64,000 nt of DNA. It comes from Planctomycetota bacterium (GTDB taxonomy: Bacteria > Planctomycetota > MHYJ01 > WSZJ01 > JACPWG01). The stretch's first letter is position 1. The number at the start of each line of letters is the position of its first letter. Under the pieces are notes generated by a model that had not been told where the DNA came from, did not search any database, and was given only the letters and a program-made list of their open reading frames with translations. The DNA is taken from positions 1 to 64,000 of the forward strand of contig JACPWG010000186.1 of NCBI GenBank assembly GCA_016197205.1. The letters run 5' to 3'. Made by a program: the position numbers and the translations under genes. Positions 1 through 64,000 of this stretch are shown in pieces.

Positions 1-394
1 CCTTTGCGACGAGCTTGAACCAGTAGTCGTCGTCGGGCCGGGAGATCGTTCGCAACTCGACCCACGGAGCGACGACCCCGACGGGCTCGTCCCGATATTC
101 CAGGTATTTGGCCGCACGGTCCGTATTCGAGAGGCCCTGCCCCCCGATCACGACCTTCCCCTCCAGCCGGTCGAAGAGCCCGTCGGACGCCGGGGCCGAA
201 CCGGGCGCGGGGGCTTCCGTCTTCTCGTCGGCGTTCGAAGCGGCGTCACTCCCCGCGGCGGGGGACGGCCCCGTCGATTTCGCGACGGCTTCCTGCGCGG
301 GTGCGCCGTCCTCCGCTCGGGCCGGACCGGCGGCAAAGACCGCTGCGCAGGCGGCAAGAAAGGCGGGTGCGATCCCCAATGGCCGGGTGCTCAT
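1..394 (-). CDS. MtrB/PioB-like outer-membrane porin, N-terminal part (cut by window edge)
   Basis: Partial gene running off the left edge; 131 codons are visible with no stop. The ATG at 394 has a strong upstream GGAGG. The first 30 or so residues form a Sec signal peptide (hydrophobic core, then AGPARA-ED), followed by a Pro/Ala-rich linker and the start of a folded part with GKVVIGGQGL, AAKYLEYRD and WVELRTISRPDDDYW. An opening of the form 'GxVxxGG...xKxxEYRD...' is what MtrB/PioB/DmsF beta-barrels look like at their N-terminus. The next gene upstream on the same strand, 39 bp away, is a decaheme DmsE/MtrA homologue, the usual partner. Inferred role: outer-membrane sheath for the decaheme cytochrome, carrying electrons across the outer membrane. 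The barrel itself lies outside the window, so the call rests on this short stretch and the context. Confidence 0.6.
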   Translation of the reverse strand, partial: MSTRPLGIAPAFLAACAAVFAAGPARAEDGAPAQEAVAKSTGPSPAAGSDAASNADEKTEAPAPGSAPASDGLFDRLEGKVVIGGQGLSNTDRAAKYLEYRDEPVGVVAPWVELRTISRPDDDYWFKLVAK

Positions 395-433
395 GACGAC
401 CTCCTCTCTCCTCTCGGGCGTTCGCCTGAGCGG

Positions 434-1411
434 CTACCTCATGAAGAACTTGCCCGAGGGGTGATTGCTGCCGTGGATCCGCATGTGGCAATCGAGGCAC
501 GCCCGATGGACGGCGTGCGCGTTGGGAAAGTCCCCCTCCAGAAGCGTCGTCGCGTCGAACAGCGTACCGGGGTGCTGCGCGTCGGAGTGGCACTGTTGAC
601 ACAACTGGGGCGGCTTCGAAACCAGGAGGGTCCGGTTGTTCGAACCGTGCGGCGTATGACAATTCAAGCAGTTCTCGAAAACCGGGGCGTGGGCCCACAG
701 GAACGGCCCGCGCTTCTCCTGATGGCAACGGAAGCAGGCGTCGTTCGCGTTCGTCCCCGCGAGGAGCTTCTCGTTCCCCGTGCCATGCGGGTCATGGCAG
801 TTCGTACAGGTGACCTTGCCTTCCCGGATCGGGTGGTGGGAGGGGCGCTGGAGGGCCGCTTTGATGTCCTTGTGGCACCGGGCGCAGGTCTCCACCACGG
901 AGGCGAGCTTCAGGTTGCGTTCCCCCTTGGCGTCGTGGACCGAATGGCAGGAGGCGCAGCCCACCCCGTAGAAGGAGTGCTGCGTGGCGTGCCACTCGGA
1001 CTTGCCGCGTTCGTGGCAGGCCAGGCACTGCGCCGTCTGCTGCGCCGACGGAAAACGCCCGCCCTCCTTGAACGTGAGGATCTCGGGCTGCGTATACGGC
1101 TTGTCTTCCTGCCGGTTGGCGACGTGCACGCTGCCGGGCCCGTGGCAGTCCTGGCAGTTGTTTTTCGCCGCCGGGGTGTTCGGGTCGTTCTTCTTCCCGT
1201 GACGCGTCGCGCCGAGCCCCTCGGCGACCTTGTCGTGGCACATGACGCAGGCGTCGGCTTCGGCGTAGGTTGCGCCCGGGATCGTCACCCAGGCCTCCGG
1301 CTCCTGCGGCTGCTTGCCGCCCGTGCACGAGGCCAGCGACGCGACGGCGACGGTCGCGGCGGCGGCCAGCGCCGCCAGGCCGACCCAATGGGCCCTTCTC
1401 GTGCGGTTCAT
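434..1411 (-). CDS. DmsE/MtrA-family decaheme c-type cytochrome (lipoprotein)
   Basis: 325 residues. An N-terminal hydrophobic segment ends in LASC-TGG, a lipobox, so the protein is probably lipid-anchored in the periplasm. Ten CXXCH heme-binding motifs are visible in order: CVMCH, CQDCH, CLACH, CASCH, CARCH, CTNCH, CFRCH, CLNCH, CQQCH, CLDCH. Ten hemes in about 325 residues is the size and heme count of MtrA, PioA and DmsE. Known role of the family: periplasmic electron wire that sits inside an MtrB-type porin. The start at 1411 has an upstream GGAGGGAC. It is followed by the porin-like gene (39 bp gap) and preceded by a tetraheme cytochrome (54 bp gap), so the three look like one operon. 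Whether electrons flow out to a solid acceptor or in cannot be told from the sequence. Confidence 0.88.
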   Translation of the reverse strand: MNRTRRAHWVGLAALAAAATVAVASLASCTGGKQPQEPEAWVTIPGATYAEADACVMCHDKVAEGLGATRHGKKNDPNTPAAKNNCQDCHGPGSVHVANRQEDKPYTQPEILTFKEGGRFPSAQQTAQCLACHERGKSEWHATQHSFYGVGCASCHSVHDAKGERNLKLASVVETCARCHKDIKAALQRPSHHPIREGKVTCTNCHDPHGTGNEKLLAGTNANDACFRCHQEKRGPFLWAHAPVFENCLNCHTPHGSNNRTLLVSKPPQLCQQCHSDAQHPGTLFDATTLLEGDFPNAHAVHRACLDCHMRIHGSNHPSGKFFMR

Positions 1412-1465
1412 AGCGGGTCCCTCCTTCGTTCGTTGGGCGGCGCACGGGGAGCGCCGGGTGACGAC

Positions 1466-2026
1466 TCACTTCTTGGCCGGAAGGGGGTGTTTCACCTGAT
1501 CAAACTCGGCTTTAAAGTCGAACGACTTGAACGTCGGACTGTTTTTGTTGTGGCAGGTCACGCAGACCGCCTCGGTGGGCAGGACCAGGCCGTTCGCCTT
1601 CGCCTTTTCCCGGTCCTTCATGACCTCCATCTTGAAGTAGTCGCCGCCCGGGCCGTGGCAGGCCTCGCACTGCACGCCCTGCTCGAGCTTGAACTTGTCC
1701 CCCAGCCGCTCCTTGGCAATGCCGAACGCGGTGACGTGGCACTTCAGGCACTCGGGCGCCTTCTGCGGGTCGGCGACGCCCTTCTCCTTCGCGATCTTCC
1801 TGGCCTCGTCGCTCGCGAGGCTCTCGAAGGCCCGAGCGTGCTTCGACTCCGTCCACTGGCCGTACTGATCCCCTTTTGTTTTCGCCTTGTGGCAGTCCTT
1901 GCACTTGTCCACGCCGAGGTACTTGGGGCCGGACTTGTCTCCATCAGCCCGGAGGTCGGCCGAGAGCAAGGCGAGAAGACCGACCGGTCCGAGCAGGAGG
2001 AGCGTGATCCATCCAGGTCTACGCAT
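1466..2026 (-). CDS. Secreted tetraheme c-type cytochrome (cytochrome c554-like)
   Basis: 186 residues from the ATG at 2026, which has GGAGAGGGAG upstream; a longer open frame reaches 2371 but lacks a ribosome site and reads through a repeat. Residues 1-27 are a cleavable signal peptide ending near LRADG. Four CXXCH motifs follow: CKDCH, CLKCH, CEACH and CVTCH, with GPGGDYF after the third as in cytochrome c554/c-prime-type proteins. It lies upstream of the decaheme gene in the same direction and probably supplies it with electrons in the periplasm. The exact subfamily is uncertain. Confidence 0.82.
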   Translation of the reverse strand: MRRPGWITLLLLGPVGLLALLSADLRADGDKSGPKYLGVDKCKDCHKAKTKGDQYGQWTESKHARAFESLASDEARKIAKEKGVADPQKAPECLKCHVTAFGIAKERLGDKFKLEQGVQCEACHGPGGDYFKMEVMKDREKAKANGLVLPTEAVCVTCHNKNSPTFKSFDFKAEFDQVKHPLPAKK

Positions 2027-2273
2027 GACGGGCTCCCTCTCCTGGGAAAGGATGCGGCTTCGAAGGTCCGCGGCCTTGGCAACCGAGCAGCTCTGGGCAA
2101 TCGGCGTGCCCCGCAGGAAGCGGAGGCGCCCGCTCCCCGCGAGGCGCCGGGACGCGGGGGCCGCGCGAGCTTTTCCGAGGAGGAGCGGTCCGGGAGCGCG
2201 GGCCCGGGTTGCGGAGTTTCCCGCACGAACAAGCGCCGTTCTCCCCGACACGGGGGCGGCCCTCCGAAACCAA

Positions 2274-2361
2274 GACGAGCCACGGAAATCGCCGAAGACA
2301 CCGAACTTCAAGGAGAGCGAGCGTGGACCTCGGCGTTTTCGGCGTGTTCGGTGGCTCGACC
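2274..2361. repeat. Inverted pair of the ACCGAAGACACCGAA repeat
   Basis: Between the tetraheme cytochrome and the next gene lie two facing copies of a short A/C-G-rich repeat: a left arm GAGCCACGGAAATCGCCGAA and a right arm ending TTCGGTGGCTC. The same word is found near 30495, 31561, 44275, 55878, 56010-56463 and 61899. No coding signal is seen in the 2027-2422 gap. Confidence 0.55.
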
Positions 2362-2422
2362 ATTCGATCAAGCGCGGCGTGTCCGCTTTCTCGCTTGTTC
2401 CTGCCGCACCCGTCAGACTGCG

Positions 2423-3589
2423 TCAGCCCGCACGCACGAGCTCCGGCTCGATGCGCATCGACTCGGGCTCGAGCCCGACCCTGCCGCACCACTCGGCATA
2501 CGCAAGCGGACAGATCTCCGAAGGCTTGATCTCGCTCCGCTCCCCCCAGAAAACATTGGAAAAGGTGACCGGGATGCCGACCGAGGCGAGATGGTCGTCG
2601 ATCGAGCCCTTGTGGGCCAAGGCGGTCGCGCGATCCGCGCCGTGGGCAACGGCCATGATGTTGACGTTGCCGAATTCCTCGCCGCCGTCGCGCCAATAGG
2701 CGTGGGTGAGGACACGATGCCGGCCGACCTCGCGACCGGCCTCCAGCTCCCGGCCCGGCGGGACTGCCCAATGGAAAAGGGCGTTCACGCCCGTGACGCG
2801 CGCGCCGTCGCGGTGCGGCTTCACGTGCTCCAGAAAGGTCGAGAACCGGCCGACGAGGCCGCGGCGATCGAGTTCTTCCGCCGCGCGGCAGAAGGCCTCG
2901 AGCGAAAGGCCCGCCTCCGCGGCGCGCGCGGACCAGAGGTCGGCGCCCAGCTCTTCGGCGCCGAACTCCCGCTTGAGCGCGCGGAGGACGCGCCAGGCGT
3001 CGTCGTTGAGTTCGACGGGACGCACGCGCAGCGGCTCGGGTGCGACGTCGGCCTTGCTGCCGATCGCGAGGCCGTCGCGCCGCACGTGGCCGACGCCGAG
3101 GACGAAGACGTAGCGGGCGGGCATCAGGCGAACACCTGAGGCGTGGAGTTTCGGTTGGAGGTAGCGTGCGTGCTTTTCGAGCGAGTAGCCTTGCGGAACC
3201 TTGAGCGTGGTCCAGAGGCGGTAGCTCGCGCCGGGCGCGGAGGGCTCGGTCGTGCGCGCGACGACGTGGCCTGTGAAGGGGTCGGCCCGCAGCAGGAAAT
3301 CGAACGCGGCGTCGAGTCGCTCGGGAGGGACCCGCCACGCCACGAGTGCGCCATCGGCGAGGTTGTTCGCAACGAGGGTCTGACGCACGCGCCGAACCGT
3401 GCCCGCGCGCAGCATGGCGCGAATACGGGCAAGCACCGCGTCCGGCTCGACGCCGGAGCGGTGGGCGATTTCGCCGAGCGGGTCGCGCACGAAGCCGCGC
3501 ACCTGGTCCTCGGAAACGGCCAGGATCCGGCGATTGATCGGGTCCGTCACGTCGCCGGGCACGACGCCGGCCGCCTCGCGGACGATCAT
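2423..3589 (-). CDS. Fused AhbA-AhbB (NirDL-like) siroheme decarboxylase, Lrp/AsnC fold
   Basis: 388 residues from the ATG at 3589, which sits behind AAAAAGGAGCG; a longer frame to 3997 has no such signal. Two Lrp/AsnC-like halves are visible. The first, residues about 1-165, opens with a winged-helix DPINRRILAV and carries VRRVRQTLVANN and YRLWTTLKVP. The second, about 185-388, repeats the plan with NDDAWRVLRALKREFG and then GVNALFHW and FGNVNIMAVAHG. This is the arrangement of AhbA joined to AhbB, or of the NirDL protein, which decarboxylate siroheme to 12,18-didecarboxysiroheme in the alternative heme and heme d1 pathways. The position beside two multiheme cytochrome genes suggests a heme-supply role. 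Plain Lrp regulators are half this size, which makes a transcription factor less likely. Confidence 0.75.
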   Translation of the reverse strand: MIVREAAGVVPGDVTDPINRRILAVSEDQVRGFVRDPLGEIAHRSGVEPDAVLARIRAMLRAGTVRRVRQTLVANNLADGALVAWRVPPERLDAAFDFLLRADPFTGHVVARTTEPSAPGASYRLWTTLKVPQGYSLEKHARYLQPKLHASGVRLMPARYVFVLGVGHVRRDGLAIGSKADVAPEPLRVRPVELNDDAWRVLRALKREFGAEELGADLWSARAAEAGLSLEAFCRAAEELDRRGLVGRFSTFLEHVKPHRDGARVTGVNALFHWAVPPGRELEAGREVGRHRVLTHAYWRDGGEEFGNVNIMAVAHGADRATALAHKGSIDDHLASVGIPVTFSNVFWGERSEIKPSEICPLAYAEWCGRVGLEPESMRIEPELVRAG

Positions 3590-3889
3590 CTGCTCACGCT
3601 CCTTTTTCAATCGACCTCCGGGTCCGATTGGGGGACGACCTCGCGCAAGAGCATCTCGCGTGCCACCCATCCGTGAGGCGCACGGGACGTGGCCGCACGG
3701 CTTCGTAGGCTCGCATGGACAAGGCCTGGCCGCCGGAGGGTCGATTGCGAATTCTGCGAAGAGGAACCTCAACCGTCTCGTGCGCCGGCGCATGGCGGCG
3801 GCGCACGCCGTGCTTGCGGGGATTTCTCCGCGCCCAGTGCGGAAAAATGCGCGGCCCAGGCTTGAAACGCACGGAGTCGCCGTGCTGTA

Positions 3890-4012
3890 ATGAACGACGT
3901 GGAGGCGGAGGCGAAGGCGGCGGAGCTTAAGGCGATCAAGGACGAGATCGTGCTGTCGATTGCCGAGGCGAACAAGTGCGCGAAGAAGCCGAACCACGGC
4001 TTCCGGCGGTGA
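3890..4012 (+). CDS. Possible 40-residue protein of unknown function
   Basis: A short open frame (begins MNDVEAEAKAAELKAIKDEI, ends KKPNHGFRR) that is charged and predicted helical. There is no clear ribosome site; the codon before the ATG is a stop in another frame. It could be the remnant of a larger gene. The rest of the 3590-4106 gap shows only a copy of the GCGACCGTGAGGGAGCGG repeat. Confidence 0.25.
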   Translation: MNDVEAEAKAAELKAIKDEIVLSIAEANKCAKKPNHGFRR

Positions 4013-4026
4013 GCGGCGGCCAAACG

Positions 4027-4049
4027 GAACCGCGACCGTGAGGGAGCGG
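4027..4049 (+). repeat. Dispersed GC-rich repeat R1, copy 1
   Basis: Core GCGACCGTGAGGGAGCGG preceded by GAACC. Five copies, all in the same orientation, are found in this window (here, 11247, 30560, 31626, 49235). The reverse complement reads PLPHGRGS in one frame, a string often seen in spurious planctomycete ORFs. Confidence 0.75.
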
Positions 4050-4106
4050 CCTCAGCGCGTCCTGACGCATCCCCGGGTTCGATAGGGTCGACACGCAGGA
4101 GACTGC

Positions 4107-5015
4107 TTGACTCTCTTTCAGAAATACACTCGACGCGAAAAGCTCCTCCTGGTCGTCGTGGCCGTCGGGGCGGCGCTGCTGCTGTTGGACACCGCGCGCC
4201 GGCGCTGGTCGCCCGTGTGCCGGGTGGACACCGCCCACTACGCGCTCGAATCCAGCGCGCCTGAACCGCAGGCGCGTCGGATGGGGGACGCGCTAGAGGT
4301 GCTTTATCGGACGTATGCGGAGTTCTTCAAGGACACGCTGGAGCTGCGGAAGGACCACGCCCGGCTCCGCGTCCGACTCTACCGCGACCGCGCGGAATTC
4401 AAGCGCTGCAACCCCGGCTCCGGCTGGGCGGAGGCCTTCTACGACGGCCAGCTCTGTCACGCCTACTTCGCCGCCGACGACGCGAACCCGCACCACTGGA
4501 CGCTCCACGAGGCCACGCACCAGCTCGACGCCGAAGTGGCCGGGCTTGCCCTCCCGCGTTGGTTGGAGGAGGGGCTCGCGACCTACTTTTCCACGAGCCG
4601 CCTGGTCGCGAAGGACTTGCCACCGGAGCTGGGTCGCGTCGATCTCGGAACCTACCCGGTCTGGTGGCTGCACTCGTTTCAGCTTTCCGGCGACCCCGAC
4701 GCCGACCGGCGGAGCGGCCAGATCCTGTCGCTTGAGACCGTCGTGCTCGACACCGGCGGCGCCGACGTCGACCAGCGTTTCAACCTCTACTACCTCCACG
4801 CGTGGAGCCTCACTCACTTCCTCTTCCACGGCGAGGACGGGAAATACGCGAAGCCCTACCTCGCCCTGCTCCGGGCCGGCTTTTCGAAGGAGCGCTTCGA
4901 GCAGACGATCGCGCCATTGCCGACGCTCGAGCGCGAGTGGTACGGCTATTTGCGCGAAGACCTCCTCGCGAAAGTCTGGCAGGGCCGGCAGGGCGCGGTG
5001 CGGCCGGTAAGGTAG
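4107..5015 (+). CDS. Membrane-anchored DUF1570-like metallopeptidase
   Basis: 302 residues with a TTG start at 4107, chosen because GCAGGAG lies 6 bases upstream; no ATG fits. Residues about 13-27 form one N-terminal membrane segment (LLLVVVAVGAALLLL), so the bulk of the protein is outside the cytoplasm. The catalytic region shows HEATH followed about 15 residues later by WLEEGLATYF, the gluzincin zinc pattern (two His from HExxH and a Glu downstream) seen in the DUF1570 family common in planctomycetes. The substrate is unknown. The gene stands alone, convergent with the aminotransferase gene. Confidence 0.7.
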   Translation: MTLFQKYTRREKLLLVVVAVGAALLLLDTARRRWSPVCRVDTAHYALESSAPEPQARRMGDALEVLYRTYAEFFKDTLELRKDHARLRVRLYRDRAEFKRCNPGSGWAEAFYDGQLCHAYFAADDANPHHWTLHEATHQLDAEVAGLALPRWLEEGLATYFSTSRLVAKDLPPELGRVDLGTYPVWWLHSFQLSGDPDADRRSGQILSLETVVLDTGGADVDQRFNLYYLHAWSLTHFLFHGEDGKYAKPYLALLRAGFSKERFEQTIAPLPTLEREWYGYLREDLLAKVWQGRQGAVRPVR

Positions 5016-5110
5016 CGGAGGGAGAGGGCGCTCGTGGTGGCGTCGCATGGACGAGCAGCCGACAGCGTCGTCGCCACGGTTTCCGCGAAGTGAGAGCCGA
5101 GCGCCAGCTC

Positions 5111-5131
5111 GCGCGGGCCGGAGGCCCGCGC
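5111..5131. terminator. Hairpin between convergent genes
   Basis: Perfect 9-bp stem GCGCGGGCC/GGCCCGCGC with a 3-base loop lies between the ends of the peptidase and aminotransferase genes. There is no U-tract, so termination is only inferred. A related GCGGGCC...GGCCCGC stretch ending CCCCCAGGAG recurs at 61800-61855, so it may instead be a repeat. Confidence 0.35.
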
Positions 5132-5205
5132 CCCCAGGAGTCGTGAGGGGACTTCGTCCACGCGGCGCGAGGCATGGGAGAGCCCCCGCACCTCTCCCCG
5201 CACCC

Positions 5206-6324
5206 TTACACCTGCGAGAGCGCCAGCTCCTCCACGTCGAGCTTGTCGATCCGCTCGACCCAGCCGAACGGGTCCGGCGCCTCGCCCCGCTGAATGCGCG
5301 TCAGCTCGTCGTACACGCGGCGCGCCAGCGGCCCGACGTCGTTGCCGTTCACCTGCACGTCCCGACCCTGATACGACAGCACGCCCACCGGCGCGATCAC
5401 GGCCGCCGTGCCGGTGCCGAAACACTCCTTCAGCTTGCCCGAGGCGGCGGCCTCGACCACTTCCTCGATCGCGATCTGCCGCTCGCGCACCGGGATCCCC
5501 CAGTGCCGGCAGAGCGCGATCACGCTGTCCCGGGTCACGCCGGGCAGGATCGTCCCCCCGAGCGGCGGCGTCACCAACTCGTCCTGCAGCACGAAGAAGA
5601 TGTTCATCGTGCCCACCTCCTCCACCCATCGGTGCTCGAGCGCGTCCAGCCAGAGCACCTGCGAGTAGCCGAGCGTCGTGGCTTTTTTTTGCGCGCACAG
5701 ACTGTGGGCGTAGTTCGCCGCCGTCTTCGCCTCGCCGAGCCCGCCGCGGACCGCGCGCACGTCCTCCTCCGACACCCAGATGCGGATCGGGCGGAAACCC
5801 TCCGGATAGTAGGGCCCGACCGGACCGACGATCACGTAGAAGGCGTACTCGTCTCCCGGCCGCACGCCCAGGAACGGGTCGGTCGCGATGAGCGTGGGGC
5901 GGATGTAGAGCGCGCACGAGGGGTCGCGGGGGATCCAATCCCGGTCGAGGAGCACGAGCGATTTCAGCGCCCGGCCGAAGAACTCCTCGTCGACGCACTC
6001 CATGATGAGGCGCTTGCAGGAGCTTTGCAGCCGCTCGGCGTTTTTCCTCCAGCGGAAGAGGTAGATGCCGTCGTCCGCGCCGCGGTAGGCCTTCAGCCCC
6101 TCGAAGACCTCCTGCCCGTAGTGCAGGCAAATCGCCGCGGGGTCGATCTGCAGCATCCGCATCGGCTCGATGCGCGTCAAGTGCCAGCCGTTCGGCCGAT
6201 CGAACTCGGTCGCGAAGAAGTGATCGGAGAAGTAGCGGCCGAACCCGAGCGCGGCGGAGTCGGCGGGCTTCGCTCGTTGCTGCGACGGTCGGACGCGACG
6301 GATGGCGATGCGCCGGTCGGGCAT
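5206..6324 (-). CDS. ilvE: Branched-chain amino acid aminotransferase (BCAT, class IV PLP fold)
   Basis: 372 residues from the ATG at 6324, which follows GAGGTGGAACC. It is a type II (long) BCAT. Recognisable segments are HYGQEVFEGLKAYR, LYIRPTLIATDP, GEAKTAANYAHS containing the PLP-binding lysine, QVLWLDALEHRWVEEVGTMN, PGVTRDSVI and ECFGTGTAAVIAPVG. The enzyme transfers amino groups between glutamate and the keto acids of Leu, Ile and Val in the cytoplasm. A run of eight A residues (on the coding strand) encodes the KK of QKKATT. It is divergent from the macroglobulin gene with about 210 bp between the starts. Confidence 0.93.
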   Translation of the reverse strand: MPDRRIAIRRVRPSQQRAKPADSAALGFGRYFSDHFFATEFDRPNGWHLTRIEPMRMLQIDPAAICLHYGQEVFEGLKAYRGADDGIYLFRWRKNAERLQSSCKRLIMECVDEEFFGRALKSLVLLDRDWIPRDPSCALYIRPTLIATDPFLGVRPGDEYAFYVIVGPVGPYYPEGFRPIRIWVSEEDVRAVRGGLGEAKTAANYAHSLCAQKKATTLGYSQVLWLDALEHRWVEEVGTMNIFFVLQDELVTPPLGGTILPGVTRDSVIALCRHWGIPVRERQIAIEEVVEAAASGKLKECFGTGTAAVIAPVGVLSYQGRDVQVNGNDVGPLARRVYDELTRIQRGEAPDPFGWVERIDKLDVEELALSQV

Positions 6325-6536
6325 GGTTCCACCTCGGCGTTGCGCGGGTTGGTTGAAGGCAGGGTCGATCCGCCCCTCCCTCATACCGCGCCGGCGGCCG
6401 AAGGTCAAGAGATCCGAGGGCAGGTCGACCGCGCGCGCCGCGGGAACAGATGAAATTCGCGTGAACCTTGCGGCGACCCGCGGGTTTTGGTACGTCTGGT
6501 AGCGGGGAAGGACATGCCGTGTTTGAGGGCCGCTTG

Positions 6537-9500
6537 ATGTCCGATTCCCGTCCGCCCGCACGCCGATGGCGGCTCCCCGCCGCCCTGCTCCTCATCCTGC
6601 TCCTGGTCCTCGCCCTTCCCGTCCGCAACGCCTGGCGGCTGTCGCGCGACCTCGACCTCCCACCCGAGCCCCTCCCAACCGACCTGCGCGTTTTCGCCCA
6701 CGACCAGGCCTCGCCCGGGGCGCGAGCGCTGCTCGCCTGCGAGGTCCTGGACCGGAAGAGCAGCCGCCCCCTGCCGGGTGCACGCCTCGAGGTGTTCCTG
6801 CGCGGGCCTTCGAGCGTTGACACCGCGGTCGCGGAGGCGGAAGCAGGGGCGGACGGGACACACCTTTTTTTTCTGAACCCTCCGCCGATGCACCAGGGCG
6901 AGTGCGAGTGGGTGGTGCGGGCACGCGGTCCCGGGGACAGGCGGCCGGAGGTCCGCCTGCCGATGGACGCCCAGGGCGCGCGCCGGATCTCCCTCTTCAG
7001 CGACAAACCGGTCTACCAGCCTGGGCAGGTCGTCCACCTGCGCGCCCGGCTGGAGCATGTCGGTCTTCGGAGGCCGGTCGAAGACACGCCCGTGGTCTTC
7101 GAGGCCGAGGACGCGCGACGAAACGTGGTCTTCCGGAAGGAGGAGCGCACGTCCCGGTTCGGCTTGGTCACGGTCGATTGCCCGCTGGCGGAGGAGTTGA
7201 ACGCGGGCGAGTGGCGGCTGCGGGCGCGGGTCGCGGGGGAGACTGGAGGTCCGGCCGGAAGCGGAGTGGACGAGTTGGTGGTCCAGGTCCGGCGGTACGT
7301 CGTGCCCAAATTCAAGGTGACGCTGACGACCGACCGGACGGCCTACGCCGCACGCGACCGAATCCACGGCACCGTGGAGGCCGCGTACACCGTCGGGGGG
7401 CCGGTCGCGTCGGGCAAGGTCGGCCTTGCGATGTCTCTCGGGGACAAGAGTGTGTCCTCGAGGTTGGAAGGGCGGACCGACGCGGCCGGAAAGTGGGAAT
7501 TCGTCGGCGAGGTCCCGGCGCCGAATTTGTTCGGCGCGCGCCCGGGCGACCAGGAGCGGCTCCGGCTGGAAGCGACCGTTACGGATGCGGCCGGGCATGC
7601 GGAGACGCGGTCGATCGAGCGGTTGCTGGAATCGAACGTACTGAAGGTTTCCGTTCACCCCATCGCGCCGGCCGTCCTGCGCGGCCTCCGAAACGACTGC
7701 TTCGTGGCCACCCGGCGTGAGGGCGGTCGCCCCGCCTCGGCGAAGGTCATGGTTCCCGACGGCACGCTGGTCTCCCCGATCGTCACGGGTGAGGATGGTT
7801 TCGGACGTTTCTCGTGGAGTTCGCAGCGGGCCGGCTCTGAGGCTACCGAGCCCGTCGTCGTGTGGGGCGAGGTGGAGGCGACCACCCACGGAGTGACGGG
7901 AGCGAAGGGCGGACAGATTGTCGACATGCTGGGTCCGCGAGCGGAGTACGGGTATCCCAGCGTTCCGGATCCCCTGCGGCGGGCGGTCGGTGCGGACTCT
8001 CCGGCGCGCTTTCTGCTGCGGACCGACCGCACGATCTTTCGCGTCGGCGAGACGCTGCGGCTTGCCTTCGATGCGGTGAACGCGGGAGGACGGTATCTGG
8101 TGGTCGTTTCGCGGGCGGGACACTCTCTCCTCACCCGAACCGCCGAAGCCCCGTCGACAACCACGTCTGTCGAGATCCCCGTGACGAAAGAGCTTGGCGG
8201 TTTCATCGCGGTGCACGCGGTCCGGTCCATGCCGGACGGCGCGTGGGCGCTCGACCGTCGCGTGCTTTTCGTCGACGATCGGGCGGAAATGCGCATCCAG
8301 GCAACACTCGACCGCGAGACCTACCGGCCCGGGGAGACGGCGGAGGTACGGATCCGCGTGCAAAACGACTCGGGGAACCCCGAGCCGGCTGCCCTCTCGC
8401 TCTCGGTCGCGGACGAGGCGGTCCTCTCCCTCGGGACGCCGGACGCACTTGGCCGGGGCGTGGCGGACCAGACAGCCGCAGGGATTGGCGCAACGACGGC
8501 AGGGAGCGGCCGGCGGCTCGGTCTGCCGCTGCCGGCCCCGGGCGAGCCCGCGGACCAGGCCATGCAGCAGGCGGCCGCGGCGACCCTCGCGTCGGCGGAC
8601 CTTGCGGTCGGGGCTACGTTTGCTTCGTCGTACGAAATCGAGCGCGACACGCTCGAAGCGGCCGTCAAAAAAAAGAGCGCTCGTCTGGTCGAGTTCGACG
8701 AGGAAGGCACGAGGTGGCTTTGGAGCCTCTTCGTTCTCGCGGCATTCTGGCTTGTGCCCGGAGCCATCTACTTCGACGAGTACGGGACGGCCAGGGGGAT
8801 CGCTTGGTGGCTCGCGATCCCCGCTTGGCTTGGATCGGGCGTGCTCCTGGATCGCGTCACGGGGTTTGAGGGTGTCTGTGTCTGTAGCGTTGGGCTGTTG
8901 CCGTTCGGGTCCCTTTACGCCTATCTCGTTCACTTCGCTACCGGCCGGGAGCGGGCCGCGGCGGCGGTCATGTGGACGCTGACTCTTGTCCTGGGATTCG
9001 GCATCTTCTCGTCAATCATGATACCCAGGCTCTACGATTTCGGCGGCCACCGCCCCCCAGCCCCCGATCCGCCGACCACCTCCCTCTCCGACCTCGACGA
9101 CTCGGCGCGCAAGAGCTCCGTCCGGGTGCGCGAGCACTTCCCGGAGACGCTTTTCTGGCGACCGGAAGTCTTGACCGACGAGCATGGCGAGGCCGCGGTC
9201 AGCATTCCGCTTGCCGACAACATCACGACTTGGCGACTGGACGTCCAGGGCGTCACGGCCGCCGGCCAGGGCGCGTGTACGACCGCCGGCATCCCCGTGT
9301 TCCAGGACTTCTTTGTCGATCTCGACCTCCCGCTCCACCTCACCGTCGGCGACGAGGTGCAGGTCCCCGTCGCGATCCACAATCACCTCACGGAGGACCA
9401 GGAGGTGCGGGTGGCGTTGGAGAGTGGCGACTGGTTCACGGCCCTGGACGGCCTGGAACGCCGCGTAGTCCTCGGTCCGGGCGAGATCAGCTCCGTCCGG

Positions 9501-11225
9501 TTCGGCGTGCGTGCCCGGACCTTCGGCCTCGGCCGATTCACGGTCCACGCCTTCGGTTCGCGCGGGGTCGCGGACGCCGTGCGGCGGTCCGTGAACGTGC
9601 TCCCGGACGGCGAAGAGGAGACGACCGCCGTCTCGGACGAGCTGGGCGCCGGCGCTGTGTCCAAGCTCCGCTTCCCGGACGAGGCCATTCCGGGCACTTG
9701 CGCGCTCTTTCTCAAGCTGTACCCGACGGCGTTCACGGAACTCGTGGACGGTCTGGACCGGATGGTGCGCCTGCCGTACGGCTGATTCGAGCAAACCACG
9801 TCGGTCACGTACCCCAACGTCGTCATCCTGAGGTACCTCAAAGCGACCGGCAAGCTGACACCGGAGGTGTCGAAGAGGCTCGAAACGGCGCTCGACCTGG
9901 GCTACCAGCGACTGTGCTCCTTCGAAGCGCCGGGCGGCGGCTTCAGTTGGTACGGGGAATCCCCGGCGAACGTCCAACTCACCGCCTACGGCATCGCGCA
10001 GCTCTGGGAAATGAACCGCGTGCGACCGATCGACCTGGGGATCGTCGAGCGCGCGTCGCGCTGGCTCGCGTCGTTGCAAAAAGACGACGGCTCCTGGCGC
10101 GAGGCGAAGCAGCCGCGCTCCCTGGCGATCCAGGGCGGGGGCGCGGCGATGACGGCCTTCGTGGCCTGGGCGCTGGCGGAGTCGGGCCAAACGGGCGCCG
10201 CCGTCGATCGGGCGCGGTGCTTCCTCCTCGGAGCCGTTGGCGATGCCGACGATCCGTACCTGCTTGGGCTGGCGGCGAACGCCTTGCTGGCGCGCGATCC
10301 AGGCGACCCGGCGGGCCTGAAACTCGTGGAGCGCCTCTCCGCGTCGGCTCACGACGAGAATGGCGCGACCTCCTGGAACCGGCGCGGCCCCACTCTGTGC
10401 TGGGGCGGCGGACCGGCCGGGGACGTGGAGGTGACCGCGATCGCGGCGCAGGCGTTGCGTCGTGCGCCCGCGGAAGTCGCTCGCCTGAGCCGCGCGCTGA
10501 CGTGGCTTCTGCGGCGCAAGGATGGCTTCGGCGGCTGGTACACGACCCAGGCCACGATCCAGGCCATCAAGGCGCTCGGCGTGAACGCGGAACGGACGAA
10601 GTTTCCGGAACGGGCCACGGTCCGCATCATGGCGAACGGCGCGCCTGCGGGGACGCTCGAGGTGACCCCTGACAACTCGGATCTGATGCAGCAGGTCGAC
10701 CTGAGTGAGCACTCGCGCCCGGGGGAAAACCGCATCGAGCTGTCCGTAGCGGGGAAAACGACGATGACCTATCAGGCGGTTGCTCGCTGCTATCTTTCGC
10801 GCGAGGCGAAGCAGCGACCGCAGGCGGAAGCCGAGACCGAGGCGGCGCTCGGCCTCGAGGTCGGCTACGACAAGACGTCGGTGGCTTTCGGCGAAGTCGT
10901 GCAGTGTTCCGTGCGCCTGACCTATCGACGGCCTGAGCCCGCGTTCATGGTGATCGTGGACCTGGGCATTCCACCGGGCTTCGAGCCGGACCGCGCGTCG
11001 CTCGCGGACCTGCGCACGAAGGGGACAGTGGACAAGTACTCGATCGACGGCGGACGGATCCTCCTTTATTTGGGAGAGGTCGGGCGCGGTCGCCCCGTTG
11101 CCCTGACCATCGACCTGCGCGCGACGCTTCCCTGCCGCTCCCAGGCGCGGGAGAGCGTGGCCTACGAATACTACAATCCGACGAGTCGCGCAACGAGTCC
11201 GCCGGTGAGCCTCGAAGTGAGGTAG
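6537..11225 (+). CDS. Alpha-2-macroglobulin family protein with in-frame UGA at the thioester cysteine (selenocysteine candidate)
   Basis: The frame reads 1,082 codons, a single TGA at 9783-9785, then 479 more codons to TAG at 11225. The start chosen is the ATG at 6537; a GTG at 6519 behind GGGGAAGGA is an equally good alternative. Residues 13-30 are a signal or anchor helix. MG domains follow (SLFSDKPVYQPGQVVHLRA near 155, FLLRTDRTIFRVGETL near 490, QATLDRETYRPGETAEVRI near 585). The A2M domain (ETLFWRPEVLTDEHG, ADNITTWRL) starts near residue 869. Homologues then carry PYGCxEQ, the Cys-Gln thioester; here the sequence is LPYG-UGA-FEQTTSVTYPNV, followed by a well-preserved thioester domain and C-terminal domain. 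Four hydrophobic segments (about residues 727-830) lie just before the A2M domain, where a bait region would be. Known role: trapping of proteases by covalent thioester attack. Either UGA is read as selenocysteine or the protein is truncated before its trap domain. Confidence 0.85.
9783..9785 (+). other. UGA codon in place of the thioester Cys codon
   Basis: The codons around it are CTG CCG TAC GGC TGA TTC GAG CAA ACC ACG. PYG-x-FEQTTS is the thioester motif with the reactive residue at x. One base change (TGC or TGT to TGA) separates this from a cysteine codon, and UGA is also the selenocysteine codon. Many other genes here end in TGA (for example 19668, 20363, 54627, 57391), so a global reassignment of UGA is excluded. 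Confidence 0.8.
9798..9810 (+). promoter_or_regulatory. Candidate bacterial SECIS hairpin
   Basis: ACGT-CGGTC-ACGT can form a 4-bp stem with a 5-base loop. The loop starts 17 bases after the UGA and contains GGUC. The published bacterial SECIS consensus asks for a 4-16 bp stem, a 3-14 base loop with G in its first two positions, and 16-37 bases between UGA and loop; the Escherichia coli fdhF element also shows GGUC about 18 bases after UGA. This hairpin just meets the minimum. A competing fold pairs ACGT (9798-9801) with ACGT (9817-9820). Such short stems arise by chance, so this alone proves nothing. Confidence 0.3.
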
Positions 11226-11246
11226 CGGCCGGCGACAGCATGATCC

Positions 11247-11269
11247 GAACCGCGACCGTTAGGGAGCGG
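11247..11269 (+). repeat. Dispersed repeat R1, copy 2
   Basis: Same core as at 4027 with one base change (GTTAGGG for GTGAGGG). It lies in the 162-bp gap between the macroglobulin and heparinase-like genes. Confidence 0.7.
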
Positions 11270-11387
11270 TCTGGGCGGGTGCTTCGTCGCCCCGGGGTTC
11301 GATCCCGCCCGCCCGCTCACGACCGCCGGGGGCGACTCCCAAGACCCATTGGCTTGCCCACTGAATTGCCCCGTGGGAGAAGACCGC

Positions 11388-13319
11388 ATGTTCCGCGTGA
11401 AAGACTCGCTTCGGTCCACCGGCGTGGCCGGCATGCTCATCGCCGCGCTCATTGTCGGTCGACTCCTCGGTGCCGACGATCCGGCCGCCACGCCCGCGCC
11501 CTCCCCTTCGCCCGCCGCCGCGCCGGACCTCGCCGCTGCCGTCCGCACCGAGCGCCCCCGCCTTTTCCTGCGCGGGGCCGACCTCCCCCGACTGCGCGCG
11601 CTCGTGAAGGACGACCCGACCGCCGCCGCCTGGTATGCGGAGGTGCGCGCCTCCGCGCGGGCGCTGCTCCCCGCGCCGCTCGTCGAATACCGCCGCGACA
11701 AGCGCGGCAACTGGCTCGGCGCCGCGCGCTCGGCGGTCGATCGCATCTGGCGGCTCGCCTTCGTCGCCCTGCTCGACGGCGACCACGTCGCGGCGCGGCG
11801 CGCGATTGCCGAGTTGCTGCACGCCGCCGAACTCCCGACCTGGGACCCCGACCACTTCCTCGACGTCGCCGAACTGACGCACGCGGTCGGGCTAGGTTAC
11901 GACTGGCTGCACGCCGAAATGACTCCAGACGAGCGCGCGACGGTCCGCGACGCCATTTGCCGCCTCGGCCTGCGCGCAGGGCTCTCGTTTTATCGCACCC
12001 GCGCACCCCTCACGCGACACGGCTTCAACTGGGCCCTCGCCGACCACAACTGGAACCTGGTCTGCAATGGAGGCATGGTCGCAGGCGCCATCGCCGTCGC
12101 CGATGAGGAGCCCGCCCTCGCCGCCGAAGTCCTGCGCGCCGCTCCGCTCTCCGCCCGCCAGGCCTTCGCGTCGTTCGCGCCCGACGGCGGCTGGGGAGAA
12201 GGCCCCGGCTACTGGGCCTATGCGACCGAATACGGCGTCCTCCTGCTCGCCGCGCTCGAAGGCGCGCTCGACCCGGCCCGGGCCGCGGAGCTGACCGGAC
12301 CGCTCCGCGCCGCCGCGGGCTTCTCGCGCACCGGCGATTTCGCCGTGCATGCCCTCGGCCCCCGCGACCTCGCGTACAATTTCGCCGACGCGAACGAACC
12401 CGCCTCGAACGTGGCGCCGCAGATGTACTGGCTCGCCCGTGCCTTCCATCGCCCGCTCTACGCCTGGCACGCGGCCCGCCATCGCACGGGCACCGGCCGC
12501 GACCTGCTCTGGTATTCGCCCGAGCAGCAGGGTCCGCGCGCCGCCGCGTTCCCTCTCGATGCCTACTTCCGCGGCGTCGAGGCCGTGTTCCTGCGCGGCG
12601 CCTGGGAGGATCCGGCCGCGGTCTACGTCGGGTTCAAGGGGGGGGACAATTCCGAGAACCACTCCCACCTCGACCTCGGGACGTTCGTCCTCGACGGCGA
12701 CGGAGTCCGCTGGGCCGTCGATCTCGGCCGAGACGACTACGCCTTACCCCACTACTTCTCCGGCGCTAAATCGAAGTACTACCGTCTCCGGACCGCGGGG
12801 CACAACACGCTGCTCCTCGACGGCAAGAACCAGTTCGGTCGGGCGAAGGCCCCGGTGGTCGCGTACCGCTCCACACTGGACGCCGCGTACGCGGTCGCCG
12901 ACCTGTCGGGTACGTACCCCGAATCGGGCGCGCGCGCGCGGCGCGGCGTGCTTCTGCGGGAACGGCGCGAGGTGCTGGTGCAGGACGAGCTGGAGCTGGC
13001 CCGGCCGGCGGAGGCCGCGTGGCAGATGCACACCCGCGCGGAGGTATCGCTCGACGGCGCGCGCGCCGAGCTGCGCCAGGACGGCAAGACCTGGACGGCG
13101 ACGCTGCTGTCGCCGGCCGGAGCGGTGTTCACCGTCGAGTCGGCGGCCGCGCCCGCGCCCGAGAATCCGAATACCGGCGTGCGCAAGCTCGTGGTCCGGC
13201 TCGCGCTGCCCGCCGGGCCGGCGCGGATCGCGGTTCGGCTCGCGTCCGCGGAACGCGCCTCGGCGACGGCGCCGCCCGAACTGCGTCCGCTGGACGACTG
13301 GGTTCGCGACGCGCGGTGA
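11388..13319 (+). CDS. Secreted heparinase II/III-family polysaccharide lyase
   Basis: 643 residues from the ATG at 11388 behind GGGAGAAG. An N-terminal signal segment (GVAGMLIAALIVGRLLGA) is followed by a Pro/Ala linker, an alpha-helical toroid (HGFNWALADHNWNLVCNGG, GGWGEGPGYWAYATEY) and a beta-sandwich half with FKGGDNSENHSHLDLGTFVL. The asparagine/histidine-rich stretches (NENHSHLD-type and HNWNLV) match the catalytic regions of heparinase II/III and alginate lyase-like enzymes (PL12, PL15, PL21 group). Probable role: cleavage of uronic-acid polysaccharides outside the cell. The exact substrate cannot be assigned. Confidence 0.82.
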   Translation: MFRVKDSLRSTGVAGMLIAALIVGRLLGADDPAATPAPSPSPAAAPDLAAAVRTERPRLFLRGADLPRLRALVKDDPTAAAWYAEVRASARALLPAPLVEYRRDKRGNWLGAARSAVDRIWRLAFVALLDGDHVAARRAIAELLHAAELPTWDPDHFLDVAELTHAVGLGYDWLHAEMTPDERATVRDAICRLGLRAGLSFYRTRAPLTRHGFNWALADHNWNLVCNGGMVAGAIAVADEEPALAAEVLRAAPLSARQAFASFAPDGGWGEGPGYWAYATEYGVLLLAALEGALDPARAAELTGPLRAAAGFSRTGDFAVHALGPRDLAYNFADANEPASNVAPQMYWLARAFHRPLYAWHAARHRTGTGRDLLWYSPEQQGPRAAAFPLDAYFRGVEAVFLRGAWEDPAAVYVGFKGGDNSENHSHLDLGTFVLDGDGVRWAVDLGRDDYALPHYFSGAKSKYYRLRTAGHNTLLLDGKNQFGRAKAPVVAYRSTLDAAYAVADLSGTYPESGARARRGVLLRERREVLVQDELELARPAEAAWQMHTRAEVSLDGARAELRQDGKTWTATLLSPAGAVFTVESAAAPAPENPNTGVRKLVVRLALPAGPARIAVRLASAERASATAPPELRPLDDWVRDAR

Positions 13320-13365
13320 GAGGTGACCGAGGGGGACGCCGGCCGCGGCGGGATCTCGCCCTCAG

Positions 13366-13391
13366 TACCGCCACACGGAAGTCGGTGCCCA
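13366..13391 (+). repeat. Remnant end of MITE family B
   Basis: TACCGCCACACGGAAGTCGG matches the left terminal repeat of the elements at 43931 and 57922 and is flanked on the left by CTCAG, the same five bases that flank the 43931 copy. No matching right end is seen before 13722, so this is a solo or decayed end. The rest of the 13320-13722 gap shows no gene. Confidence 0.5.
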
Positions 13392-13722
13392 GTGCCGGTG
13401 CGGTCGCCGCTGCGCACGCGACGTGTCGTCGCGCGCAGCAGGACGCAATGCCGTGCCGCCCGTAGCCGTGCTCCCCCTCGCGCCCCCGTTCCGGTCGGCC
13501 ACGGCCCCTTGTGATGCAGGGCTTCCGCCCTGCACCGACGGGACGACCCGTGTGGAAATCTCCGAGCCCGTGGGATGCGGAGACGGAGGCCGCTCCAGGG
13601 GAAACCCGGGAGGTGGTTCCGACGTTCCGTGCGCGAGCGGGTGCGGGGCGGAACCGCCACCGACGCGCCGCGGGCACGATGAGCTCGTCCCCTCCGGAGC
13701 CCCCACCCCCGCGGACCGCTCG

Positions 13723-14763
13723 CTACCGCAGCGACCACACCCGAACCATCTTGTCCTCGCCGCCCGTCGCGAGGAGCTTGCCGTCCGCGGAAAAGGCCAC
13801 GGCCGAAACCGGTCCGTCGTGTCCGTCGAGCCTCGCCCTCTCCACACCCGTGGCGACGTCCCAGAGTCGCGCGACCTTCTCGCCCGCGGCGCCCGTGGCA
13901 AGCACGCTCCCGTCCGGCGAAAAGGCTAGGGTGATTACCGTAGGACCGTCCTTGCCCAGCCGCTTCGCTCCCCGCTTCTCACCGACGCGCCACAGCTCGA
14001 CGCCGCCTTCGCCGCCCGCGGCCAGCCAGACGCCGTCCCGGGAAAAAGTCAGCGCCTCGATCGCCGAGACGCCGGTCTCGAGCGCCTGCTTCGGGTCGTG
14101 GCGCTGCGCGTCCCAGAGGGTCAATGCGCGGTTGCTGCCGTACGCGGCGACCGTCCGCCCGTCGGGGGAGTGCGCCAGGAGATGCAGGTGACTCGGCACG
14201 GTCCGGCTGTCGGAGCCTCCGCTCAAGTCCCAAAAAACAAGTCGCTTGCTCATGTCCCCCCAGCCGGTGACGAGCTGCCGGCCGTCAGGCGAGATCGACA
14301 CCGCGTGGACCGTGGAGGCCTCGTTGGGGAGATTGAAGTGCGCCCGCTGCTTCCCGGTCCCCACGTCGTACACGTAGAGTTGTCCGTTCTCGTCGCCGGC
14401 CGCGGCGAGCGCGCCGTCCGGGGACAGGGCCACGCACGTGATGTCGGAGCCTCCGGCGTCCACGGCCCGCACCTCTTTCCCCCCCGTCGCTTCCCACACG
14501 CGGACGCCCCCGGCGCGGTCCAGCGAAACCAGCGACTTCCCGTCCGGCGTGAAGACCAGCGCGCGAAGCGTGGCCGCGTGCCCCTTGCAAGTCACCAGCA
14601 GTTTCGCGGCTGCGACCGCGCCTGCTGCCGCCCCGGCGACCGGGTCAGGATCCTGCGCCCGGCAGGGGCGTCCTCCGCTCGCCGCCATCGCGAGGGCCGC
14701 GCCGGTCACGAGCAGCAGCACCGGAAGGCGTGGGCATGCCGTCGCCAAACTCGCGCACTCCAT
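13723..14763 (-). CDS. Secreted WD40-repeat protein
   Basis: 346 residues from the ATG at 14763, which follows GAGGAGGACT. A signal peptide with the core LPVLLLVTGAALAMAAS is followed by a series of WD40 blades. Repeats are recognised by SPDG/TPDG/SADG turns and WD-type ends: VRVWEA, LYVYDV, LVFWDL, LTLWDA, VELWRV, ARLWDV and VRVWSL, seven in all, enough for one complete propeller. It is probably a periplasmic scaffold. No enzymatic domain is present, and no neighbour suggests a partner. Confidence 0.85.
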   Translation of the reverse strand: MECASLATACPRLPVLLLVTGAALAMAASGGRPCRAQDPDPVAGAAAGAVAAAKLLVTCKGHAATLRALVFTPDGKSLVSLDRAGGVRVWEATGGKEVRAVDAGGSDITCVALSPDGALAAAGDENGQLYVYDVGTGKQRAHFNLPNEASTVHAVSISPDGRQLVTGWGDMSKRLVFWDLSGGSDSRTVPSHLHLLAHSPDGRTVAAYGSNRALTLWDAQRHDPKQALETGVSAIEALTFSRDGVWLAAGGEGGVELWRVGEKRGAKRLGKDGPTVITLAFSPDGSVLATGAAGEKVARLWDVATGVERARLDGHDGPVSAVAFSADGKLLATGGEDKMVRVWSLR

Positions 14764-15111
14764 GTGAGTCCTCCTCTCCTCTTCGTGCCAGCGGGGGGGC
14801 GTCGCCCGCGGTCGACCGCTGGGAACGTCTCCGATCCGGGAATGTTTCGGTCTCGTGCCTGTAAAGGGGTGCGAGCGCCCGCGGGAAGGCCGATTCAGCG
14901 GGGAACGATCCTGCCCCGCAGTATACGCGGATCGAATTCAGCGGGCAAGGACGTCGCTCCTGCGCCGCGGTTCCCAGGTATCGGCGCGAGAGCCCAGCCT
15001 TGACGCCTCCTTCGTGGGGTGGTATCGCAGACGAAGCGCTTTCCCCGAAGAGACGCCCACTTTTGTTTTCGTCGGCACTTTGCCGCCGTGGCCCAAGCTG
15101 GAGACGACAAC

Positions 15112-16086
15112 GTGAAGCGAACGACATGGGTGACGCCGTTCTTGTTCCTGGCGGCCGTCGCAACCCAACTCCACGCCGACGACGATCCGTACGCGGAGCG
15201 GCGAGCAAAAGTCCGCGAGGGGCTCAAGGTCCTTGCCCCGTTCGTGGGGACATGGCTGGGACAGCGGAAGACCGCGGGCGAGCCTCAAACCTCGACCCGG
15301 TCGTTCGAGTGGGCCCTCGGCGGCACGTTCTTGAGGGGTACAACGGTCGCCCGCATGGCCGGCGAAGTGGTGTTCCAAGCCGAACTCTGGTACACGTGGG
15401 ACCCGGAGCGCAAGGCCCTGGTCTGCTACTTTCTGGAGGACCCGGGGATCGTCCAGACTTTCGATCAGGCGACGGAGAAGGACGCGGACCCCGCCACCTC
15501 GCTTTGGGAAGAGCGGACCGCGAGCGGTCGGCCCGGCATGCGGATCGCAATGGAGCTGCCGCGGAAGACAGAGTTCCGCGTCGTTGCCACCCAACGGGAC
15601 GCGCAAGGGCGGTCGCAGCCCTTTTCCGACACCACCTATCGGCTCGCCTACAAGTCCTCGATGGGCCTGCAGGCCGCGCATTGGCAGGTCGACCAGATAC
15701 CGGAGTCCTTCCGCGGCGACTGGCTCCTCGACGCGCCTCCCCGCCCGCGCGCCGGCGGCGAGCCCACGGCGGGCCAGGGGGCCGCGGTCGGCCTCGACTA
15801 CGAAGGGCTCGTCTTCCGGCTCACCGCCTCCCCGCGAGACTGTCGCGTCCTGCGGAGGGCGTCAAACAAAGACGCGGCCGCCCCGGAAGCGCCGAAGGAG
15901 TTGGGGGCGGCCATCATGCTCAGGATGGACGGCGGCGCCCTCGAGGCGACCTTCGTGGGCGACTTTCATCTCACCTACACGCTGCGGCTGACGCCGGGCA
16001 AGGACGGCGGGGTCGACGGGCACTTCATTCACGCGGGCTCCGGCGCCGTCTACTACGACGGGCCGGTCAAGCTGGGGCGGCAGTGA
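15112..16086 (+). CDS. Secreted protein of unknown function (DUF1579-like beginning)
   Basis: 324 residues if started at the GTG at 15112, which has CTGGAG upstream and opens straight into a signal peptide (TTWVTPFLFLAAVATQLHA). An upstream ATG at 15019 would put 31 charged residues before it and is less likely. The mature part begins LAPFVGTWLGQ and contains FEWALGGTFLRG and YTWDPERKALVCYFLEDPG, a pattern loosely like DUF1579-type calycin-fold proteins. The second half (TYTLRLTPGKDGG) is unassigned. A weak promoter (TTGACG at 15000, TATCGC 17 bases on) may lie upstream; the 14764-15111 gap is otherwise featureless. Confidence 0.6.
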   Translation: MKRTTWVTPFLFLAAVATQLHADDDPYAERRAKVREGLKVLAPFVGTWLGQRKTAGEPQTSTRSFEWALGGTFLRGTTVARMAGEVVFQAELWYTWDPERKALVCYFLEDPGIVQTFDQATEKDADPATSLWEERTASGRPGMRIAMELPRKTEFRVVATQRDAQGRSQPFSDTTYRLAYKSSMGLQAAHWQVDQIPESFRGDWLLDAPPRPRAGGEPTAGQGAAVGLDYEGLVFRLTASPRDCRVLRRASNKDAAAPEAPKELGAAIMLRMDGGALEATFVGDFHLTYTLRLTPGKDGGVDGHFIHAGSGAVYYDGPVKLGRQ

Positions 16087-16167
16087 GGCCCGCCCCGGTC
16101 CGCGGAGGTCTTTGCGCAAAGATCGCCCACGCGAAATACGCGCCCGGCCTTCCGGCCGCGCCCGCGA

Positions 16168-17361
16168 CTATGCCGGCGCCCACTCCACCTCCAGCGACTC
16201 CCCCTCGTCCGTGAGGCGCGAGCGTCCGCGCAGGCGGTACTTCCGCCCCGCGACCTCGATTTCGCGGCAACCGCGTGCCGGCGGGATGTCGGTCGGGTGG
16301 ATGCCGACCGCGGCGGCGAGCAGAACAAGGAGAGGAAGGTAGAGACCGCGCGGAAGTTCCTCGACCTCGACCTTGCGGTCGCCCTGGGCGTACGACAAGC
16401 GACAGGGCAGAGGCGCAGGCCGGAGATGGAGCTGCCGGAACCCAAGCTTGCAGGCTTCGGTGATCATCATCCGAGCCAGCAGCAAGAGTGCCGGGGGATC
16501 CTTGAGTGACAGGACAACCTCAAGCGAGTCGAAGAATACGGCGACGCGACTCTCCTCGGGCAACTGACGCTCTTTCGTGAGGGGGATAGAGGAATCGTCG
16601 CTGAGGGTGAACCGACCGGGAAATAGGCGACTGAGCATGCGCTCGACCAGAAAATGGTTACGGTTCGGATCCTCGTCGCAACGCACGACTTCGATGCGGC
16701 GCCCGAGGATTGCCTCAAAGTCCCCCAGGCGGCTCGCGATCAGCACGGGCCAGCCAGCAAGCAAGGTCGCGGAGTCGTCCCTACACGCCCAGGGAATCGT
16801 CTGCCACATGAGGGCCGCCTCCGGGTCGAGCCCGGCGATGGACACCCAGGGGAGCAGGCCCTCGGCAGGAAGCTCGACACGCGTGAAGCGGCGGAAGTCC
16901 TCGAGCGCCTTCCAGCGCTCTTGCTCAAACCCGTCGAGGTCGGGCGGCTTGTCCCACGCGAGCAATGGAAGCGACTTCGAAAACAGGACCTCCGCGGCGG
17001 CCCTCCCGATCGCGTCCAGCACGGTTCGCGTGACCGCCTCGCTCGCGAACCACCCGACCCGCCCCTGGATTCGCCCCAGCTTGATTGCCGCGTCGAGCGT
17101 GTACTTGTCGATGAACCAACTCAGGCCGTCCGGTTTGCGTCGCCACAGTCTCTTGCGCAACCTGACGGGGACCGGCCAGTTCCAGTTATCCATGAGAGGA
17201 AGAACGTGGCACGGCCCCAGCTCATCGCGGCGGTACACCATCGCGACGTGCAGCCCTCGACCGCGCGCCTCCAGCACCACCGCCTCCGGGTCCGCCGCAT
17301 CCACCTTCGCGGAGAAGGATTGCCCGTGCGCATCGAGCGTCATGCAGTAGTAGGTGGGCAT
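16168..17361 (-). CDS. Protein with GspF-like N-terminus and GspE N2-like C-terminus, function unknown
   Basis: 397 residues from the ATG at 17361. Residues 1-45 (MPTYYCMTLDAHGQ, VVLEARGRGLHVAMV) look like the conserved opening of GspF/PilC proteins, in which a lysine-rich beta strand is followed by an 'ARGL' helix. Residues about 285-397 (LLLLARMMITEACKLGFRQL, LSYAQGDRKVEVEELPRGLY, LLVLLAAAVGIHPTD) resemble the N2 subdomain of GspE/PilB ATPases, but without Walker motifs. The middle is unrecognised. No type II secretion or pilus genes are nearby. It may be an orphan adaptor. Confidence in the gene is high, in the domain reading low. Confidence 0.6.
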   Translation of the reverse strand: MPTYYCMTLDAHGQSFSAKVDAADPEAVVLEARGRGLHVAMVYRRDELGPCHVLPLMDNWNWPVPVRLRKRLWRRKPDGLSWFIDKYTLDAAIKLGRIQGRVGWFASEAVTRTVLDAIGRAAAEVLFSKSLPLLAWDKPPDLDGFEQERWKALEDFRRFTRVELPAEGLLPWVSIAGLDPEAALMWQTIPWACRDDSATLLAGWPVLIASRLGDFEAILGRRIEVVRCDEDPNRNHFLVERMLSRLFPGRFTLSDDSSIPLTKERQLPEESRVAVFFDSLEVVLSLKDPPALLLLARMMITEACKLGFRQLHLRPAPLPCRLSYAQGDRKVEVEELPRGLYLPLLVLLAAAVGIHPTDIPPARGCREIEVAGRKYRLRGRSRLTDEGESLEVEWAPA

Positions 17362-17447
17362 CGTTTCGTCTGGCCCTCCGTGGCAAGGAGGTTTTCGACT
17401 TTCCCCGCTTGGCCCCCCCTATCCTACCACATTCTGGCGTATGCTCC

Positions 17448-18713
17448 TCAAGACCGCTGCAAGTTCTCTTCAGGTGCAAGACTGCTCCCGCCCCCGTCCG
17501 GCCTCACCAGCGTCTCCGCCGTGAACTCCCCCATCAGGATCGGCACGGCGACCTTGCAGAGCACCGTGAAGACCAGGAACCCGACCGAGAACACGGCCGC
17601 GCCCACGCGGACCTCCGTGAGCGTCGGCACGTATTCGTAGATCTCGCCCAGCGTCGACGGCGTGAACCCCGGGATCACCAGCCCCATCCCCTTTTCGATG
17701 TACACCCCCGCGTAGATCAGGAGGCAGCCGAGGTTCAGCGTGACGAAGTGCCGCCGCGTGGCCGGGATCAAAAAAAGAATGAAGGCCACGGCCGAGCAGG
17801 CCACCGAGGCCCAGGCGTAGAGGACGAGGGAGGTGTGGCCGCGGACGCCGCTGAAGAGGTATTGCAAGTAAACGACGTGGTGCGTGGCCGAGTAGTACTC
17901 CTTGAACACCTCCGCGCCGAGCAGGAAGAGATTCAGGAACATCGCGTACGCCATCAGCTCCGCGACCTTCCAGATCGCCTCGTTCTGGATCCGCAGCCCC
18001 GCCGTCCGCTGCAGGATCTGAAACACGATGATGAGAATGGCCGGCCCCGAACAGAAGGCGGAGCACAGGAAACGCGGGGCCAGGATCGACGCGTTCCAGA
18101 ACGGGCGCGCGGGGAGCCCGTTGTAGAGAAACGCGGTCACGGTGTGGATGCTGATCGCCAGCGGGATCGAAAAGAGCACGAGGGGCACGACAATCGCCGC
18201 GCGATAGTGCACGCGATAGAAGCTGCAATACAGGAGGTGCCCGACCACCACGACGTTCAGCGCGAGGTAGCCGTTCAAGACCAGGCAGTCCCACGCCAGC
18301 AACGACCGCGGAAAGTTCAGCAGCCCAAGGAACGGCACCACGTGCCAGAACCGGTCGGGCCGCCCCATGTCCACGAGCACGAAGAGCAGGCACATCGTGA
18401 CCGCGCTGATCGCGAGCAGCTCGCCGAGGATCGCGACCTCTTTGATCGGTTTCCAGTTGTAGACGTAGGCCGGGATCACCAGCATCACTGCGGCGGCCGC
18501 GACGCCCACGAGGAAGGTGAAGTTCCCGACGTAGAACCCCCACGAGACCTCGTCCCGCATGCTCGTGCGGATCAGGCCGTCCCGAAGCTGGTCGACATAG
18601 GCCACCGCACCCCAGGCCACGAGGGCCAGCAGGAAAAGGACCCACGCCCGATACGCGGCGCCGCCCCGCGTCGCCAGGCGCGCCGAGTGCCAGAGGAATC
18701 GCATGAACCTCAT
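17448..18713 (-). CDS. NrfD/PsrC-family (DsrP-like) integral membrane quinone-interacting subunit
   Basis: 421 residues with about ten hydrophobic helices, for example WVLFLLALVAWGAVAYV, FLVGVAAAAVMLVIPAYVY, ISAVTMCLLFVLVDMGRP and IVVPLVLFSIPLAISIHTVT. The segment RDEVSWGFYVGNFTFLVGV near the N-terminus and the VDMGRPDRFWHV motif are typical of NrfD/PsrC/DsrP proteins, which exchange electrons with quinones in the membrane. It follows the FeS-protein gene after 13 bp, so the two are co-transcribed with the tetraheme gene. There is no proton-pumping or catalytic cofactor motif. Confidence 0.87.
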   Translation of the reverse strand: MRFMRFLWHSARLATRGGAAYRAWVLFLLALVAWGAVAYVDQLRDGLIRTSMRDEVSWGFYVGNFTFLVGVAAAAVMLVIPAYVYNWKPIKEVAILGELLAISAVTMCLLFVLVDMGRPDRFWHVVPFLGLLNFPRSLLAWDCLVLNGYLALNVVVVGHLLYCSFYRVHYRAAIVVPLVLFSIPLAISIHTVTAFLYNGLPARPFWNASILAPRFLCSAFCSGPAILIIVFQILQRTAGLRIQNEAIWKVAELMAYAMFLNLFLLGAEVFKEYYSATHHVVYLQYLFSGVRGHTSLVLYAWASVACSAVAFILFLIPATRRHFVTLNLGCLLIYAGVYIEKGMGLVIPGFTPSTLGEIYEYVPTLTEVRVGAAVFSVGFLVFTVLCKVAVPILMGEFTAETLVRPDGGGSSLAPEENLQRS

Positions 18714-18726
18714 GCCCCACCCCGCG

Positions 18727-19671
18727 CTACGTCCCGTAGAAATAAAAGAACTTCGGCTCCGTCCCCAGGTCCTCTTTCAGCACCAGCACCCGCTTCTCGC
18801 GCAGGAGCACCCGGAGCTCGCTCTTCTCGTCGAGCAGGTTGCCGAACTTCCGCGCGCCGACCGGGCAGATCTCGACGCAGGCCGGGTAGCGCCCCTGCCG
18901 CACCCGCTGCAGGCAGAAGGTGCACTTCTCCACGACCCCCTTCATCCGCGGCCGGTTCCCGAGATAGTGCGTGTCGGGGTTCACCTCGGCGGCCGGCAGC
19001 GACGGCTCCGCCCAGTTGAACCGCCGCGCCCCGTACGGGCACGCCGCCATGCAGCAGCGGCAGCCGATGCACCAGTTGTAGTCCACAACCACCACGCCGT
19101 CCGGTTCCTGCCACGTCGCCTTCACGGGACACACCTTCACGCAGGGCGGCTTCCGGCATTGCTGGCACGCGACCGGAAGGTAGGCGAACCGCTCCTCGGG
19201 CACGGCCGGCGGGTCGTAGTAGGCGTTCGCCTCGGAGAGATCCACGCCCTTCTCCCGCGGCACCTGCAGGACCCGGATCCAGTGCGTCTGCGGCGCGCGT
19301 GACGTGTTGTTCTCCCGCGCGCACGCGTACACGCAGCGCCGGCAGCCCACGCACCGCGACAGGTCGAGGCCGTAGCCGAAGACGGTCCCGGGGAGCGCGC
19401 CGGTCGCGGAGACGTTGACTTTTTTTTCGTACTTGCGTGCGTACTCCTCCTCCAGGCGCGCCAGGACGCGGGCCAGCTCCGCGGGGCTGAGCTCGCGGAA
19501 GTTCTTCTGGAGGAACTCCTCGGCCCGCGGGCCGCACCCGCCCGCGACCGCGGCGATCGCGGCCGCGCCCATCGCCGCCGCCTTGAGAAACGCGCGGCGC
19601 CCGACGTCCACGCCCTCGCCGGACCGGGGGCCCGCTGCCGGGTCCTGCCTCGTCGCATCGTCAGGGCTCAT
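18727..19671 (-). CDS. TAT-exported ferredoxin-like FeS protein (DsrO/NrfC type)
   Basis: 314 residues from the ATG at 19671, behind TGGAGGCGG and overlapping the previous stop by four bases (ATGA). The N-terminus carries GRRAFLKAAAMGAAAIAA, a twin-arginine signal, ending near GGCGP. Four cysteine clusters for [4Fe-4S] centres follow: CVGCRRCVYAC, CQQCRKPPCVKVCP, CIGCRCCMAACPYG and CTFCLQRVRQG with CVEICP. This is the DsrO/NrfC/TtrB plan; the protein passes electrons between the NrfD-type membrane subunit and the periplasmic cytochrome. A catalytic molybdopterin subunit is absent. A run of eight A residues encodes the KK of YEKKVNV. Confidence 0.9.
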   Translation of the reverse strand: MSPDDATRQDPAAGPRSGEGVDVGRRAFLKAAAMGAAAIAAVAGGCGPRAEEFLQKNFRELSPAELARVLARLEEEYARKYEKKVNVSATGALPGTVFGYGLDLSRCVGCRRCVYACARENNTSRAPQTHWIRVLQVPREKGVDLSEANAYYDPPAVPEERFAYLPVACQQCRKPPCVKVCPVKATWQEPDGVVVVDYNWCIGCRCCMAACPYGARRFNWAEPSLPAAEVNPDTHYLGNRPRMKGVVEKCTFCLQRVRQGRYPACVEICPVGARKFGNLLDEKSELRVLLREKRVLVLKEDLGTEPKFFYFYGT

Positions 19672-20366
19672 GAGCCGCCTCCAGTCTCCGCCGCAACCCC
19701 GGCGGCCGGCCGCGCCTGGTGGCTTGGGCTCACGGGCGGCGGCAGCGGACGAATGGGCTTGAACCGGGGCGAGTGGGGATTGTGGCAGTGGGCGCAAAGC
19801 AGGTACCGCTTCGGCCCGTTCCAGTAGCCGGTCCGCTTGCCGTGGATCCCCGACCGCCAGTCCCGATACTTGTCCCCGTGGCACTGTCCACAAAGCCGGT
19901 ACGACTCTTCGAATGGCACCAGTGTCCCGTTGGCCAGCCGCAGCTTGTCCCGCTCCCGGAGGTCGTGGCAGTCCAGGCACCAACGGTCCTCGCCTCCGTG
20001 CTCGAGGCGGATCTCCGTGTGCGCCGCTTCGAGCGCGCGTCGCTTCGCGTCCCCCTCGCCCGCCCCCGTGTGACAGTCCGAGCAGGGAAAAATCCCCTCG
20101 CTGAATGGCGGCGGCGGCACCCGGTACTCCCCTTCACGCGCCGCGATGTCCAGCCCGCGCGTGAAGTCCTCCTCCAGGAGCGCGGAAAACTCCGCGGGTC
20201 CGTGGGCCACGCTCGCGCTCTCTCCTTCGCCGTCGCCTTCGGAGCGGCCGAGCATCACGGAGGCGAGCGCGAGCAGCCCCATTCCAAAAAAAAGAAGGAG
20301 GAGGATCGCCAACGAGCTGGCCGGCGGCAGCATGGGCTCCTCCGTCGCCCGATAGGTCCTCGTCAT
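19668..20366 (-). CDS. Membrane-anchored tetraheme c-type cytochrome of the FeS/NrfD complex
   Basis: 232 residues. An N-terminal helix (ASSLAILLLLFFGMGLLALASVML) anchors it, with a periplasmic domain carrying four CXXCH motifs: CSDCH, CLDCH, CGQCH and CAHCH. The start overlaps the preceding frame's stop (ATGA at 20363-20366), and its own stop overlaps the start of the FeS-protein gene in the same way, so the three genes are translationally coupled. By analogy with DsrJ or NrfB it should hand electrons to or from the FeS subunit. Proline-rich C-terminus (PIRPLPPPVSP) without known function. Confidence 0.85.
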   Translation of the reverse strand: MTRTYRATEEPMLPPASSLAILLLLFFGMGLLALASVMLGRSEGDGEGESASVAHGPAEFSALLEEDFTRGLDIAAREGEYRVPPPPFSEGIFPCSDCHTGAGEGDAKRRALEAAHTEIRLEHGGEDRWCLDCHDLRERDKLRLANGTLVPFEESYRLCGQCHGDKYRDWRSGIHGKRTGYWNGPKRYLLCAHCHNPHSPRFKPIRPLPPPVSPSHQARPAAGVAAETGGGS

Positions 20367-20719
20367 GGTCGCTCCTTTTCCCCCCCGCTCCCCGCCTCAC
20401 CCGTGCCCCTCCGCAGGCTGAGGGGAACCACCTCCGGGTCGAGGACCACCCAATAACCGTGCCACACGAGCACCACGAGGCAGGCGAGACAGGTCTCCGC
20501 GAGGCCGGCGCGCTGCGAGGGGTGGGCGGGATCGGCGCAGCGCCGGATCGCGTGCGGGTCGCCGCCGTGGCGGGTGAGGCAACGGCGGGCCGGGGGTTCG
20601 GCCGCGGGGCGCGGGTCAGGCGTGAAGGCGCCGGCCGCCGCGAGCGCAATGGGGGCCGCGCGGGCAGCGCACGAAATCGTCCGCGACCTGGGCGCCTCCG
20701 CGGGTTGACGGGGCCCCAT
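20363..20719 (-). CDS. Small cysteine-containing membrane protein upstream of the redox complex
   Basis: Open frame whose TGA overlaps the start of the tetraheme gene by four bases, the same coupling used by the next two genes, which is the main reason to take it as real. The C-terminal third has a hydrophobic segment, ETCLACLVVLVWHGYWVV, with a CxxC at its edge, and a preceding Cys/His cluster (CLTRHGGDPHAIRRC). The start is uncertain: the ATG at 20719 has no ribosome site and the frame remains open to 20800. No family recognised. The 20720-20878 stretch shows nothing else. Confidence 0.4.
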   Translation of the reverse strand: MGPRQPAEAPRSRTISCAARAAPIALAAAGAFTPDPRPAAEPPARRCLTRHGGDPHAIRRCADPAHPSQRAGLAETCLACLVVLVWHGYWVVLDPEVVPLSLRRGTGEAGSGGEKERP

Positions 20720-20878
20720 GCCAGACGACGCACGGCGGGTGCCATGGGCGCGAAATGCCGCAGCCTCCCGCAGGCGCTTGCGGTTCCTGGTGTGCAGCAA
20801 AGGGCAGGGAGGCGCCGCCTGTGCGGGGACGGGGGCCCGGACGCGGACGATTCCACGCCCGCTGGGGAACCCCCCGCC

Positions 20879-21325
20879 CTAGGTAGCGCGACGCGTCCGC
20901 AGCATCTCCGCGACGCTTTCGCGCGTGCCGAAAACGCGGCGCAGGGGGCCGGAGCGCGGAGGCCACTTTTTTTTCGGGAGGGTGAAATCGCCGCCCGCCT
21001 CCACGATCGAGGCGCTGGCAGCGGGCATGCTCGAATGCCCGATGATGACGGGACCGCGCGCCGGCGCGAAGAGGGCGCGGATCGCGGTCGTCAGCACCGA
21101 GCCGTAGGCGTTGCCGAGGAAGTAGTCCATGAGGATCACGTCGGGGACTCCGTCCGCGAGGGCGTGCCGCTCTTTGAGCTCCTCCATCGCGGCCGCGGCC
21201 TCTTCAAACGCCTCGAGCACGAGGAAGGCCTCCCCGTCCGGCAGGAGGCAGTCGCGGATCATCCGCTGATTTTCGCTCGCATCGTCGATCGCCCAGACGA
21301 TCGTCCGCCCGTCGGCGCTCGGCAT
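20879..21325 (-). CDS. Stand-alone response-regulator receiver domain
   Basis: 148 residues from the ATG at 21325 behind GAGGAGG; a GTG at 21340 overlapping the upstream stop (GTGA) is a possible alternative. The pattern fits a receiver: acidic pair in IVWAIDDASENQRM, phospho-acceptor Asp in DVILMDYFLGN, Ser in IIGHSS and a Lys in FTLPKKKW. No output domain. It is probably a phosphate shuttle, possibly for the protoglobin histidine kinase 2.6 kb upstream, but that pairing is inference. A run of eight A encodes KKK. Confidence 0.7.
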   Translation of the reverse strand: MPSADGRTIVWAIDDASENQRMIRDCLLPDGEAFLVLEAFEEAAAAMEELKERHALADGVPDVILMDYFLGNAYGSVLTTAIRALFAPARGPVIIGHSSMPAASASIVEAGGDFTLPKKKWPPRSGPLRRVFGTRESVAEMLRTRRAT

Positions 21326-21336
21326 CCGGGGCCTCC

Positions 21337-22785
21337 TCACTTCGCAGGCGGCGGCTCGGCCTCTTGCGCTCTCGGTGGAAACAGCCGGCGAAAACCCGGC
21401 TCGTCCACGAGCCGGCCCAGCTCCGGATCGGCCCGGACGCCGGCCTCCTTGAGGCCGAGCGCGCGCCCGATCCGCTCCAGGTCGTCAAGGGCCTCGCGCT
21501 TTCGGCCCGCACGCACGCGGCTCCGCGCGCGCGCAAGCAGGCAGCAGCCGCTCTCCGGCGCGACGTCGAGGCCGCGGGCGAACGTCCGCTCCGCCTCTTC
21601 GAAGCGACCCCCGAGCGCCTGGACCCACCCCAGTTCGGAGAGCAGCCAGTCGTCCTGTCCGAGCGCGTCCAGCGCCGCCTGCAGGTGGGTCGCCGCTTCG
21701 TCCAGCCGCGCTTGCCGACGCGCGAGCTGGGCGAGCTGGATCTCGGCGAGGGGGAGACCCGGGTCGAGCGCGAGCGTGCCGCGCAAGGCCGCCTCGGCCT
21801 CCGGGAGCCGGCCCAAGGCGACGAGCGCGATCCCTCGATGCAGCATCGCCAGCCGGTCGCGCTTCCCGGCCTCTCCGGCCGCGTCCAGCCGCCGGAGCGC
21901 GCCCTGCGCGTCCCCCCGACCGAGGAGCGTCGACGCCTCGCTCCACGCGGCGTTGACCCCGCCCGGTTCGGTCCCGGCCCCCGTCGCGCGGCCCCCCGGC
22001 CACGAGCCCGCGAGATACGCCCCAGGAAAAGCGAGCAGGAGCGCGACTCCGGCCCAGAGCCCCGCCGAGGAGAGCACTGCGACGCGCCCGACGGACCGCG
22101 TGCGCGCGAGCCGCCGCCAGGCCCAAGCGAGCCCGAGCGCGACGACAAGCCCCACGGTCGCGCGCACCGGTGAAAAACCAGCTTGCGCCGCCGGCCCCGT
22201 TTCGCCGGGAGTCGCGGCCCCAACCCCCACCGCCGCCTGGCCCGCGAGGGCGATCCCCACGTAGTCCTGCCGAAGCAGGGGATAGGAGAGGTTCACGATC
22301 CGCCAGCCGTCCGCCCGCTCGACCAGGTGAAAAGTCGTGTAATAGGGGATGTCCCCTACCTGCGCACGAACGGTGATCCGGACTTCGTCCGGCAGCGCGA
22401 TCGGGGTGAGCGTCACGAACGACCCGGGGTGAAACTGGCGCCGCAGCTCCGCGGCGAGTTTGGCGAAGCCGGCCCTAAGCCCTGAGGTGAACGCCGGCAG
22501 ATCGGCCTCGGTCGCGCGTTCGGCGGCGTTGGGGTCCTGCCGCGCCAGGAACGAGCGGGCCAGCCCGTCGTACTCGATCGCGGTCTCGAACCCCACCGCG
22601 TCGCCTTGCGCGAGCGCCTGGAGCAGCTCGCGCAGCCGCCCGCTCGCGGCCATGGCCCTCGGATTGTTCGTCTGCGCCTCGGCGCGAGGCAGGCATGCGG
22701 CCCAGGCCACCGCGACCGCGAGGACCGCCGCGACCGCCCCGCGTCCCCGGCGGCGCTTTGCAGCCCCGACTTCGGCCTTCGCCAT
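21337..22785 (-). CDS. Secreted/membrane TPR-repeat protein
   Basis: 482 residues from the ATG at 22785. An N-terminal signal peptide (AVAAVLAVAVAWAACLPRAEA) is followed by a domain of about 160 residues with a DUF-like character (FHPGSFVTLTPIALPDEVRI), two hydrophobic helices (ATVGLVVALGLAWAW and VLSSAGLWAGVALLLAFPGA), and a C-terminal half with several TPR units (ALGRLPEAEAALRGTLALDP, GGRFEEAERTFARGLDVAPE). The gene starts 4 bp after the Ddl-like gene ends and probably shares its transcript. Role unknown. Confidence 0.7.
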   Translation of the reverse strand: MAKAEVGAAKRRRGRGAVAAVLAVAVAWAACLPRAEAQTNNPRAMAASGRLRELLQALAQGDAVGFETAIEYDGLARSFLARQDPNAAERATEADLPAFTSGLRAGFAKLAAELRRQFHPGSFVTLTPIALPDEVRITVRAQVGDIPYYTTFHLVERADGWRIVNLSYPLLRQDYVGIALAGQAAVGVGAATPGETGPAAQAGFSPVRATVGLVVALGLAWAWRRLARTRSVGRVAVLSSAGLWAGVALLLAFPGAYLAGSWPGGRATGAGTEPGGVNAAWSEASTLLGRGDAQGALRRLDAAGEAGKRDRLAMLHRGIALVALGRLPEAEAALRGTLALDPGLPLAEIQLAQLARRQARLDEAATHLQAALDALGQDDWLLSELGWVQALGGRFEEAERTFARGLDVAPESGCCLLARARSRVRAGRKREALDDLERIGRALGLKEAGVRADPELGRLVDEPGFRRLFPPRAQEAEPPPAK

Positions 22786-22789
22786 CTTG

Positions 22790-23809
22790 CTACTCTTTCC
22801 CCGCCTTGCCGCGCCGCAGCGCGCACGCCGCGATGGTCTCGACAAAGTCCGGATACGGGATGCCGGCCGCCTGGGCGGCATTCGGGAGGTCTTCGTCGCG
22901 CGCGATGAAGGGGTTGGGGTTCGCCTCGAGGACGTACACCTCGTGGTCCGGCGCGAGCCGCACGTCGATGCGGCCGTAGTCGCGCAGGCCGAGCACGCGA
23001 AAGGCGCGAAGCGCGACGTCCCTGAGCTTCTCCAGGACCTCCGGCGGCAGGTTCTCGGCGATCACGTTGCGAATGCCCTTGGTGGTCCTGTACTTCGCGC
23101 TCCACTTCGCCTTGAACGTGGCGATGCGGCTCTCTTCGGGCAGGCCTTCGAAGAGCATCTCGACGGGCGGGAGGGCCTTCGTCGGCTCGCCGCCCAGGAC
23201 CCCGAGGTACAGCTCGCGGCCGAGGATCAGCTCCTCGACGATGACGTCGCTGCGCAGGCGCGCGTGCAGGAACTCCACGCGCTCACGAAGCTGCTCGTCG
23301 TCCTTGACCACCGAGGCCTGGGCGATGCCGACCGACGCGTCCTCGGAGAGCGGCTTCACGATGAGGGGGAAGCGCAGGTCCGAGGGCCGGCGCTCGAACG
23401 TCCCGAGCGGGAAGACGTGGAAATCGGGGACGCGGATGTCGTGGTGCCGGAGGATTTTTTTTGTCAACGCCTTGTCGCGCGTGAGCACCAGCCCCTGGGG
23501 CGACGAGCCGGTGTACGGGACGCCCAGCAGCTCGAGCACGCCCGCGACCGCGTAGTCGAGGGAGGCGCGCCCGCCGAAGGCTTCGGTCATGTTGAAGACG
23601 ATCTCGCCGAGCTCCCCGGGGGGCGCGTGGAGCAGCGGGTCGAGCCGGTCGCGCAGCCCGACGAGTTTGACGACGTGGCCGCGTTCGAGCAGCGTGCGTG
23701 CGACGTCGAACTCCGCCTGATCGCTCGACTGGAGCTGGCGGGAGTAGTCCTGGCTCGCGGGCGGCTCGCCGTCGGTGTCGAAGAGCACCGTGATGCGCGT
23801 CTTCTCCAT
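22790..23809 (-). CDS. D-alanine-D-alanine ligase-like ATP-grasp enzyme
   Basis: 339 residues. ATP-grasp hallmarks are present: the loop GVPYTGSSPQGLVLTRDKALTK, the ATP-binding RFPLIVKPLSEDASVGI, the strand DVIVEELILGRELYLGVLGG and the metal-binding end YGRIDVRLAPDHEVYVLEANPNP. These are arranged as in Ddl. The N-terminal part (RITVLFDTDGEPP) lacks the typical Ddl opening, and planctomycetes carry several Ddl-like ligases of unknown substrate, so a true D-Ala-D-Ala ligase is likely but not certain. First gene of a minus-strand run that continues with the TPR and receiver genes. Confidence 0.75.
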   Translation of the reverse strand: MEKTRITVLFDTDGEPPASQDYSRQLQSSDQAEFDVARTLLERGHVVKLVGLRDRLDPLLHAPPGELGEIVFNMTEAFGGRASLDYAVAGVLELLGVPYTGSSPQGLVLTRDKALTKKILRHHDIRVPDFHVFPLGTFERRPSDLRFPLIVKPLSEDASVGIAQASVVKDDEQLRERVEFLHARLRSDVIVEELILGRELYLGVLGGEPTKALPPVEMLFEGLPEESRIATFKAKWSAKYRTTKGIRNVIAENLPPEVLEKLRDVALRAFRVLGLRDYGRIDVRLAPDHEVYVLEANPNPFIARDEDLPNAAQAAGIPYPDFVETIAACALRRGKAGKE

Positions 23810-23954
23810 GCCGCAGTGATACCAAATCGGAGCGGTCCGCGTCCAGCGGCAGGAGCAGGGCGACGAGTGTGCGGGGATGGAAGGGGATGCGCCGGGCGGC
23901 TTGCTGCGCCTTGTCGTTCGTTCCGGAGAGCTCTCCCCTCCGGCAAGCGGGACG

Positions 23955-25214
23955 CTATTGCCCGGCCCCGGACGGCAGGCTCACCGTGAACGCGCTTCCG
24001 CGCTTCCCGTCGCTCTCGACGCGCACGCTCCCGCCGAGGACCTCCGCGGCGACGCGGCAGAAGGCGAGGCCCAGGCCGCTGTCCACCCGGACGCCCGCGT
24101 CACGCAACGCCGCGCCGCCGTACGCACGAAAGAGCAGGGGCTGCACGTCCGTCGGGATCCCCGGCCCGTCGTCCTCGACGCGCACCCGCCCGCCGCCGCC
24201 ACTACCGCCGCCCCCTTCGCCCGCGTCGACCTCCGCACCGCTCGACACCTGCACGCGGATCCCCGTTCCCTCGGGCGTATGCCGCAGGGCGTTTCGAAGC
24301 AGGTTCTGCAGCATCCGGTCCACGAGCGACGCGTCCGTCCGCAGCCGGACCGCCTCCGGCGCCTCGAACTCCAGCGTGCGCCGTTCCCGCTCCGCGATCG
24401 GCCGCCACACGGCCACGGCGCGGCGCGCGAGTTCCGAGAGGTTCACCTCCTCGATGTACGTCTGGAGCAGCCCCGCCTCCGCCCGACTCACCTGCAGGAC
24501 GTTCGAGATCATCCGGGACAGGTCCTCGCAGCGGACCAGCGCCTCTTCCAGGCACCGCGTCTCGAATTCCGTCAGCCCCGCCCGCCCGCGGAAGCCCTGC
24601 AGGAAGGCGAGGATCCCCGCCAGCGGGTTTTGCAGGTCGTGCACGATCATGTCGGTAAGCTGCCGGCGCACCTCCTGCAAACGTCGCAGCTCTTCGTTTT
24701 TCGTCGCCAGGTCCGCCTGTGCGCTGAAGTGGTACGCGTCCAGCGCGATCCCCATGTCCAGGTAGATCACCTTGGTCAGGGAGACGGTCGTCTGGAAATA
24801 CCGCTCGTATTCGCGCCCGAACTCCCGGCTGAGCACGTCGCTCACGATGTGGAGGTACTTCACGTAGGCGCCGAGATACCACTCGGGGGACAGCCCGATC
24901 CGGTGATGCGTCTGCCCCACGCGCAGGCGATTTTCGCAGTAGGCAAGGTCATAGGTCCCGGACGTCAGCTCGTCAAAATACCGGGTCTGCAACCCCTTCA
25001 GACGCTCGACCACGCCCGGCTCGGACAGGATCCGCCGCGTGTGCTCGTGACTCAGAAGGTACTCGTAGAACCGGTCGATCACCACGCGCGTGTGCGGGCG
25101 AAGCAGTGCGCGGAGCTCTCCGAGACGCCGTTCGTCCGCGGGCGTCATCTGGAGATACGCCTTGCGCTTCTCCACCTCCCCCTCGTCCAGCGTGAATGCG
25201 CCGATCCGTAACAC
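23955..25214 (-). CDS. Globin-coupled (protoglobin) sensor histidine kinase
   Basis: 419 residues from a GTG at 25214 with CAGGAGGAGAG upstream; the open frame extends to 25724 without further support. Residues about 24-185 are a protoglobin-type heme sensor: FYEYLLSHEHTRRIL, YFDELTSGTYD and VGQTHHRIGLSPEWYLGAY, the last holding the proximal heme His. A short coiled linker (ATKNEELRRLQEVRRQLTD) leads to HisKA with MIVHDLQNPLAGIL (phospho-acceptor His), then HATPase_c with NLLRNALRHTPEGT, EDDGPGIPTD and GLGLAFCRVAAEVLGG. No membrane segment, so it senses O2, CO or NO in the cytoplasm. A glycine-rich insert lies in the ATPase domain. Divergent from a UspA gene. Partner may be the lone receiver at 20879. 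Confidence 0.88.
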   Translation of the reverse strand: MLRIGAFTLDEGEVEKRKAYLQMTPADERRLGELRALLRPHTRVVIDRFYEYLLSHEHTRRILSEPGVVERLKGLQTRYFDELTSGTYDLAYCENRLRVGQTHHRIGLSPEWYLGAYVKYLHIVSDVLSREFGREYERYFQTTVSLTKVIYLDMGIALDAYHFSAQADLATKNEELRRLQEVRRQLTDMIVHDLQNPLAGILAFLQGFRGRAGLTEFETRCLEEALVRCEDLSRMISNVLQVSRAEAGLLQTYIEEVNLSELARRAVAVWRPIAERERRTLEFEAPEAVRLRTDASLVDRMLQNLLRNALRHTPEGTGIRVQVSSGAEVDAGEGGGGSGGGGRVRVEDDGPGIPTDVQPLLFRAYGGAALRDAGVRVDSGLGLAFCRVAAEVLGGSVRVESDGKRGSAFTVSLPSGAGQ

Positions 25215-25668
25215 GGCCTCTCTCCTCCTGGGACAGCTCTCGCGTAGAAACACCCGCGCAACGACCAGCGGCGAGAAGGCGGTATTATGTTCTTGGAGCC
25301 GCTGTGCCGCAAGCAACTTCCGACGGGCGCGACCAGACCGCTGCCCCGGGTCTGGACGAGCGGAAGCGCAAGCCGTGAGCCTGCGCGCGTCCTTCTCCCG
25401 AATCGCCGGGCGGTAGCCCCCAGTTGGGCCGGCTCCCGGTCTGTCCAACCACGCAGGCGCGCGGAGGATCCCGCACCTTGCACCGGCGCGCACGCAAAAA
25501 TCCACGCCGGCGCCGGGCGGGCTCGGCCGATTCCCCGCCAACACGCGCTGCACTCCTGTGAGCCGCGCCTTTCGCGCGTCACCCTCGCGGGCTCCGCCAG
25601 GCACGAAAGTTGTTCCCTGGCTCCGAAGGCCACGACCCTTGCCACGATTTTCGCAACGGAGGCGCGCC

Positions 25669-26547
25669 ATGTTCGAACGCATTCTCCTTCCGCTCGACGG
25701 CTCGACCACGGCGGAAGCGATCATCCCCCAGGTGCGCCGGGTGCTCCGGCGCCGCGACTCGGAAGTGGTGCTCCTCCGCGCCGTTCATCCGGTCTTTCCG
25801 GAGACCGCGGAATTCTGCACCGACGTCTGCCCGACCTACGAGGAGGCGGCCTCGTATCTCCGTGGGCGCGAAGAGCAGCTCGCCCGCGAAGGCCTCCGCG
25901 TGCGCTCCGTGCTGCGCGTCGGCTTCCCCGCGGAGACCATTCTGTCGGTCGCGGACGAAGAGCGCGTCTCCCTGGTCGCCATGTCTACGCACGGCCTCAC
26001 GGGCTTCCCACGCTGGGTGTTCGGCAGCGTCACGGAAAAGGTCCTGCGCGCCTGCCCTGCGCCCCTCCTCGTCACCCGGTCCTTCTCGTCGGCCGGCGCC
26101 GGCGACGCCGCCCCCGTGCCGCCCGAGGAGCTGCCGATCCGGACCCTCCTCGTCCCCATCGACGGCGGCGACGTCTCGCTCGGCGTCATCCCCCATGTCC
26201 TGGAACTGGCCCGGCTCTTCCGCTCCCGCGTGGTCCTGCTCTACGTCGTGGAGCTCGGCTCGGGGACCGTCCACCCGCCCGAACGCATCGCGGAACAGGT
26301 CCGGGGCGTGACCGAGCGTTTTCGCGCCCAGGACATCCCGATCGAGTTCTCCACGAGGAAGGGAGACCCGGCCGCGGAAATCCTCGAGGCGTGCGCGCGC
26401 TCACAGGCCGACTTCATCGCGATGACCACGCACGGCCGGACGGGAATTTCCCGGTGGGTCTTCGGCAGCGTCACCGAAAAGCTGCTGCGCTCGGCCACGG
26501 TTCCGATGCTCGTGGTCCGCGCCCCGCGTCCGCTGCGGTCACTGTAA
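25669..26547 (+). CDS. Tandem universal stress protein (UspA)
   Basis: 292 residues from the ATG at 25669 behind ACGGAGG. Two Usp domains: residues 1-140 and 155-290. Each begins with a Rossmann strand (ILLPLDGST, TLLVPIDGG) and ends with an ATP-binding loop, STHGLTGFPRWVFGSVTEKV and TTHGRTGISRWVFGSVTEKL (G-2x-G-9x-G(S/T) type), so both halves should bind ATP. It is divergent from the globin-coupled kinase across a 454-bp gap (25215-25668) in which no other gene or strong promoter was identified; shared control by oxygen or redox state is plausible. Confidence 0.9.
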   Translation: MFERILLPLDGSTTAEAIIPQVRRVLRRRDSEVVLLRAVHPVFPETAEFCTDVCPTYEEAASYLRGREEQLAREGLRVRSVLRVGFPAETILSVADEERVSLVAMSTHGLTGFPRWVFGSVTEKVLRACPAPLLVTRSFSSAGAGDAAPVPPEELPIRTLLVPIDGGDVSLGVIPHVLELARLFRSRVVLLYVVELGSGTVHPPERIAEQVRGVTERFRAQDIPIEFSTRKGDPAAEILEACARSQADFIAMTTHGRTGISRWVFGSVTEKLLRSATVPMLVVRAPRPLRSL

Positions 26548-26621
26548 CTCCCGCGCGCGGGGGGCGCGCGCGCCGTCGCCGCGAACCGGCCGCCCTTCCC
26601 CCTCGTCCGCCACGCGCGCGC

Positions 26622-27107
26622 TCAGAGCGGCTCGGCCGGCGGGGGCTGGTCGGGCCCGACCCGCCCTTCCTCGACGTCGGCCTCCATGTAGTTCTCGCCC
26701 GGCATCGGCGCCCCCGCGAGCCGGCGCAGGAGCGCGAGCTGGCCGATGTGCGCGAGGACGTCCGTGACCGGTCCCTGGATGAGGGCCTGGGCCACGTGGT
26801 CGGGGATCTCGTACTTGACGAGGAGCTCGTCCATCTGCCGGAGCGCGGTGTAGAAGCGCGCCAGCTCCGTTTCCCAGAGTCCGACCGCGGGCGGCTCGTA
26901 CTCGTTGCCGTGCATGGCCGAGACCGCCACCTCGATGTCGTTGGCCATGTGGGAGAGAAGGTCGCGGGGCGTGCGGGCGCCCTTTCCCGCCTCGAAATCG
27001 GGGAAGCCCGCGGGCCCCCCCTTGATCGCCCGCGTGGCCCGGTAGGCGAGCGTGGCGATGGCGTGTCGCAGCAGGCTGCTCTCGGCCACCTTCCGCGGCG
27101 TGGTCAT
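26622..27107 (-). CDS. DinB-family four-helix protein
   Basis: 161 residues from the ATG at 27107 (GAGGTG upstream; GTG at 27116 possible). Helical, with RDLLSHMANDIEVAVSAMHG and VTDVLAHIGQLALLRRLAG, the last matching the 'HxxxH...LRR' helix that ends DinB/DUF664 domains. Members are metal-binding proteins, some of them thiol-dependent transferases; the substrate here is unknown. The final 20 residues are acidic and proline-rich. Confidence 0.65.
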   Translation of the reverse strand: MTTPRKVAESSLLRHAIATLAYRATRAIKGGPAGFPDFEAGKGARTPRDLLSHMANDIEVAVSAMHGNEYEPPAVGLWETELARFYTALRQMDELLVKYEIPDHVAQALIQGPVTDVLAHIGQLALLRRLAGAPMPGENYMEADVEEGRVGPDQPPPAEPL

Positions 27108-27254
27108 TTCCGGCACCTCGAATGCTCACCCCGGGCACACTGGGTTGGCAAGTCGAGTCCAGGATACCGGCGAGGGGCGCGCGAATCAAGGCCGGAGCGC
27201 GGGCGGGGACGCCCACGCTCCCAGGCATCACGACTGGACCTCGCCGGCGCGACC

Positions 27255-28280
27255 CTAGCCGACGACCTGGGCGGGCTCGCGCACGGGCTGCGCGACGGCC
27301 GACGCCGCAGGCACAGCGGTGCCCGGCACCGGGGCCGGGGCCTCGGGCGCGTCCAGGAGCCCTTCCTCGAGCACGTCGTCCGGCACCTGCTTCAGGTCCC
27401 AGATGAGGCCGAGCTTCTCGAGCGCGAGCAGGCCGTAGTAGGTGAGGTCGATCTCCCACCAATAAAACCCCATGCGGCTGGCCTGCGGATAGTGGTGGTG
27501 ATTGTTGTGCCAGCCTTCGCCGAGGGTGATGAGGGCGAGGAAGAAATTGTTGCGGCTCTCGTCGGTCGTTTTGAACCGCTTCGAGCCGAGCTGGTGGGCG
27601 AGGGAGTTGATGGTCCCGGTGCCGTGGAACAACAGGATGGTGGAGACGAAGAAGCCCCAGACGAGCATCTGCCACGCGTTGGTGCCGAGGCCGGGCGCGA
27701 CCGCCTGGAGCAGCCCGCCGAGGCCGAGAAGGGAAACGGCCAGCAGGAACGGGACGAGGGTGTCGTAGCGGTCGAGGAACTTCAACTCCGGGTAGCGGGC
27801 GAGGTCGGCGACGATTTTGAGGTTGGTCGGGAAGTTCGCGCGCGACAGGATCCAGCCGACGTGGCTCCAGAGGAACCCGTGCTGCACGGGGGAGTGGACG
27901 TCCGGCGGCTGGTCGGAGCGGAGGTGGTGCAGGCGGTGGTGGGCGGCCCACCAGAGGGGGCCGCGCTGGACGGCGGCGCTGCCCCAGACGGCGAGCAGGG
28001 CCTGGCCCGCGCGCGAGGTCCGAAAGGAGCGGTGGGAGAAATAGCGATGGTAGAAGCCGGTGACGGCGAACATCCGCACGAAGTACATCGCGAGACAGAC
28101 GGCGACCGCGGTCCAGCTCCAGCCGACCTTGAACACCGCGAGACAGGTCAGGTGCAGGCCGAAGAAGGGGAGCGCGCGGACCCAGTCGACGCGCTGGTCT
28201 TCCGGGTTCTCCACGGCCTCGGCGGCGGCCGAGGAATCGATCCACCGCGACATCGAGGCGAGGAAGCGGGGTGTTTTCAT
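27255..28280 (-). CDS. Membrane fatty-acid (acyl-CoA delta-9 type) desaturase
   Basis: 341 residues from the ATG at 28280. Three histidine boxes are visible: HRYFSHRSF, HRLHHLRSD and EGWHNNHHHYP, the standard set that holds the di-iron centre of stearoyl-CoA-type desaturases. At least four membrane helices flank them (AVAVCLAMYFVRMFAVTGFY, VPFLLAVSLLGLGGLLQA, MLVWGFFVSTILLFHG). It introduces a double bond in acyl chains and requires O2. The C-terminal 40 residues are Ala/Pro-rich. The ORF is close to the family length. Confidence 0.88.
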   Translation of the reverse strand: MKTPRFLASMSRWIDSSAAAEAVENPEDQRVDWVRALPFFGLHLTCLAVFKVGWSWTAVAVCLAMYFVRMFAVTGFYHRYFSHRSFRTSRAGQALLAVWGSAAVQRGPLWWAAHHRLHHLRSDQPPDVHSPVQHGFLWSHVGWILSRANFPTNLKIVADLARYPELKFLDRYDTLVPFLLAVSLLGLGGLLQAVAPGLGTNAWQMLVWGFFVSTILLFHGTGTINSLAHQLGSKRFKTTDESRNNFFLALITLGEGWHNNHHHYPQASRMGFYWWEIDLTYYGLLALEKLGLIWDLKQVPDDVLEEGLLDAPEAPAPVPGTAVPAASAVAQPVREPAQVVG

Positions 28281-28633
28281 GAGGGACCTCTCTAGGAGTG
28301 AACAGGGGTCTTGCGCGCGAAGGGCGCGGGCCTTCGACAAGCGCGGGACCGCGAGGGTGCACAGGCCGTCCCCACTGTATCCCCGGGGCCACGCCCCCGC
28401 CACTCATAAGCTTGCCATGTGCGTCACGGCCACGTCATTTTCACCGTTACCCGCCGGTGCAGGGGGACGCGAGCGACGGGGCGCCCAGCCCCTCCGACGA
28501 GCGCGCCCTGCGCGCACGGTTTGAGCGTGGACAGGCCGGGTTCCCTCTCGCCACCGGGCGCACTCTCCCCCGCGGGGTTCCGGGCCGCGCGGATTTTCTC
28601 AAGATTCCGGGAAGAGGGCCGCGGAATATTTTG

Positions 28634-28662
28634 TTGACAGGGCTTGGCGACGCTGCTATCCT
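28634..28662 (+). promoter_or_regulatory. Sigma70-type promoter for tRNA-Ala
   Basis: TTGACA at 28634-28639, a 17-bp spacer and TATCCT at 28657-28662, about 100 bp before the tRNA. The surrounding 28281-28633 gap has no other gene. Confidence 0.65.
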
Positions 28663-28763
28663 CCGCCTCCCTGTGTTGGGTGCCCTTGCGCGGAAGCGGG
28701 GGAGCAGTGGTTCCGGGTCGGCGAGCGCGCCCCTGGGACCTGGCCTCCGTGCCCGAGCGACGT

Positions 28764-28839
28764 GGGGGTGTAGCTCAGCTGGGAGAGCGCTAGAATGGCA
28801 TTCTAGAGGTCGTGGGTTCGATTCCCATCACCTCCACCA
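28764..28839 (+). tRNA. tRNA-Ala (anticodon GGC)
   Basis: 76 nt with encoded CCA. The acceptor stem pairs GGGGGTG with CACCTCC and contains the G3-U70 pair that specifies alanine. The D-arm is AGCTCAGCTGGGAGAGC, the anticodon arm CTAGA-ATGGCAT-TCTAG with anticodon GGC, and the T-arm GTGGGTTCGATTCCCAT. Confidence 0.96.
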
Positions 28840-29344
28840 TCTCGGCGCCGAGCACAGGACGACCTCTCATCGGGCGCGGGGGGGCCCATGCAAAAGGAGG
28901 GTGACATGCTTCACCGGCCCCATCTAGGGCAGAAGCTCTCCGACTCCTGACACCTCGACGCCACCGGGAACCGGCATTTCCTTGCTCACGGTGGAGGGAC
29001 ACCTCCGCCGAGTCACCGGTAAGCCCTTTCCGATGAAGTTCTTTTTCTTCGTCGGTTCCCGGCCTTCCTCTTCCGCCGACAGGGCGGAGCCCTTGCCGAC
29101 CGCTCTCCCCGGCGCTTCGTCCCGGGGGAGCGGCGCGTCTCTTCGAGATGTCCCGGAGGATCGCCACTTCCGCGCCCCCTTTGGATTCCTGGGGGAATGG
29201 GGGCGTGGCGGGCGAAACCTCCAAAGGGTGTTGAGGGTTGCTGCAGCGATCCCCGCGCCTTTCTCCGGGTGCCTTCGCCCGGTTCGGGCGGCCCGGAATC
29301 GTCTTTTCGGTGATCCGAACCCCAGGAAAAGGAGGACCGGAGGT

Positions 29345-29800
29345 ATGTTGACCAAGGGTTGGGCCATGACGCTGGCGGTGGCGATCCTGGTGGCTTGCGC
29401 GAGCTACGTGGCTTACGCCGACTGCGGGAAGTGCCATCAGACCAAGACCGAAGAGGGTTGGTGGTGCGGCGGCTGCAAGGCCGCGGTGACCCCGGCGGAC
29501 CTCAAGGACGGCAAGTGCGCGAAGTGCGGCGGCGCGCCGGAGAAGTGCGTCCTGTGTATCGCGACGGGCTACGTCTGCGAGAAGTGCAAGGTCGAGTCGG
29601 CGAAGGCCGGCGACTGCGAGAAGTGCAAGGGCAAGCTCGCCGAGAAGACCGTCAAGGCGAAGGTCATCTGGGCCTGCCCGGACTGCGGCCACGAAGGCAA
29701 GTCGGGCGACAAGTGCGAGAAGTGCAAAAAGGATTGCGCGAAGAGCTGCTCGGCCAGCGGCACCTTCCCCCACACCAGCGAGAAGAAGGCGCCCAAGTAA
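29345..29800 (+). CDS. Secreted cysteine-rich protein, first of three paralogues
   Basis: 151 residues from the ATG at 29345 with AGGAGG upstream. Residues 1-25 are a signal peptide (AMTLAVAILVACASYVAYA). The mature part is built of CxxC knuckles: CGKCH, CGGCK, CAKCG, CVLC, CEKCK, CEKCK, CPDCG, CEKCK and CAKSC, with lysine-rich spacers. These resemble zinc-ribbon or rubredoxin knuckles, not heme motifs apart from the single CGKCH. It ends SASGTFPHTSEKK; the next two proteins end in a similar Ser/Gly-T-xPH stretch, which links the three. Metal binding is inferred. The 28840-29344 leader (505 bp) has several GC-rich hairpins and no other gene. Confidence 0.72.
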   Translation: MLTKGWAMTLAVAILVACASYVAYADCGKCHQTKTEEGWWCGGCKAAVTPADLKDGKCAKCGGAPEKCVLCIATGYVCEKCKVESAKAGDCEKCKGKLAEKTVKAKVIWACPDCGHEGKSGDKCEKCKKDCAKSCSASGTFPHTSEKKAPK

Positions 29801-29833
29801 CCGCGCCCCGAGTCCAGCGTAGACTTCCCTCGA

Positions 29834-29864
29834 GCGGGGGAGGGTGATGCCCACCCTCCCCCGC
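29834..29864. terminator. 13-bp perfect hairpin between Cys-rich genes 1 and 2
   Basis: GCGGGGGAGGGTG and CACCCTCCCCCGC enclose the 5-base loop ATGCC. A stem this strong should pause RNA polymerase, but it lacks a U-run; attenuation or mRNA 3-prime protection are alternatives. Confidence 0.45.
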
Positions 29865-29897
29865 CCTCATTTCGGACCCCGCTCGCCAGGAGGCCCC

Positions 29898-30416
29898 ATG
29901 CGCACCCTGTCGTGGCTCGCCGCCCTCTCGGCCGCCTGCTTCCTCTCCCTCGCGCTCGCGGCCGACGAACCCAAAAAGGAAGACCCGAAGGGTCCCTCGA
30001 CCGACGAGACCCGATGCGACCTCGCGCACCAGACGAAGGCCTGGGGCTGCGAGAAGTGCCGGAAATTCATGGAAGACGCGGACCTCGAGGACGGCGCCTG
30101 CCCCACCTGCAAGAGCGCGCCGATGAGCGTGCTCGTCTGCCTGAAGGTCGCCTACGAGTGCGCGGCCGACAAGGTCCAGGGTTTCGACCCCGGGAAGTGC
30201 CCCAAGTGCGGCAAGGACCTGGTGGCCCGCAAGGTTTACGCGCCGGTGTACTACGGCTGTTCCCAGTGCAACCAGCGCGGCAATCCGGGCGACAAGTGCC
30301 CCACCCACAACGAACTTCTCCGCCGCACGTGCCTGGAGTCCGGCACCTACCCGCACGTCCCGAGGCCCAAGGACGCCAAGCCCGCCGAAGCGAAGGGCGA
30401 CGACGCGGGCAAGTAG
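29898..30416 (+). CDS. Secreted cysteine-rich protein, second of three paralogues
   Basis: 172 residues from the ATG at 29898 behind CAGGAGG. The signal peptide (LAALSAACFLSLALA-ADE) is followed by CDLAHQTKAWGCEKCRKF, CPTCKSA, CLKVAYEC, CPKCGKD, YGCSQCNQ and KCPTHNELLRRTC, then ESGTYPHVPRP. The order of knuckles (an 'HQT' opening, CxxC pairs and a final TYPH) parallels the first protein. No known family recognised; possible role in metal binding or redox buffering outside the cytoplasm. The C-terminus is Lys/Ala-rich. Confidence 0.7.
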   Translation: MRTLSWLAALSAACFLSLALAADEPKKEDPKGPSTDETRCDLAHQTKAWGCEKCRKFMEDADLEDGACPTCKSAPMSVLVCLKVAYECAADKVQGFDPGKCPKCGKDLVARKVYAPVYYGCSQCNQRGNPGDKCPTHNELLRRTCLESGTYPHVPRPKDAKPAEAKGDDAGK

Positions 30417-30494
30417 GGATCGGTTTCCAAGACAGGCGCCGCGGGGCGACTACAGACTTCCCAGGGCAGCCCCTGGCCGCAACCCAAGGGACGG

Positions 30495-30705
30495 GCCACC
30501 GAAAACGCCGAAGACACCGAATGACGAGACTCTTGCGAATCGATGGGCGCAGCGGAGCCGAACCGCGACCGTGACGGAGCGGTCTCGGCGCGTCCTTCGG
30601 TTCCCGCAGGTTGGGTCTCGCAACCGATGGCCTACCGGAGGAAATTGGTTGCCGAAAAAGCAAGCTTCTGCGCGGTTGTGACACAGAGTAACGACGATTT
30701 CACAG
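30495..30705 (+). repeat. 211-bp composite repeat, copy 1
   Basis: Begins GCCACCGAAAACGCCGAA, contains the R1 core at 30560-30582, and ends GATTTCACAG. A second copy of identical length lies at 31561-31771, on the other side of the third Cys-rich gene, and a partial copy at 44275-44408. Shared inner words include ACTCTTGCGAATCGA and GGAGGAAATT. Confidence 0.75.
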
Positions 30706-30764
30706 ATGGGTGAGCTGTGCGCTTTCGTTGGACGTGTTTTCCTCGAACGACAGGGTGAACAAGC

Positions 30765-31517
30765 ATGCTTGCACGACCGCTCGCTCTCGCGTCCGTCCTG
30801 GCACTGGTCCTCGTGGCCGGCAACCTTGGCTCCTTCGTGGTTGCCCAAGAGGGGAAGCCCGCGGAACCGCCCAAGGACGTGCCGAAGGAGCCGCCGAAGG
30901 AGGGCGAAAAAAAGATTGATCCTGCGGCCGGCGCGCCCTCCGAGGTGCCGCCGACCACCGGCGAGGTCTCGAAGGGCCCGACCGGCCGGCCCGCGCACCT
31001 CTGCGACCTCCACACACTCGAGCAGGGTTGGCGCTGCAAGACCTGTCAACGGATGAAGGATCGCAAGGGGGATTGCTGCCCGCCGCCGTGCAAGTGCGGT
31101 CCGACGGGCTGCCCCGACGACGATCTTCGCCTCACCATTTCCTGCATCAAGGGCCTCTACGCCTGCGAAATGGGCTGTAAGGGGAGCGAGGCCCGCGAGC
31201 CGGGCAAGTGCAAGTCCTGCGGCTCCGTTCTGAAAATCAAGGGCTCGGACCGGGCCGAGGTCTACTACCGCTGCCCCGGCTGCGGGCGCACCGAACGGCC
31301 GCGACCGACCTTCACCTGCGACCACTGCGGGCCGGTCACGGCCACCGGCAAGGGCTATCTCTGCACCAAGTGTCAGAAACCCGTCCACGTCGATTTCGTG
31401 CCGGCGGGGAAGTGCCCCGACTGCGGCCAGCTCCTGTACCGCAACTGCGACAAGGCCGGCACCGCCCCGCACGGCGCCGCCGCCGGCGCACCGGACGGCG
31501 AGGGCAAGGGGAAGTAG
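30765..31517 (+). CDS. Secreted cysteine-rich protein, third of three paralogues
   Basis: 250 residues. Signal peptide LALASVLALVLVAGNLGSFVVA, then a Pro/Lys/Glu linker of about 50 residues (PKDVPKEPPKEGEKK) and a cysteine-rich domain with CDLHTLEQGWRCKTCQRM, DCCPPPCKCGPTGC, CEMGCKG, CKSCGS, YRCPGCGRT, CDHCGP, CTKCQKP and CPDCGQLLYRNC, ending GTAPHG. The 'CDLHTLEQGWRC' opening matches the 'CDLAHQTKAWGC' opening of the second protein. It sits between two copies of the 211-bp repeat, which could have served as recombination sites for duplication. Function unknown. Confidence 0.7.
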   Translation: MLARPLALASVLALVLVAGNLGSFVVAQEGKPAEPPKDVPKEPPKEGEKKIDPAAGAPSEVPPTTGEVSKGPTGRPAHLCDLHTLEQGWRCKTCQRMKDRKGDCCPPPCKCGPTGCPDDDLRLTISCIKGLYACEMGCKGSEAREPGKCKSCGSVLKIKGSDRAEVYYRCPGCGRTERPRPTFTCDHCGPVTATGKGYLCTKCQKPVHVDFVPAGKCPDCGQLLYRNCDKAGTAPHGAAAGAPDGEGKGK

Positions 31518-31560
31518 CGGCGAAAATCCCAAATCCTAAATCCCAAGAAACGAAGGAATA

Positions 31561-31771
31561 GCCACCAAACACACCGAAGACGCCGAAGGACGAAACTCTT
31601 GCGAATCGACCGGCGCAGCCAATCCGAACCGCGACCGTGAGGGAGCGGTCTCAGCGCATCCTTCGGTTCCCCCGGGTTTGCTCTCGCAACCGACTGCCTA
31701 CGGGAGGAAATTCGTCACTGCAAAAGCAAATTTCCGCCCGGTTGCGACACGAATCGACGCCGATTTCGCAG
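31561..31771 (+). repeat. 211-bp composite repeat, copy 2
   Basis: Same length and order of blocks as 30495-30705, including the R1 core (31626-31648) and CTCTCGCAACCGA. The remaining gap up to 31980 carries the CTCTGCGCCTCTGCGTCTCT word (31869-31888), a short repeat seen also near 37655, 37860, 38090 and 51020-51070. Confidence 0.75.
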
Positions 31772-31980
31772 CTTTGCCCTCTGTGCAGTCCCGCTGAAGC
31801 GGTAAAGTCCGTGCTTCCCGTCCTAAAACCTCCCGAGAACGCTCCGCGCATCCACTCTACGAGCCGTGCTCTGCGCCTCTGCGTCTCTGCGGTTTCGTCT
31901 ACCCTTCCTCCCACCTCGGCCCTTCCACTCCCGCTCTCCCCGATGTGGAGCAACCTTCCCCGGAATTGTAGAATGTCGGC

Positions 31981-34900
31981 ATGAGCGCTCGCGACGACAT
32001 CCTCGCCCTTCTCCTCGACGCCCTGCCGCCCCTCGGCTCCCCGGCTCCACCCGCGGCGCCTACGGCGAATACCCTACTCGCCCTGGACCTCGCCGCGCGC
32101 CTGGCAGACCTCGAGCCCGCCGTCGCCGCAAGGCTAGCCGCGATCGCCGACGAAGTGGCGTCCCGAATTGTCGCTCCCTCCGCCTTCTCCACCGAGCCCT
32201 CCCCGACCCTCGCCCCGGATCCCGTCCTCACCGCGCTTCTCGACTGGCTCGCCTCCCGCTCTCTCCTCTCCCCCCAGGCACGCGAGCTCGCCTCTGCCTC
32301 CGCCACCGCCGGCGTCTCCCTCTCCGCCGCCTCAACCCCGCCCTCCGCCGACGTCCCCCGCGACTCTCCACTCGTCCGCCTCCTCGCCCTCGGCCTCCTC
32401 CCCCGCGATCGACTCGCCGCGGAGCTCGGCCTCCCCCCGCCGCCCCGGCGCCTCACGACGCTCACCCAAATGGACACGAGCCGTACGCTCGCCGTCACGG
32501 GCACCTCCGCGCGCGCCGGCGCCGGCGGCAACACGCGCTCGGGCGCGGAGGCCGCCGTCCCCGCGCCGCTGCGGCCCCTCGATCCCGACCGCTACGAAAT
32601 CCAGGCCGAGCTGGGTCGCGGCGGGATGGGGGTCGTCTACAAGGCCTGGGACCGCGAACTGAATCGTGCCGTCGCCCTCAAGTCCCTCCTCCTCGAGCGC
32701 TCCCGCGGCGCGGAGGGACTCCAACGCTTCCACAAAGAAGCCCTCGCCTCCGCCCGGCTTCGCCACCCCCACATCGTGCAGCTCCACGACGTCGGCACCT
32801 GGAAGGACACGCCGTGCCTCGTCATGGAGTTCGTCCCGGGCACCACCCTGGGCGAATGGATCGCCGCCACCCCACTTGCCGCGCCCGGCCGGCTGGAGCG
32901 GGGCGCGCGCGTCGCCCTTCAGGTCGCCGAGGCGGTCGCCTACGCCCATCGGCAGGGAGTCGTCCATCGCGACATCAAACCCGACAACGTCCTGGTCGAT
33001 GCCGACGGCAACGCGTTCCTCACCGACTACGGGCTCGCACGCGAGGTCGACGGGCAATCGCACCTCACCCAGACCGGCGCCGTCCTCGGGACGCCGGTCT
33101 ACATGTCCCCGGAGCAGGCGGACGGCTCCCCCGCCTCGGCCCTCCCCCCGACCGACATCTACGCCCTCGGCGCGCTCCTCTACACCGTTCTCACGGGCAA
33201 ACCCCCCTTCGACGGGGCCACGGCCGCGGCGATCGTGTACCAGGTCATCCACTCGGAGCCGCCCCCCCCGCGGCGGCTCCGGCCCGGCCTGCCCGCCGAC
33301 CTGGAGACGATCTGCCTCCGCGCCATGGAAAAGGAGCCGGCCCGCCGCTATGCGGGCGCCGAGGAGCTGGCGGACGACCTCCGGCGCTTCCTCGCCGGCG
33401 AACCCATCCGCGCCGTCCGGCCGGGCCTCGCCTCCCGCCTCTTGCGGCGCGTCCGCCGCCATCCGGCTTCCTATGCCGCGGCGACCGTCGCCCTGGCCGT
33501 CCTCGCCCTCGCGCTCGCGTGGGCCGTGTACGCGGGCGAACGGGCCGCGGACGAACGACGGCTGCGCGAGGACGCGGAGGCGGCCGAACGCGACCGCCGG
33601 ACGCGACGCGAGGAGGCCGACCGGCTCGCCGGCCGCGCACGCTCCGCCCGGGGCGAGGCCGCGGTCGCCCTCCTGGGTCAGGCCCTCGCGCTCGACCCCG
33701 CGAACGTGCAAGCCCTCCTGGGCCGTGCGCGCGAGCTGCGCGATCTCGGACGCTTCCCCGAGGCGGTCGCGGACTGCGACCGCGCCATCCTGGCCTCCCC
33801 GCGCCCCACGGAGGCCTTGCTCCTGCGCGGCAGCCTCCTCGCCGAACGACTCGGCCGCGTGGAGGATGCCGTGCGCGATTTCCAGCGCCTCGCCGAGCTC
33901 GAACCCGCGGGGGACGCGGGTCCGCTGGCCCTCGCCCTGGTCCGGGCCGGCCAAGGCCGCCGCGAGGAGGCCCTTGCCCTCTTCGAGCAGGCCCTTTCGC
34001 GGAACCCGCGAAACCCCGATGCCCTCCTGGCCCGCGCCCGCCTCCTCCTGGGAGACGGGGACGCCGCGCGCGCACGCAAAGACGCGGATCAGGTGATCAC
34101 CTTACGGCCCGAAGGCGCCGAAGGCTACCTCCTCCGGGCGGAAATCCGCCGGGCCGCGGGAGACCGCGGCGGCGCGATCGAGGACGCCAATCGCGTCCTC
34201 GAGCGGAATCCCGAAAACGCGAACGGCCTCCGCCTGCGTGCCGCCCTCCATGCGGAAGGCCGCGAAGTCGAGCCGGCCCTCGCGGACCTGAACCGCCTCC
34301 TCGCGCTTCTCCCCAACGAGACCGGGCTGCGGGTCCAGCGGGCGCGGCTCCACCTCGACCGAAACGACCATCACGCGGCCCTGGAAGACCTCGCCGAGGT
34401 CGTTCGCCGCGAGCCCGCACGCCGCGAGCATCGCGCCCTTCGCGCCGAAACCCTCGTCCGCGCCGGCCGCTTTCCCGAGGCCCTCGCGGCCTGGACGGAG
34501 CTGCTGGCCGACGGCCACGGGGTCGGCGAGGAGTACCTCTGGCGCGGCGTCACCCGGCTCCTGCTCCGGGACGGCACCGGTTTTCTGCTCGACCTTACCG
34601 AAATGGGCCGGCGACGCATCCACACCGAAGAGATCTTTCTCGCGGCGGCCGAAGCCACCACGCGGCTCGGCCGGTTGGACGTGAGCGAGACCCTGCTCAC
34701 CTCCGTCACTCACTTCGTCCCCAAGAACGATCGGGCGTTCCTCGCCCTCGGCCGCGTCCTCGCCCTGCGCGGGCGCTGGCCCGCCGCGGCGAAGCAGTTT
34801 ACGAAGGCCGCCGTCCTCCGCCAGGAGCGGGCCGGCGCGGCCTCCGACCCCAAGTCGGCCGCGGGCATCGCGGCCGGACGCGCCGAGGCGCTGGGGCTGC

Positions 34901-37557
34901 TCGCGGAGGCCCAGGCCCGCGCGGGGGACGTCGACGCCGCCGCGCAGGCCGCGACGCAGGCGCTCGAGTTCGAGGCCGAAGACCGACGGGCTCGCACGGC
35001 CCGCGCCCTCGCCTGGGTGCGCACGGGCCGCGCCACGCACGCGCTTGCCGATCTCGATCCCGTTCTCCGCGCGGCGCCGGACGACGCCTGGCTCCACGCG
35101 GTTCGCGCCGAAGCCTACGCCGCGCTCCTGGATTTTCGCGCCGCCGCACGAGAGGCGGACGTCGCGGTCGCCGCCGACCCGGCCCTTCCACCGGCCTATG
35201 TCTGCCGGGCGGAGCTGCGCGCTCGCGCGGCGGACTCGACCGGCGCGCTCGCGGACCTCGAGGCCGCCGTCGCACTCGAGCCGGCGTTGGCCGATGGGCT
35301 CGCCGCGCGCATCGCGACGCTGCGAAGCGGCGCGCCGGGCGAGGAGGCCGCGGGTATCGAGGAGGTCGAGCGCAAGGCCGCCGCGTCGCCGCCGGCGGAG
35401 GCGCTTGCCGCGTGGTCGGCATGGCTCGTCGTCCATCCCGACGACGGACGCGCGCGCCTCTTGCGCGGCCGGCTGCAAGCCGCGGAAGGCCGGCCGCTCC
35501 TCGCCCAGGACGACTTCCTCCAGGCGATCGACCGGGCCCCGCCCAACCCCCAGGCTCGCCTCGCCCTCGCCGGCCTGCGGCGCTCCGCCCTGGCCGACCC
35601 CGCGGGGGCGCTTCGCGACTACGACCAGCTCGTGCGCCTCGGCGCCCGAAGCGCGGAGCTCTTCCTGGGCCGCGCACGCGCCTGGACCGACCTCTCCGTT
35701 CCGTCACGCGCCATTGCGGAGCTGGGCTCGGCCCTGCTCGCCGACGGTAGCGCAGCCGCCGCCTATGCGGCCCGCGGCGCCCTCTACCTGGACGAAGGAC
35801 TTCTCGCACCCGCGGCCGCGGACCTGGATCGGGCGATCGCCCTGTACGACAGGGCCGGGGGCACGAGCGCCGTCGCGATCGCGCAGCCGCCGCCGTGGGA
35901 TCCCGGCCGCTGCACGCTCCACCGCGCCCGGGCCCGGCAGCTCCTGGGGCAAACCGCGGCCGCGCGGGCCGACCTCGACCGCTATCTCGCCGCGCGGCCG
36001 GAGGACGTCTCCGCGCTCGTGCTGCGCGCCGACTGCGCGCTGGCCCTGGGCGACCGCCAGGACGCGGCACGCGACGCACGCCGGGCCGTCGAGTTGGCGC
36101 CGGACGAGTCCGCGCGCGCCGCCGCCTCGATGGTCCTGGCCCGCGCCCTCGCGGCGGAGGGGGCCGTCTCCGAGGCCCTCGGCAGCCTCCTCGCCGCGGC
36201 CGGTCGAGGGACCGACCTTGCAGCCTTCCTGTCGCAGACCGAGGACGCGGCGCTGGACCTTCCCGACCTCACGCCGTGGTTTCGCGTCCTCGACGCCGCG
36301 CTCGAGGCCCACCCCCGCTCCGTCCCTTTGCGCGCCGCGCGTCTTCGCGCGAACCTCGCCGCGGGTCGCCTGCGCGAAGCGGGCGAAGAGGCCGCCGTGC
36401 TCGCGCAGGGCGGCAACGAGGCCGCGCCCTACGCCCGGCTGCGACTGCTTTTCGAAAAAGGCGCCTCGCGCGAGGCCCTGGCCGAGGCCTGCGCCCAGGA
36501 GGCCGCGAAGGCGCATGAAGGGGAGGCCGCGATCTGGGACGACCTCGCCGTCGCGGCCTCGGGCCGATCCGCCGCAGCCCTGCTCGCCCGCGGTCTCCGG
36601 CGCAAAGCCTTACGGCGATTCCCGGAGGCGCTTCGCGACTTCGAGCGCGCCGCCGCGCGGGACCCGGCCGCTCGGCAGGCCCGGCTCGAACGCGTCAGCA
36701 CCCTCGCCTTCGAGCTGCGCGACCACGACCGCACGGTCGCCGCCGTGGACGAGGCGCTCCCGCCGCTTGCAAAGGACGGCGAAGCGCTCGCGATCCTCGG
36801 ACGCGCCTTGTCGTGGGTTGGGGAGGTCGATCGCTCGATCGAGGTCCACGGGCGAGGGATCGAGGCGAGCCCCACGTATTTCGACAACTACGGCGAACGG
36901 GGCTTGCACCGTCGCAGGCGCGGCGAATGGGCGCGGGCGGTCCCCGACCTCGAGCGCGCCGCGGACCTGCGCAAGCAGGGGAGCGAGCACCTGCTCGTGG
37001 CCCTTGCGGAGTGCCGGCTCTCGCTGGGCCAGGACAAAGAGGCGGAGGCGGCGCTGAACCGTGCCGTGGACACGGCGCCGGGCAACGTCGAGATCCTTCG
37101 CCAGCGCGCGGCGTTCCTGATTCAGCGCGGGCGGAACTCGGAGGGGGAATCGGACTGCCGGCGCATCCTGGAGCGGACCGGCGGGAAGGATCCAGGCGCA
37201 CACTTCTGGGTGGGACACGCGGCCCTCAACCAGGGGAAGAACCGCGAGGCCGCGGAGTCGTTTCGCCGCGCCGTCCGGCGCGACGACAGCTTCGTGGAGG
37301 CGCACCACTTTCTCGCCCTGTCCCTTGCGCGCGCGGGGGAGGCCGCCGAGGCCTACGAGTCCGTGTCGCGCGTGGTCCGCGACCGGCCCGGGTGGGCGGA
37401 GGGGTGGTTACTCCGCGGGCAGATCGCGCTCCTGCTCGAACGCAAAGGGGACGCGATGGGGGACCTGCGGAAGGCGCGCGAGCTGAAGCCGGAGCTGGGG
37501 GAGCGGGTGGACAAGCTGCTCGAAAGAGCGGAAGGGACGGAGCCGCGGAAGAGGTGA
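31981..37557 (+). CDS. Giant membrane Ser/Thr protein kinase with C-terminal TPR array
   Basis: 1,858 residues. The first 205 are Ala/Pro-rich and unassigned. The kinase spans about 206-475: glycine loop GRGGMGVVYKAW (212-223), VALKSLLL with the ATP lysine, catalytic HRDIKPDN (329-336), DYG in place of DFG (FLTDYGLAREV), TPVYMSPEQ and DIYALGALLYTVLTGKPPF. A membrane helix (AATVALAVLALALAWAVYAG) lies at about 498-518. The rest, some 1,300 residues, is TPR repeats of the form AEALVRAGRFPEALAAW or DALLARARLLLGDGDAARAR. Kinase inside, TPR outside is the usual planctomycete arrangement. No ribosome site is seen before the ATG at 31981, so the start may lie slightly off. Confidence 0.9.
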   Translation: MSARDDILALLLDALPPLGSPAPPAAPTANTLLALDLAARLADLEPAVAARLAAIADEVASRIVAPSAFSTEPSPTLAPDPVLTALLDWLASRSLLSPQARELASASATAGVSLSAASTPPSADVPRDSPLVRLLALGLLPRDRLAAELGLPPPPRRLTTLTQMDTSRTLAVTGTSARAGAGGNTRSGAEAAVPAPLRPLDPDRYEIQAELGRGGMGVVYKAWDRELNRAVALKSLLLERSRGAEGLQRFHKEALASARLRHPHIVQLHDVGTWKDTPCLVMEFVPGTTLGEWIAATPLAAPGRLERGARVALQVAEAVAYAHRQGVVHRDIKPDNVLVDADGNAFLTDYGLAREVDGQSHLTQTGAVLGTPVYMSPEQADGSPASALPPTDIYALGALLYTVLTGKPPFDGATAAAIVYQVIHSEPPPPRRLRPGLPADLETICLRAMEKEPARRYAGAEELADDLRRFLAGEPIRAVRPGLASRLLRRVRRHPASYAAATVALAVLALALAWAVYAGERAADERRLREDAEAAERDRRTRREEADRLAGRARSARGEAAVALLGQALALDPANVQALLGRARELRDLGRFPEAVADCDRAILASPRPTEALLLRGSLLAERLGRVEDAVRDFQRLAELEPAGDAGPLALALVRAGQGRREEALALFEQALSRNPRNPDALLARARLLLGDGDAARARKDADQVITLRPEGAEGYLLRAEIRRAAGDRGGAIEDANRVLERNPENANGLRLRAALHAEGREVEPALADLNRLLALLPNETGLRVQRARLHLDRNDHHAALEDLAEVVRREPARREHRALRAETLVRAGRFPEALAAWTELLADGHGVGEEYLWRGVTRLLLRDGTGFLLDLTEMGRRRIHTEEIFLAAAEATTRLGRLDVSETLLTSVTHFVPKNDRAFLALGRVLALRGRWPAAAKQFTKAAVLRQERAGAASDPKSAAGIAAGRAEALGLLAEAQARAGDVDAAAQAATQALEFEAEDRRARTARALAWVRTGRATHALADLDPVLRAAPDDAWLHAVRAEAYAALLDFRAAAREADVAVAADPALPPAYVCRAELRARAADSTGALADLEAAVALEPALADGLAARIATLRSGAPGEEAAGIEEVERKAAASPPAEALAAWSAWLVVHPDDGRARLLRGRLQAAEGRPLLAQDDFLQAIDRAPPNPQARLALAGLRRSALADPAGALRDYDQLVRLGARSAELFLGRARAWTDLSVPSRAIAELGSALLADGSAAAAYAARGALYLDEGLLAPAAADLDRAIALYDRAGGTSAVAIAQPPPWDPGRCTLHRARARQLLGQTAAARADLDRYLAARPEDVSALVLRADCALALGDRQDAARDARRAVELAPDESARAAASMVLARALAAEGAVSEALGSLLAAAGRGTDLAAFLSQTEDAALDLPDLTPWFRVLDAALEAHPRSVPLRAARLRANLAAGRLREAGEEAAVLAQGGNEAAPYARLRLLFEKGASREALAEACAQEAAKAHEGEAAIWDDLAVAASGRSAAALLARGLRRKALRRFPEALRDFERAAARDPAARQARLERVSTLAFELRDHDRTVAAVDEALPPLAKDGEALAILGRALSWVGEVDRSIEVHGRGIEASPTYFDNYGERGLHRRRRGEWARAVPDLERAADLRKQGSEHLLVALAECRLSLGQDKEAEAALNRAVDTAPGNVEILRQRAAFLIQRGRNSEGESDCRRILERTGGKDPGAHFWVGHAALNQGKNREAAESFRRAVRRDDSFVEAHHFLALSLARAGEAAEAYESVSRVVRDRPGWAEGWLLRGQIALLLERKGDAMGDLRKARELKPELGERVDKLLERAEGTEPRKR

Positions 37558-37649
37558 GGGAGGCGGACCGGAACGGAGGCCATTCCCCTGAAGCGTGTGC
37601 ACAACAGGAGCCCCTTCGGAAAGGGAGTGGTCCTCGAACCTGCGGACGA

Positions 37650-38115
37650 AACCACAGAGACGCGGAGACGCAGAGGCCCATGGGCAGGGTAAAGGGCACA
37701 ACAACCCAAACTGAGGCTAAACTCGACCGACGGCGGCAAATGGCGAGATCATGGCTCCGCGTCCCAGCTAGACGCGGGCGAAATTTGAAATTTGACTTTT
37801 TGCAATTTGAAATTTTGAAATTCGGCCCGGCCGTGTGGGTCGAATGCTAGACTTTTACACAGAGACGCGGAGACGCGGAGGCCGGGCGTTGAGTCCACCG
37901 TCCTCTACCGGCGAGGATCTCTGGCAACGCACGGAGAGATCGATTCTAGCTTCACTTCGGCTTATTGAAGTGACATGGAACCCATGAGGTTTTGGAGAGA
38001 GCCGGCATCTCTCTCCAGGGAAAAGAACTCGTACTTTTTTTTGAAACGTACGGCGGTTCCGTGTCGTTCACTCCTTCTCCACCGCCTCTGCGCCTCCGCG
38101 TCTCTGTGTTTTGGT
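37650..38115. repeat. Repeat-rich intergenic stretch (CACAGAGACGCGGAGACGC words, AT-rich patch)
   Basis: The 37558-38340 gap between two kinase genes holds three copies of the CAGAGACGCGGAGACGCAGA word (37654-37680 and 37858-37885 in one direction, 38085-38112 in the other) and an AT-rich patch of AATTTGAAATTT-type repeats at about 37780-37825. No gene is supported here. Confidence 0.5.
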
Positions 38116-38198
38116 CTACCTCCCAAAGACCACCGCCCATGCACTGAAGCACGGGGTCCTCGATCCTCTTGGCGGAGTACCCTCCGCCCTCCGAGTCC

Positions 38199-38228
38199 TT
38201 GACAGGTCCCCCGCCGCGCCGCTATTGT
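38199..38228 (+). promoter_or_regulatory. Promoter for the second kinase gene
   Basis: TTGACA at 38199-38204, 18-bp spacer, TATTGT at 38223-38228, about 110 bp before the chosen start. Confidence 0.5.
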
Positions 38229-38340
38229 GGTCTGGGGTGAGCGCGCTGGCTGGCTTTTGACCTACCCGAGCCTCGCCCGCCTTCTGGCTCCCCGCGCCCC
38301 ATGCACGAACCCGTCCGGCCGTTCTCCCGGAGCCGTGCCC

Positions 38341-40797
38341 GTGGACGCCTCGACCGACCAGGATCTCGCCTTCCTCAAGATCGCGATGCTCCGCGGACTG
38401 ATGACGCAGGAGCAGGCCCGCGAGGCCCTCACGCAGCTCGCCGAAGAGCCGGAGGGGGGCCGCGCGCTGCCCGAGCTCCTCAAGGCGGGCCGGGTCCTCG
38501 AGCCCGCGGACGTCGCCGCGATCCGCCGGCTTGTCGAGCAGGGACACGTGCCGGTCGACATCCCCGGCTACGTCCTCGTTTCCATGCTTGGACAGGGCGG
38601 CATGGGCATGGTCTACAAGGCGCGCCAGACCAGCCTCGACCGCATGGTCGCGATCAAGGTCCTCTTCCCGCAGCACTCGAAGAACCCCGAATACGTCGCC
38701 CGCCTCCAGCAGGAGGCCCGCGCGGTCGCGAAGCTCCACCACCCGCACATCGTCGCCGCGATCGACTTCGGCGAGACCGCGGGCGTCCACTATTTCGTCA
38801 TGGAGTTCGTCGAAGGCAAGACCCTTCGCGCCATCCTCAAGGAGCGCGGGCCGCTCCCCGAGGCCGAGGTGCTCGGGATCGTCACGCAGGTGGCGCAGGC
38901 CCTCGCGCACGCGCACAAGAACCGCATGGTGCACCGCGACGTGAAGCCGGAGAACATCCTCGTCTCTTCGGACGGCCAGGCGAAGCTCGCGGACCTGGGT
39001 CTCGCGAAGTCGAGCGACCGGGGCACGGACCTCGCCCTCACGTCCGAAGGGATGGTCGTCGGCTCGCCTCACTACGTCAGCCCGGAACAGGCGGCGGGCG
39101 AACGCGACCTGGACATCCGGAGCGACATCTGGTCCCTCGGGGCGACGCTGTATCTCGCGGGGAGCGGCGAGGTGCCGTTCCCGGGGGATTCGCCGACCGT
39201 GGTGCTGGCGAAGCGGATGGTGTCCACGTGCCCTTCCCCGCGGGAGCACGCCCCGGGGCTCTCGGACGGGTTCTGCCACGTCATCGAACGGATGATGGCG
39301 AAGGGGCCCGACGACCGCTACCGCGACCCGAAGGAGCTGATCGCGGACCTCGAAGCCATTCGGGCCGGCAAGCCGCCGCGCACGCGCCGCGTCGAGGCGG
39401 GTCGGTCGTCGGTGGAACGGCCGAGGTCGCCGTCGCGGGCGGGCGTTCCCGCGCGTCCGGGGAGCGGAAAGTCGGGGGCGCGCGTTCCGGCCTCGTCCTC
39501 GTCCACGGCCGCCACGATCGTCGCGCGCGCCGCCGCGCCCAAAGGCGCCACACCCGAAGCGGCGACCGCCGGGAACGCGGGCACGGCGGGAGCTGCGCGG
39601 GTCGCGCCGGCGGGGCGGTCCCCTCAAGCGCATGCTTCACCGCCGCCCAGGGCCGCGCACGCGACAGCGGGCCGGCACGGCGCGCAGGGTGGGGGGGCGG
39701 CGTCCGCCTCCTCGGCAGCCGGTCGTAGGGTCGCGGGCCGCGCAGGGCCCGACAAGACCGGCGTCTGGCTGGGCGGCTTCGCCGCGGCCGTGGTCGTCGT
39801 GGGCCTCGCGACGTTCCTGCTGCGCGATCGCGGCGGCGAAGGCACTGCGAAAAAGCCCGTCGAGGGCGCCGGCGCCGCGGGCGGCGGGACGAGTTCGGGC
39901 GACGAGCCGGCGACGACGCCCCCGACCGGGACCGGGACCGCGACTTCCGGCGGCAAGCCCGGCGCGACAACCGGCGTTTCCCCGAGGGACGCTGAGGCGG
40001 AAAAGGCCTTCGCCTACGTGCGCCAGTACGCCCAGGCCCACCCGACCGAGCACGACGACATCGCCGAGCGCTATCGCAAAATCGCCGCCGCCTACCCTGG
40101 AAGCGCGTGGAGCTTCCAGGCGGAAGACGAGGCGCGCAAGGTCGAGAAGGTCCGCGACGACGCGCGCGCGGCGAAGGCGGCCGCGCTGGTGTCGCGCGCC
40201 GACGCCCTTTGCCGCGAAAAAAAGTGGGCCGAAGCGGAGCCGCTCGTCGACGCGGTTCTCCACGACTACGCCAACACGCCGAGCGCGGCCGCCGCACGGG
40301 AGCTGCGGAAGCGCGTGGACGCCGAGGTCGCGCTCCGGTTCTCGGACTTCGAAGAGGGGAGCCCGGAACCGATGCCGTGGCGGAGCGGCGGCGCGAAGAT
40401 CGACTTCGACAGCGATCCGGCGCACGTGAAGGAGGGGCGGCGCTCCGGGCGGGTGACCTACCCCGGGCGGGCGCAGGAACAGGACCTGCTGCCCTGCATC
40501 CGAAGCGAGCGGATGCCGCGCGACTGGACCGGGTACACGAGCTTCTCGTTCTGGATTTACTCGGAGAGCCCGACCGGGGACGAGCTGGGGATCCGCTGTT
40601 TCGTGAACGGCGAGACCGACAAGTTCTGGCACAACTTCCGGGTCGACTGGGGGGGTTGGAAGCAGGTCAGGCTGCGGCTCGCCGACTTCCAGCGAAAGGG
40701 CGCGCCGAGTTGGGATCGCGTGGAGGGAATGGCCCTGCCGATGGTGGAGGGAAAGCCGGGGTTCTACTGGGTGGACGATTTCCGGCTGGAGAAGTGA
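38341..40797 (+). CDS. Membrane Ser/Thr kinase with extracytoplasmic carbohydrate-binding-like domain
   Basis: 818 residues from the GTG at 38341 (CCGGAG 8 bases upstream; GTG at 38335 also possible). Residues 1-75 form a helical prelude (LAFLKIAMLRGLMTQEQARE). Kinase: GQGGMGMVYKAR (84-95), VAIKVLFP, HRDVKPEN (198-205), DLG in place of DFG (LADLGLAKS), SPHYVSPEQ and DIWSLGATLYLAGSG. A long Ala/Pro/Ser linker leads to one membrane helix (WLGGFAAAVVVVGLATFLL, about 476-494). Outside lie a helical TPR-like part (YVRQYAQAHPTEHDDIAERY) and a final jelly-roll domain of about 150 residues (FSFWIYSESPTGDELGIRCF, FYWVDDFRLEK) of the type found in CBM11/CIA30-like sugar-binding modules. Possible role: kinase reporting polysaccharide binding outside. 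Confidence 0.87.
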   Translation: MDASTDQDLAFLKIAMLRGLMTQEQAREALTQLAEEPEGGRALPELLKAGRVLEPADVAAIRRLVEQGHVPVDIPGYVLVSMLGQGGMGMVYKARQTSLDRMVAIKVLFPQHSKNPEYVARLQQEARAVAKLHHPHIVAAIDFGETAGVHYFVMEFVEGKTLRAILKERGPLPEAEVLGIVTQVAQALAHAHKNRMVHRDVKPENILVSSDGQAKLADLGLAKSSDRGTDLALTSEGMVVGSPHYVSPEQAAGERDLDIRSDIWSLGATLYLAGSGEVPFPGDSPTVVLAKRMVSTCPSPREHAPGLSDGFCHVIERMMAKGPDDRYRDPKELIADLEAIRAGKPPRTRRVEAGRSSVERPRSPSRAGVPARPGSGKSGARVPASSSSTAATIVARAAAPKGATPEAATAGNAGTAGAARVAPAGRSPQAHASPPPRAAHATAGRHGAQGGGAASASSAAGRRVAGRAGPDKTGVWLGGFAAAVVVVGLATFLLRDRGGEGTAKKPVEGAGAAGGGTSSGDEPATTPPTGTGTATSGGKPGATTGVSPRDAEAEKAFAYVRQYAQAHPTEHDDIAERYRKIAAAYPGSAWSFQAEDEARKVEKVRDDARAAKAAALVSRADALCREKKWAEAEPLVDAVLHDYANTPSAAAARELRKRVDAEVALRFSDFEEGSPEPMPWRSGGAKIDFDSDPAHVKEGRRSGRVTYPGRAQEQDLLPCIRSERMPRDWTGYTSFSFWIYSESPTGDELGIRCFVNGETDKFWHNFRVDWGGWKQVRLRLADFQRKGAPSWDRVEGMALPMVEGKPGFYWVDDFRLEK

Positions 40798-40865
40798 GGG
40801 CGGGGGGAGCGGGGCGGGGGGAGCGCGCGGGCAGCGAACTGGTGAGGCAACGCGGCGTGCGAGCC

Positions 40866-40893
40866 GAGGCGCCGGCCCCCCGTCCGGCGCCTC
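40866..40893. terminator. Hairpin between convergent genes
   Basis: GAGGCGCCGG and CCGGCGCCTC with an 8-base loop, followed by GACTTTCC on the plus strand. It lies between the end of the second kinase and the end of the opposite small gene, so it could serve both directions. Confidence 0.5.
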
Positions 40894-40917
40894 GACTTTC
40901 CGCGTCGTCCTTCCGCG

Positions 40918-41361
40918 TCATCGGGTCCCGAGGACGCTCGAGCCCGGCTTCGCGCCGCCGAGGGCCGCGCGCGTGCGCCCGAGCCTCTCCACCATTTCGG
41001 AGAGGCTCTCCGTACGGCCGGTGGGGAAGAGGCCGCGCCCACCGAGGAGCCCGCCATCCAGGCTCGGCGGCACGCCTCCGCCCAGGAGGTCAAGCCTCGG
41101 CACTTCGCGCGGGACGAGGGGCAGGGCGCCCGTCAGCCCCTTCGGCGTGGGACTCAGCCCCTTCAGCCCCAAGCCGAGGTCCATCCGCTCCAGCGACCGC
41201 AGTTCAAGACGGATGTTGGGCAGGTCCCCCAGGAGCCGGGTCGTCGTCGCCGGCTCCGTGCCCGTCCACCAGGCCCGAACGCGTTCCCACGCGCCGCCGG
41301 CGCCGCGGTGCAGGAAGCTGAGGACGAGCAGGATGGCGATGGAGCGGACGAGAGAGGCCAT
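40918..41361 (-). CDS. Small secreted or membrane-anchored protein, unknown
   Basis: 147 residues from the ATG at 41361, nine bases after GGAGG; an ATG at 41370 has the GGAGG too close. Hydrophobic start (SLVRSIAILLVLSFLHRGAGG), then a Leu/Gly-rich region (RMDLGLGLKGLSPTPKGLTG, LLGGGVPPSLDGGLLGGRGL). No cysteine or known motif. Gene calling rests on the start signal and codon use. Confidence 0.45.
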   Translation of the reverse strand: MASLVRSIAILLVLSFLHRGAGGAWERVRAWWTGTEPATTTRLLGDLPNIRLELRSLERMDLGLGLKGLSPTPKGLTGALPLVPREVPRLDLLGGGVPPSLDGGLLGGRGLFPTGRTESLSEMVERLGRTRAALGGAKPGSSVLGTR

Positions 41362-41702
41362 GGGTCGCATCCTCCAGGAGGTCCTGTGCGCGACGGCCGC
41401 CACGCGGGGAGTCATCCTCCCGCCGTGCCGCGGCGACCTGCGAGGGGGGGGGGCCGCGCGTCTCGCGTTTCGTCCGGCGCGCGTCCGTACCGCCGGCACA
41501 TGGCGGGGGGGGGAGGTGGGCTTTTTCGAGATGGGAAAAAAATCGGGAGCCTTCGGCCGAGCTCGACCCGCGGATCCCGTCCGAGGTCTCGCGGATCGTC
41601 AGGAAGCTCCGGGCCGAACCGGCCGAGGACCGCCGGCGGGGTGTCGCCGCCCGGCATTCCCCGCACCCGGTTCGGGGAACCCTCCGGAAGAGGGGTTGGT
41701 TT

Positions 41703-41788
41703 GGTGCCGGAGGAGGGAGTTGAACCCACACCTACTTGCGTAGACTGGATTTTGAATCCAGCGCGTCTGCCAGTTCCGCCACTCCGGC
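41703..41788 (-). tRNA. tRNA-Leu (anticodon CAA)
   Basis: 86 nt on the minus strand with encoded CCA. The acceptor pairs GCCGGAG with CTCCGGC, the anticodon arm is CTGGA-TTCAAAA-TCCAG, the long class II variable arm is TCTACGCAAGTAGG, and the T-arm is TGTGGGTTCAACTCCCT. Reads UUG codons. Confidence 0.95.
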
Positions 41789-41876
41789 GAGAGGGGGGAG
41801 ATGCACATCTTAGCGGGCGCGCCGCGGAAATCAAGAAGAGTCGAAGCGAGGGGGGGGAGTCGAGACGCGAGACGCG

Positions 41877-41905
41877 TTGACAGGAACGCGGGGAAAAGCG
41901 AAAAT
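41877..41905 (+). promoter_or_regulatory. Promoter for the RsbW-like/STAS gene
   Basis: TTGACA at 41877-41882, 17-bp spacer, GAAAAT at 41900-41905, 73 bp before the ATG at 41979. Confidence 0.5.
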
Positions 41906-41978
41906 GCACTCGTCGACGTTGCCGTCCTTCGGAATCCGCCCCGGGCCGTGGGCGAGAAGCTGCTGAGGAGCGCCGCGC

Positions 41979-42887
41979 ATGAGAATCGCCGAGGGCCCGC
42001 TCGCCCCGTTCGGGCAGGTCCTGCTCGCCACCGAGCTGCAGACCAATCTGGCCGCCAAGCCGGCGCTCATCGCGCAGGCGGTGAACGCGCTCGTCGGCGC
42101 GGGCTGCGTCCCGGAGGAGGCACGCGGAAAGGCCGAGCTGTGCTTCGACGAGGCCCTCGCGAACGCCATGACCCACGGCAACTGCCTGGACAGAAAAAAA
42201 AAGGTCCGACTCACGCTCTTCGCCGACGCCGAGTGGTGGGGCGCCATCCTCGTGGACGAGGGGGCGGGCTTCGACCCCACCGCCCTGCCCGATCCGGAGG
42301 AGGAGGAGAGCCTCCTCGGCGAGTCCGGACGCGGCATCCAGCTCATGAACCGCTACCTCGACGACCTCGTATACGCGCCGAAGGGAAACGAGCTCCTGAT
42401 GGTCCGCCGACGCGATGCCAGCGGCGGGACGGCGCTCACGCCGGCCGCGGAGGCCGCCGCTTCGACCCCGGGCGGCCCCCCGTCGCCGGCCGCGACGGCC
42501 GCGCCGCCCGCGGCGGAGGTGGAAACGATCGGTCCCGCGCGCGTCTGGGCCGAGGGCGGCGGGGTCATCGTCGAGGTCACCGCGCCGCGCCTCAATGAGG
42601 AAAACGTGACCGGTCTCAAGCAGGCGCTCGAGTACGCCCTCCAACTCCAGCCCGCGATCGTGATCGACCTGGCCGCGGTCCAGTACCTGTCCAGCCTCGT
42701 CATCGGCGCGTTCGTAGCCTACTTCAAACGGACCAAGGAAGAGAAGGGCGCCCTCGGCCTCTGCTCCGCGCAGACGGTCGTGCGCGACACCTTGCGCGGC
42801 GCGCGCATGGACAAGGTCCTTCCGATCGCCGCGGACCGGGCGCAAGCCCTGAAGATGGTGCTCGCTGCCCGGCGGCCGCCGGCCTGA
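41979..42887 (+). CDS. RsbW-like anti-sigma kinase fused to a STAS anti-anti-sigma domain
   Basis: 302 residues from the ATG at 41979, eight bases after GAGGAG. The N-terminal 145 residues are a serine-kinase-type HATPase: N-box CFDEALANAMTHGNCL, G1 VDEGAGFDP and G2 GESGRGIQLMNRYLDDL. A 45-residue Ala/Pro linker follows. Residues about 190-300 are a STAS domain (IVEVTAPRLNEENVTGLKQA, IVIDLAAVQYLSSLVIGAFV) in which YLSS holds the usual phosphorylatable Ser. In Bacillus these two functions sit on separate partners, RsbW and RsbV. Having kinase and antagonist on one chain suggests an intramolecular partner switch. The ECF sigma gene follows 66 bp downstream. Confidence 0.85.
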   Translation: MRIAEGPLAPFGQVLLATELQTNLAAKPALIAQAVNALVGAGCVPEEARGKAELCFDEALANAMTHGNCLDRKKKVRLTLFADAEWWGAILVDEGAGFDPTALPDPEEEESLLGESGRGIQLMNRYLDDLVYAPKGNELLMVRRRDASGGTALTPAAEAAASTPGGPPSPAATAAPPAAEVETIGPARVWAEGGGVIVEVTAPRLNEENVTGLKQALEYALQLQPAIVIDLAAVQYLSSLVIGAFVAYFKRTKEEKGALGLCSAQTVVRDTLRGARMDKVLPIAADRAQALKMVLAARRPPA

Positions 42888-42953
42888 GCGAGCGCGAGCC
42901 CGGGAGCCCTCCGCAGCGCCGCTCTCGGGGCCGGCCCCACCCAAGGACCGAGC

Positions 42954-43667
42954 ATGGATCCCACAACCCACGGCCCCTCCGCCTTTCCGCCCACGGCGTG
43001 GAGTCTCCTCGGTCGCATCGCGGCCGGCGGCGCCGAGCGGGACGGGGCGATCGAGGCCATCGCTCGCCTGTACTGGAAGCCCGTGTACGTCTACCTCCGG
43101 CGCAAGGGCCGACCGGAGAGCGAGGCGCCCGACCTCGTCCAGTCGTTCTTCATCCACCTCCTCGAAAAAGACCTTCTCGCCCGCCCCGACCCCGCGCGCG
43201 GCCGGTTCCGCAATTGGCTCCGCGCCGTGCTCGAGCACTTCCTCGCCAACGAGGCGCGGCTCCGGACGGCGCTCAAGAAAGGGGGCGGCCGGAAGCCGCT
43301 CTCGCTCGAGCTCGACGTGGCCGAGTCGGCGGTCCGCTCCGGGAGCGAACTCACGCCCGAGGAGGCGTTTCATCGCACCTGGGCCCTGGAGGTCCTGGAG
43401 CGCGCGTTCGCACGGCTCTCCCGGGAATACAAAGCGGCGGGGAAGGACCGGGTCCTCCGCGCGCTCCGGCAGCGGCTCGCGCTCCCCGAGGAAGACGGCG
43501 CCGAGTCTCCGGCCGCCGGGCCCAAAGTCGATGGCGTGACCTTGCACCGCGCCCGCAAGAGACTCAAGGCTCTCATCCTCGACGAGGTGGGGGATTCGGT
43601 GCGGGACCCCGGGGCCCTCGACGAGGAGGTCGGCGACCTCTTCCAGGCGCTCGGCAGAAAACGGTGA
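42954..43667 (+). CDS. ECF-like RNA polymerase sigma factor of planctomycete type
   Basis: 237 residues from the ATG at 42954 behind AAGGACC. Region 2 is recognised in LYWKPVYVYLRRKGRPESEAPDLVQSFFIHLLEKD and its continuation GRFRNWLRAVLEHFLANEAR. Region 4 is less clear (VDGVTLHRARKRLKALILDE). This type, with a 'SFF' after the aspartate and a region 4 of reduced similarity, is common in planctomycetes next to Ser/Thr kinases, as here (the next gene at 44677 is a kinase). Likely regulators are the adjacent RsbW/STAS protein or kinase phosphorylation; both are inference. Confidence 0.82.
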   Translation: MDPTTHGPSAFPPTAWSLLGRIAAGGAERDGAIEAIARLYWKPVYVYLRRKGRPESEAPDLVQSFFIHLLEKDLLARPDPARGRFRNWLRAVLEHFLANEARLRTALKKGGGRKPLSLELDVAESAVRSGSELTPEEAFHRTWALEVLERAFARLSREYKAAGKDRVLRALRQRLALPEEDGAESPAAGPKVDGVTLHRARKRLKALILDEVGDSVRDPGALDEEVGDLFQALGRKR

Positions 43668-43747
43668 AAGCTACCGGCTCCGGCTTAGGGCCTGTAAGAA
43701 AACGACTTGCTCGCTCAACGGACAGGGAAGCGACAGGAATTCTCAAT

Positions 43748-43876
43748 GGGTGTGGCTACTTTTCGACGACAGCGCCCAGACCGCCTGAAGGCGGTACTAC
43801 GAACAGTCGGTTCCGAGAGCAGCACCCACTGTTTGTAGTACCCCCTTCAGGGGGCCTACGAAAAGTAGCCACACCC
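43748..43876. mobile_element. MITE-like element A (129 bp) with 9-bp target duplication
   Basis: Terminal inverted repeats GGGTGTGGCTACTTTTCG and CGAAAAGTAGCCACACCC are perfect over 18 bp. The flanks are identical 9-bp direct repeats ATTCTCAAT (43739-43747 and 43877-43885). Inside is a second, imperfect inverted pair (GTACTACGAACAGTC and GACTGTTTGTAGTAC-like). No coding capacity. Reading frames give the RPPEGGTTN and VVPPSGG strings familiar from planctomycete repeats. Probably moved by a transposase elsewhere in the genome. Confidence 0.85.
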
Positions 43877-43930
43877 ATTCTCAATGCTCAATTTTCAAGA
43901 CGCAGACAAGGTTCGAGGTGCGATTCTCAG

Positions 43931-44127
43931 TACCGCTCCACGGAAGTCGGTGACCCATAGGCGACGGCAAGTTTGGCCGCCCGCAAGGCGCGCGAACGAG
44001 GCGTAGTAGCGGAGAACTACGGCGAGCGAGCGCAGCAGCCTGCCCCCGGAAGCGCCGTAGCGCGAAGGGGGGACGCGGGCGACCAAAATCGCCGAGCAAA
44101 TGGGTCACCCAATTCTGTGGGGCGGTG
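43931..44127. mobile_element. MITE-like element B, copy 1 (197 bp)
   Basis: Ends are inverted repeats: TACCGCTCCACGGAAGTCGG at the left, and at the right a stretch whose reverse complement starts CACCGCCCCACAGAATTGGG. Flanked by CTCAG on both sides (43926-43930, 44128-44132), a 5-bp target duplication. The interior has a hairpin CGTAGT...ACTACG and the word GGCGAGCGAGCGC. A second copy lies at 57922. Confidence 0.8.
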
Positions 44128-44274
44128 CTCAGGGACCGCCAGGGAACGCAGCCCGGGTACGGAATCGCGGACTCTGAGCCTTGCAGCTTGAGCCGTGTCT
44201 GGGTCCCTACCGTTCGACTTCTTGAAAGCCTGTCGCGATTTCGGAAGCCGTGCGCTCCGCCCACGGAAGGACGA

Positions 44275-44408
44275 GCCACCGAAGACGCCGAAAACACCGA
44301 AAGACGAACCGCCAGTTTCGCCAATTTCGCGAATTCTCTGCGGAGAATTCGTTGCCAGAAAAACAAGCTTTTGCGAGCTTGTGTCACAGATTTTTCGGGA
44401 TTTCACAG
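44275..44408 (+). repeat. Partial copy of the 211-bp composite repeat
   Basis: Begins GCCACCGAAGACGCCGAA and continues through GAGAATTCGTTGCCAGAAAA to TTTCACAG, without the R1 block present in the two full copies. With elements A and B it fills the 43668-44676 gap between the sigma factor and kinase genes. Confidence 0.6.
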
Positions 44409-44676
44409 ATTGCGAATCTGTGAAATCGCCGTTAATCTGGGAAAGCTGTGGTTCCCGTTCGGTTTCGGGCGCGCGCCTGACTTGGAAATTGATCACTGAG
44501 CCTTGAGCCTTTTCAGGGAGCCTCGAGCCTCTTCCTGAAGAACTCCCTGATTTCCGAACTGCAGGAGTTACTTCTTGACGGGCCCTTACCTTGGGATCGG
44601 TGGGGGACGTCACGCCGCCGGCCCGACGGACGCCTCCCCTCGCACCTCGGGTCCGTTCGTTGGAGGAGCGGTGCCG

Positions 44677-47250
44677 ATGCCGCAACCCGCCGGGGTCTGC
44701 CCCCGATGCGAGCAGCCCTTTCCCGCCAGCGGAAACGTCGACGGGCTCTGCCCGAATTGCGTGCTCGACTTCGTCTTTTCGAAAGAGGGTTCCGCGCCGG
44801 ACGCGCCGACCGGGGCCGGCACGGGCGCGGGCGCCGGTACCGCGGTCGCACCCTCCGCCCAACCCGCCGCGGCGAACGACGCCTTGCCCAACGACTCGGC
44901 CTTCGGGATCTATCACATCGAACGACTCCTCGGCCGAGGGGGCATGGGCACGGTCTATCTCGCCGTCCAGACCTCGCTCGGCCGCCGGGTCGCGATCAAG
45001 GTCCTCCCGGTTGCGCTCGCCCGCGAGGCCGAATTCGCCGGACGCTTCGAGCGCGAGGCGCGCGCCATGGCGGCGCTTTCCCACCCGCACATCGTGACGA
45101 TCCACGACTTCGGCTGCATCGAAGGGCGGTTTTACTACGCGATGGAGTACGTCGAGGGCGCCTCGCTCCGCGGCCTCCTCCGGAAAGGCCCACTTCCCGC
45201 CCCGCGCGCGATCGCGATCCTGTCGCAGCTTTGCGATGCGCTCCAGCTCGCCCATCGACACGGCGTCGTGCACCGGGACGTCAAGCCGGAAAACGTCCTC
45301 CTCGACGCCGCGGAGCGCGCACGGCTCGCGGACTTCGGCCTCGCCCGCGCCCACGGCGGGGACGCCACATGTTTCGGCGCCCTCACCGGCTCCATGGAGC
45401 TCCTGGGGTCGATCCCCTACATGGCCCCGGAGCAGGCGGCGCGCGCGGCCGACGCCGACGCGCGGTCCGATATCTACTCCCTAGGCGTCGTCTTCTACGA
45501 AATGCTCACCGGCAAGCTCCCGTCCACGCCCTGGCTCCCCCCGAGCCGCGGGGCGGACGTGGATCCGCGGCTCGACGCGGTCGCGGCGAAGGCGCTCGCG
45601 CCCGCCCCCGCGGACCGCTACCAGGATGCCGGACAGATGAAGCAGGAGGCCGCGCGCTGCCTGCCCGCGCCCGTGCCCGACACGCGCCTGCGAACGGGTG
45701 CGGCCGGCGCACCGAAACCCCCGGCCGCGCCGCCTGCGCCCTCCGCGCGCGCCGTACCTGCCGTACAATCCTCGCCATCCACCCGACCGGTGGACGCCGG
45801 GCCACGCCCCGGAGCACCCGACCCGGTCGCCGTCCGAGCACGCGCACCTCTCGTCCGTCCCTCGGGCCAGGTCTCGGCCGCGCGCGCGATCGTCCCTGCA
45901 GTCGCGCTCCGACCCGCGCCGACGGCACTCGCGCAGCCGCCCGCCCAGCCCGCACCGCCGCCTGCGCCACCGCCGACGGTCTCCACGCGCGGAGGGAGGA
46001 ACCGATGGCTCCCTCTGCTTGCAGGCGTCGCCGCCATTCTCGCGGGCGGCGTCCTCTACGTCCTCGAGGGGACAAGCGGCAGGGAGGACCCTGCGGTAGC
46101 GACTCCGGAGAAAGTCGCGCGGGAGAACGCGTCGCCGGTGTCGCGCTCCACGCCGGCGATCCTCCAGCCTGAGGCCACGGCGCACGCAACGCCCCCGACG
46201 CCCCCACCCGTCGAACCGCGGGCGGCGGCGCCAACCCCCGCCGCGACGCCGGCACGGGGCCCGGACGCGACACCCGCTGTCGCGGGCCCCATGGCGACCG
46301 ACGCCCCCGCGGTCGCAGCCCCGGCGCCCGCGCTCCCTCACGAGACCGATCCGCGGACCGACCCGGTCGTCCCCTCGCACGCCGAGGCGACACCGGTCGC
46401 CGCCGCCACACCGCGCGCCGCCGCTCCGGAGCAGGACCTCGCCGCCCTCGACGACGATTTCAGCGACCCGAGCAACCGCGACGCCTGGCGCCAACTCGAC
46501 CAGGACGAGGGCTGGGGGATCAACCGCCTCGCGCGCTTCGAGTTCTGTCCGCGGTTTCAGCCGGGCTGGATGATCCTGCAGCCGGCCCCGAATCTCTGGG
46601 CCGAAGACTACCGCGGCGTCCTCCTCTACAAAACCGTCACCGGCGACTTCGTGGTGACGGTCGACCTGAACGTCAGCGAGGCGTCCGGCTCGAAGTTCCC
46701 GGGGGTCGCGTTCTCTTCCGCGGGGCTGCTGTTGCGCGCGCCGCGGGCCGTCACGCCGCGGACGTGGAAGGCGGGCGGCGAGAACCACGTCCTCCTGTCG
46801 CTCGGCGTCGCGGAGAGGCCCGGCGTGGGAGCGGTCTGGGTCGCCGGCACGACCGACAGCCGGACCACGACGGCGAGTTTTCCCGCGCTTTCGCCATGGG
46901 GGCAGTTGCAAGCGGCGCGGATCGGCCCCGCCGTGCTCCTCCTCGGCAAGCCTCGCGGCGGGACCTGGATCGTCCTCCAACGCTACCGGCGGGCCGACCT
47001 GCCGGCCACCCTGCAAGTGGGCCTCACCGCCTGCACGGATGCCGCCACCTGCCGGCGACACGGGCCCGACGAGCACAACACGCGCGTGCTCCGCGACGGC
47101 AAACCCGACGTCATCGCCCGGTTCCACGACGTGCGCTTCCGGCGGCCCTCGCTGCCCGCGGAGCTTGCCGGCAAGGACCTCTCCGATGCCGGCTCCGCCT
47201 CCAACGAGGGCCTCCGGTCGATCCTCGGCGAGGCCGCGACGAAAAAGTAG
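44677..47250 (+). CDS. Membrane Ser/Thr protein kinase with N-terminal zinc ribbon
   Basis: 857 residues from the ATG at 44677, eight bases after TTGGAGGAG; a TTG at 44575 is the outer limit of the frame. CPRC (8-11) and CPNC (25-28) form a zinc ribbon. Kinase: GRGGMGTVYLAV (86-97), VAIKVLPV, HRDVKPEN (199-206), DFG present (LADFGLARA), IPYMAPEQ and SDIYSLGVVFYEMLTGKLP. A Pro/Ala-rich linker precedes one membrane helix (WLPLLAGVAAILAGGVLYVL, about 444-463). The extracytoplasmic part has another Ala/Pro linker and from about 590 a beta-rich domain (DDDFSDPSNRDAWRQLDQ, FVVTVDLNVSEASGSKFPGV) like DUF1349/laminin-G-type modules. Probably controlled with, or controlling, the upstream ECF sigma factor. 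Confidence 0.88.
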   Translation: MPQPAGVCPRCEQPFPASGNVDGLCPNCVLDFVFSKEGSAPDAPTGAGTGAGAGTAVAPSAQPAAANDALPNDSAFGIYHIERLLGRGGMGTVYLAVQTSLGRRVAIKVLPVALAREAEFAGRFEREARAMAALSHPHIVTIHDFGCIEGRFYYAMEYVEGASLRGLLRKGPLPAPRAIAILSQLCDALQLAHRHGVVHRDVKPENVLLDAAERARLADFGLARAHGGDATCFGALTGSMELLGSIPYMAPEQAARAADADARSDIYSLGVVFYEMLTGKLPSTPWLPPSRGADVDPRLDAVAAKALAPAPADRYQDAGQMKQEAARCLPAPVPDTRLRTGAAGAPKPPAAPPAPSARAVPAVQSSPSTRPVDAGPRPGAPDPVAVRARAPLVRPSGQVSAARAIVPAVALRPAPTALAQPPAQPAPPPAPPPTVSTRGGRNRWLPLLAGVAAILAGGVLYVLEGTSGREDPAVATPEKVARENASPVSRSTPAILQPEATAHATPPTPPPVEPRAAAPTPAATPARGPDATPAVAGPMATDAPAVAAPAPALPHETDPRTDPVVPSHAEATPVAAATPRAAAPEQDLAALDDDFSDPSNRDAWRQLDQDEGWGINRLARFEFCPRFQPGWMILQPAPNLWAEDYRGVLLYKTVTGDFVVTVDLNVSEASGSKFPGVAFSSAGLLLRAPRAVTPRTWKAGGENHVLLSLGVAERPGVGAVWVAGTTDSRTTTASFPALSPWGQLQAARIGPAVLLLGKPRGGTWIVLQRYRRADLPATLQVGLTACTDAATCRRHGPDEHNTRVLRDGKPDVIARFHDVRFRRPSLPAELAGKDLSDAGSASNEGLRSILGEAATKK

Positions 47251-47258
47251 GAGGTGAC

Positions 47259-47657
47259 ATGAACGAACCTCTCCGGCGGATCACCGCCGGCGTGCGACAG
47301 AACGAACCCGGCATCTTCAAGGAGTTCTACCTCGCCACGGCCGGCAACCTCCTCCTCCGCCGGAAGTCCGACGCCGCGGGGGAGCTCGTCGGGTTCGAGG
47401 TCGCCTTTCGGCGCGTCCCCGACCCGGCGGAGCGGCACGTCGCCTGGGAAAAGGGGGGCGCCGCCTGGTCGGCGCGGGTCGACACGGGAGAGGTGGGCGG
47501 CGGCGTGAAGATGACCCCGCTGGTCGACCGCGACACTTCGATCAAGTTCCACACGCTCCGGCACGCGGTGGAATTCCTGCGGGACCCGGCGCACGCGCTC
47601 GCGCCTGACGTGCGCGAGTTCCTGCTCGCGCGACTGGCCGAGGGGCTGCCGGGTTGA
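47259..47657 (+). CDS. Conserved-looking 132-residue protein of unknown function
   Basis: ATG at 47259 with a very good GGAGGTG, 8 bp after the kinase stop, so it is co-transcribed with it. No signal peptide or membrane segment. Segments such as EFYLATAGNLLLRRKSDAAG, GFEVAFRRVPDPAERHVAWE and HTLRHAVEFLRDP suggest a small alpha-beta fold. No family recognised; it may be a cytoplasmic partner or substrate of the kinase, by position only. Confidence 0.6.
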   Translation: MNEPLRRITAGVRQNEPGIFKEFYLATAGNLLLRRKSDAAGELVGFEVAFRRVPDPAERHVAWEKGGAAWSARVDTGEVGGGVKMTPLVDRDTSIKFHTLRHAVEFLRDPAHALAPDVREFLLARLAEGLPG

Positions 47658-47704
47658 GGGGCAGACACTTTTTTTTAGGGCCCATCGGACAGAGGAGGCG
47701 AAGC

Positions 47705-49198
47705 ATGGGACGAGACCCGCTGAAGCTTTCGGCCGCTGCCGTCGCGCTGCTGGCCCTCGCGGCGCTTTCCCGCGCATGGGGGGACGACCCGCCGAAGACC
47801 CCGACCCCGGAGGAGAAGCTGCGGCAGTCCTACGAGTCGCGGCTGCGGGACAGGTCCAGGGACGCGGCCTCCGCGCGCGTGGCGGCGGCGGAGTTCTGCT
47901 ACGGGAAGAAGCTCTACGAAGTCGCCGCGTTAGAGTACGAGCTGGCGCTGAAGCTCGACCCGACGAACGCGAAAGCGCATGAACGGCTCGGCTACAAGAA
48001 GACCGCCGCCGGCTGGGAGGAGAAGCCGAGCGGGACGGCCAAGCGCAAGAACGAGTGCCCGGCCAACGAGGTCAACAACCTCACCTCGGACTACAACGAC
48101 CGCACCCGAAAGACCTACCCGAAAATCGCGGACGAATTTTTCGAGCTGGGCAAATGGTGCCGCGAGCGGAAGCTGGAGGAAGAGGCCAAGGGGGCCTGGC
48201 GCGAGGCGCTCGGGTTCGCGCCCGACCACGCGAAGGCGAGGGAGGCCTTGGGCTTTAAGAAGGAGGGGGACAAGTGGGTCTCCGCGGACGACCGGGCCGC
48301 CGCGGACGCGATGAAAAAAAAGGTTGCAGGCGCCAAGGAGGGGGAGGAAATCGCGCAACCCTCCGAGGACGAGAAGAAGCTCGGGTTCCCGCTGGCGAAG
48401 CGCAAGGGGGCGCATTTCGTCCTGCAGGCGGCGTTCGGCCAGGACGACGTGAAGGAGTGGATGAAGCTGGCCGAGGCCGCGTTCGACGACTTCCATGCGC
48501 TCCTCGAAGTGCCGGCCGACCACCCGGTCGTGGAGGAGCCGATCACGGGCTTCCTGCTGGACACGAAGTCCCAGCACGAGGCCTACGTGGACAAGCTGAC
48601 CGACGGCTCCCCGGGGCAGAAGGACTTCATGAAAAAGGGGGGCGGGCAGGTGGAGTTTTCGCCGCCCCGGTTCGAGGGCTGGAAAGGGGGGGCTGCGAAG
48701 GAGGAGTTGGCGGACATCACCGTGCATATGTCCGTGCACGTGCTCTTCCAGTACTACATGGCCCTGGGGGCGGACAACGTCATGCCGTGGCTGTACGAGA
48801 GCATGGCGTACACGTTCACCGTGCGGCTCCGGCGCTCGGCGCTGACGCACTGCATCACGCAGTCCACGGGCGGCGGGGGCAAGGAAGAGATGCCGCGCGA
48901 CGCGGGGCACTGGAAGCAGGCCATGAAGGAGTCCGTGCGGAAGGGGCAGGACCCGGCGGTGGACCGGATGCTGACCGCGGGGATCAATTCGATCCAGGGG
49001 GACCTGCTGCTCAAGGGCTGGAGCATGCTCGACTGGATGCTCGCGACCCGGAAGGAGGCCTTCCTCAAGTTCCTGTCGACGATGAAGGAAGCGCCGAAGG
49101 ACGGCAAGGCGCAGCTGACGGCGTGGAAAGCGGCCTTCGGCAAGAGCCCGGAAGAGTGCGAAGTCGAGTGGCGGGCGTGGGTGCTCTCGACCTACTGA
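47705..49198 (+). CDS. Secreted protein with TPR-like N-terminus and degenerate metallopeptidase domain
   Basis: 497 residues from the ATG at 47705 behind GAGGAGG. Signal peptide LSAAAVALLALAALSRAWG, then TPR-like helices (LYEVAALEYELALKLDPTNA, EEAKGAWREALGFAPDHAKA) and a C-terminal domain from about 240. There ITVHMSVHVLFQYYMALG followed by MPWLYESMAYTF lines up with the HExxH...WLxEGxAxYF layout of DUF1570-like peptidases, but the catalytic Glu of HExxH is replaced (HMSVH). A zinc-binding non-enzyme is likely. A run of eight A encodes KKK near residue 204. Confidence 0.65.
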   Translation: MGRDPLKLSAAAVALLALAALSRAWGDDPPKTPTPEEKLRQSYESRLRDRSRDAASARVAAAEFCYGKKLYEVAALEYELALKLDPTNAKAHERLGYKKTAAGWEEKPSGTAKRKNECPANEVNNLTSDYNDRTRKTYPKIADEFFELGKWCRERKLEEEAKGAWREALGFAPDHAKAREALGFKKEGDKWVSADDRAAADAMKKKVAGAKEGEEIAQPSEDEKKLGFPLAKRKGAHFVLQAAFGQDDVKEWMKLAEAAFDDFHALLEVPADHPVVEEPITGFLLDTKSQHEAYVDKLTDGSPGQKDFMKKGGGQVEFSPPRFEGWKGGAAKEELADITVHMSVHVLFQYYMALGADNVMPWLYESMAYTFTVRLRRSALTHCITQSTGGGGKEEMPRDAGHWKQAMKESVRKGQDPAVDRMLTAGINSIQGDLLLKGWSMLDWMLATRKEAFLKFLSTMKEAPKDGKAQLTAWKAAFGKSPEECEVEWRAWVLSTY

Positions 49199-49234
49199 GC
49201 GCGCGCAAGGTGGTCCCTTGCGTCCCCCAATTCG

Positions 49235-49257
49235 GAACCGCGACCGTGAGGGAGCGG
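49235..49257 (+). repeat. Dispersed repeat R1, copy 5
   Basis: Identical core to the copies at 4027 and 31626. It lies in the 317-bp gap between two convergent genes, together with the hairpin at 49368. Confidence 0.7.
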
Positions 49258-49367
49258 TCTCGGCGCTTCCTCCCTACTCCCCCCGGTTCAAGCCCGCCGA
49301 CCCGTGGCCGACCGTTCCGGAACCGCTTCGCAAGCGGCGAGAATGGCGTTCCCCCTGCGTCCCCCTC

Positions 49368-49404
49368 CGCCGGAAGGGCGGGCCTTGCGCCCGCCCCTCC
49401 GGCG
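49368..49404. terminator. Long GC hairpin in convergent gap
   Basis: CGCCGGAAGGGCGGGC pairs imperfectly with GCCCGCCCCTCCGGCG around a short loop. No U-tract. It could be a bidirectional terminator or another copy of a GC-rich palindromic repeat. Confidence 0.4.
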
Positions 49405-49515
49405 ACGCCCGAGGTTTGCACGCGCCGCGCTCGAGCGCCTCCACCCTTCGTGGCGCCCCTACGTCGTGCCGCCTCCCCGCCCGCCGCGGCCGGGGATCAA
49501 ACCCCGGAGCGGCTC

Positions 49516-50271
49516 CTACCCCCCGCCGGACGTGTCGGCGGGTCCGCCGTTTCCGCCCGGCCGCGCCCCGGGCGCAACGCGCCCGAGGAAGTTGCCGAGC
49601 AAGTCCTGCGCGGCCCCGAGTACGAACGTACGGCCCGGCCCGCCCAGAATGCCCTGCAGTGCCTCCAGTTCCTTGAGGCGCATGAGCGTCGGGTTCTTCG
49701 CGTAGAGGTCGGCGGTGTTCACCTGCGACCGGATCGCCGAGACCTCTTCGCGCCGCTCGATCACGGCGGCCTCGGCCCGCTTCCGGGCCTCGATGACCTG
49801 GTTCAGGATGGACTTCATCTCGCCCGGCAGGATCACGTCCTTGAGGCCGAGGTCCAGGATCCGCACGCCGTACTCGGCGGCGATTGGAGCGAGGAGCTCG
49901 CGCGCGCGGGCGCCGAGGGTGCCCTTCGCGGCCAGGAGTTCGTCCAGCGTCTGCGCCGCGAGCTCGCCGCGGAGCGCGAGCTGGGCGTCCGCGTAGAGCT
50001 GCTCCGCCCACTTCTCCACGCGGACCACGGCCGCGGTGGCGTCCTCGATCCGGTACTTCACGAGGGCGTTCAGGCGCAGCGTGACCTTGTCCGAGGTCAT
50101 CATTTCCTGGCCACCGATGACGAGGGTGCGGATGCGCAGGTCGAGCTTCTCGAGGCGCTCGCGATGCCAGAGCTTCCAGATCCGGTACTCGCCGGGGCCG
50201 AGGACGCCGATCAGGCGGCCCTTGCGAAAGAGCACGCCCTTCTCGAATTCCTGGATGGTCACGCGCTGCAT
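49516..50271 (-). CDS. SPFH/Band 7 (slipin-like) protein
   Basis: 251 residues from the ATG at 50271 with AAAGGAGG upstream. The SPFH domain covers about 10-190: KGVLFRKGRLIGVLGPGEYR, LRIRTLVIGGQEMMTSDKVT, VTLRLNALVKYRIED, YGVRILDLGLKDVILPGEMK, then the helical MKSILNQVIEARKRAEAAVI with the expected ERREEVSAIRSQVNTA. Unlike most slipins it has no N-terminal membrane segment, so it may bind a partner or be cytosolic. A Gly/Pro-rich tail follows. No NfeD partner gene is nearby. Confidence 0.82.
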   Translation of the reverse strand: MQRVTIQEFEKGVLFRKGRLIGVLGPGEYRIWKLWHRERLEKLDLRIRTLVIGGQEMMTSDKVTLRLNALVKYRIEDATAAVVRVEKWAEQLYADAQLALRGELAAQTLDELLAAKGTLGARARELLAPIAAEYGVRILDLGLKDVILPGEMKSILNQVIEARKRAEAAVIERREEVSAIRSQVNTADLYAKNPTLMRLKELEALQGILGGPGRTFVLGAAQDLLGNFLGRVAPGARPGGNGGPADTSGGG

Positions 50272-50469
50272 GGGCGCCTCCTTTCGACGGTCTGGTCGTT
50301 GCGGTGAGGGCGGAGGGAGGGCGCCCTTCCCCGGCGCGGGCGCGCCCTCGCGGCGGGGCGGGCGCGTACCGGCGGCGCCGCGCGCCGCTCTCGGCGCTTG
50401 CGGGGGCTGCCGTCGTCGCTCGCCTCGAAGCCGTCCGGACGCAGCCGTTTTCGGCCGCCCGCGTCGGTT

Positions 50470-50545
50470 CAGGTGCGTACGGGGAGTCGAACCCCAGGGG
50501 CGAACCCCTGCCTCCAGATAACAGTCTGGTGCTCCCTAGGGAGCG
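50470..50545 (-). other. Degenerate tRNA-like sequence (Asn-GTT-like)
   Basis: On the minus strand the order is a D-arm-like palindrome GCTCCCTAGGGAGC, an anticodon-arm-like CCAGA-CTGTTA-TCTGG, a hairpin CAGGGG-TTCG-CCCCTG and a T-arm GGGGTTCGACTCCCC. The anticodon loop has six bases, one short of CTGTTAA, which would make GTT (Asn). The acceptor strands do not pair (GTACGCACC at the 3-prime end has no partner). A decayed tRNA or tRNA-derived repeat fits better than a working gene. Confidence 0.35.
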
Positions 50546-50606
50546 GGCCTCGGCCAAAGCACGGAACGCCGCGTCCTACCGGGCGGCGCCGCCTGCCGGA
50601 AGCTGC

Positions 50607-50648
50607 GAAAACAAAAACGCCCCGGGAACCTCGCAGCTCCCGGGGCGT
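50607..50648 (-). terminator. Rho-independent terminator, minus strand
   Basis: ACGCCCCGGGA and TCCCGGGGCGT form an 11-bp stem around a 10-base loop and are followed on the minus strand by TTTTGTTTT. The only gene upstream on that strand, the CPBP protease, ends 575 bp away, so the terminator may belong to an unseen small RNA or to a long 3-prime leader. Confidence 0.7.
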
Positions 50649-51012
50649 CGTGAAAGAGTCGGAGAACGGTTCACGACCGGGGAGGTCGCCTGCGGCGGGG
50701 AGCGGGCTGGGAAAGAGGCCCGTTTTGCGTGGCGGCTGACATGCGACGGCTCCATCGGAGTGAAGAGGTCGAGAAGAAAACGGTCAGGGTCGAAAAAGGT
50801 TCGACCGGCGCAGGACGGAAACCGCCGCGACCGGCGCGCGAGGCCGACCACGGAGGCTCGCTACGCGGGCACGGCAACGCCGTGCCCCTACGAGACAGGA
50901 CCCATCGGCACGCCCAGGCGGCGACCTGCGCCCCGCGCATTCGCGCTTGCCTCGCCCCGGCGCGGGCGGCTAGAATCGGTCCGAGCGTTCGCGTGCCCGA
51001 TCGATCGCTTCA

Positions 51013-51082
51013 CCACGGAGGCACGGAGAGGAGGAGGAGCTGGGAAAAAGTTCGCCGTGAAGCCTCCGTGTCTCCGTGGTGA
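51013..51082. repeat. Inverted CACCACGGAGGCACGGAG repeat pair
   Basis: CACCACGGAGGCACGGAG is followed about 30 bases later by CCTCCGTGTCTCCGTGGTG, a facing copy. This belongs to the same family of (G)GAGGC/ACGGAG words found at 37650-38115. It lies in the 952-bp gap 50272-51223, which has no supported intact gene. Confidence 0.5.
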
Positions 51083-51138
51083 ACGTCTACCAACCGGCCG
51101 GCCACGCTCCCCCTTTCCTGCGAGCTTCGGACGGGCGC

Positions 51139-51252
51139 ATGCGCATCGGCATCGACTTGGGCGGGACGAAAATCGAGGCCGTCGTGCTCGACGACGCGGG
51201 CAACGAGCGCGCGCGGCGGCGCGTCACCCCGCGAGCAGCCGATGCCCGATGA
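51139..51252 (+). pseudogene. Truncated N-terminus of a ROK-family sugar kinase
   Basis: From the ATG at 51139 the frame reads MRIGIDLGGTKIEAVVLDDA and on to RRRVTPRAADAR before a stop at 51252. The first 29 residues match the phosphate-1 loop opening of ROK glucokinases/fructokinases (GIDLGGTKIE). Similarity stops where the opposite-strand CPBP gene's 3-prime end begins (51224). The remaining 270 or so residues of a ROK kinase are absent, so this is a gene remnant left by a deletion or insertion. Confidence 0.75.
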
Positions 51253-51949
51253 AAAGCAGGGCGGCGTCGACGAGCGCGTGGGAAACCCAGGCCCCGGCGA
51301 GGCTGCGTTGCCGGCGAACCAGTCCGCACCACAGCGCGCCGCCGATCCCCACGCCCGTTCCGAAAGCCGCGGTCGCGACGGCGGGAAAAAAGGACGCGAG
51401 GAGCACGTAGTGATGGGCCGCGAACGCCGCGGCCGCCAGCGGGACGGCCACTCGCGTCGGCACGAGCCGGTCGAGACGGCCGAAGACGTACCAGCGCCAG
51501 TAGTACTCTTCGAGCAGGGAGTGCACGAGGGCAAGGAAGCAGGCGAAGGCGACGTAGTGCTCGCGGAGGCCCATCTCCGCGGCCTTCGCGCGAACCACCG
51601 GCGTGAAGGTCGAAAGGTACGCGCCGAGCGGCGAAAGAAAAAAAGTCGCAAGGATGCCGCCGGCGAGGACGCAGCCGACGCCGAAACCGAGCGGGAGAGC
51701 GCGCGCCGCGGCGGCGAGGTCCGGCCGCAGCGCGGAGCCCGGAACCCTTTCGATCGCAAGCGCGGCGACGAGCGGCCACGCGAGGAGGAAGAGCTTGGTG
51801 AGGGCGTAGAGCCCCTGGGCGAAGCTCGTGCCGGGGAGCAGCACCAGGTACGTGAACGCGGCCGTGGCCGGCAGGCACATCGCAAGGGCGACGGCGGCCC
51901 ACTCCACGCCACGCCGCGTCCGCGGCTCGGGGCATGACTCCGGTCTCAT
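51224..51949 (-). CDS. CPBP-family intramembrane metalloprotease
   Basis: 241 residues from the ATG at 51949 behind AGGGGTGA. About seven hydrophobic helices (VALAMCLPATAAFTYLVLL, GFGVGCVLAGGILATFFL). Diagnostic motifs are EEYYWRWYVFGRL (EExxxR), AAHHYVLLASFF (second His motif) and WVSHALVDAALL (third motif), matching the CAAX-protease/bacteriocin-processing (Abi) family. Many bacterial members have unknown substrates. Its 3-prime end has replaced or truncated a ROK kinase gene. Confidence 0.85.
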   Translation of the reverse strand: MRPESCPEPRTRRGVEWAAVALAMCLPATAAFTYLVLLPGTSFAQGLYALTKLFLLAWPLVAALAIERVPGSALRPDLAAAARALPLGFGVGCVLAGGILATFFLSPLGAYLSTFTPVVRAKAAEMGLREHYVAFACFLALVHSLLEEYYWRWYVFGRLDRLVPTRVAVPLAAAAFAAHHYVLLASFFPAVATAAFGTGVGIGGALWCGLVRRQRSLAGAWVSHALVDAALLFIGHRLLAG

Positions 51950-52328
51950 GCTTCACCCCTGGGGATCGCTGACCCCTGCAACACTCAAAGCGGGCGGCGC
52001 GTGGGTGACACGCATCGGGGGTTCGGACCTAGCGGCGGTCCTTGTGCCCGACCCGTTGGCGACCCGGCGCTGTCCAACGCCGAGTGCCCAGGCTCGGGCG
52101 CCCACAAGGGGCGCACCTGCGGCAGGCGGCCGACGACGGTCTGCAACCCGGACTCGCGCCATGCCCTGACCACCCATCGAGCCCGCAAGCCGGGCGTTTC
52201 CGCTCGCGCATTATCCCCGCCCCTGGACCCCAGGCAAGCGGATTCGCGCTCGCACGGCTTGATCCCTTCCGCCTCTCCGGGTAGACTGCGGATCGGGCAC
52301 TCGCCCCGGATCCTCCAGGAGTGGCACG

Positions 52329-54629
52329 ATGAGCCCCAGCCCGAGCCCGGTTCCCGCCGCCGGCCGACCCGCGGCGCTCCCTGCGGAGTCCTCACGGACG
52401 CTCGCCCGACGCCGCGCCGCGGTCCTCGACCCCGCCGCCGGCAGTCCCGCGGTCGCGGAATTCCAGCGCGTACGCGCCCGCCTCCTCGAGGAGGCCCGCG
52501 CCGTCCTGTCGCTCGCGGCGCGCCGCCTCTTCGAGGGTCGCTTCGACGCCGCGACCGAACTCACTCCGGCCGTGATCCGCGAAGAGCCGAGTCTCGGCCC
52601 CGCGGAACGGAACATCCTCCTCAATCTCGCGCACTACGTGGAGGACCTCGAGGAGAGCCGCTTCCTCGTCGGCGTCGTCGGCCGCTTCAAGTCGGGAAAG
52701 TCCACGCTCCTCAACGCCCTCGCGGAGCGCGACTGCTCTCCGGTGAATACCCGCGTCACCACCGGCGTCCTCACGTTCACCGCGCGCGCCTCCCGCATGC
52801 GCACGCGCGTCCGCTTCCTCGACGGGCACGAGGAGGAGATCCCGCCCTCGAAGCTCGCGTCGTACGTCGACGAGCGGCAGAACCCCGAGAATGAAAAGGG
52901 CGTCGAGTCCGTCTCCGTCGAAGCGCCGACCTTCGACATCCCGGACGACATCACCTACGTCGACACGCCGGGTCTGCAGGCCGTGAACGAGGCGCATGAA
53001 CGGATCACGATCGACCTCGTCCGGCACCTGAGCGCCGCCGTGGTCCTGTCCGAGTACCCGCCCTTCGGCCTCGAGGAGCTGCGCTTCTACGAGCGCGTGA
53101 AGGACTCGGTCGCGCACATCTTCCTGGTGCAGAACCTCCCCGCCGACAAGCTGGCGGACTGGGTCCCGCTCGAGTGCCAGACGCTCGAAAACGTCCTCCG
53201 GCTGGGGCTCCTGCCCGGACCCGCGCGGTCGGAGCGGCAAAGGAAGGAACTCACCGCGACGCTGCGTCGCGCGAGCGACGAGCGGGACGAGGCGGCGCTG
53301 GCCCGGGTCAAGGCCGACCTCGGCCTGAAGCTTTGCTCGCTCGACGCGAAGACGGGCTGGACCGCGGTCGCCGCGCTCGCGGAGGCGGCGGACGAGGGTG
53401 GGGATGGGGCGCGCGCGAGGGTGGAAGCCGCGAAGCCCGTCGACGCGCTGCGGCGCGACCTGGAGGCCTCGCGCTTCCCGCTCTTCAAGCGCGGGCTCCA
53501 CGCCTTCCTGGGCGCCGACCGGGGCCGCCTGCTCCTCGACGCGTGGGGACGGCAGGGCCGGCTCGCCCTGCGCGAGCTGGCCGCCCTCTGCGAAGGCCGC
53601 AAGGCCCTGCTCGAACGCGGCGTCGCGGCGATCGAGGGGGAGATTCTCGCGAACGAGCGCCGGCGCGACGACGCGCGTGAGCGCCGCGAGTCGATCGCCA
53701 ACCGCGCCGCGGTCGAGGTCACCGAAGGCTTCCGCCGGTTCCGTGTGCGCGTCGCGGACGAGCTGGGCAAGAAGACGACCGACGGGCTCCTCGCGCGGCT
53801 CGGCGACGTCAACGAGTTCTCTCTGTCGCACGATCACCGCGCGGACGCGAAGGCCGCGCTCGATCCCTTCAACCAGGCGGTCGCCCTCGAGTGGCGCACG
53901 TTCGCCGCCGGCGTCGGCGACCTCGTGGCGGAGGCGGAAAAGCGCGCGCGCGAATCGGTCGGGAACACCCTCCTTTTCGCCCGGCTCTCCGCGGAACGCA
54001 GGTGGCCCGCGCTGACCGTCCGGGAGCTGGTCCCCGCCACGAACCTCGACCTCTACGCCAACGTGCTGGTGACCCTGGCCGCCGCCCTCGCCGGCGGCGT
54101 CCTCACGCGGGCGGTGCTGGGGCTGTTCGTCTCCGTCACGATCCTCGGCTTCCTCGCCGGCTGCGCGCTCGGCGTGGGCGCGCGCTTCGCGCTCCGCGCC
54201 AAGGTCCGGCTCCTGACCGGCATGCTGGCGGGCCTTCTCGCGCGGTTCAAGGGCCGGCCGATCCGCGAGGTCCTTGCCGCGCGCGTGAGCGATCGGCTGC
54301 GGGCGCGCTTCGACGAGATCGAACGGGACACGGTGCTGCCGCTGTCCACGCGGCTGCGGGGCGAGGTCGAACGGGCCTTCGCCGAGCACTTCGAGTTCGT
54401 GTCCAAGGCGCTGGCCGCCCTGAAGGCGAAGAAGGAGGCCGGCACCGAGCGGCAGGAGCTGGAGCGCTACCGGCGCGTCCTCGACGAGCTGGCCGCGGCC
54501 GAGGCGCGACTGTCCGCGCTCCTGCCCGCCGTCGAACCGTCGCGCGCGGGGGCGGCGGAGCCGGCCACCGAGGCGGCTCCCGGCGCCGAGAAGGGCCTCT
54601 GGGGCCGGCTCCGAGGGCTCCTCGGATGA
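52329..54629 (+). CDS. Bacterial dynamin-like GTPase
   Basis: 766 residues from the ATG at 52329, nine bases after AGGAG. GTPase motifs: G1 GRFKSGKST (118-126), G2 TRVTTGV, G3 DTPGLQAV (212 onward). A long helical stalk with arginine-rich stretches (RRRDDARERRESIANRAAVE) follows. Between about 574 and 625 is a hydrophobic paddle (LYANVLVTLAAALAGGVLT, LGLFVSVTILGFLAGCALGV) for membrane insertion, then a return helix. The protein is probably a membrane-remodelling or -protecting GTPase. Bacterial dynamins often come in pairs; here there is one, followed by an overlapping methyltransferase gene. The 51950-52328 gap shows no other gene. Confidence 0.85.
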   Translation: MSPSPSPVPAAGRPAALPAESSRTLARRRAAVLDPAAGSPAVAEFQRVRARLLEEARAVLSLAARRLFEGRFDAATELTPAVIREEPSLGPAERNILLNLAHYVEDLEESRFLVGVVGRFKSGKSTLLNALAERDCSPVNTRVTTGVLTFTARASRMRTRVRFLDGHEEEIPPSKLASYVDERQNPENEKGVESVSVEAPTFDIPDDITYVDTPGLQAVNEAHERITIDLVRHLSAAVVLSEYPPFGLEELRFYERVKDSVAHIFLVQNLPADKLADWVPLECQTLENVLRLGLLPGPARSERQRKELTATLRRASDERDEAALARVKADLGLKLCSLDAKTGWTAVAALAEAADEGGDGARARVEAAKPVDALRRDLEASRFPLFKRGLHAFLGADRGRLLLDAWGRQGRLALRELAALCEGRKALLERGVAAIEGEILANERRRDDARERRESIANRAAVEVTEGFRRFRVRVADELGKKTTDGLLARLGDVNEFSLSHDHRADAKAALDPFNQAVALEWRTFAAGVGDLVAEAEKRARESVGNTLLFARLSAERRWPALTVRELVPATNLDLYANVLVTLAAALAGGVLTRAVLGLFVSVTILGFLAGCALGVGARFALRAKVRLLTGMLAGLLARFKGRPIREVLAARVSDRLRARFDEIERDTVLPLSTRLRGEVERAFAEHFEFVSKALAALKAKKEAGTERQELERYRRVLDELAAAEARLSALLPAVEPSRAGAAEPATEAAPGAEKGLWGRLRGLLG

Positions 54630-55882
54630 CGCAACCGACGGACGGCGACACTCCGGTCCCGCGCCCGAAGGACGCCGCGCGCGAGTACTTCGTCGCCTGC
54701 CCACCCGGGCTCGACGGCGTGGTCGCGGGCGAACTCGCCGCTCTTGGCGCCACGGACCGGCAGCTTCTCGGGACCGGCGTCCGCTGCATGGCCGACGCCG
54801 GCATGCGCTACCGGGCGAATCTCTGGCTGCGCGCCGCCATCCGCGTGCTGGAACCCGTCCTGAAGGCCGACACGCCGGACCCCAAGGCCCTCTACGAAGC
54901 CGTGCGCTCCATCGACTGGTCCCGGTACATGAGCGGGCGACAGACCCTTTCCGTGGACTGCCGGGTGCAAGACTCCGCGCTCACGCACTCGAAGTACGCG
55001 GCGCTCACGGTCAAGGACGCGATCGTCGACCAATTCCGCGACCGGACCGGCAGCCGGCCGAACGTCGACACGCAGGCCGCCGACCTGCCCCTCCATTTGT
55101 ACGTGCATCGCAATCGCGCGACGCTCTCGCTCGACACTTCCGGAACGACGCTGCACAAGCGCGGCTACCGTGGGGCCATGGTCCGCTCCCCGCTCAACGA
55201 GGCGCTCGCCGCGGGCATCCTCTACCTCACCCGCTGGGACCGCGCCTCGGCGCTGGCGGACCCGATGTGCGGCTCGGGCACGCTCCCGATCGAGGCGGCG
55301 ATGCTCGCCGCGCGCAGGGCGCCCGGGCTGCTCCGCACCCGCTTTCCCTTCGAAGGGTGGCCCGACTTCGACGCCGCGGCGTGGTCGACCGCGCGCGCAG
55401 AGGCCCGTGCGCTGGCCCTCCCCGAGCTGCCCTTCCCGCTTTACGCCTCGGATCACCACGCCGGCGCGCTGGACCTCGCCCGCCAGGCCGCACGCGCGGC
55501 GGGCGTCGAGCCGCTCGTGCGATTCACCGTCGCGGACGTCGGGGAGTTCGCCGCCGAGGCGCCCCTGCGCATGATGGTCCTCAACCCGCCGTATGGCGAA
55601 CGCTTGGATGCGGAGACGGATCTGCCGGAGCTGTACCGGAAACTCGGCGGCGCTTTTCGACGTTTCCCGGGCGCGACGGCGTGGGTCCTTTCCGGGAATG
55701 CTTCGCTCACGCGATTCCTGGGGATGAGGGCCACGAAGCAGGTCAAGCTGCTGAACGGGACGATCGAGTGCAGGCTGCTGCGCTACGAGGTGTTCCCGCT
55801 GGGGGCGGAGCCACCGAAGGACGAGCGGCCACCGCAGCAGCGGAGGGGTCGGAAGTGGACACCTAACCCAAAGACGAAATAG
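54626..55882 (+). CDS. rlmL: THUMP-domain 23S rRNA (guanine-N2) methyltransferase (RlmL N-domain type)
   Basis: 418 residues from an ATG that overlaps the preceding stop (ATGA). Residues about 15-165 are the ferredoxin-like/THUMP region (EYFVACPPGLDGVVAGELAA, ALTHSKYAALTVKDAIVDQF), then a Rossmann methyltransferase: GYRGAMVRSPLNEALAAGIL, ADPMCGSGTLPIEAAMLAAR (SAM loop) and MVLNPPYGER (NPPY catalytic motif). It corresponds to the N-terminal m2G2445 half of E. coli RlmL; the RlmK half is absent, as in YcbY-type single-domain proteins and TrmN/YpsC relatives. Translational coupling to a dynamin is unusual. Confidence 0.82.
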   Translation: MTQPTDGDTPVPRPKDAAREYFVACPPGLDGVVAGELAALGATDRQLLGTGVRCMADAGMRYRANLWLRAAIRVLEPVLKADTPDPKALYEAVRSIDWSRYMSGRQTLSVDCRVQDSALTHSKYAALTVKDAIVDQFRDRTGSRPNVDTQAADLPLHLYVHRNRATLSLDTSGTTLHKRGYRGAMVRSPLNEALAAGILYLTRWDRASALADPMCGSGTLPIEAAMLAARRAPGLLRTRFPFEGWPDFDAAAWSTARAEARALALPELPFPLYASDHHAGALDLARQAARAAGVEPLVRFTVADVGEFAAEAPLRMMVLNPPYGERLDAETDLPELYRKLGGAFRRFPGATAWVLSGNASLTRFLGMRATKQVKLLNGTIECRLLRYEVFPLGAEPPKDERPPQQRRGRKWTPNPKTK

Positions 55883-56009
55883 ACGAGCCACCGAAGACGC
55901 TGAAAACACCGAAACGACGCCGAAGGCTACCAAACCCAAAAAAAACACCGAACGAGCCACGGAAGAGGGTAACGACGCCAAGAGCGTTCAGGCCATCCAT
56001 GTAGAATTC

Positions 56010-56463
56010 GGCGTCTTCGGTGACTCGTCCCCTTTTTCGGCGGCTTCTCTCCCTCGTTCCCGCCTGACGCGGCATCGTGTTTTCGGTGTCTTCGGCGTCT
56101 TCGGTGGCTCGTCCCCGTTTTCGGCGGCTTCTCTCCCTCGTTCCCGCCTGGCGCGGCATCGTGCTTTCGGTGTCTTCGGCGTCTTCGGTGGCTCGTCCCC
56201 GTTTTCGGCGGCTTCTCTCCCTCGTTCCCGCCTGACGCGGCATCGTGTTTTCGGTGTCTTCGGCGTCTTCGGTGGCTCGTCCCCGTTTTCAGCGGCTTCT
56301 CTCCCTCGTTCCCGCCTGGCGCGGCATCGTGTTTTCGGTGTCTTCGGCGTCTTCGGTGGCTCGTCCCCGTTTTCGGCGGCTTCTCTCCCTCGTTCCCGCC
56401 TGACACGGCATCGTGCTTTCGGTGTCTTCGGCGTCTTCGGTGGCTCGTCCCCGTTTTCGGCGG
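56010..56463. repeat. Tandem array of an 84-bp unit (about five copies)
   Basis: The word GGCATCGTG recurs at 56071, 56155, 56239, 56323 and (as GGCATCGTG after a C-to-A change) 56407, exactly 84 bp apart. Each unit also has GGTGTCTTCGGCGTCTTCGG and CCTCGTTCCCGCCTG. Because 84 is a multiple of 3, all reading frames stay open over long distances, which produces a false minus-strand ORF of 482 residues (55927-57375). The outer flanks at 55878-55960 and 56490-56540 have diverged copies of the TTCGGTGTTTTCGGCGGC word. There are no spacers, so this is not a CRISPR. Confidence 0.9.
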
Positions 56464-56569
56464 CTCTTCAGACCCCTTGCGCCCTCCTCGAGCTCGTATC
56501 TTCGGTGTTTTCGGCGGCGAGTTTTTCGGCGGTAGCCGAGCCCCGGGGTTCGATGTCCGCCGAAAGGGC

Positions 56570-56597
56570 TTGACAGGACGGCGTGCGCCGCTAAAAT
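56570..56597 (+). promoter_or_regulatory. Promoter for trmD-rplS
   Basis: TTGACA at 56570-56575, 16-bp spacer, TAAAAT at 56592-56597; the ATG of trmD is 58 bp further on. It lies directly after the tandem repeat array. Confidence 0.65.
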
Positions 56598-56655
56598 CTG
56601 CGCTTTCCGATTTCGCCCGGGGACGGGCCCCCCCGGGCCCAGAGGCGGCCGGGCC

Positions 56656-57393
56656 ATGCGCTTCGACGTCATCACGCTCTTCCCTTCGATGTTCGAGGGG
56701 GCGCTCAGCGAGAGCATCCTCAAGATCGCCCAGGAGAAGGGCCTCGTCTCGATCCATCTCCACAACCTGCGCGACCACACTCTCGACCCGCACCGGAAGG
56801 TCGACGACCGGCCCTTCGGCGGCGGACCCGGGATGGTGCTCGCGCCGGACCCGGTCTTCCGCGCCTACGAGGCGGTGATCGAGGAGATGGGGGGCGCGGT
56901 CGGCGTTCGGAAGGTCGTGCTCTCTCCGCAGGGACGCCGCTACGACCAGGCCCTGGCCCGGGAATTCGCGCGAGAGAAGGCCCTCCTCCTCCTCTGCGGC
57001 CACTATGAGGGCTTCGACGAGAGGATTCGCCTGGGGCTTCCGTTCGAAGAGGTCTCGATCGGCGACTACGTCCTGACCGGCGGGGAGATCCCCGCCATGG
57101 CGATCCTCGATTCGGTGATTCGCCTGCTCCCCGGCGTCGTGGGCGACCCGGCCTCGCTGGAGGAGGAGTCGTTCAGCGCCGGGATGCTGGACTACCCGCA
57201 CTACACGCGCCCGCGGGAGTATCGCGGGATGACCGTCCCAGAGGTCCTCGTGTCGGGGGACCACGCGAAGATCCTGGAATGGCGGCGCGAGCAGGCGCTC
57301 CGCCGAACGAAAGAGATGCGACGCGACCTCCTCGGGCCTGAAGGGCAGGGAGACCGCGATACGTCGGCCACCCAAACAGGAGACCGCTCATGA
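56656..57393 (+). CDS. trmD: tRNA (guanine-N1)-methyltransferase
   Basis: 245 residues. Deep-knot SPOUT methyltransferase: [13 protein letters not shown] at the start, [59 protein letters not shown] and [15 protein letters not shown], all typical of TrmD. It methylates G37 of tRNAs with G at 36 and prevents frameshifting. The stop overlaps the rplS start (ATGA), as in the common rpsP-rimM-trmD-rplS order; rpsP and rimM are not here. Confidence 0.96.
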
Positions 57394-57851
57394 ACCGGCT
57401 GGACGAATTCGAAAAGACCTACCACCGCAAGAAACAACTCGCCTTCGACATCGGCGACACGGTGGACGTGCACGTGAAGATCACCGAAGGCGACAAGGAG
57501 CGCATCCAGATCTTCTCCGGAACGGTGATCAAGAAGCGCGGCGGCGGCCTCCGCGAGACCTTCACGGTCCGACGGATCGTGCAGGGCGAAGGCGTGGAAC
57601 GGATCTTCCCGCGCCACTCGCCGAAGGTCGTTGATCTCATCATCAAGAAGAAGGGCAAGGTGCGCCGCGCCAAGCTCTACTACCTCCGCGACCGCGTCGG
57701 CAAGGCCACGAAGGTCAAGGAGAAGGTGTGGGAGCGCCCGGGCCTCGAAGGGTCCCCGGCGGAGGCTGTCGCCGCGAAGGCCACCCCGGCCGCCGCTCCG
57801 GTGGCTGCCGCGGCGCCCGCGGCTGCGGCTGCCGCGCCCAAGAAGGGCTAG
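57390..57851 (+). CDS. rplS: Ribosomal protein L19 with Ala-rich C-terminal extension
   Basis: 153 residues. The L19 core is clear: [60 protein letters not shown] and [20 protein letters not shown]. The last 40 residues are an Ala/Pro tail ([20 protein letters not shown]) not found in most L19 proteins, which are near 115 residues. Coupled to trmD by ATGA. Confidence 0.97.
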
Positions 57852-57861
57852 CGACTCATCG

Positions 57862-57895
57862 GCCGCGCCCCCTGCCGGCAGGGGGCCGCGGCTTT
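57862..57895 (+). terminator. Terminator of trmD-rplS
   Basis: GCCGCGCCCCCTG and CAGGGGGCCGCGGC form a near-perfect stem around CCGG, followed by TTTCC, 10 bp after the rplS stop. Confidence 0.65.
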
Positions 57896-57921
57896 CCGAT
57901 CCCGCACAAAAATTGCCTAGG

Positions 57922-58083
57922 TACCGCTCCACGGAAGTCGGTGACCAATGGGCGAAGGCAAGTTTGGCCGCCCGCTAGGCGCGCGAGCGAGGCGTAGTAA
58001 CGGAGAACTACGGCGAGCGAGCGCAACGACGCGCGCGGCCAAAATCGCCGCGAAAATGGGTCACCCAATTGCGTGGGGCGGTA
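57922..58083. mobile_element. MITE-like element B, copy 2 (162 bp)
   Basis: Left end TACCGCTCCACGGAAGTCGG, right end whose reverse complement begins TACCGCCCCACGCAATTGGG; the ends pair over about 26 bp with three mismatches. The interior matches the 43931 copy (AAGTTTGGCCGCCCGC, GGCGTAGTAACGGAGAACTA) but lacks about 35 bp. Flanks are CTAGG and CTAAG, similar to the CTCAG of the other copies. Confidence 0.8.
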
Positions 58084-58117
58084 CTAAGGCCGGGCCGGGT
58101 TCAACCTGGAGGCGCGG

Positions 58118-59134
58118 ATGCCCGGGAAGAACCGCTACCGCGACGAAGAAGACGTCAAGCTCGACGCAGCGCTGCGCCCGACGAAGTTCGATGACTTCGT
58201 GGGGCAGCGCCGCGTCGTGGAAAACCTGAAGGTCTACATCGGCGCAGCGCGGAAGCGGAAGGAAGCGCTCGATCACGTCCTTTTCAGCGGCCAACCGGGG
58301 CTCGGCAAGACCACGCTTGCCGCCCTGGTCGCGAACGAGATGGGGGGGAAGTTCCGGGCCACCTCGGGCCCGGCGCTGGATCGCGCCGGCGACCTCGCCG
58401 GCATCCTGACGAACCTCGAGGAGGGCGAAGTCCTCTTCATCGACGAGATCCACCGGCTCCCCGCGCCAGTGGCGGAGTACCTGTACTCCGCGATGGAGGA
58501 CTACGCGATCTCCATCGTCATCGACCAGGGACCCCACGCTCGCAGCGTCAACCTCACGCTTCCGCGCTTCACCCTCATCGGCGCCACGACTCGCGAGGGC
58601 CTGCTGACCGGGCCGTTCCGCTCGCGCTTCGGCGTGGTCGAGCGCTTGGAGCCCTACCCCTGGGAGGACCTGGCGAAGGTCATCAACCGCTCGGCGAACC
58701 TGCTCGGCGTGAAGATCGAGCCGGAGGGGACGGAGCGGATCGCGCGCCGGTCACGCGGGACGCCACGGCTCGCGAACCGGTACCTGCGTCGAATCCGCGA
58801 CCTTGCGCAGGTGGAGGCGGGCAACGTGATTTCGGTGGCGGTGGCGGACAAGGGGCTCGGGATGCTTGGCGTGGACGAGCGGGGCCTGGACGCGATGGAC
58901 CGGAAGATCCTCGACACGCTCATGCTGCACGGCGCGGGCGGGCCCGTAGGTCTCAAGACGGTCGCGGTCGCGGTCGGCGAGGAGGAGGACACCATCGAAG
59001 ACGTGTACGAGCCCTACCTGATCCAGCAGGGGTTCCTGCGGAAGACCCCCCGCGGGCGGATGGCGACGGAGCTCGCCTACCAGCACATGGGCGCCCGCCC
59101 CCCCGCGGCCCCCGCCCAGCCGTCCCTCTTCTGA
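58118..59134 (+). CDS. ruvB: Holliday junction branch migration DNA helicase RuvB
   Basis: 338 residues from the ATG at 58118, behind CTGGAGG. RuvB signatures: [19 protein letters not shown], Walker [12 protein letters not shown], Walker [11 protein letters not shown], sensor 1 [20 protein letters not shown], arginine finger region [18 protein letters not shown], winged helix [18 protein letters not shown]. Forms a hexamer with RuvA to move Holliday junctions. ruvA and ruvC are not adjacent. Full length for the family. Confidence 0.97.
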
Positions 59135-59207
59135 CTGCGCTTTGCACACCCTACGAGCACGCCCCACTCCCCACCCCCGCTCGCGTCCCAGCCCGTCCCC
59201 GCGCCCG

Positions 59208-59237
59208 TTGACAGCCGTCCGCGCGGCCTTGTATAAT
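59208..59237 (+). promoter_or_regulatory. Consensus sigma70 promoter for the LonB-like gene
   Basis: TTGACA at 59208-59213 and TATAAT at 59232-59237, both perfect, with an 18-bp spacer. The start codon is 45 bp downstream; a run of eight T lies in the leader (59263-59270). Confidence 0.8.
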
Positions 59238-59281
59238 GCGCGTTTCCGGCAAGTTGCCGGCATTTTTTTTCGCGAGGCCCC

Positions 59282-61096
59282 GTGGATTTCCGGACCACCG
59301 CCGACATCCCCGTCCCCGAGCGCCTCCTCGAGCAGGTCGTGGGGCAGGACGAGGCCGTCGCTCTCGTCCGACGCTGCGCCGAGCAGCGAAGGTTTCTCCT
59401 CCTCATCGGCGAGCCCGGCACCGGCAAGAGTCTCCTCGCCTCCGCCCTCTCCGAGCTCCTTCCCGCGGAAGGCCTCCAGGACCTCGTCGTCGAACCCGGC
59501 GAGGAGGACCACAACCTCCCGACCGTGCGCGCGGTCCAGGCCGGCGAAGGGGAGGCCCTCGTCCGGGAAGCCCGCCTTACGCGCCGCAAGGCCGAGGCCT
59601 CCTCGCAGTTCGTCTACGGCGCCGCGCTCGCCGCCACCGCGCTCCTCTCCCTCTGGTTCACGGTGAAGAACAGCTCCCCCGTGTATCTCCTCGGCGGACT
59701 CGTCTTCGGCATCCTCCTCGTCGCATTGCGCCGCCTGGTTCGACCCGCCTCGGCTATCCCCGTCCCGAAGCTCCTGGTCGCCAACGCACGCCGCACGTCC
59801 GCGCCCTTCGTCGACGCGACCGGGTGCCACATGGGCGCCCTCCTCGGCGACGTCCGCCACGACCCCTTCCAGTCCGGCGGCGTCGAGTCGCCCCCCCACG
59901 AGCTGATCGAGGCCGGCGCGGCCCACCGCGCCCACCGCGGCGTCCTCTTCATCGACGAAGTCGCCACGCTCGAGATGGAGTCGCAGCAAAGCCTCCTCAC
60001 CGCCATCCAGGACCGCGCGCTCCCCATCACGGGCCGCAGCGCGGGCTCCTCCGGCGCGATGGTCCGCACCGGCCCCGTCCCCTGCGACTTCGTCCTCGTC
60101 CTGGCCGGCAACCTCCAGGACGTGGAACGCATGCACCCCGCCCTCCGCTCCCGCCTGCGCGGCTACGGCTACGAAGTCCACACGGCGAGCGACATGCCCG
60201 ACACGCCCGCCAACCGCGCGCGCCTGGCGCAGTTCGTGGCGCAGGAGGTCCGCCACGACGGAAAGATCCCGCACTTCGACCGCGGGGCCGTCGAGGCGCT
60301 CATCGAAGAGGCGCGGCGCCGTGCCGGTCGGGACGGCCGCTTGACGGTGCGGCTGCGCGAGCTGGGCGGACTGGTGCGCGCGGCCGGGGACGTGGCGCGC
60401 GGCCGACGCGCGCAGACGGTCGAGGCCGAGGACGTGCGACTGGCACGGGCGACGGCGCGGCCGCTGGAGGCGCAGCTCGGCCGGATCGAGATCGCCTCCG
60501 CGAAGGGGCTGGTCACCGTGCCGCCCGAGGGCGAACGGGTCGGTCGCACCCTCGGCACGGCGGTGCTCGCGGGGGGGACCGCGGTCGTCGTGGCCCTCGG
60601 CGCGGAGGCCCTGCGGGCGGCAGCCCCCGGCGCCGGGCGCCCGATCGTTTGCGGCGCAGCCGGCCCCGCCTCCGAGCGGCGCTACCTGGACGCGCTCGTC
60701 GCTCTCCGCGCCGTGCTCGCGCGCGCGGGCGACGCGGACGCGGCCGACCTCGACCTGCTCGCGCAGCCGCTGCACGCGCACCCGGGCCTGGACGAATCGG
60801 GCAACGGCCTCGCCGTCGCGGTCGCCGCGGTTTCGGCCCTGCGCCGCGCGCCGGTGGACGCGTCGCAGGTCTTCCTCGGCGACCTCACGATCCACGGCGA
60901 GGTCCTGCCGGTCCCGCGCGCCGCGGAACGCATCCGCGCGGCGGCGGAGCTGGGCGTCCGGCGGATCGTGCTCCCGGTCGGCAACGAGGACGAGGTCATC
61001 CTCGACCCCAGCGAGCGGCCGAGGGTCCGCGTGCTCGCCGTCTCCACCCTGGCCGAGGCCCTGGCGGCCGTCCTGCCGGCCGTCGCCACCCGCTGA
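59282..61096 (+). CDS. Archaeal LonB-type membrane AAA protease homologue with altered catalytic Lys
   Basis: 604 residues from the GTG at 59282 behind GCGAGG. AAA module: Walker A GEPGTGKS (near 43), a two-helix membrane insert (FVYGAALAATALLSLWFTV and YLLGGLVFGILLVALRRL, about 108-158), CHMGALLGDVRHDPFQSGG, Walker B VLFIDEVATL and the arginine finger region PALRSRLRGYGYEV. This is the LonB plan. In the C-terminal protease domain the serine is kept (DESGNGLAVAV), but the lysine of the dyad, normally within GGVxxKIEAA, is Arg in PRAAERIRAA. Probably reduced or no peptidase activity, perhaps an unfoldase. It precedes a SIS-domain gene by 17 bp. Confidence 0.82.
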   Translation: MDFRTTADIPVPERLLEQVVGQDEAVALVRRCAEQRRFLLLIGEPGTGKSLLASALSELLPAEGLQDLVVEPGEEDHNLPTVRAVQAGEGEALVREARLTRRKAEASSQFVYGAALAATALLSLWFTVKNSSPVYLLGGLVFGILLVALRRLVRPASAIPVPKLLVANARRTSAPFVDATGCHMGALLGDVRHDPFQSGGVESPPHELIEAGAAHRAHRGVLFIDEVATLEMESQQSLLTAIQDRALPITGRSAGSSGAMVRTGPVPCDFVLVLAGNLQDVERMHPALRSRLRGYGYEVHTASDMPDTPANRARLAQFVAQEVRHDGKIPHFDRGAVEALIEEARRRAGRDGRLTVRLRELGGLVRAAGDVARGRRAQTVEAEDVRLARATARPLEAQLGRIEIASAKGLVTVPPEGERVGRTLGTAVLAGGTAVVVALGAEALRAAAPGAGRPIVCGAAGPASERRYLDALVALRAVLARAGDADAADLDLLAQPLHAHPGLDESGNGLAVAVAAVSALRRAPVDASQVFLGDLTIHGEVLPVPRAAERIRAAAELGVRRIVLPVGNEDEVILDPSERPRVRVLAVSTLAEALAAVLPAVATR

Positions 61097-61113
61097 ACCG
61101 AGAGGAACCCCTG

Positions 61114-61680
61114 ATGCCCGGGCGACCGAAGCTCTACTATCCCGCGATCCTGCGGGAAGTCCGGTCGGTCATCTCGCGCGTGAATCCGGACGACACGCTC
61201 GAGCTCCTGCGACGACTCGTGAAGGCGCGTCGCGTCTTCGTCGCGGGCCAAGGTCGGAGCGGCCTCATGGTGAAGGCCTTCGCCCAGCGCCTCATGCACC
61301 TGGGGCTGCTCGTGCACGTCGCCGAGGAGATCACGACCCCGCGGATCGGCCCGGGGGACGTCCTCCTCGCGTGCTCGGGTTCGGGCGAGACGCGCGTGAC
61401 GATCGACGTGATGGCCGCGGCGCACGAAGCGGACGCGGCGGTGGTGCTCCTCACCGCGGCGCCTGACGGACGCGGCGGGGACTTCGCGGATCTCCTGATT
61501 CATTTGCCGGCGGGCACGCCCGGCGCGAACGGCAAGGGGCTGGTCCGCACCATCCAGCCGCAGCGAACGCTTTTCGAACAGACGCTGCTCTTGTATCTCG
61601 ACTCCCTCATCCTGAGCCTGCGGGACCGGCTGGGCGTGAAGGAGCAGGAAATGCGCCGGCGACACAAGAACATCGAGTGA
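61114..61680 (+). CDS. SIS-domain sugar isomerase, 6-phospho-3-hexuloisomerase-like
   Basis: 188 residues from the ATG at 61114 (GAGAGG upstream). SIS fold: RRVFVAGQGRSGLMVKAFAQ, GDVLLACSGSGETRVTIDVM, FEQTLLLYLDSLILSLRDRL. The SGSGET loop and length (about 185) fit 6-phospho-3-hexuloisomerase (HxlB), which converts hexulose-6-phosphate to fructose-6-phosphate in the ribulose monophosphate route. The partner synthase HxlA is absent from the window, so another phospho-sugar role is possible. Co-transcribed with the LonB-like gene. Confidence 0.75.
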   Translation: MPGRPKLYYPAILREVRSVISRVNPDDTLELLRRLVKARRVFVAGQGRSGLMVKAFAQRLMHLGLLVHVAEEITTPRIGPGDVLLACSGSGETRVTIDVMAAAHEADAAVVLLTAAPDGRGGDFADLLIHLPAGTPGANGKGLVRTIQPQRTLFEQTLLLYLDSLILSLRDRLGVKEQEMRRRHKNIE

Positions 61681-61898
61681 CGGCGCTTTCGGCGCAAGGA
61701 CGATACTCCGAGTTCGGCTCGCGCCCGAAAGTCAAAAACGAAGGAATAGCGCCCGCGCAAGAATTACTTTACATATTCGTGGATCGACCGATGCCTGGGG
61801 GCGCGGGCCTCCGGCCCGCGCAGCGCGGCCCAGAGGGCCGCGCCCCCAGGAGCCTCGAGGACTGAGTCTGCACAGTTATTTTTGCGCGGGCGCATAGC

Positions 61899-61965
61899 CA
61901 CCGAAGACGCCGAATTCCACGACGGGTCGTTCGGTGTCTTCGGCGAATTCGGTGGCTCGTCCCTT
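61899..61965. repeat. Facing pair of ACCGAAGACGCCGAA repeats
   Basis: GCCACCGAAGACGCCGAATT then GTTCGGTGTCTTCGGCGAAT and TTCGGTGGC form an inverted pair, the same family as at 2274 and in the 84-bp tandem array. The 61800-61860 stretch just before it is a set of GC-rich palindromes (GCGGGCCTCCGGCCCGCGC). Confidence 0.55.
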
Positions 61966-62029
61966 CAGGTGTGCGCGCAGGCGCTTCGACCGCTTGAACA
62001 GTCGTCGTGAAGCCGAACGGTGGGGAGCC

Positions 62030-62923
62030 ATGAAGATCCGGATCATCGGCGTGCCGGTGGACCTGGGCGCGGGCCGGCGCGGCGTGGACATGGGGCCGAG
62101 CGCGATCCGCTATGCCCAGCTTCAGGAAAAGCTCCGCAGCCTCGGCCACGAGGTCGACGATGCCGGGGACATGGAGGTCGCGATCCCGGAGACCCAGGCG
62201 GTCCGGGACTCGAAGCTGCGGTATCTCCCTGAGATCGTGGCTTTTTCCCGCGTGTGCGCGGACGCGGTCGAGAAGGCGCTGCGCGAGGGGTGCTTCCCGC
62301 TCGTGCTCGGCGGAGACCACTCGATCGCCGTCGGCACGCTCTGGGGCGTGACCCGCGTGAAGCGCGACTGCGGCGTGCTCTGGTTCGACGCGCACGGAGA
62401 CTTCAACACCGCCGAGACGACGCCGTCGGGCAACATCCACGGGATGTCCTTCGCTTCGTCGTTGGGCATGGGCGCGCCCGAGCTGACGCAAAACCCGCTG
62501 CCCGCCTCGCGGCTCAGCCCCCGCCGGTGCGTGCTCATCGGCGCCCGGAGTCTCGACCCCGGAGAGCAGCGCCTGCTGCGGGCCTCCGGCGTCCACGTCT
62601 ACACGATGCACGAAGTGGACAAGTACGGCATGAAGGACGTGGTCGGCCGCGCGCTCGACGAGATGCGCGGGGCGGACGGCGTGCACCTGAGCTTCGACAT
62701 GGACGTCGTGGACCCGCGCGAGGCGCCCGGCGTCGGCACGCCCGTGCGCGGCGGGATCACGTTCCGCGAGGCGCACCTGGCGATGGAGCTCGTGGCCGAG
62801 GCACGCGTGGTGACGTCCATGGAGATGGCGGAGGTCAATCCGATCCTCGACCACCAGAACCAGACCGCGGAGCTGGCGGCGCACTTGATGGCGTCCGCGC
62901 TCGGCATGAGAATCATGGCCTGA
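62030..62923 (+). CDS. rocF: Arginase/agmatinase-family ureohydrolase (arginase-like)
   Basis: 297 residues from the ATG at 62030 behind GGGGAG. The opening IIGVPVDLGAGRRGVDMGPSA is the arginase signature, followed by the manganese-binding motifs LVLGGDHSIAVGT, LWFDAHGDFNT (DAHxD) and HLSFDMDVVDPREAPGVGTP (SxDxDxxDP). EMAEVNPILDHQNQTAELA completes the active site. Hydrolyses arginine to ornithine and urea; agmatinase is less likely given the GRRGVDMGP opening. No other arginine genes are nearby. Confidence 0.9.
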   Translation: MKIRIIGVPVDLGAGRRGVDMGPSAIRYAQLQEKLRSLGHEVDDAGDMEVAIPETQAVRDSKLRYLPEIVAFSRVCADAVEKALREGCFPLVLGGDHSIAVGTLWGVTRVKRDCGVLWFDAHGDFNTAETTPSGNIHGMSFASSLGMGAPELTQNPLPASRLSPRRCVLIGARSLDPGEQRLLRASGVHVYTMHEVDKYGMKDVVGRALDEMRGADGVHLSFDMDVVDPREAPGVGTPVRGGITFREAHLAMELVAEARVVTSMEMAEVNPILDHQNQTAELAAHLMASALGMRIMA

Positions 62924-62938
62924 CGCGAGGTGGAGCCC

Positions 62939-63238
62939 ATGGGCGCGGACCCGGCCGACGAGGGACCGAAGAGCACGACCCAGTGCGCGGTTTGCAAGCG
63001 CACCTGGACCGGCGTCCGCCGGCCACCGGCCGCGTTCGACAAGGGCTTCTTCAATCACACGACCCTGTACTACCGCTCGAAGGCGCCGGACCAGCCCATC
63101 TGCTGCCCCAAGTGCAAGGCCTGGTATTGCCTCGAACACTGCTCCCTCGACCCGTACACGAGCACCGGGCTCTTTCCCTTCGGCAACGACGTCTCCTGCC
63201 CCTCCGGCCACGGCTGCGGCCGCATCCCCGACATGTAG
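62939..63238 (+). CDS. Small zinc-binding protein of unknown function
   Basis: 99 residues from the ATG at 62939 (GAGGTGGAG upstream), 15 bp after the arginase stop, so co-transcribed. Cysteine pairs CAVCKRTW, CCPKCKAWYCLEHC and CPSGHGCG suggest at least one treble-clef or FYVE/B-box-like zinc site (CxxC...CxxC...CxxHC). No signal peptide. No known family. It may regulate or modify the upstream enzyme; that is inference from position. Confidence 0.6.
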   Translation: MGADPADEGPKSTTQCAVCKRTWTGVRRPPAAFDKGFFNHTTLYYRSKAPDQPICCPKCKAWYCLEHCSLDPYTSTGLFPFGNDVSCPSGHGCGRIPDM

Positions 63239-63296
63239 TCTCTCAGCGCCGAATTCCTTTCCGTCGCGGAAAGGAATTCGGCAGGCTGAGAGACTA
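63236..63296. repeat. 61-bp near-perfect palindrome at the gene end
   Basis: TAGTCTCTCAG...CTGAGAGACTA encloses GCCGAATTCCTTTCC and GGAAAGGAATTCGGC around the 5-base loop GTCGC; only three unpaired bases interrupt the stem. It begins with the stop codon of the zinc-binding protein gene. It may act as a strong bidirectional terminator or be a MITE/REP-like palindromic repeat. Confidence 0.75.
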
Positions 63297-63331
63297 CCCT
63301 CCGTAGCTCGCCACAGCGAGCGAAGGAGGGT
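63296..63331. repeat. Second palindrome (ACCCTCC...GGAGGGT)
   Basis: ACCCTCC-GTA-GCTCGC-CACA-GCGAGC-GA-AGGAGGGT forms a stem directly after the first palindrome. No gene is seen between here and 63704. Confidence 0.5.
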
Positions 63332-63704
63332 CGAGCTGTTGCTTGCGGCTCCACCGCGTCGGGACAACGACTCGAGAAAACGCCGGCGAACAGCGATCGG
63401 CGTCGGGTTCGGCTCAAGGGACCGGTCCGAGGCCATCGCGCTTCGCCCGTCGTCGGGTCGTTCATGTAAAGCGGTCGTTGCAGCGCCGTTTCGCGCCGGA
63501 ACGCTCGCCGGCTGCGCCTGACGTCAGCCCACCCACCTTTCCCCGGCGTTCTTCACGCGCGCCTCCCCCACAACCCCCGTCCCGACGTGCCGGCGCCATC
63601 CGCCTCGCGCGCCGGTACGCCAGGGCACGAACCTTGCGATGCCTGCTCAGTGGCGCTCTTGGTGCGCGCCGAAGGTCCGTCCAGTCGCGATCGGAGGTTT
63701 CCGC

Positions 63705-64000
63705 TTGGGTTCCCCGCGCCGCCCCGCCTTGCTCGCCCTGCTCGCCGCCGTCGGCTGTTTCCTCGCGGCCCCGTTCGCCTGGGCCGGCGCCGAAGTCGGC
63801 ATCGACATGATGGCCCCCATCGACACGTCGACCGGCCACGCCGGCCCGAACACCGACCCGGACCTCCTCGCCTCCACCCACGCGCGCTGGGTCCGCATCA
63901 ACTACATCCTCGGCCCGTCCTCCACCCCCGAGCCGACCTTCGCCGTGTACGACGCCATCGTCAACGGCGTCCGCTCCCGCGGCGTGCGCGTTTACATGCT
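63705..64000 (+). CDS. Secreted glycoside-hydrolase-like protein, N-terminal part (cut by window edge)
   Basis: TTG start at 63705, eight bases after GATCGGAGG. Signal peptide ALLALLAAVGCFLAAPFAWA-GA, then VGIDMMAPIDTSTGHAGPNT, HARWVRINYILGP and YDAIVNGVRSRGVRVYML, a pattern of a beta-alpha barrel opening in which strand 1 (GIDMM), 'WVRINY' and 'GVRVYML' strands alternate with helices, as in clan GH-A hydrolases. About 98 residues are visible and the frame is open at the edge. The family cannot be fixed from this much. Confidence 0.55.
   Translation, partial: MGSPRRPALLALLAAVGCFLAAPFAWAGAEVGIDMMAPIDTSTGHAGPNTDPDLLASTHARWVRINYILGPSSTPEPTFAVYDAIVNGVRSRGVRVYM

What the first reader, a model, noticed from the sequence alone, without database searches (positions are those of the whole stretch)
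9783..9785. UGA exactly at the thioester cysteine of an alpha-2-macroglobulin: selenocysteine candidate
The A2M frame is open for 1,082 codons before and 479 codons after a lone TGA. It sits at the one residue that forms the reactive thioester (PYG-x-FEQTTS, where x is Cys in homologues). Selenocysteine is encoded by UGA and substitutes for catalytic Cys. A selenoester-forming macroglobulin has, to my knowledge, not been described. Nothing else in the frame is damaged, and the C-terminal thioester and receptor-like domains are well preserved. UGA is used as an ordinary stop elsewhere in the window, so this would be local recoding. The rival view is a recent TGC/TGT-to-TGA mutation or a sequencing error, giving a truncated protein.
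Basis: partly seen in the sequence, partly recalled or inferred. Interest (0 to 1): 0.85.

Follow-up and report, generated by a model that had tools for sequence, protein, structure and literature searches.

The report
Selenocysteine at a macroglobulin's thioester site
A bacterial relative of the immune protein alpha-2-macroglobulin very probably carries selenocysteine, read from a UGA stop codon, at the single residue that normally forms its reactive thioester; the same substitution recurs in dozens of bacteria from several phyla and does not appear in current lists of selenoproteins.

Summary
The TGA at 9783-9785 replaces the thioester Cys of a 1,562-residue A2M-family protein.

The same substitution recurs. 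All seven held genomes of the window's order have an A2M with exactly one in-frame TGA, at that codon. A blind DNA-pattern scan gave 45 hits, 41 of them A2M genes with the same TGA (Planctomycetota, Chloroflexota, Riflebacteria, 'Deltaproteobacteria', one Bacillota bin, and the complete genome of Ca. Uabimicrobium amorphum).

The host genome has tRNA-Sec, SelA, SelB and SelD; SelD itself has a UGA at its known Sec site. All 24 sampled Planctomycetota genomes with UGA-A2M carry Sec machinery.

Codons after the UGA are under purifying selection. Many UGA genes, but not Cys homologues, carry a bSECIS-like hairpin beyond what the protein sequence explains. The window's own gene has only a weak one.

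Sec and Cys interchange about 11 times on the tree. No second Cys is conserved, and Glu and Gln of the motif are invariant, which favours an internal selenoester over redox use.

No A2M family is among 119 in a May 2026 inventory of prokaryotic selenoproteins. Sec insertion is strongly supported by comparison; selenoester and protease trapping are inferred.

The parts
6537..11225 (+). Selenocysteine-containing A2M-family gene, 1,562 residues with the UGA read as Sec
   Evidence: open frame except for one TGA; Pfam domains; homologues with the same layout
9783..9785 (+). TGA codon read as Sec (residue 1083), at the thioester Cys
   Evidence: aligned to the Cys of human A2M and CD109; same codon TGA in 54 distinct homologous genes, Cys in 62
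9774..9794 (+). Thioester motif P-Y-G-U-F-E-Q
   Evidence: P, G, U/C, E and Q invariant in 21 homologues
9798..9810 (+). Weak bSECIS candidate ACGU-CGGUC-ACGU; its GGU lies at +18 to +20, the register of the strong hairpins of other phyla
   Evidence: -0.7 kcal/mol only, not significant on its own
9809..9836 (+). Alternative longer hairpin GUACC...GGUAC, near the register of the long hairpin in the same order
   Evidence: weak in this gene, strong in L048, L056, L062, L063
6993..7238 (+). MG2 domain
   Evidence: Pfam PF01835
8016..8432 (+). Bait-region domain
   Evidence: Pfam PF07703
8718..9023 (+). Hydrophobic segments (three by threshold, perhaps four) between bait-region domain and A2M domain
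   Evidence: hydropathy
9147..9419 (+). A2M (PF00207) domain
9789..10577 (+). Thioester domain, downstream of the UGA
   Evidence: Pfam PF07678; fold match to C4, CD109, A2M
10947..11195 (+). Receptor-binding domain
   Evidence: Pfam PF07677

Best explanation
The gene encodes a membrane-anchored, probably periplasmic, alpha-2-macroglobulin-type protein whose thioester-forming residue is selenocysteine. SelB and Sec-tRNA-Sec decode the UGA, directed by an mRNA hairpin just downstream, so the full 1,562-residue protein is made when selenium is available. By analogy with the Cys proteins, the selenolate should attack the side chain of Gln1086 in U-F-E-Q and form an internal gamma-glutamyl selenoester. 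A change of shape, such as after cleavage of the bait region, would then expose this more reactive acyl group to amines on the attacker. Shown by comparison: conserved recoding at this codon, translation past it, machinery, family-level bSECIS signal. Inferred: the selenium atom itself, the selenoester, the trap function and the location.
For: UGA at exactly this codon in many homologues, no other stop in them. SelA, SelB, SelD, tRNA-Sec in the genome, and SelD has its own UGA at the Sec site. Machinery in all 24 UGA-A2M genomes of the phylum sample and nearly all others tested. Purifying selection after the UGA. bSECIS-like hairpins in UGA genes far above synonymous shuffles, at expectation in Cys genes. 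Glu and Gln invariant, no second conserved Cys. Thioester-domain fold.
Against: The window's own gene has only a weak SECIS-like hairpin. No direct evidence of selenium, of the selenoester or of protease binding. SelB was not found in one single-chromosome genome with the gene, G393, though SelA and tRNA-Sec are there.
Confidence: 0.8

Rival explanations
1. Ordinary nonsense mutation or sequencing error: the protein is cut off before the thioester domain and the gene is decaying.
For: Only one assembly of this gene was seen and its own hairpin is weak.
Against: The same TGA at the same codon in homologues down to 34-56% identity from different genera and phyla; frame intact for 479 codons after it; dN/dS well below 1 after the UGA.
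Confidence: 0.03
2. The UGA is read through, but as another amino acid (Cys or Trp through an unusual tRNA), not Sec.
For: Tools cannot show the residue. Cys at UGA is known in a few systems (general knowledge).
Against: Canonical tRNA-Sec, SelA, SelB and SelD present; bSECIS-type hairpins in the family; UGA is an ordinary stop elsewhere.
Confidence: 0.03
3. Sec is inserted but serves redox chemistry, for example a selenenylsulfide or peroxide reduction, not acyl transfer.
For: Most known selenoproteins are redox proteins (PMC13188914).
Against: No other Cys conserved in the domain; the Glu and Gln needed for the thioester are invariant; Sec and Cys interchange in an otherwise intact thioester site.
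Confidence: 0.15
4. The UGA is a selenium-controlled switch: without selenium a short form lacking the thioester domain is the functional product, with selenium the full protein.
For: The UGA splits the protein between scaffold and thioester domain; Sec insertion competes with termination (general knowledge).
Against: No evidence that the short form is stable; the position is explained by the Cys alone. Not exclusive of the best explanation.
Confidence: 0.1

Closest known systems
Thioester-containing alpha-2-macroglobulin family (human A2M, CD109, A2ML1, complement C3/C4, insect TEP1)
   Same: Domain order, fold, and the P-x-G-[C/U]-x-E-Q site.
   Different: UGA/Sec in place of the thioester Cys; in many Sec members a multi-pass hydrophobic module between the bait-region domain and the A2M domain.
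Bacterial A2M of E. coli and Salmonella (YfhM; PDB 4rtd, 4u48)
   Same: Same family, matched by sequence around the thioester region.
   Different: E. coli type has Cys; it is a more distant branch than the human proteins by score.
Known prokaryotic selenoproteins (119 families, PMC13188914)
   Same: UGA at a functional Cys, Cys homologues, bSECIS-like hairpins, SelA/SelB/SelD/tRNA-Sec.
   Different: No A2M or thioester-domain family is listed; most listed families are redox proteins, here acyl chemistry is expected.

Membership tests
Bacterial selenoprotein | In-frame UGA aligned with a conserved Cys of homologues | tested here: met
   TGA in the UGA genes, TGC or TGT in the others
Bacterial selenoprotein | UGA-containing homologues in other Sec-using organisms | tested here: met
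Bacterial selenoprotein | SelA, SelB, SelD and tRNA-Sec in the genome | tested here: met
Bacterial selenoprotein | bSECIS stem-loop after the UGA: family as a whole | tested here: met
   25 of 54 UGA genes against 3.7 expected; Cys genes at expectation
Bacterial selenoprotein | bSECIS stem-loop after the UGA: the window's own gene | tested here: inconclusive
   only weak hairpins
Bacterial selenoprotein | Selenium shown in the protein | not testable with these tools
   needs 75Se labelling or mass spectrometry
Alpha-2-macroglobulin / thioester protein family | MG, bait-region, A2M, thioester and receptor domains | tested here: met
   all over the Pfam cut-offs
Alpha-2-macroglobulin / thioester protein family | Thioester-domain fold | tested here: met
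   pLDDT 85; best matches are C4, CD109, A2M relatives
Alpha-2-macroglobulin / thioester protein family | Cys and Gln of the C-x-E-Q motif | tested here: inconclusive
   Glu and Gln kept; the Cys is replaced by a UGA codon
Alpha-2-macroglobulin / thioester protein family | Internal thioester (or selenoester) and covalent trapping of proteases | not testable with these tools
   needs purified protein

The most novel reading that the evidence does not exclude
Bacteria of several phyla use a genetically encoded internal selenoester (Sec-Gln) in place of the A2M/complement thioester: a selenoprotein family whose selenium serves acyl transfer, not redox chemistry, gained or lost many times in evolution.
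Probability: 0.72. Interest if true: 0.93.

Novelty: new variant of a known kind. Interest (0 to 1): 0.87.

Why it matters
Selenoproteins are thought of mainly as redox enzymes. Here selenium would sit in the acyl-transfer centre of the family that includes complement and alpha-2-macroglobulin, and to my knowledge no natural internal protein selenoester has been described. It adds a large surface-defence protein to the selenoproteome of mostly uncultured bacteria. It also means that A2M genes of these bacteria are likely to be annotated as truncated or split. The repeated Sec/Cys exchange, often with both forms in one genome, gives a natural test of what selenium adds to thioester chemistry.

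Tried and rejected
RNAalifold over all UGA sequences together gave no common structure; the hairpin was found only after testing windows and registers, because two or more structural types exist. The single-register long-stem count supports the longer hairpin in the window's order (10.0 pairs against 8.0 expected) but not in the window's own gene. Co-occurrence with tRNA-Sec alone is a weak test in this phylum because 230 of 392 genomes have it. Four of the 45 pattern hits (L036, L046, L047, L052) are chance matches with short frames. Neighbouring genes showed no shared operon by eye; this was not pursued. Two papers by Haft and co-workers on new selenoprotein families are not held; their families are included in the inventory of PMC13188914. 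The groundwater study cited there (Deng et al. 2026) was not found in the library and could contain this family. Two of the four sequences (L048, L134) were given wrong coordinates and are not used.

Full report
What is there. From ATG 6537 an A2M-family frame runs 1,082 codons to TGA 9783-9785 and another 479 codons to TAG 11223. Pfam finds MG2, MG3, bait-region domain and A2M before the TGA, and thioester domain and receptor domain after it. The TGA stands where human A2M and CD109 have the thioester Cys. Elsewhere in the window TGA is a normal stop.

It recurs at exactly this codon. In the host genome two paralogues (56% and 43% identical) have one TGA each, and so does a gene of another genus in the family; all are at the thioester position. 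All seven held genomes of the order have such a gene. In 392 genomes of the phylum, 65 have a homologue at E <= 1e-60; 30 genes in 24 genomes contain one stop, always TGA, always at this codon. A blind scan of one genome per species for CCNNNNGGNTGATTYGARCARACNWSN gave 45 hits; 41 are A2M genes with the TGA in an otherwise open frame, four are chance. By record title they come from Planctomycetota, Chloroflexota (Anaerolineae), Riflebacteria, 'Deltaproteobacteria' and one Bacillota bin, and include the complete genome of Ca. Uabimicrobium amorphum. Most are metagenome bins, so single phylum labels may be wrong.

The machinery. The host genome has SelA (449 bits), SelB (333 bits), a tRNA-Sec with UCA anticodon (80.6 bits) and SelD (399 bits). 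SelD has its own in-frame UGA in SHGAG-U-ACK, the known Sec site of that family (site from general knowledge), so the organism decodes UGA in a second gene. All 24 Planctomycetota genomes with UGA-A2M have tRNA-Sec (17 by the strict search) or SelB over the cut-off (21). G004 and G297 lack SelB over the cut-off but have tRNA-Sec; G120 has a SelB match cut by a contig end; all three have SelA. Of 18 genomes behind loci mostly from other phyla (G392-G409), 16 have SelB over the cut-off and all 18 have a tRNA-Sec match over the gathering score, though G392, G405 and G406 only at about 50 bits. The two without SelB over the cut-off, G393 and G406, have SelA.

Translation continues past the UGA. 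For 15 pairs of homologues dN/dS after the UGA is 0.05-0.51, about equal to or lower than before it. Pseudogenes would not show this. Some of these pairs are distant, so single values are rough.

The RNA signal. I compared 54 distinct UGA genes with 62 Cys homologues, using shuffles that keep the protein and the gene's own codon usage. In nt +10 to +30 the mean z is -1.54 for UGA genes and -0.03 for Cys genes, with a label-permutation p of 2e-4 over all windows tried. The commonest form is a 6-7 bp hairpin with loop GGT, GGC, GTC or GTT at +18 to +20: a stem of 5 bp or more in this register is in 21 UGA genes and in one Cys gene, whose loop is CAC. Loop, stem and spacing fit the published bSECIS model (PMC13188914). 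L134 and L152, from another subfamily, keep the hairpin through different Ser codons and swapped base pairs (GTAGCTC GGT GAGCTAC). With the published loop, stem and spacing rules and an upper stem of -4 kcal/mol or better, 25 of 54 UGA genes match against 3.7 expected, and 4 of 62 Cys genes against 3.8 expected. Relatives in the window's order have a longer hairpin (+19 to +51, up to 13 pairs). The window's own gene has only weak versions of either. This is the main local weakness. These label tests treat related genes as independent.

Evolution. On a quick tree of 115 thioester-domain sequences with the odd residue left out, the Sec/Cys state changes at least 11 times (5 forced by well-supported branches; shuffled labels need 38). 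UGA is found in several subfamilies. In the clade that is mostly UGA, four of nine Cys members lie in genomes (G126, G223, G079, G170) without SelB over the cut-off or a clear tRNA-Sec; none of the 43 UGA members is known to (Fisher p 5e-4, not corrected for relatedness, and the machinery of a few UGA genomes reached only by the pattern scan was not tested). Cys and Sec paralogues often share a genome, as here.

How it most likely works. In A2M and complement the Cys and the Gln three residues on form an internal thioester that later acylates amines or hydroxyls of the target (general knowledge). Here P, G, U/C, E and Q of the motif are invariant in 21 aligned homologues and no other Cys is conserved in the domain. 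This argues for an internal selenoester and against a redox pair. Selenoesters react fast in peptide ligation (PMC9314092 abstract), so a faster but less stable trap is expected. The structure model of this part (pLDDT 85) matches complement C4, C3, C5, CD109 and A2M, with residue 1083 at the start of a long helix. Protease trapping and a periplasmic, membrane-anchored location are inferred from the family and the N-terminal hydrophobic segment.

Is it known? The May 2026 inventory of 119 prokaryotic selenoprotein families has no A2M or thioester-domain entry. The word macroglobulin does not occur in that review, in the 2022 review, or in the deep-Sep, Secmarker and Porphyra-Planctomycetes papers. 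No relevant paper was found in full-text searches. NCBIfam release 20.0 has no model for it. Subscription papers and preprints were not searchable, so priority is not certain.

Verdict. Sec insertion: about 0.95 for the family, about 0.92 for this gene. Internal selenoester: about 0.75. Covalent trap of proteases or other attackers: about 0.6.

Noticed in passing
8718-9023; also L020, L043, L048, L053, L066, L083: A multi-pass hydrophobic module (2-8 predicted segments) lies between the bait-region domain and the A2M domain, about where the bait region sits in animal A2M. It is in 18 of 34 UGA genes and 5 of 21 Cys genes (two or more segments), so it is a clade feature, not strictly tied to Sec.
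   Followed up: partly
L158 (G000:C41:18035-18955): The host's SelD has an in-frame TGA at its known Sec site (SHGAG-U-ACK) and so is itself a selenoprotein.
   Followed up: yes
L102 (G058): A Cys-type A2M keeps the compact stem (ACGTC CAC GACGT) in the SECIS register but without the G in the loop; perhaps the relic of a former Sec gene.
   Followed up: no
L043 / G393 (CP070811.1, single chromosome): UGA-A2M, SelA and tRNA-Sec are present but no SelB (nor any EF-Tu-like match) passed E 1e-40; perhaps frameshifts in the assembly or a divergent SelB.
   Followed up: partly
L167 (G000:C34:6641-13420): Two Cys-type A2M genes stand in tandem in the same genome that has three Sec-type ones.
   Followed up: no
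G411:C82:133027-134286: A SelB/EF-Tu-like match with one TGA inside it; not examined, may be two adjacent frames.
   Followed up: no
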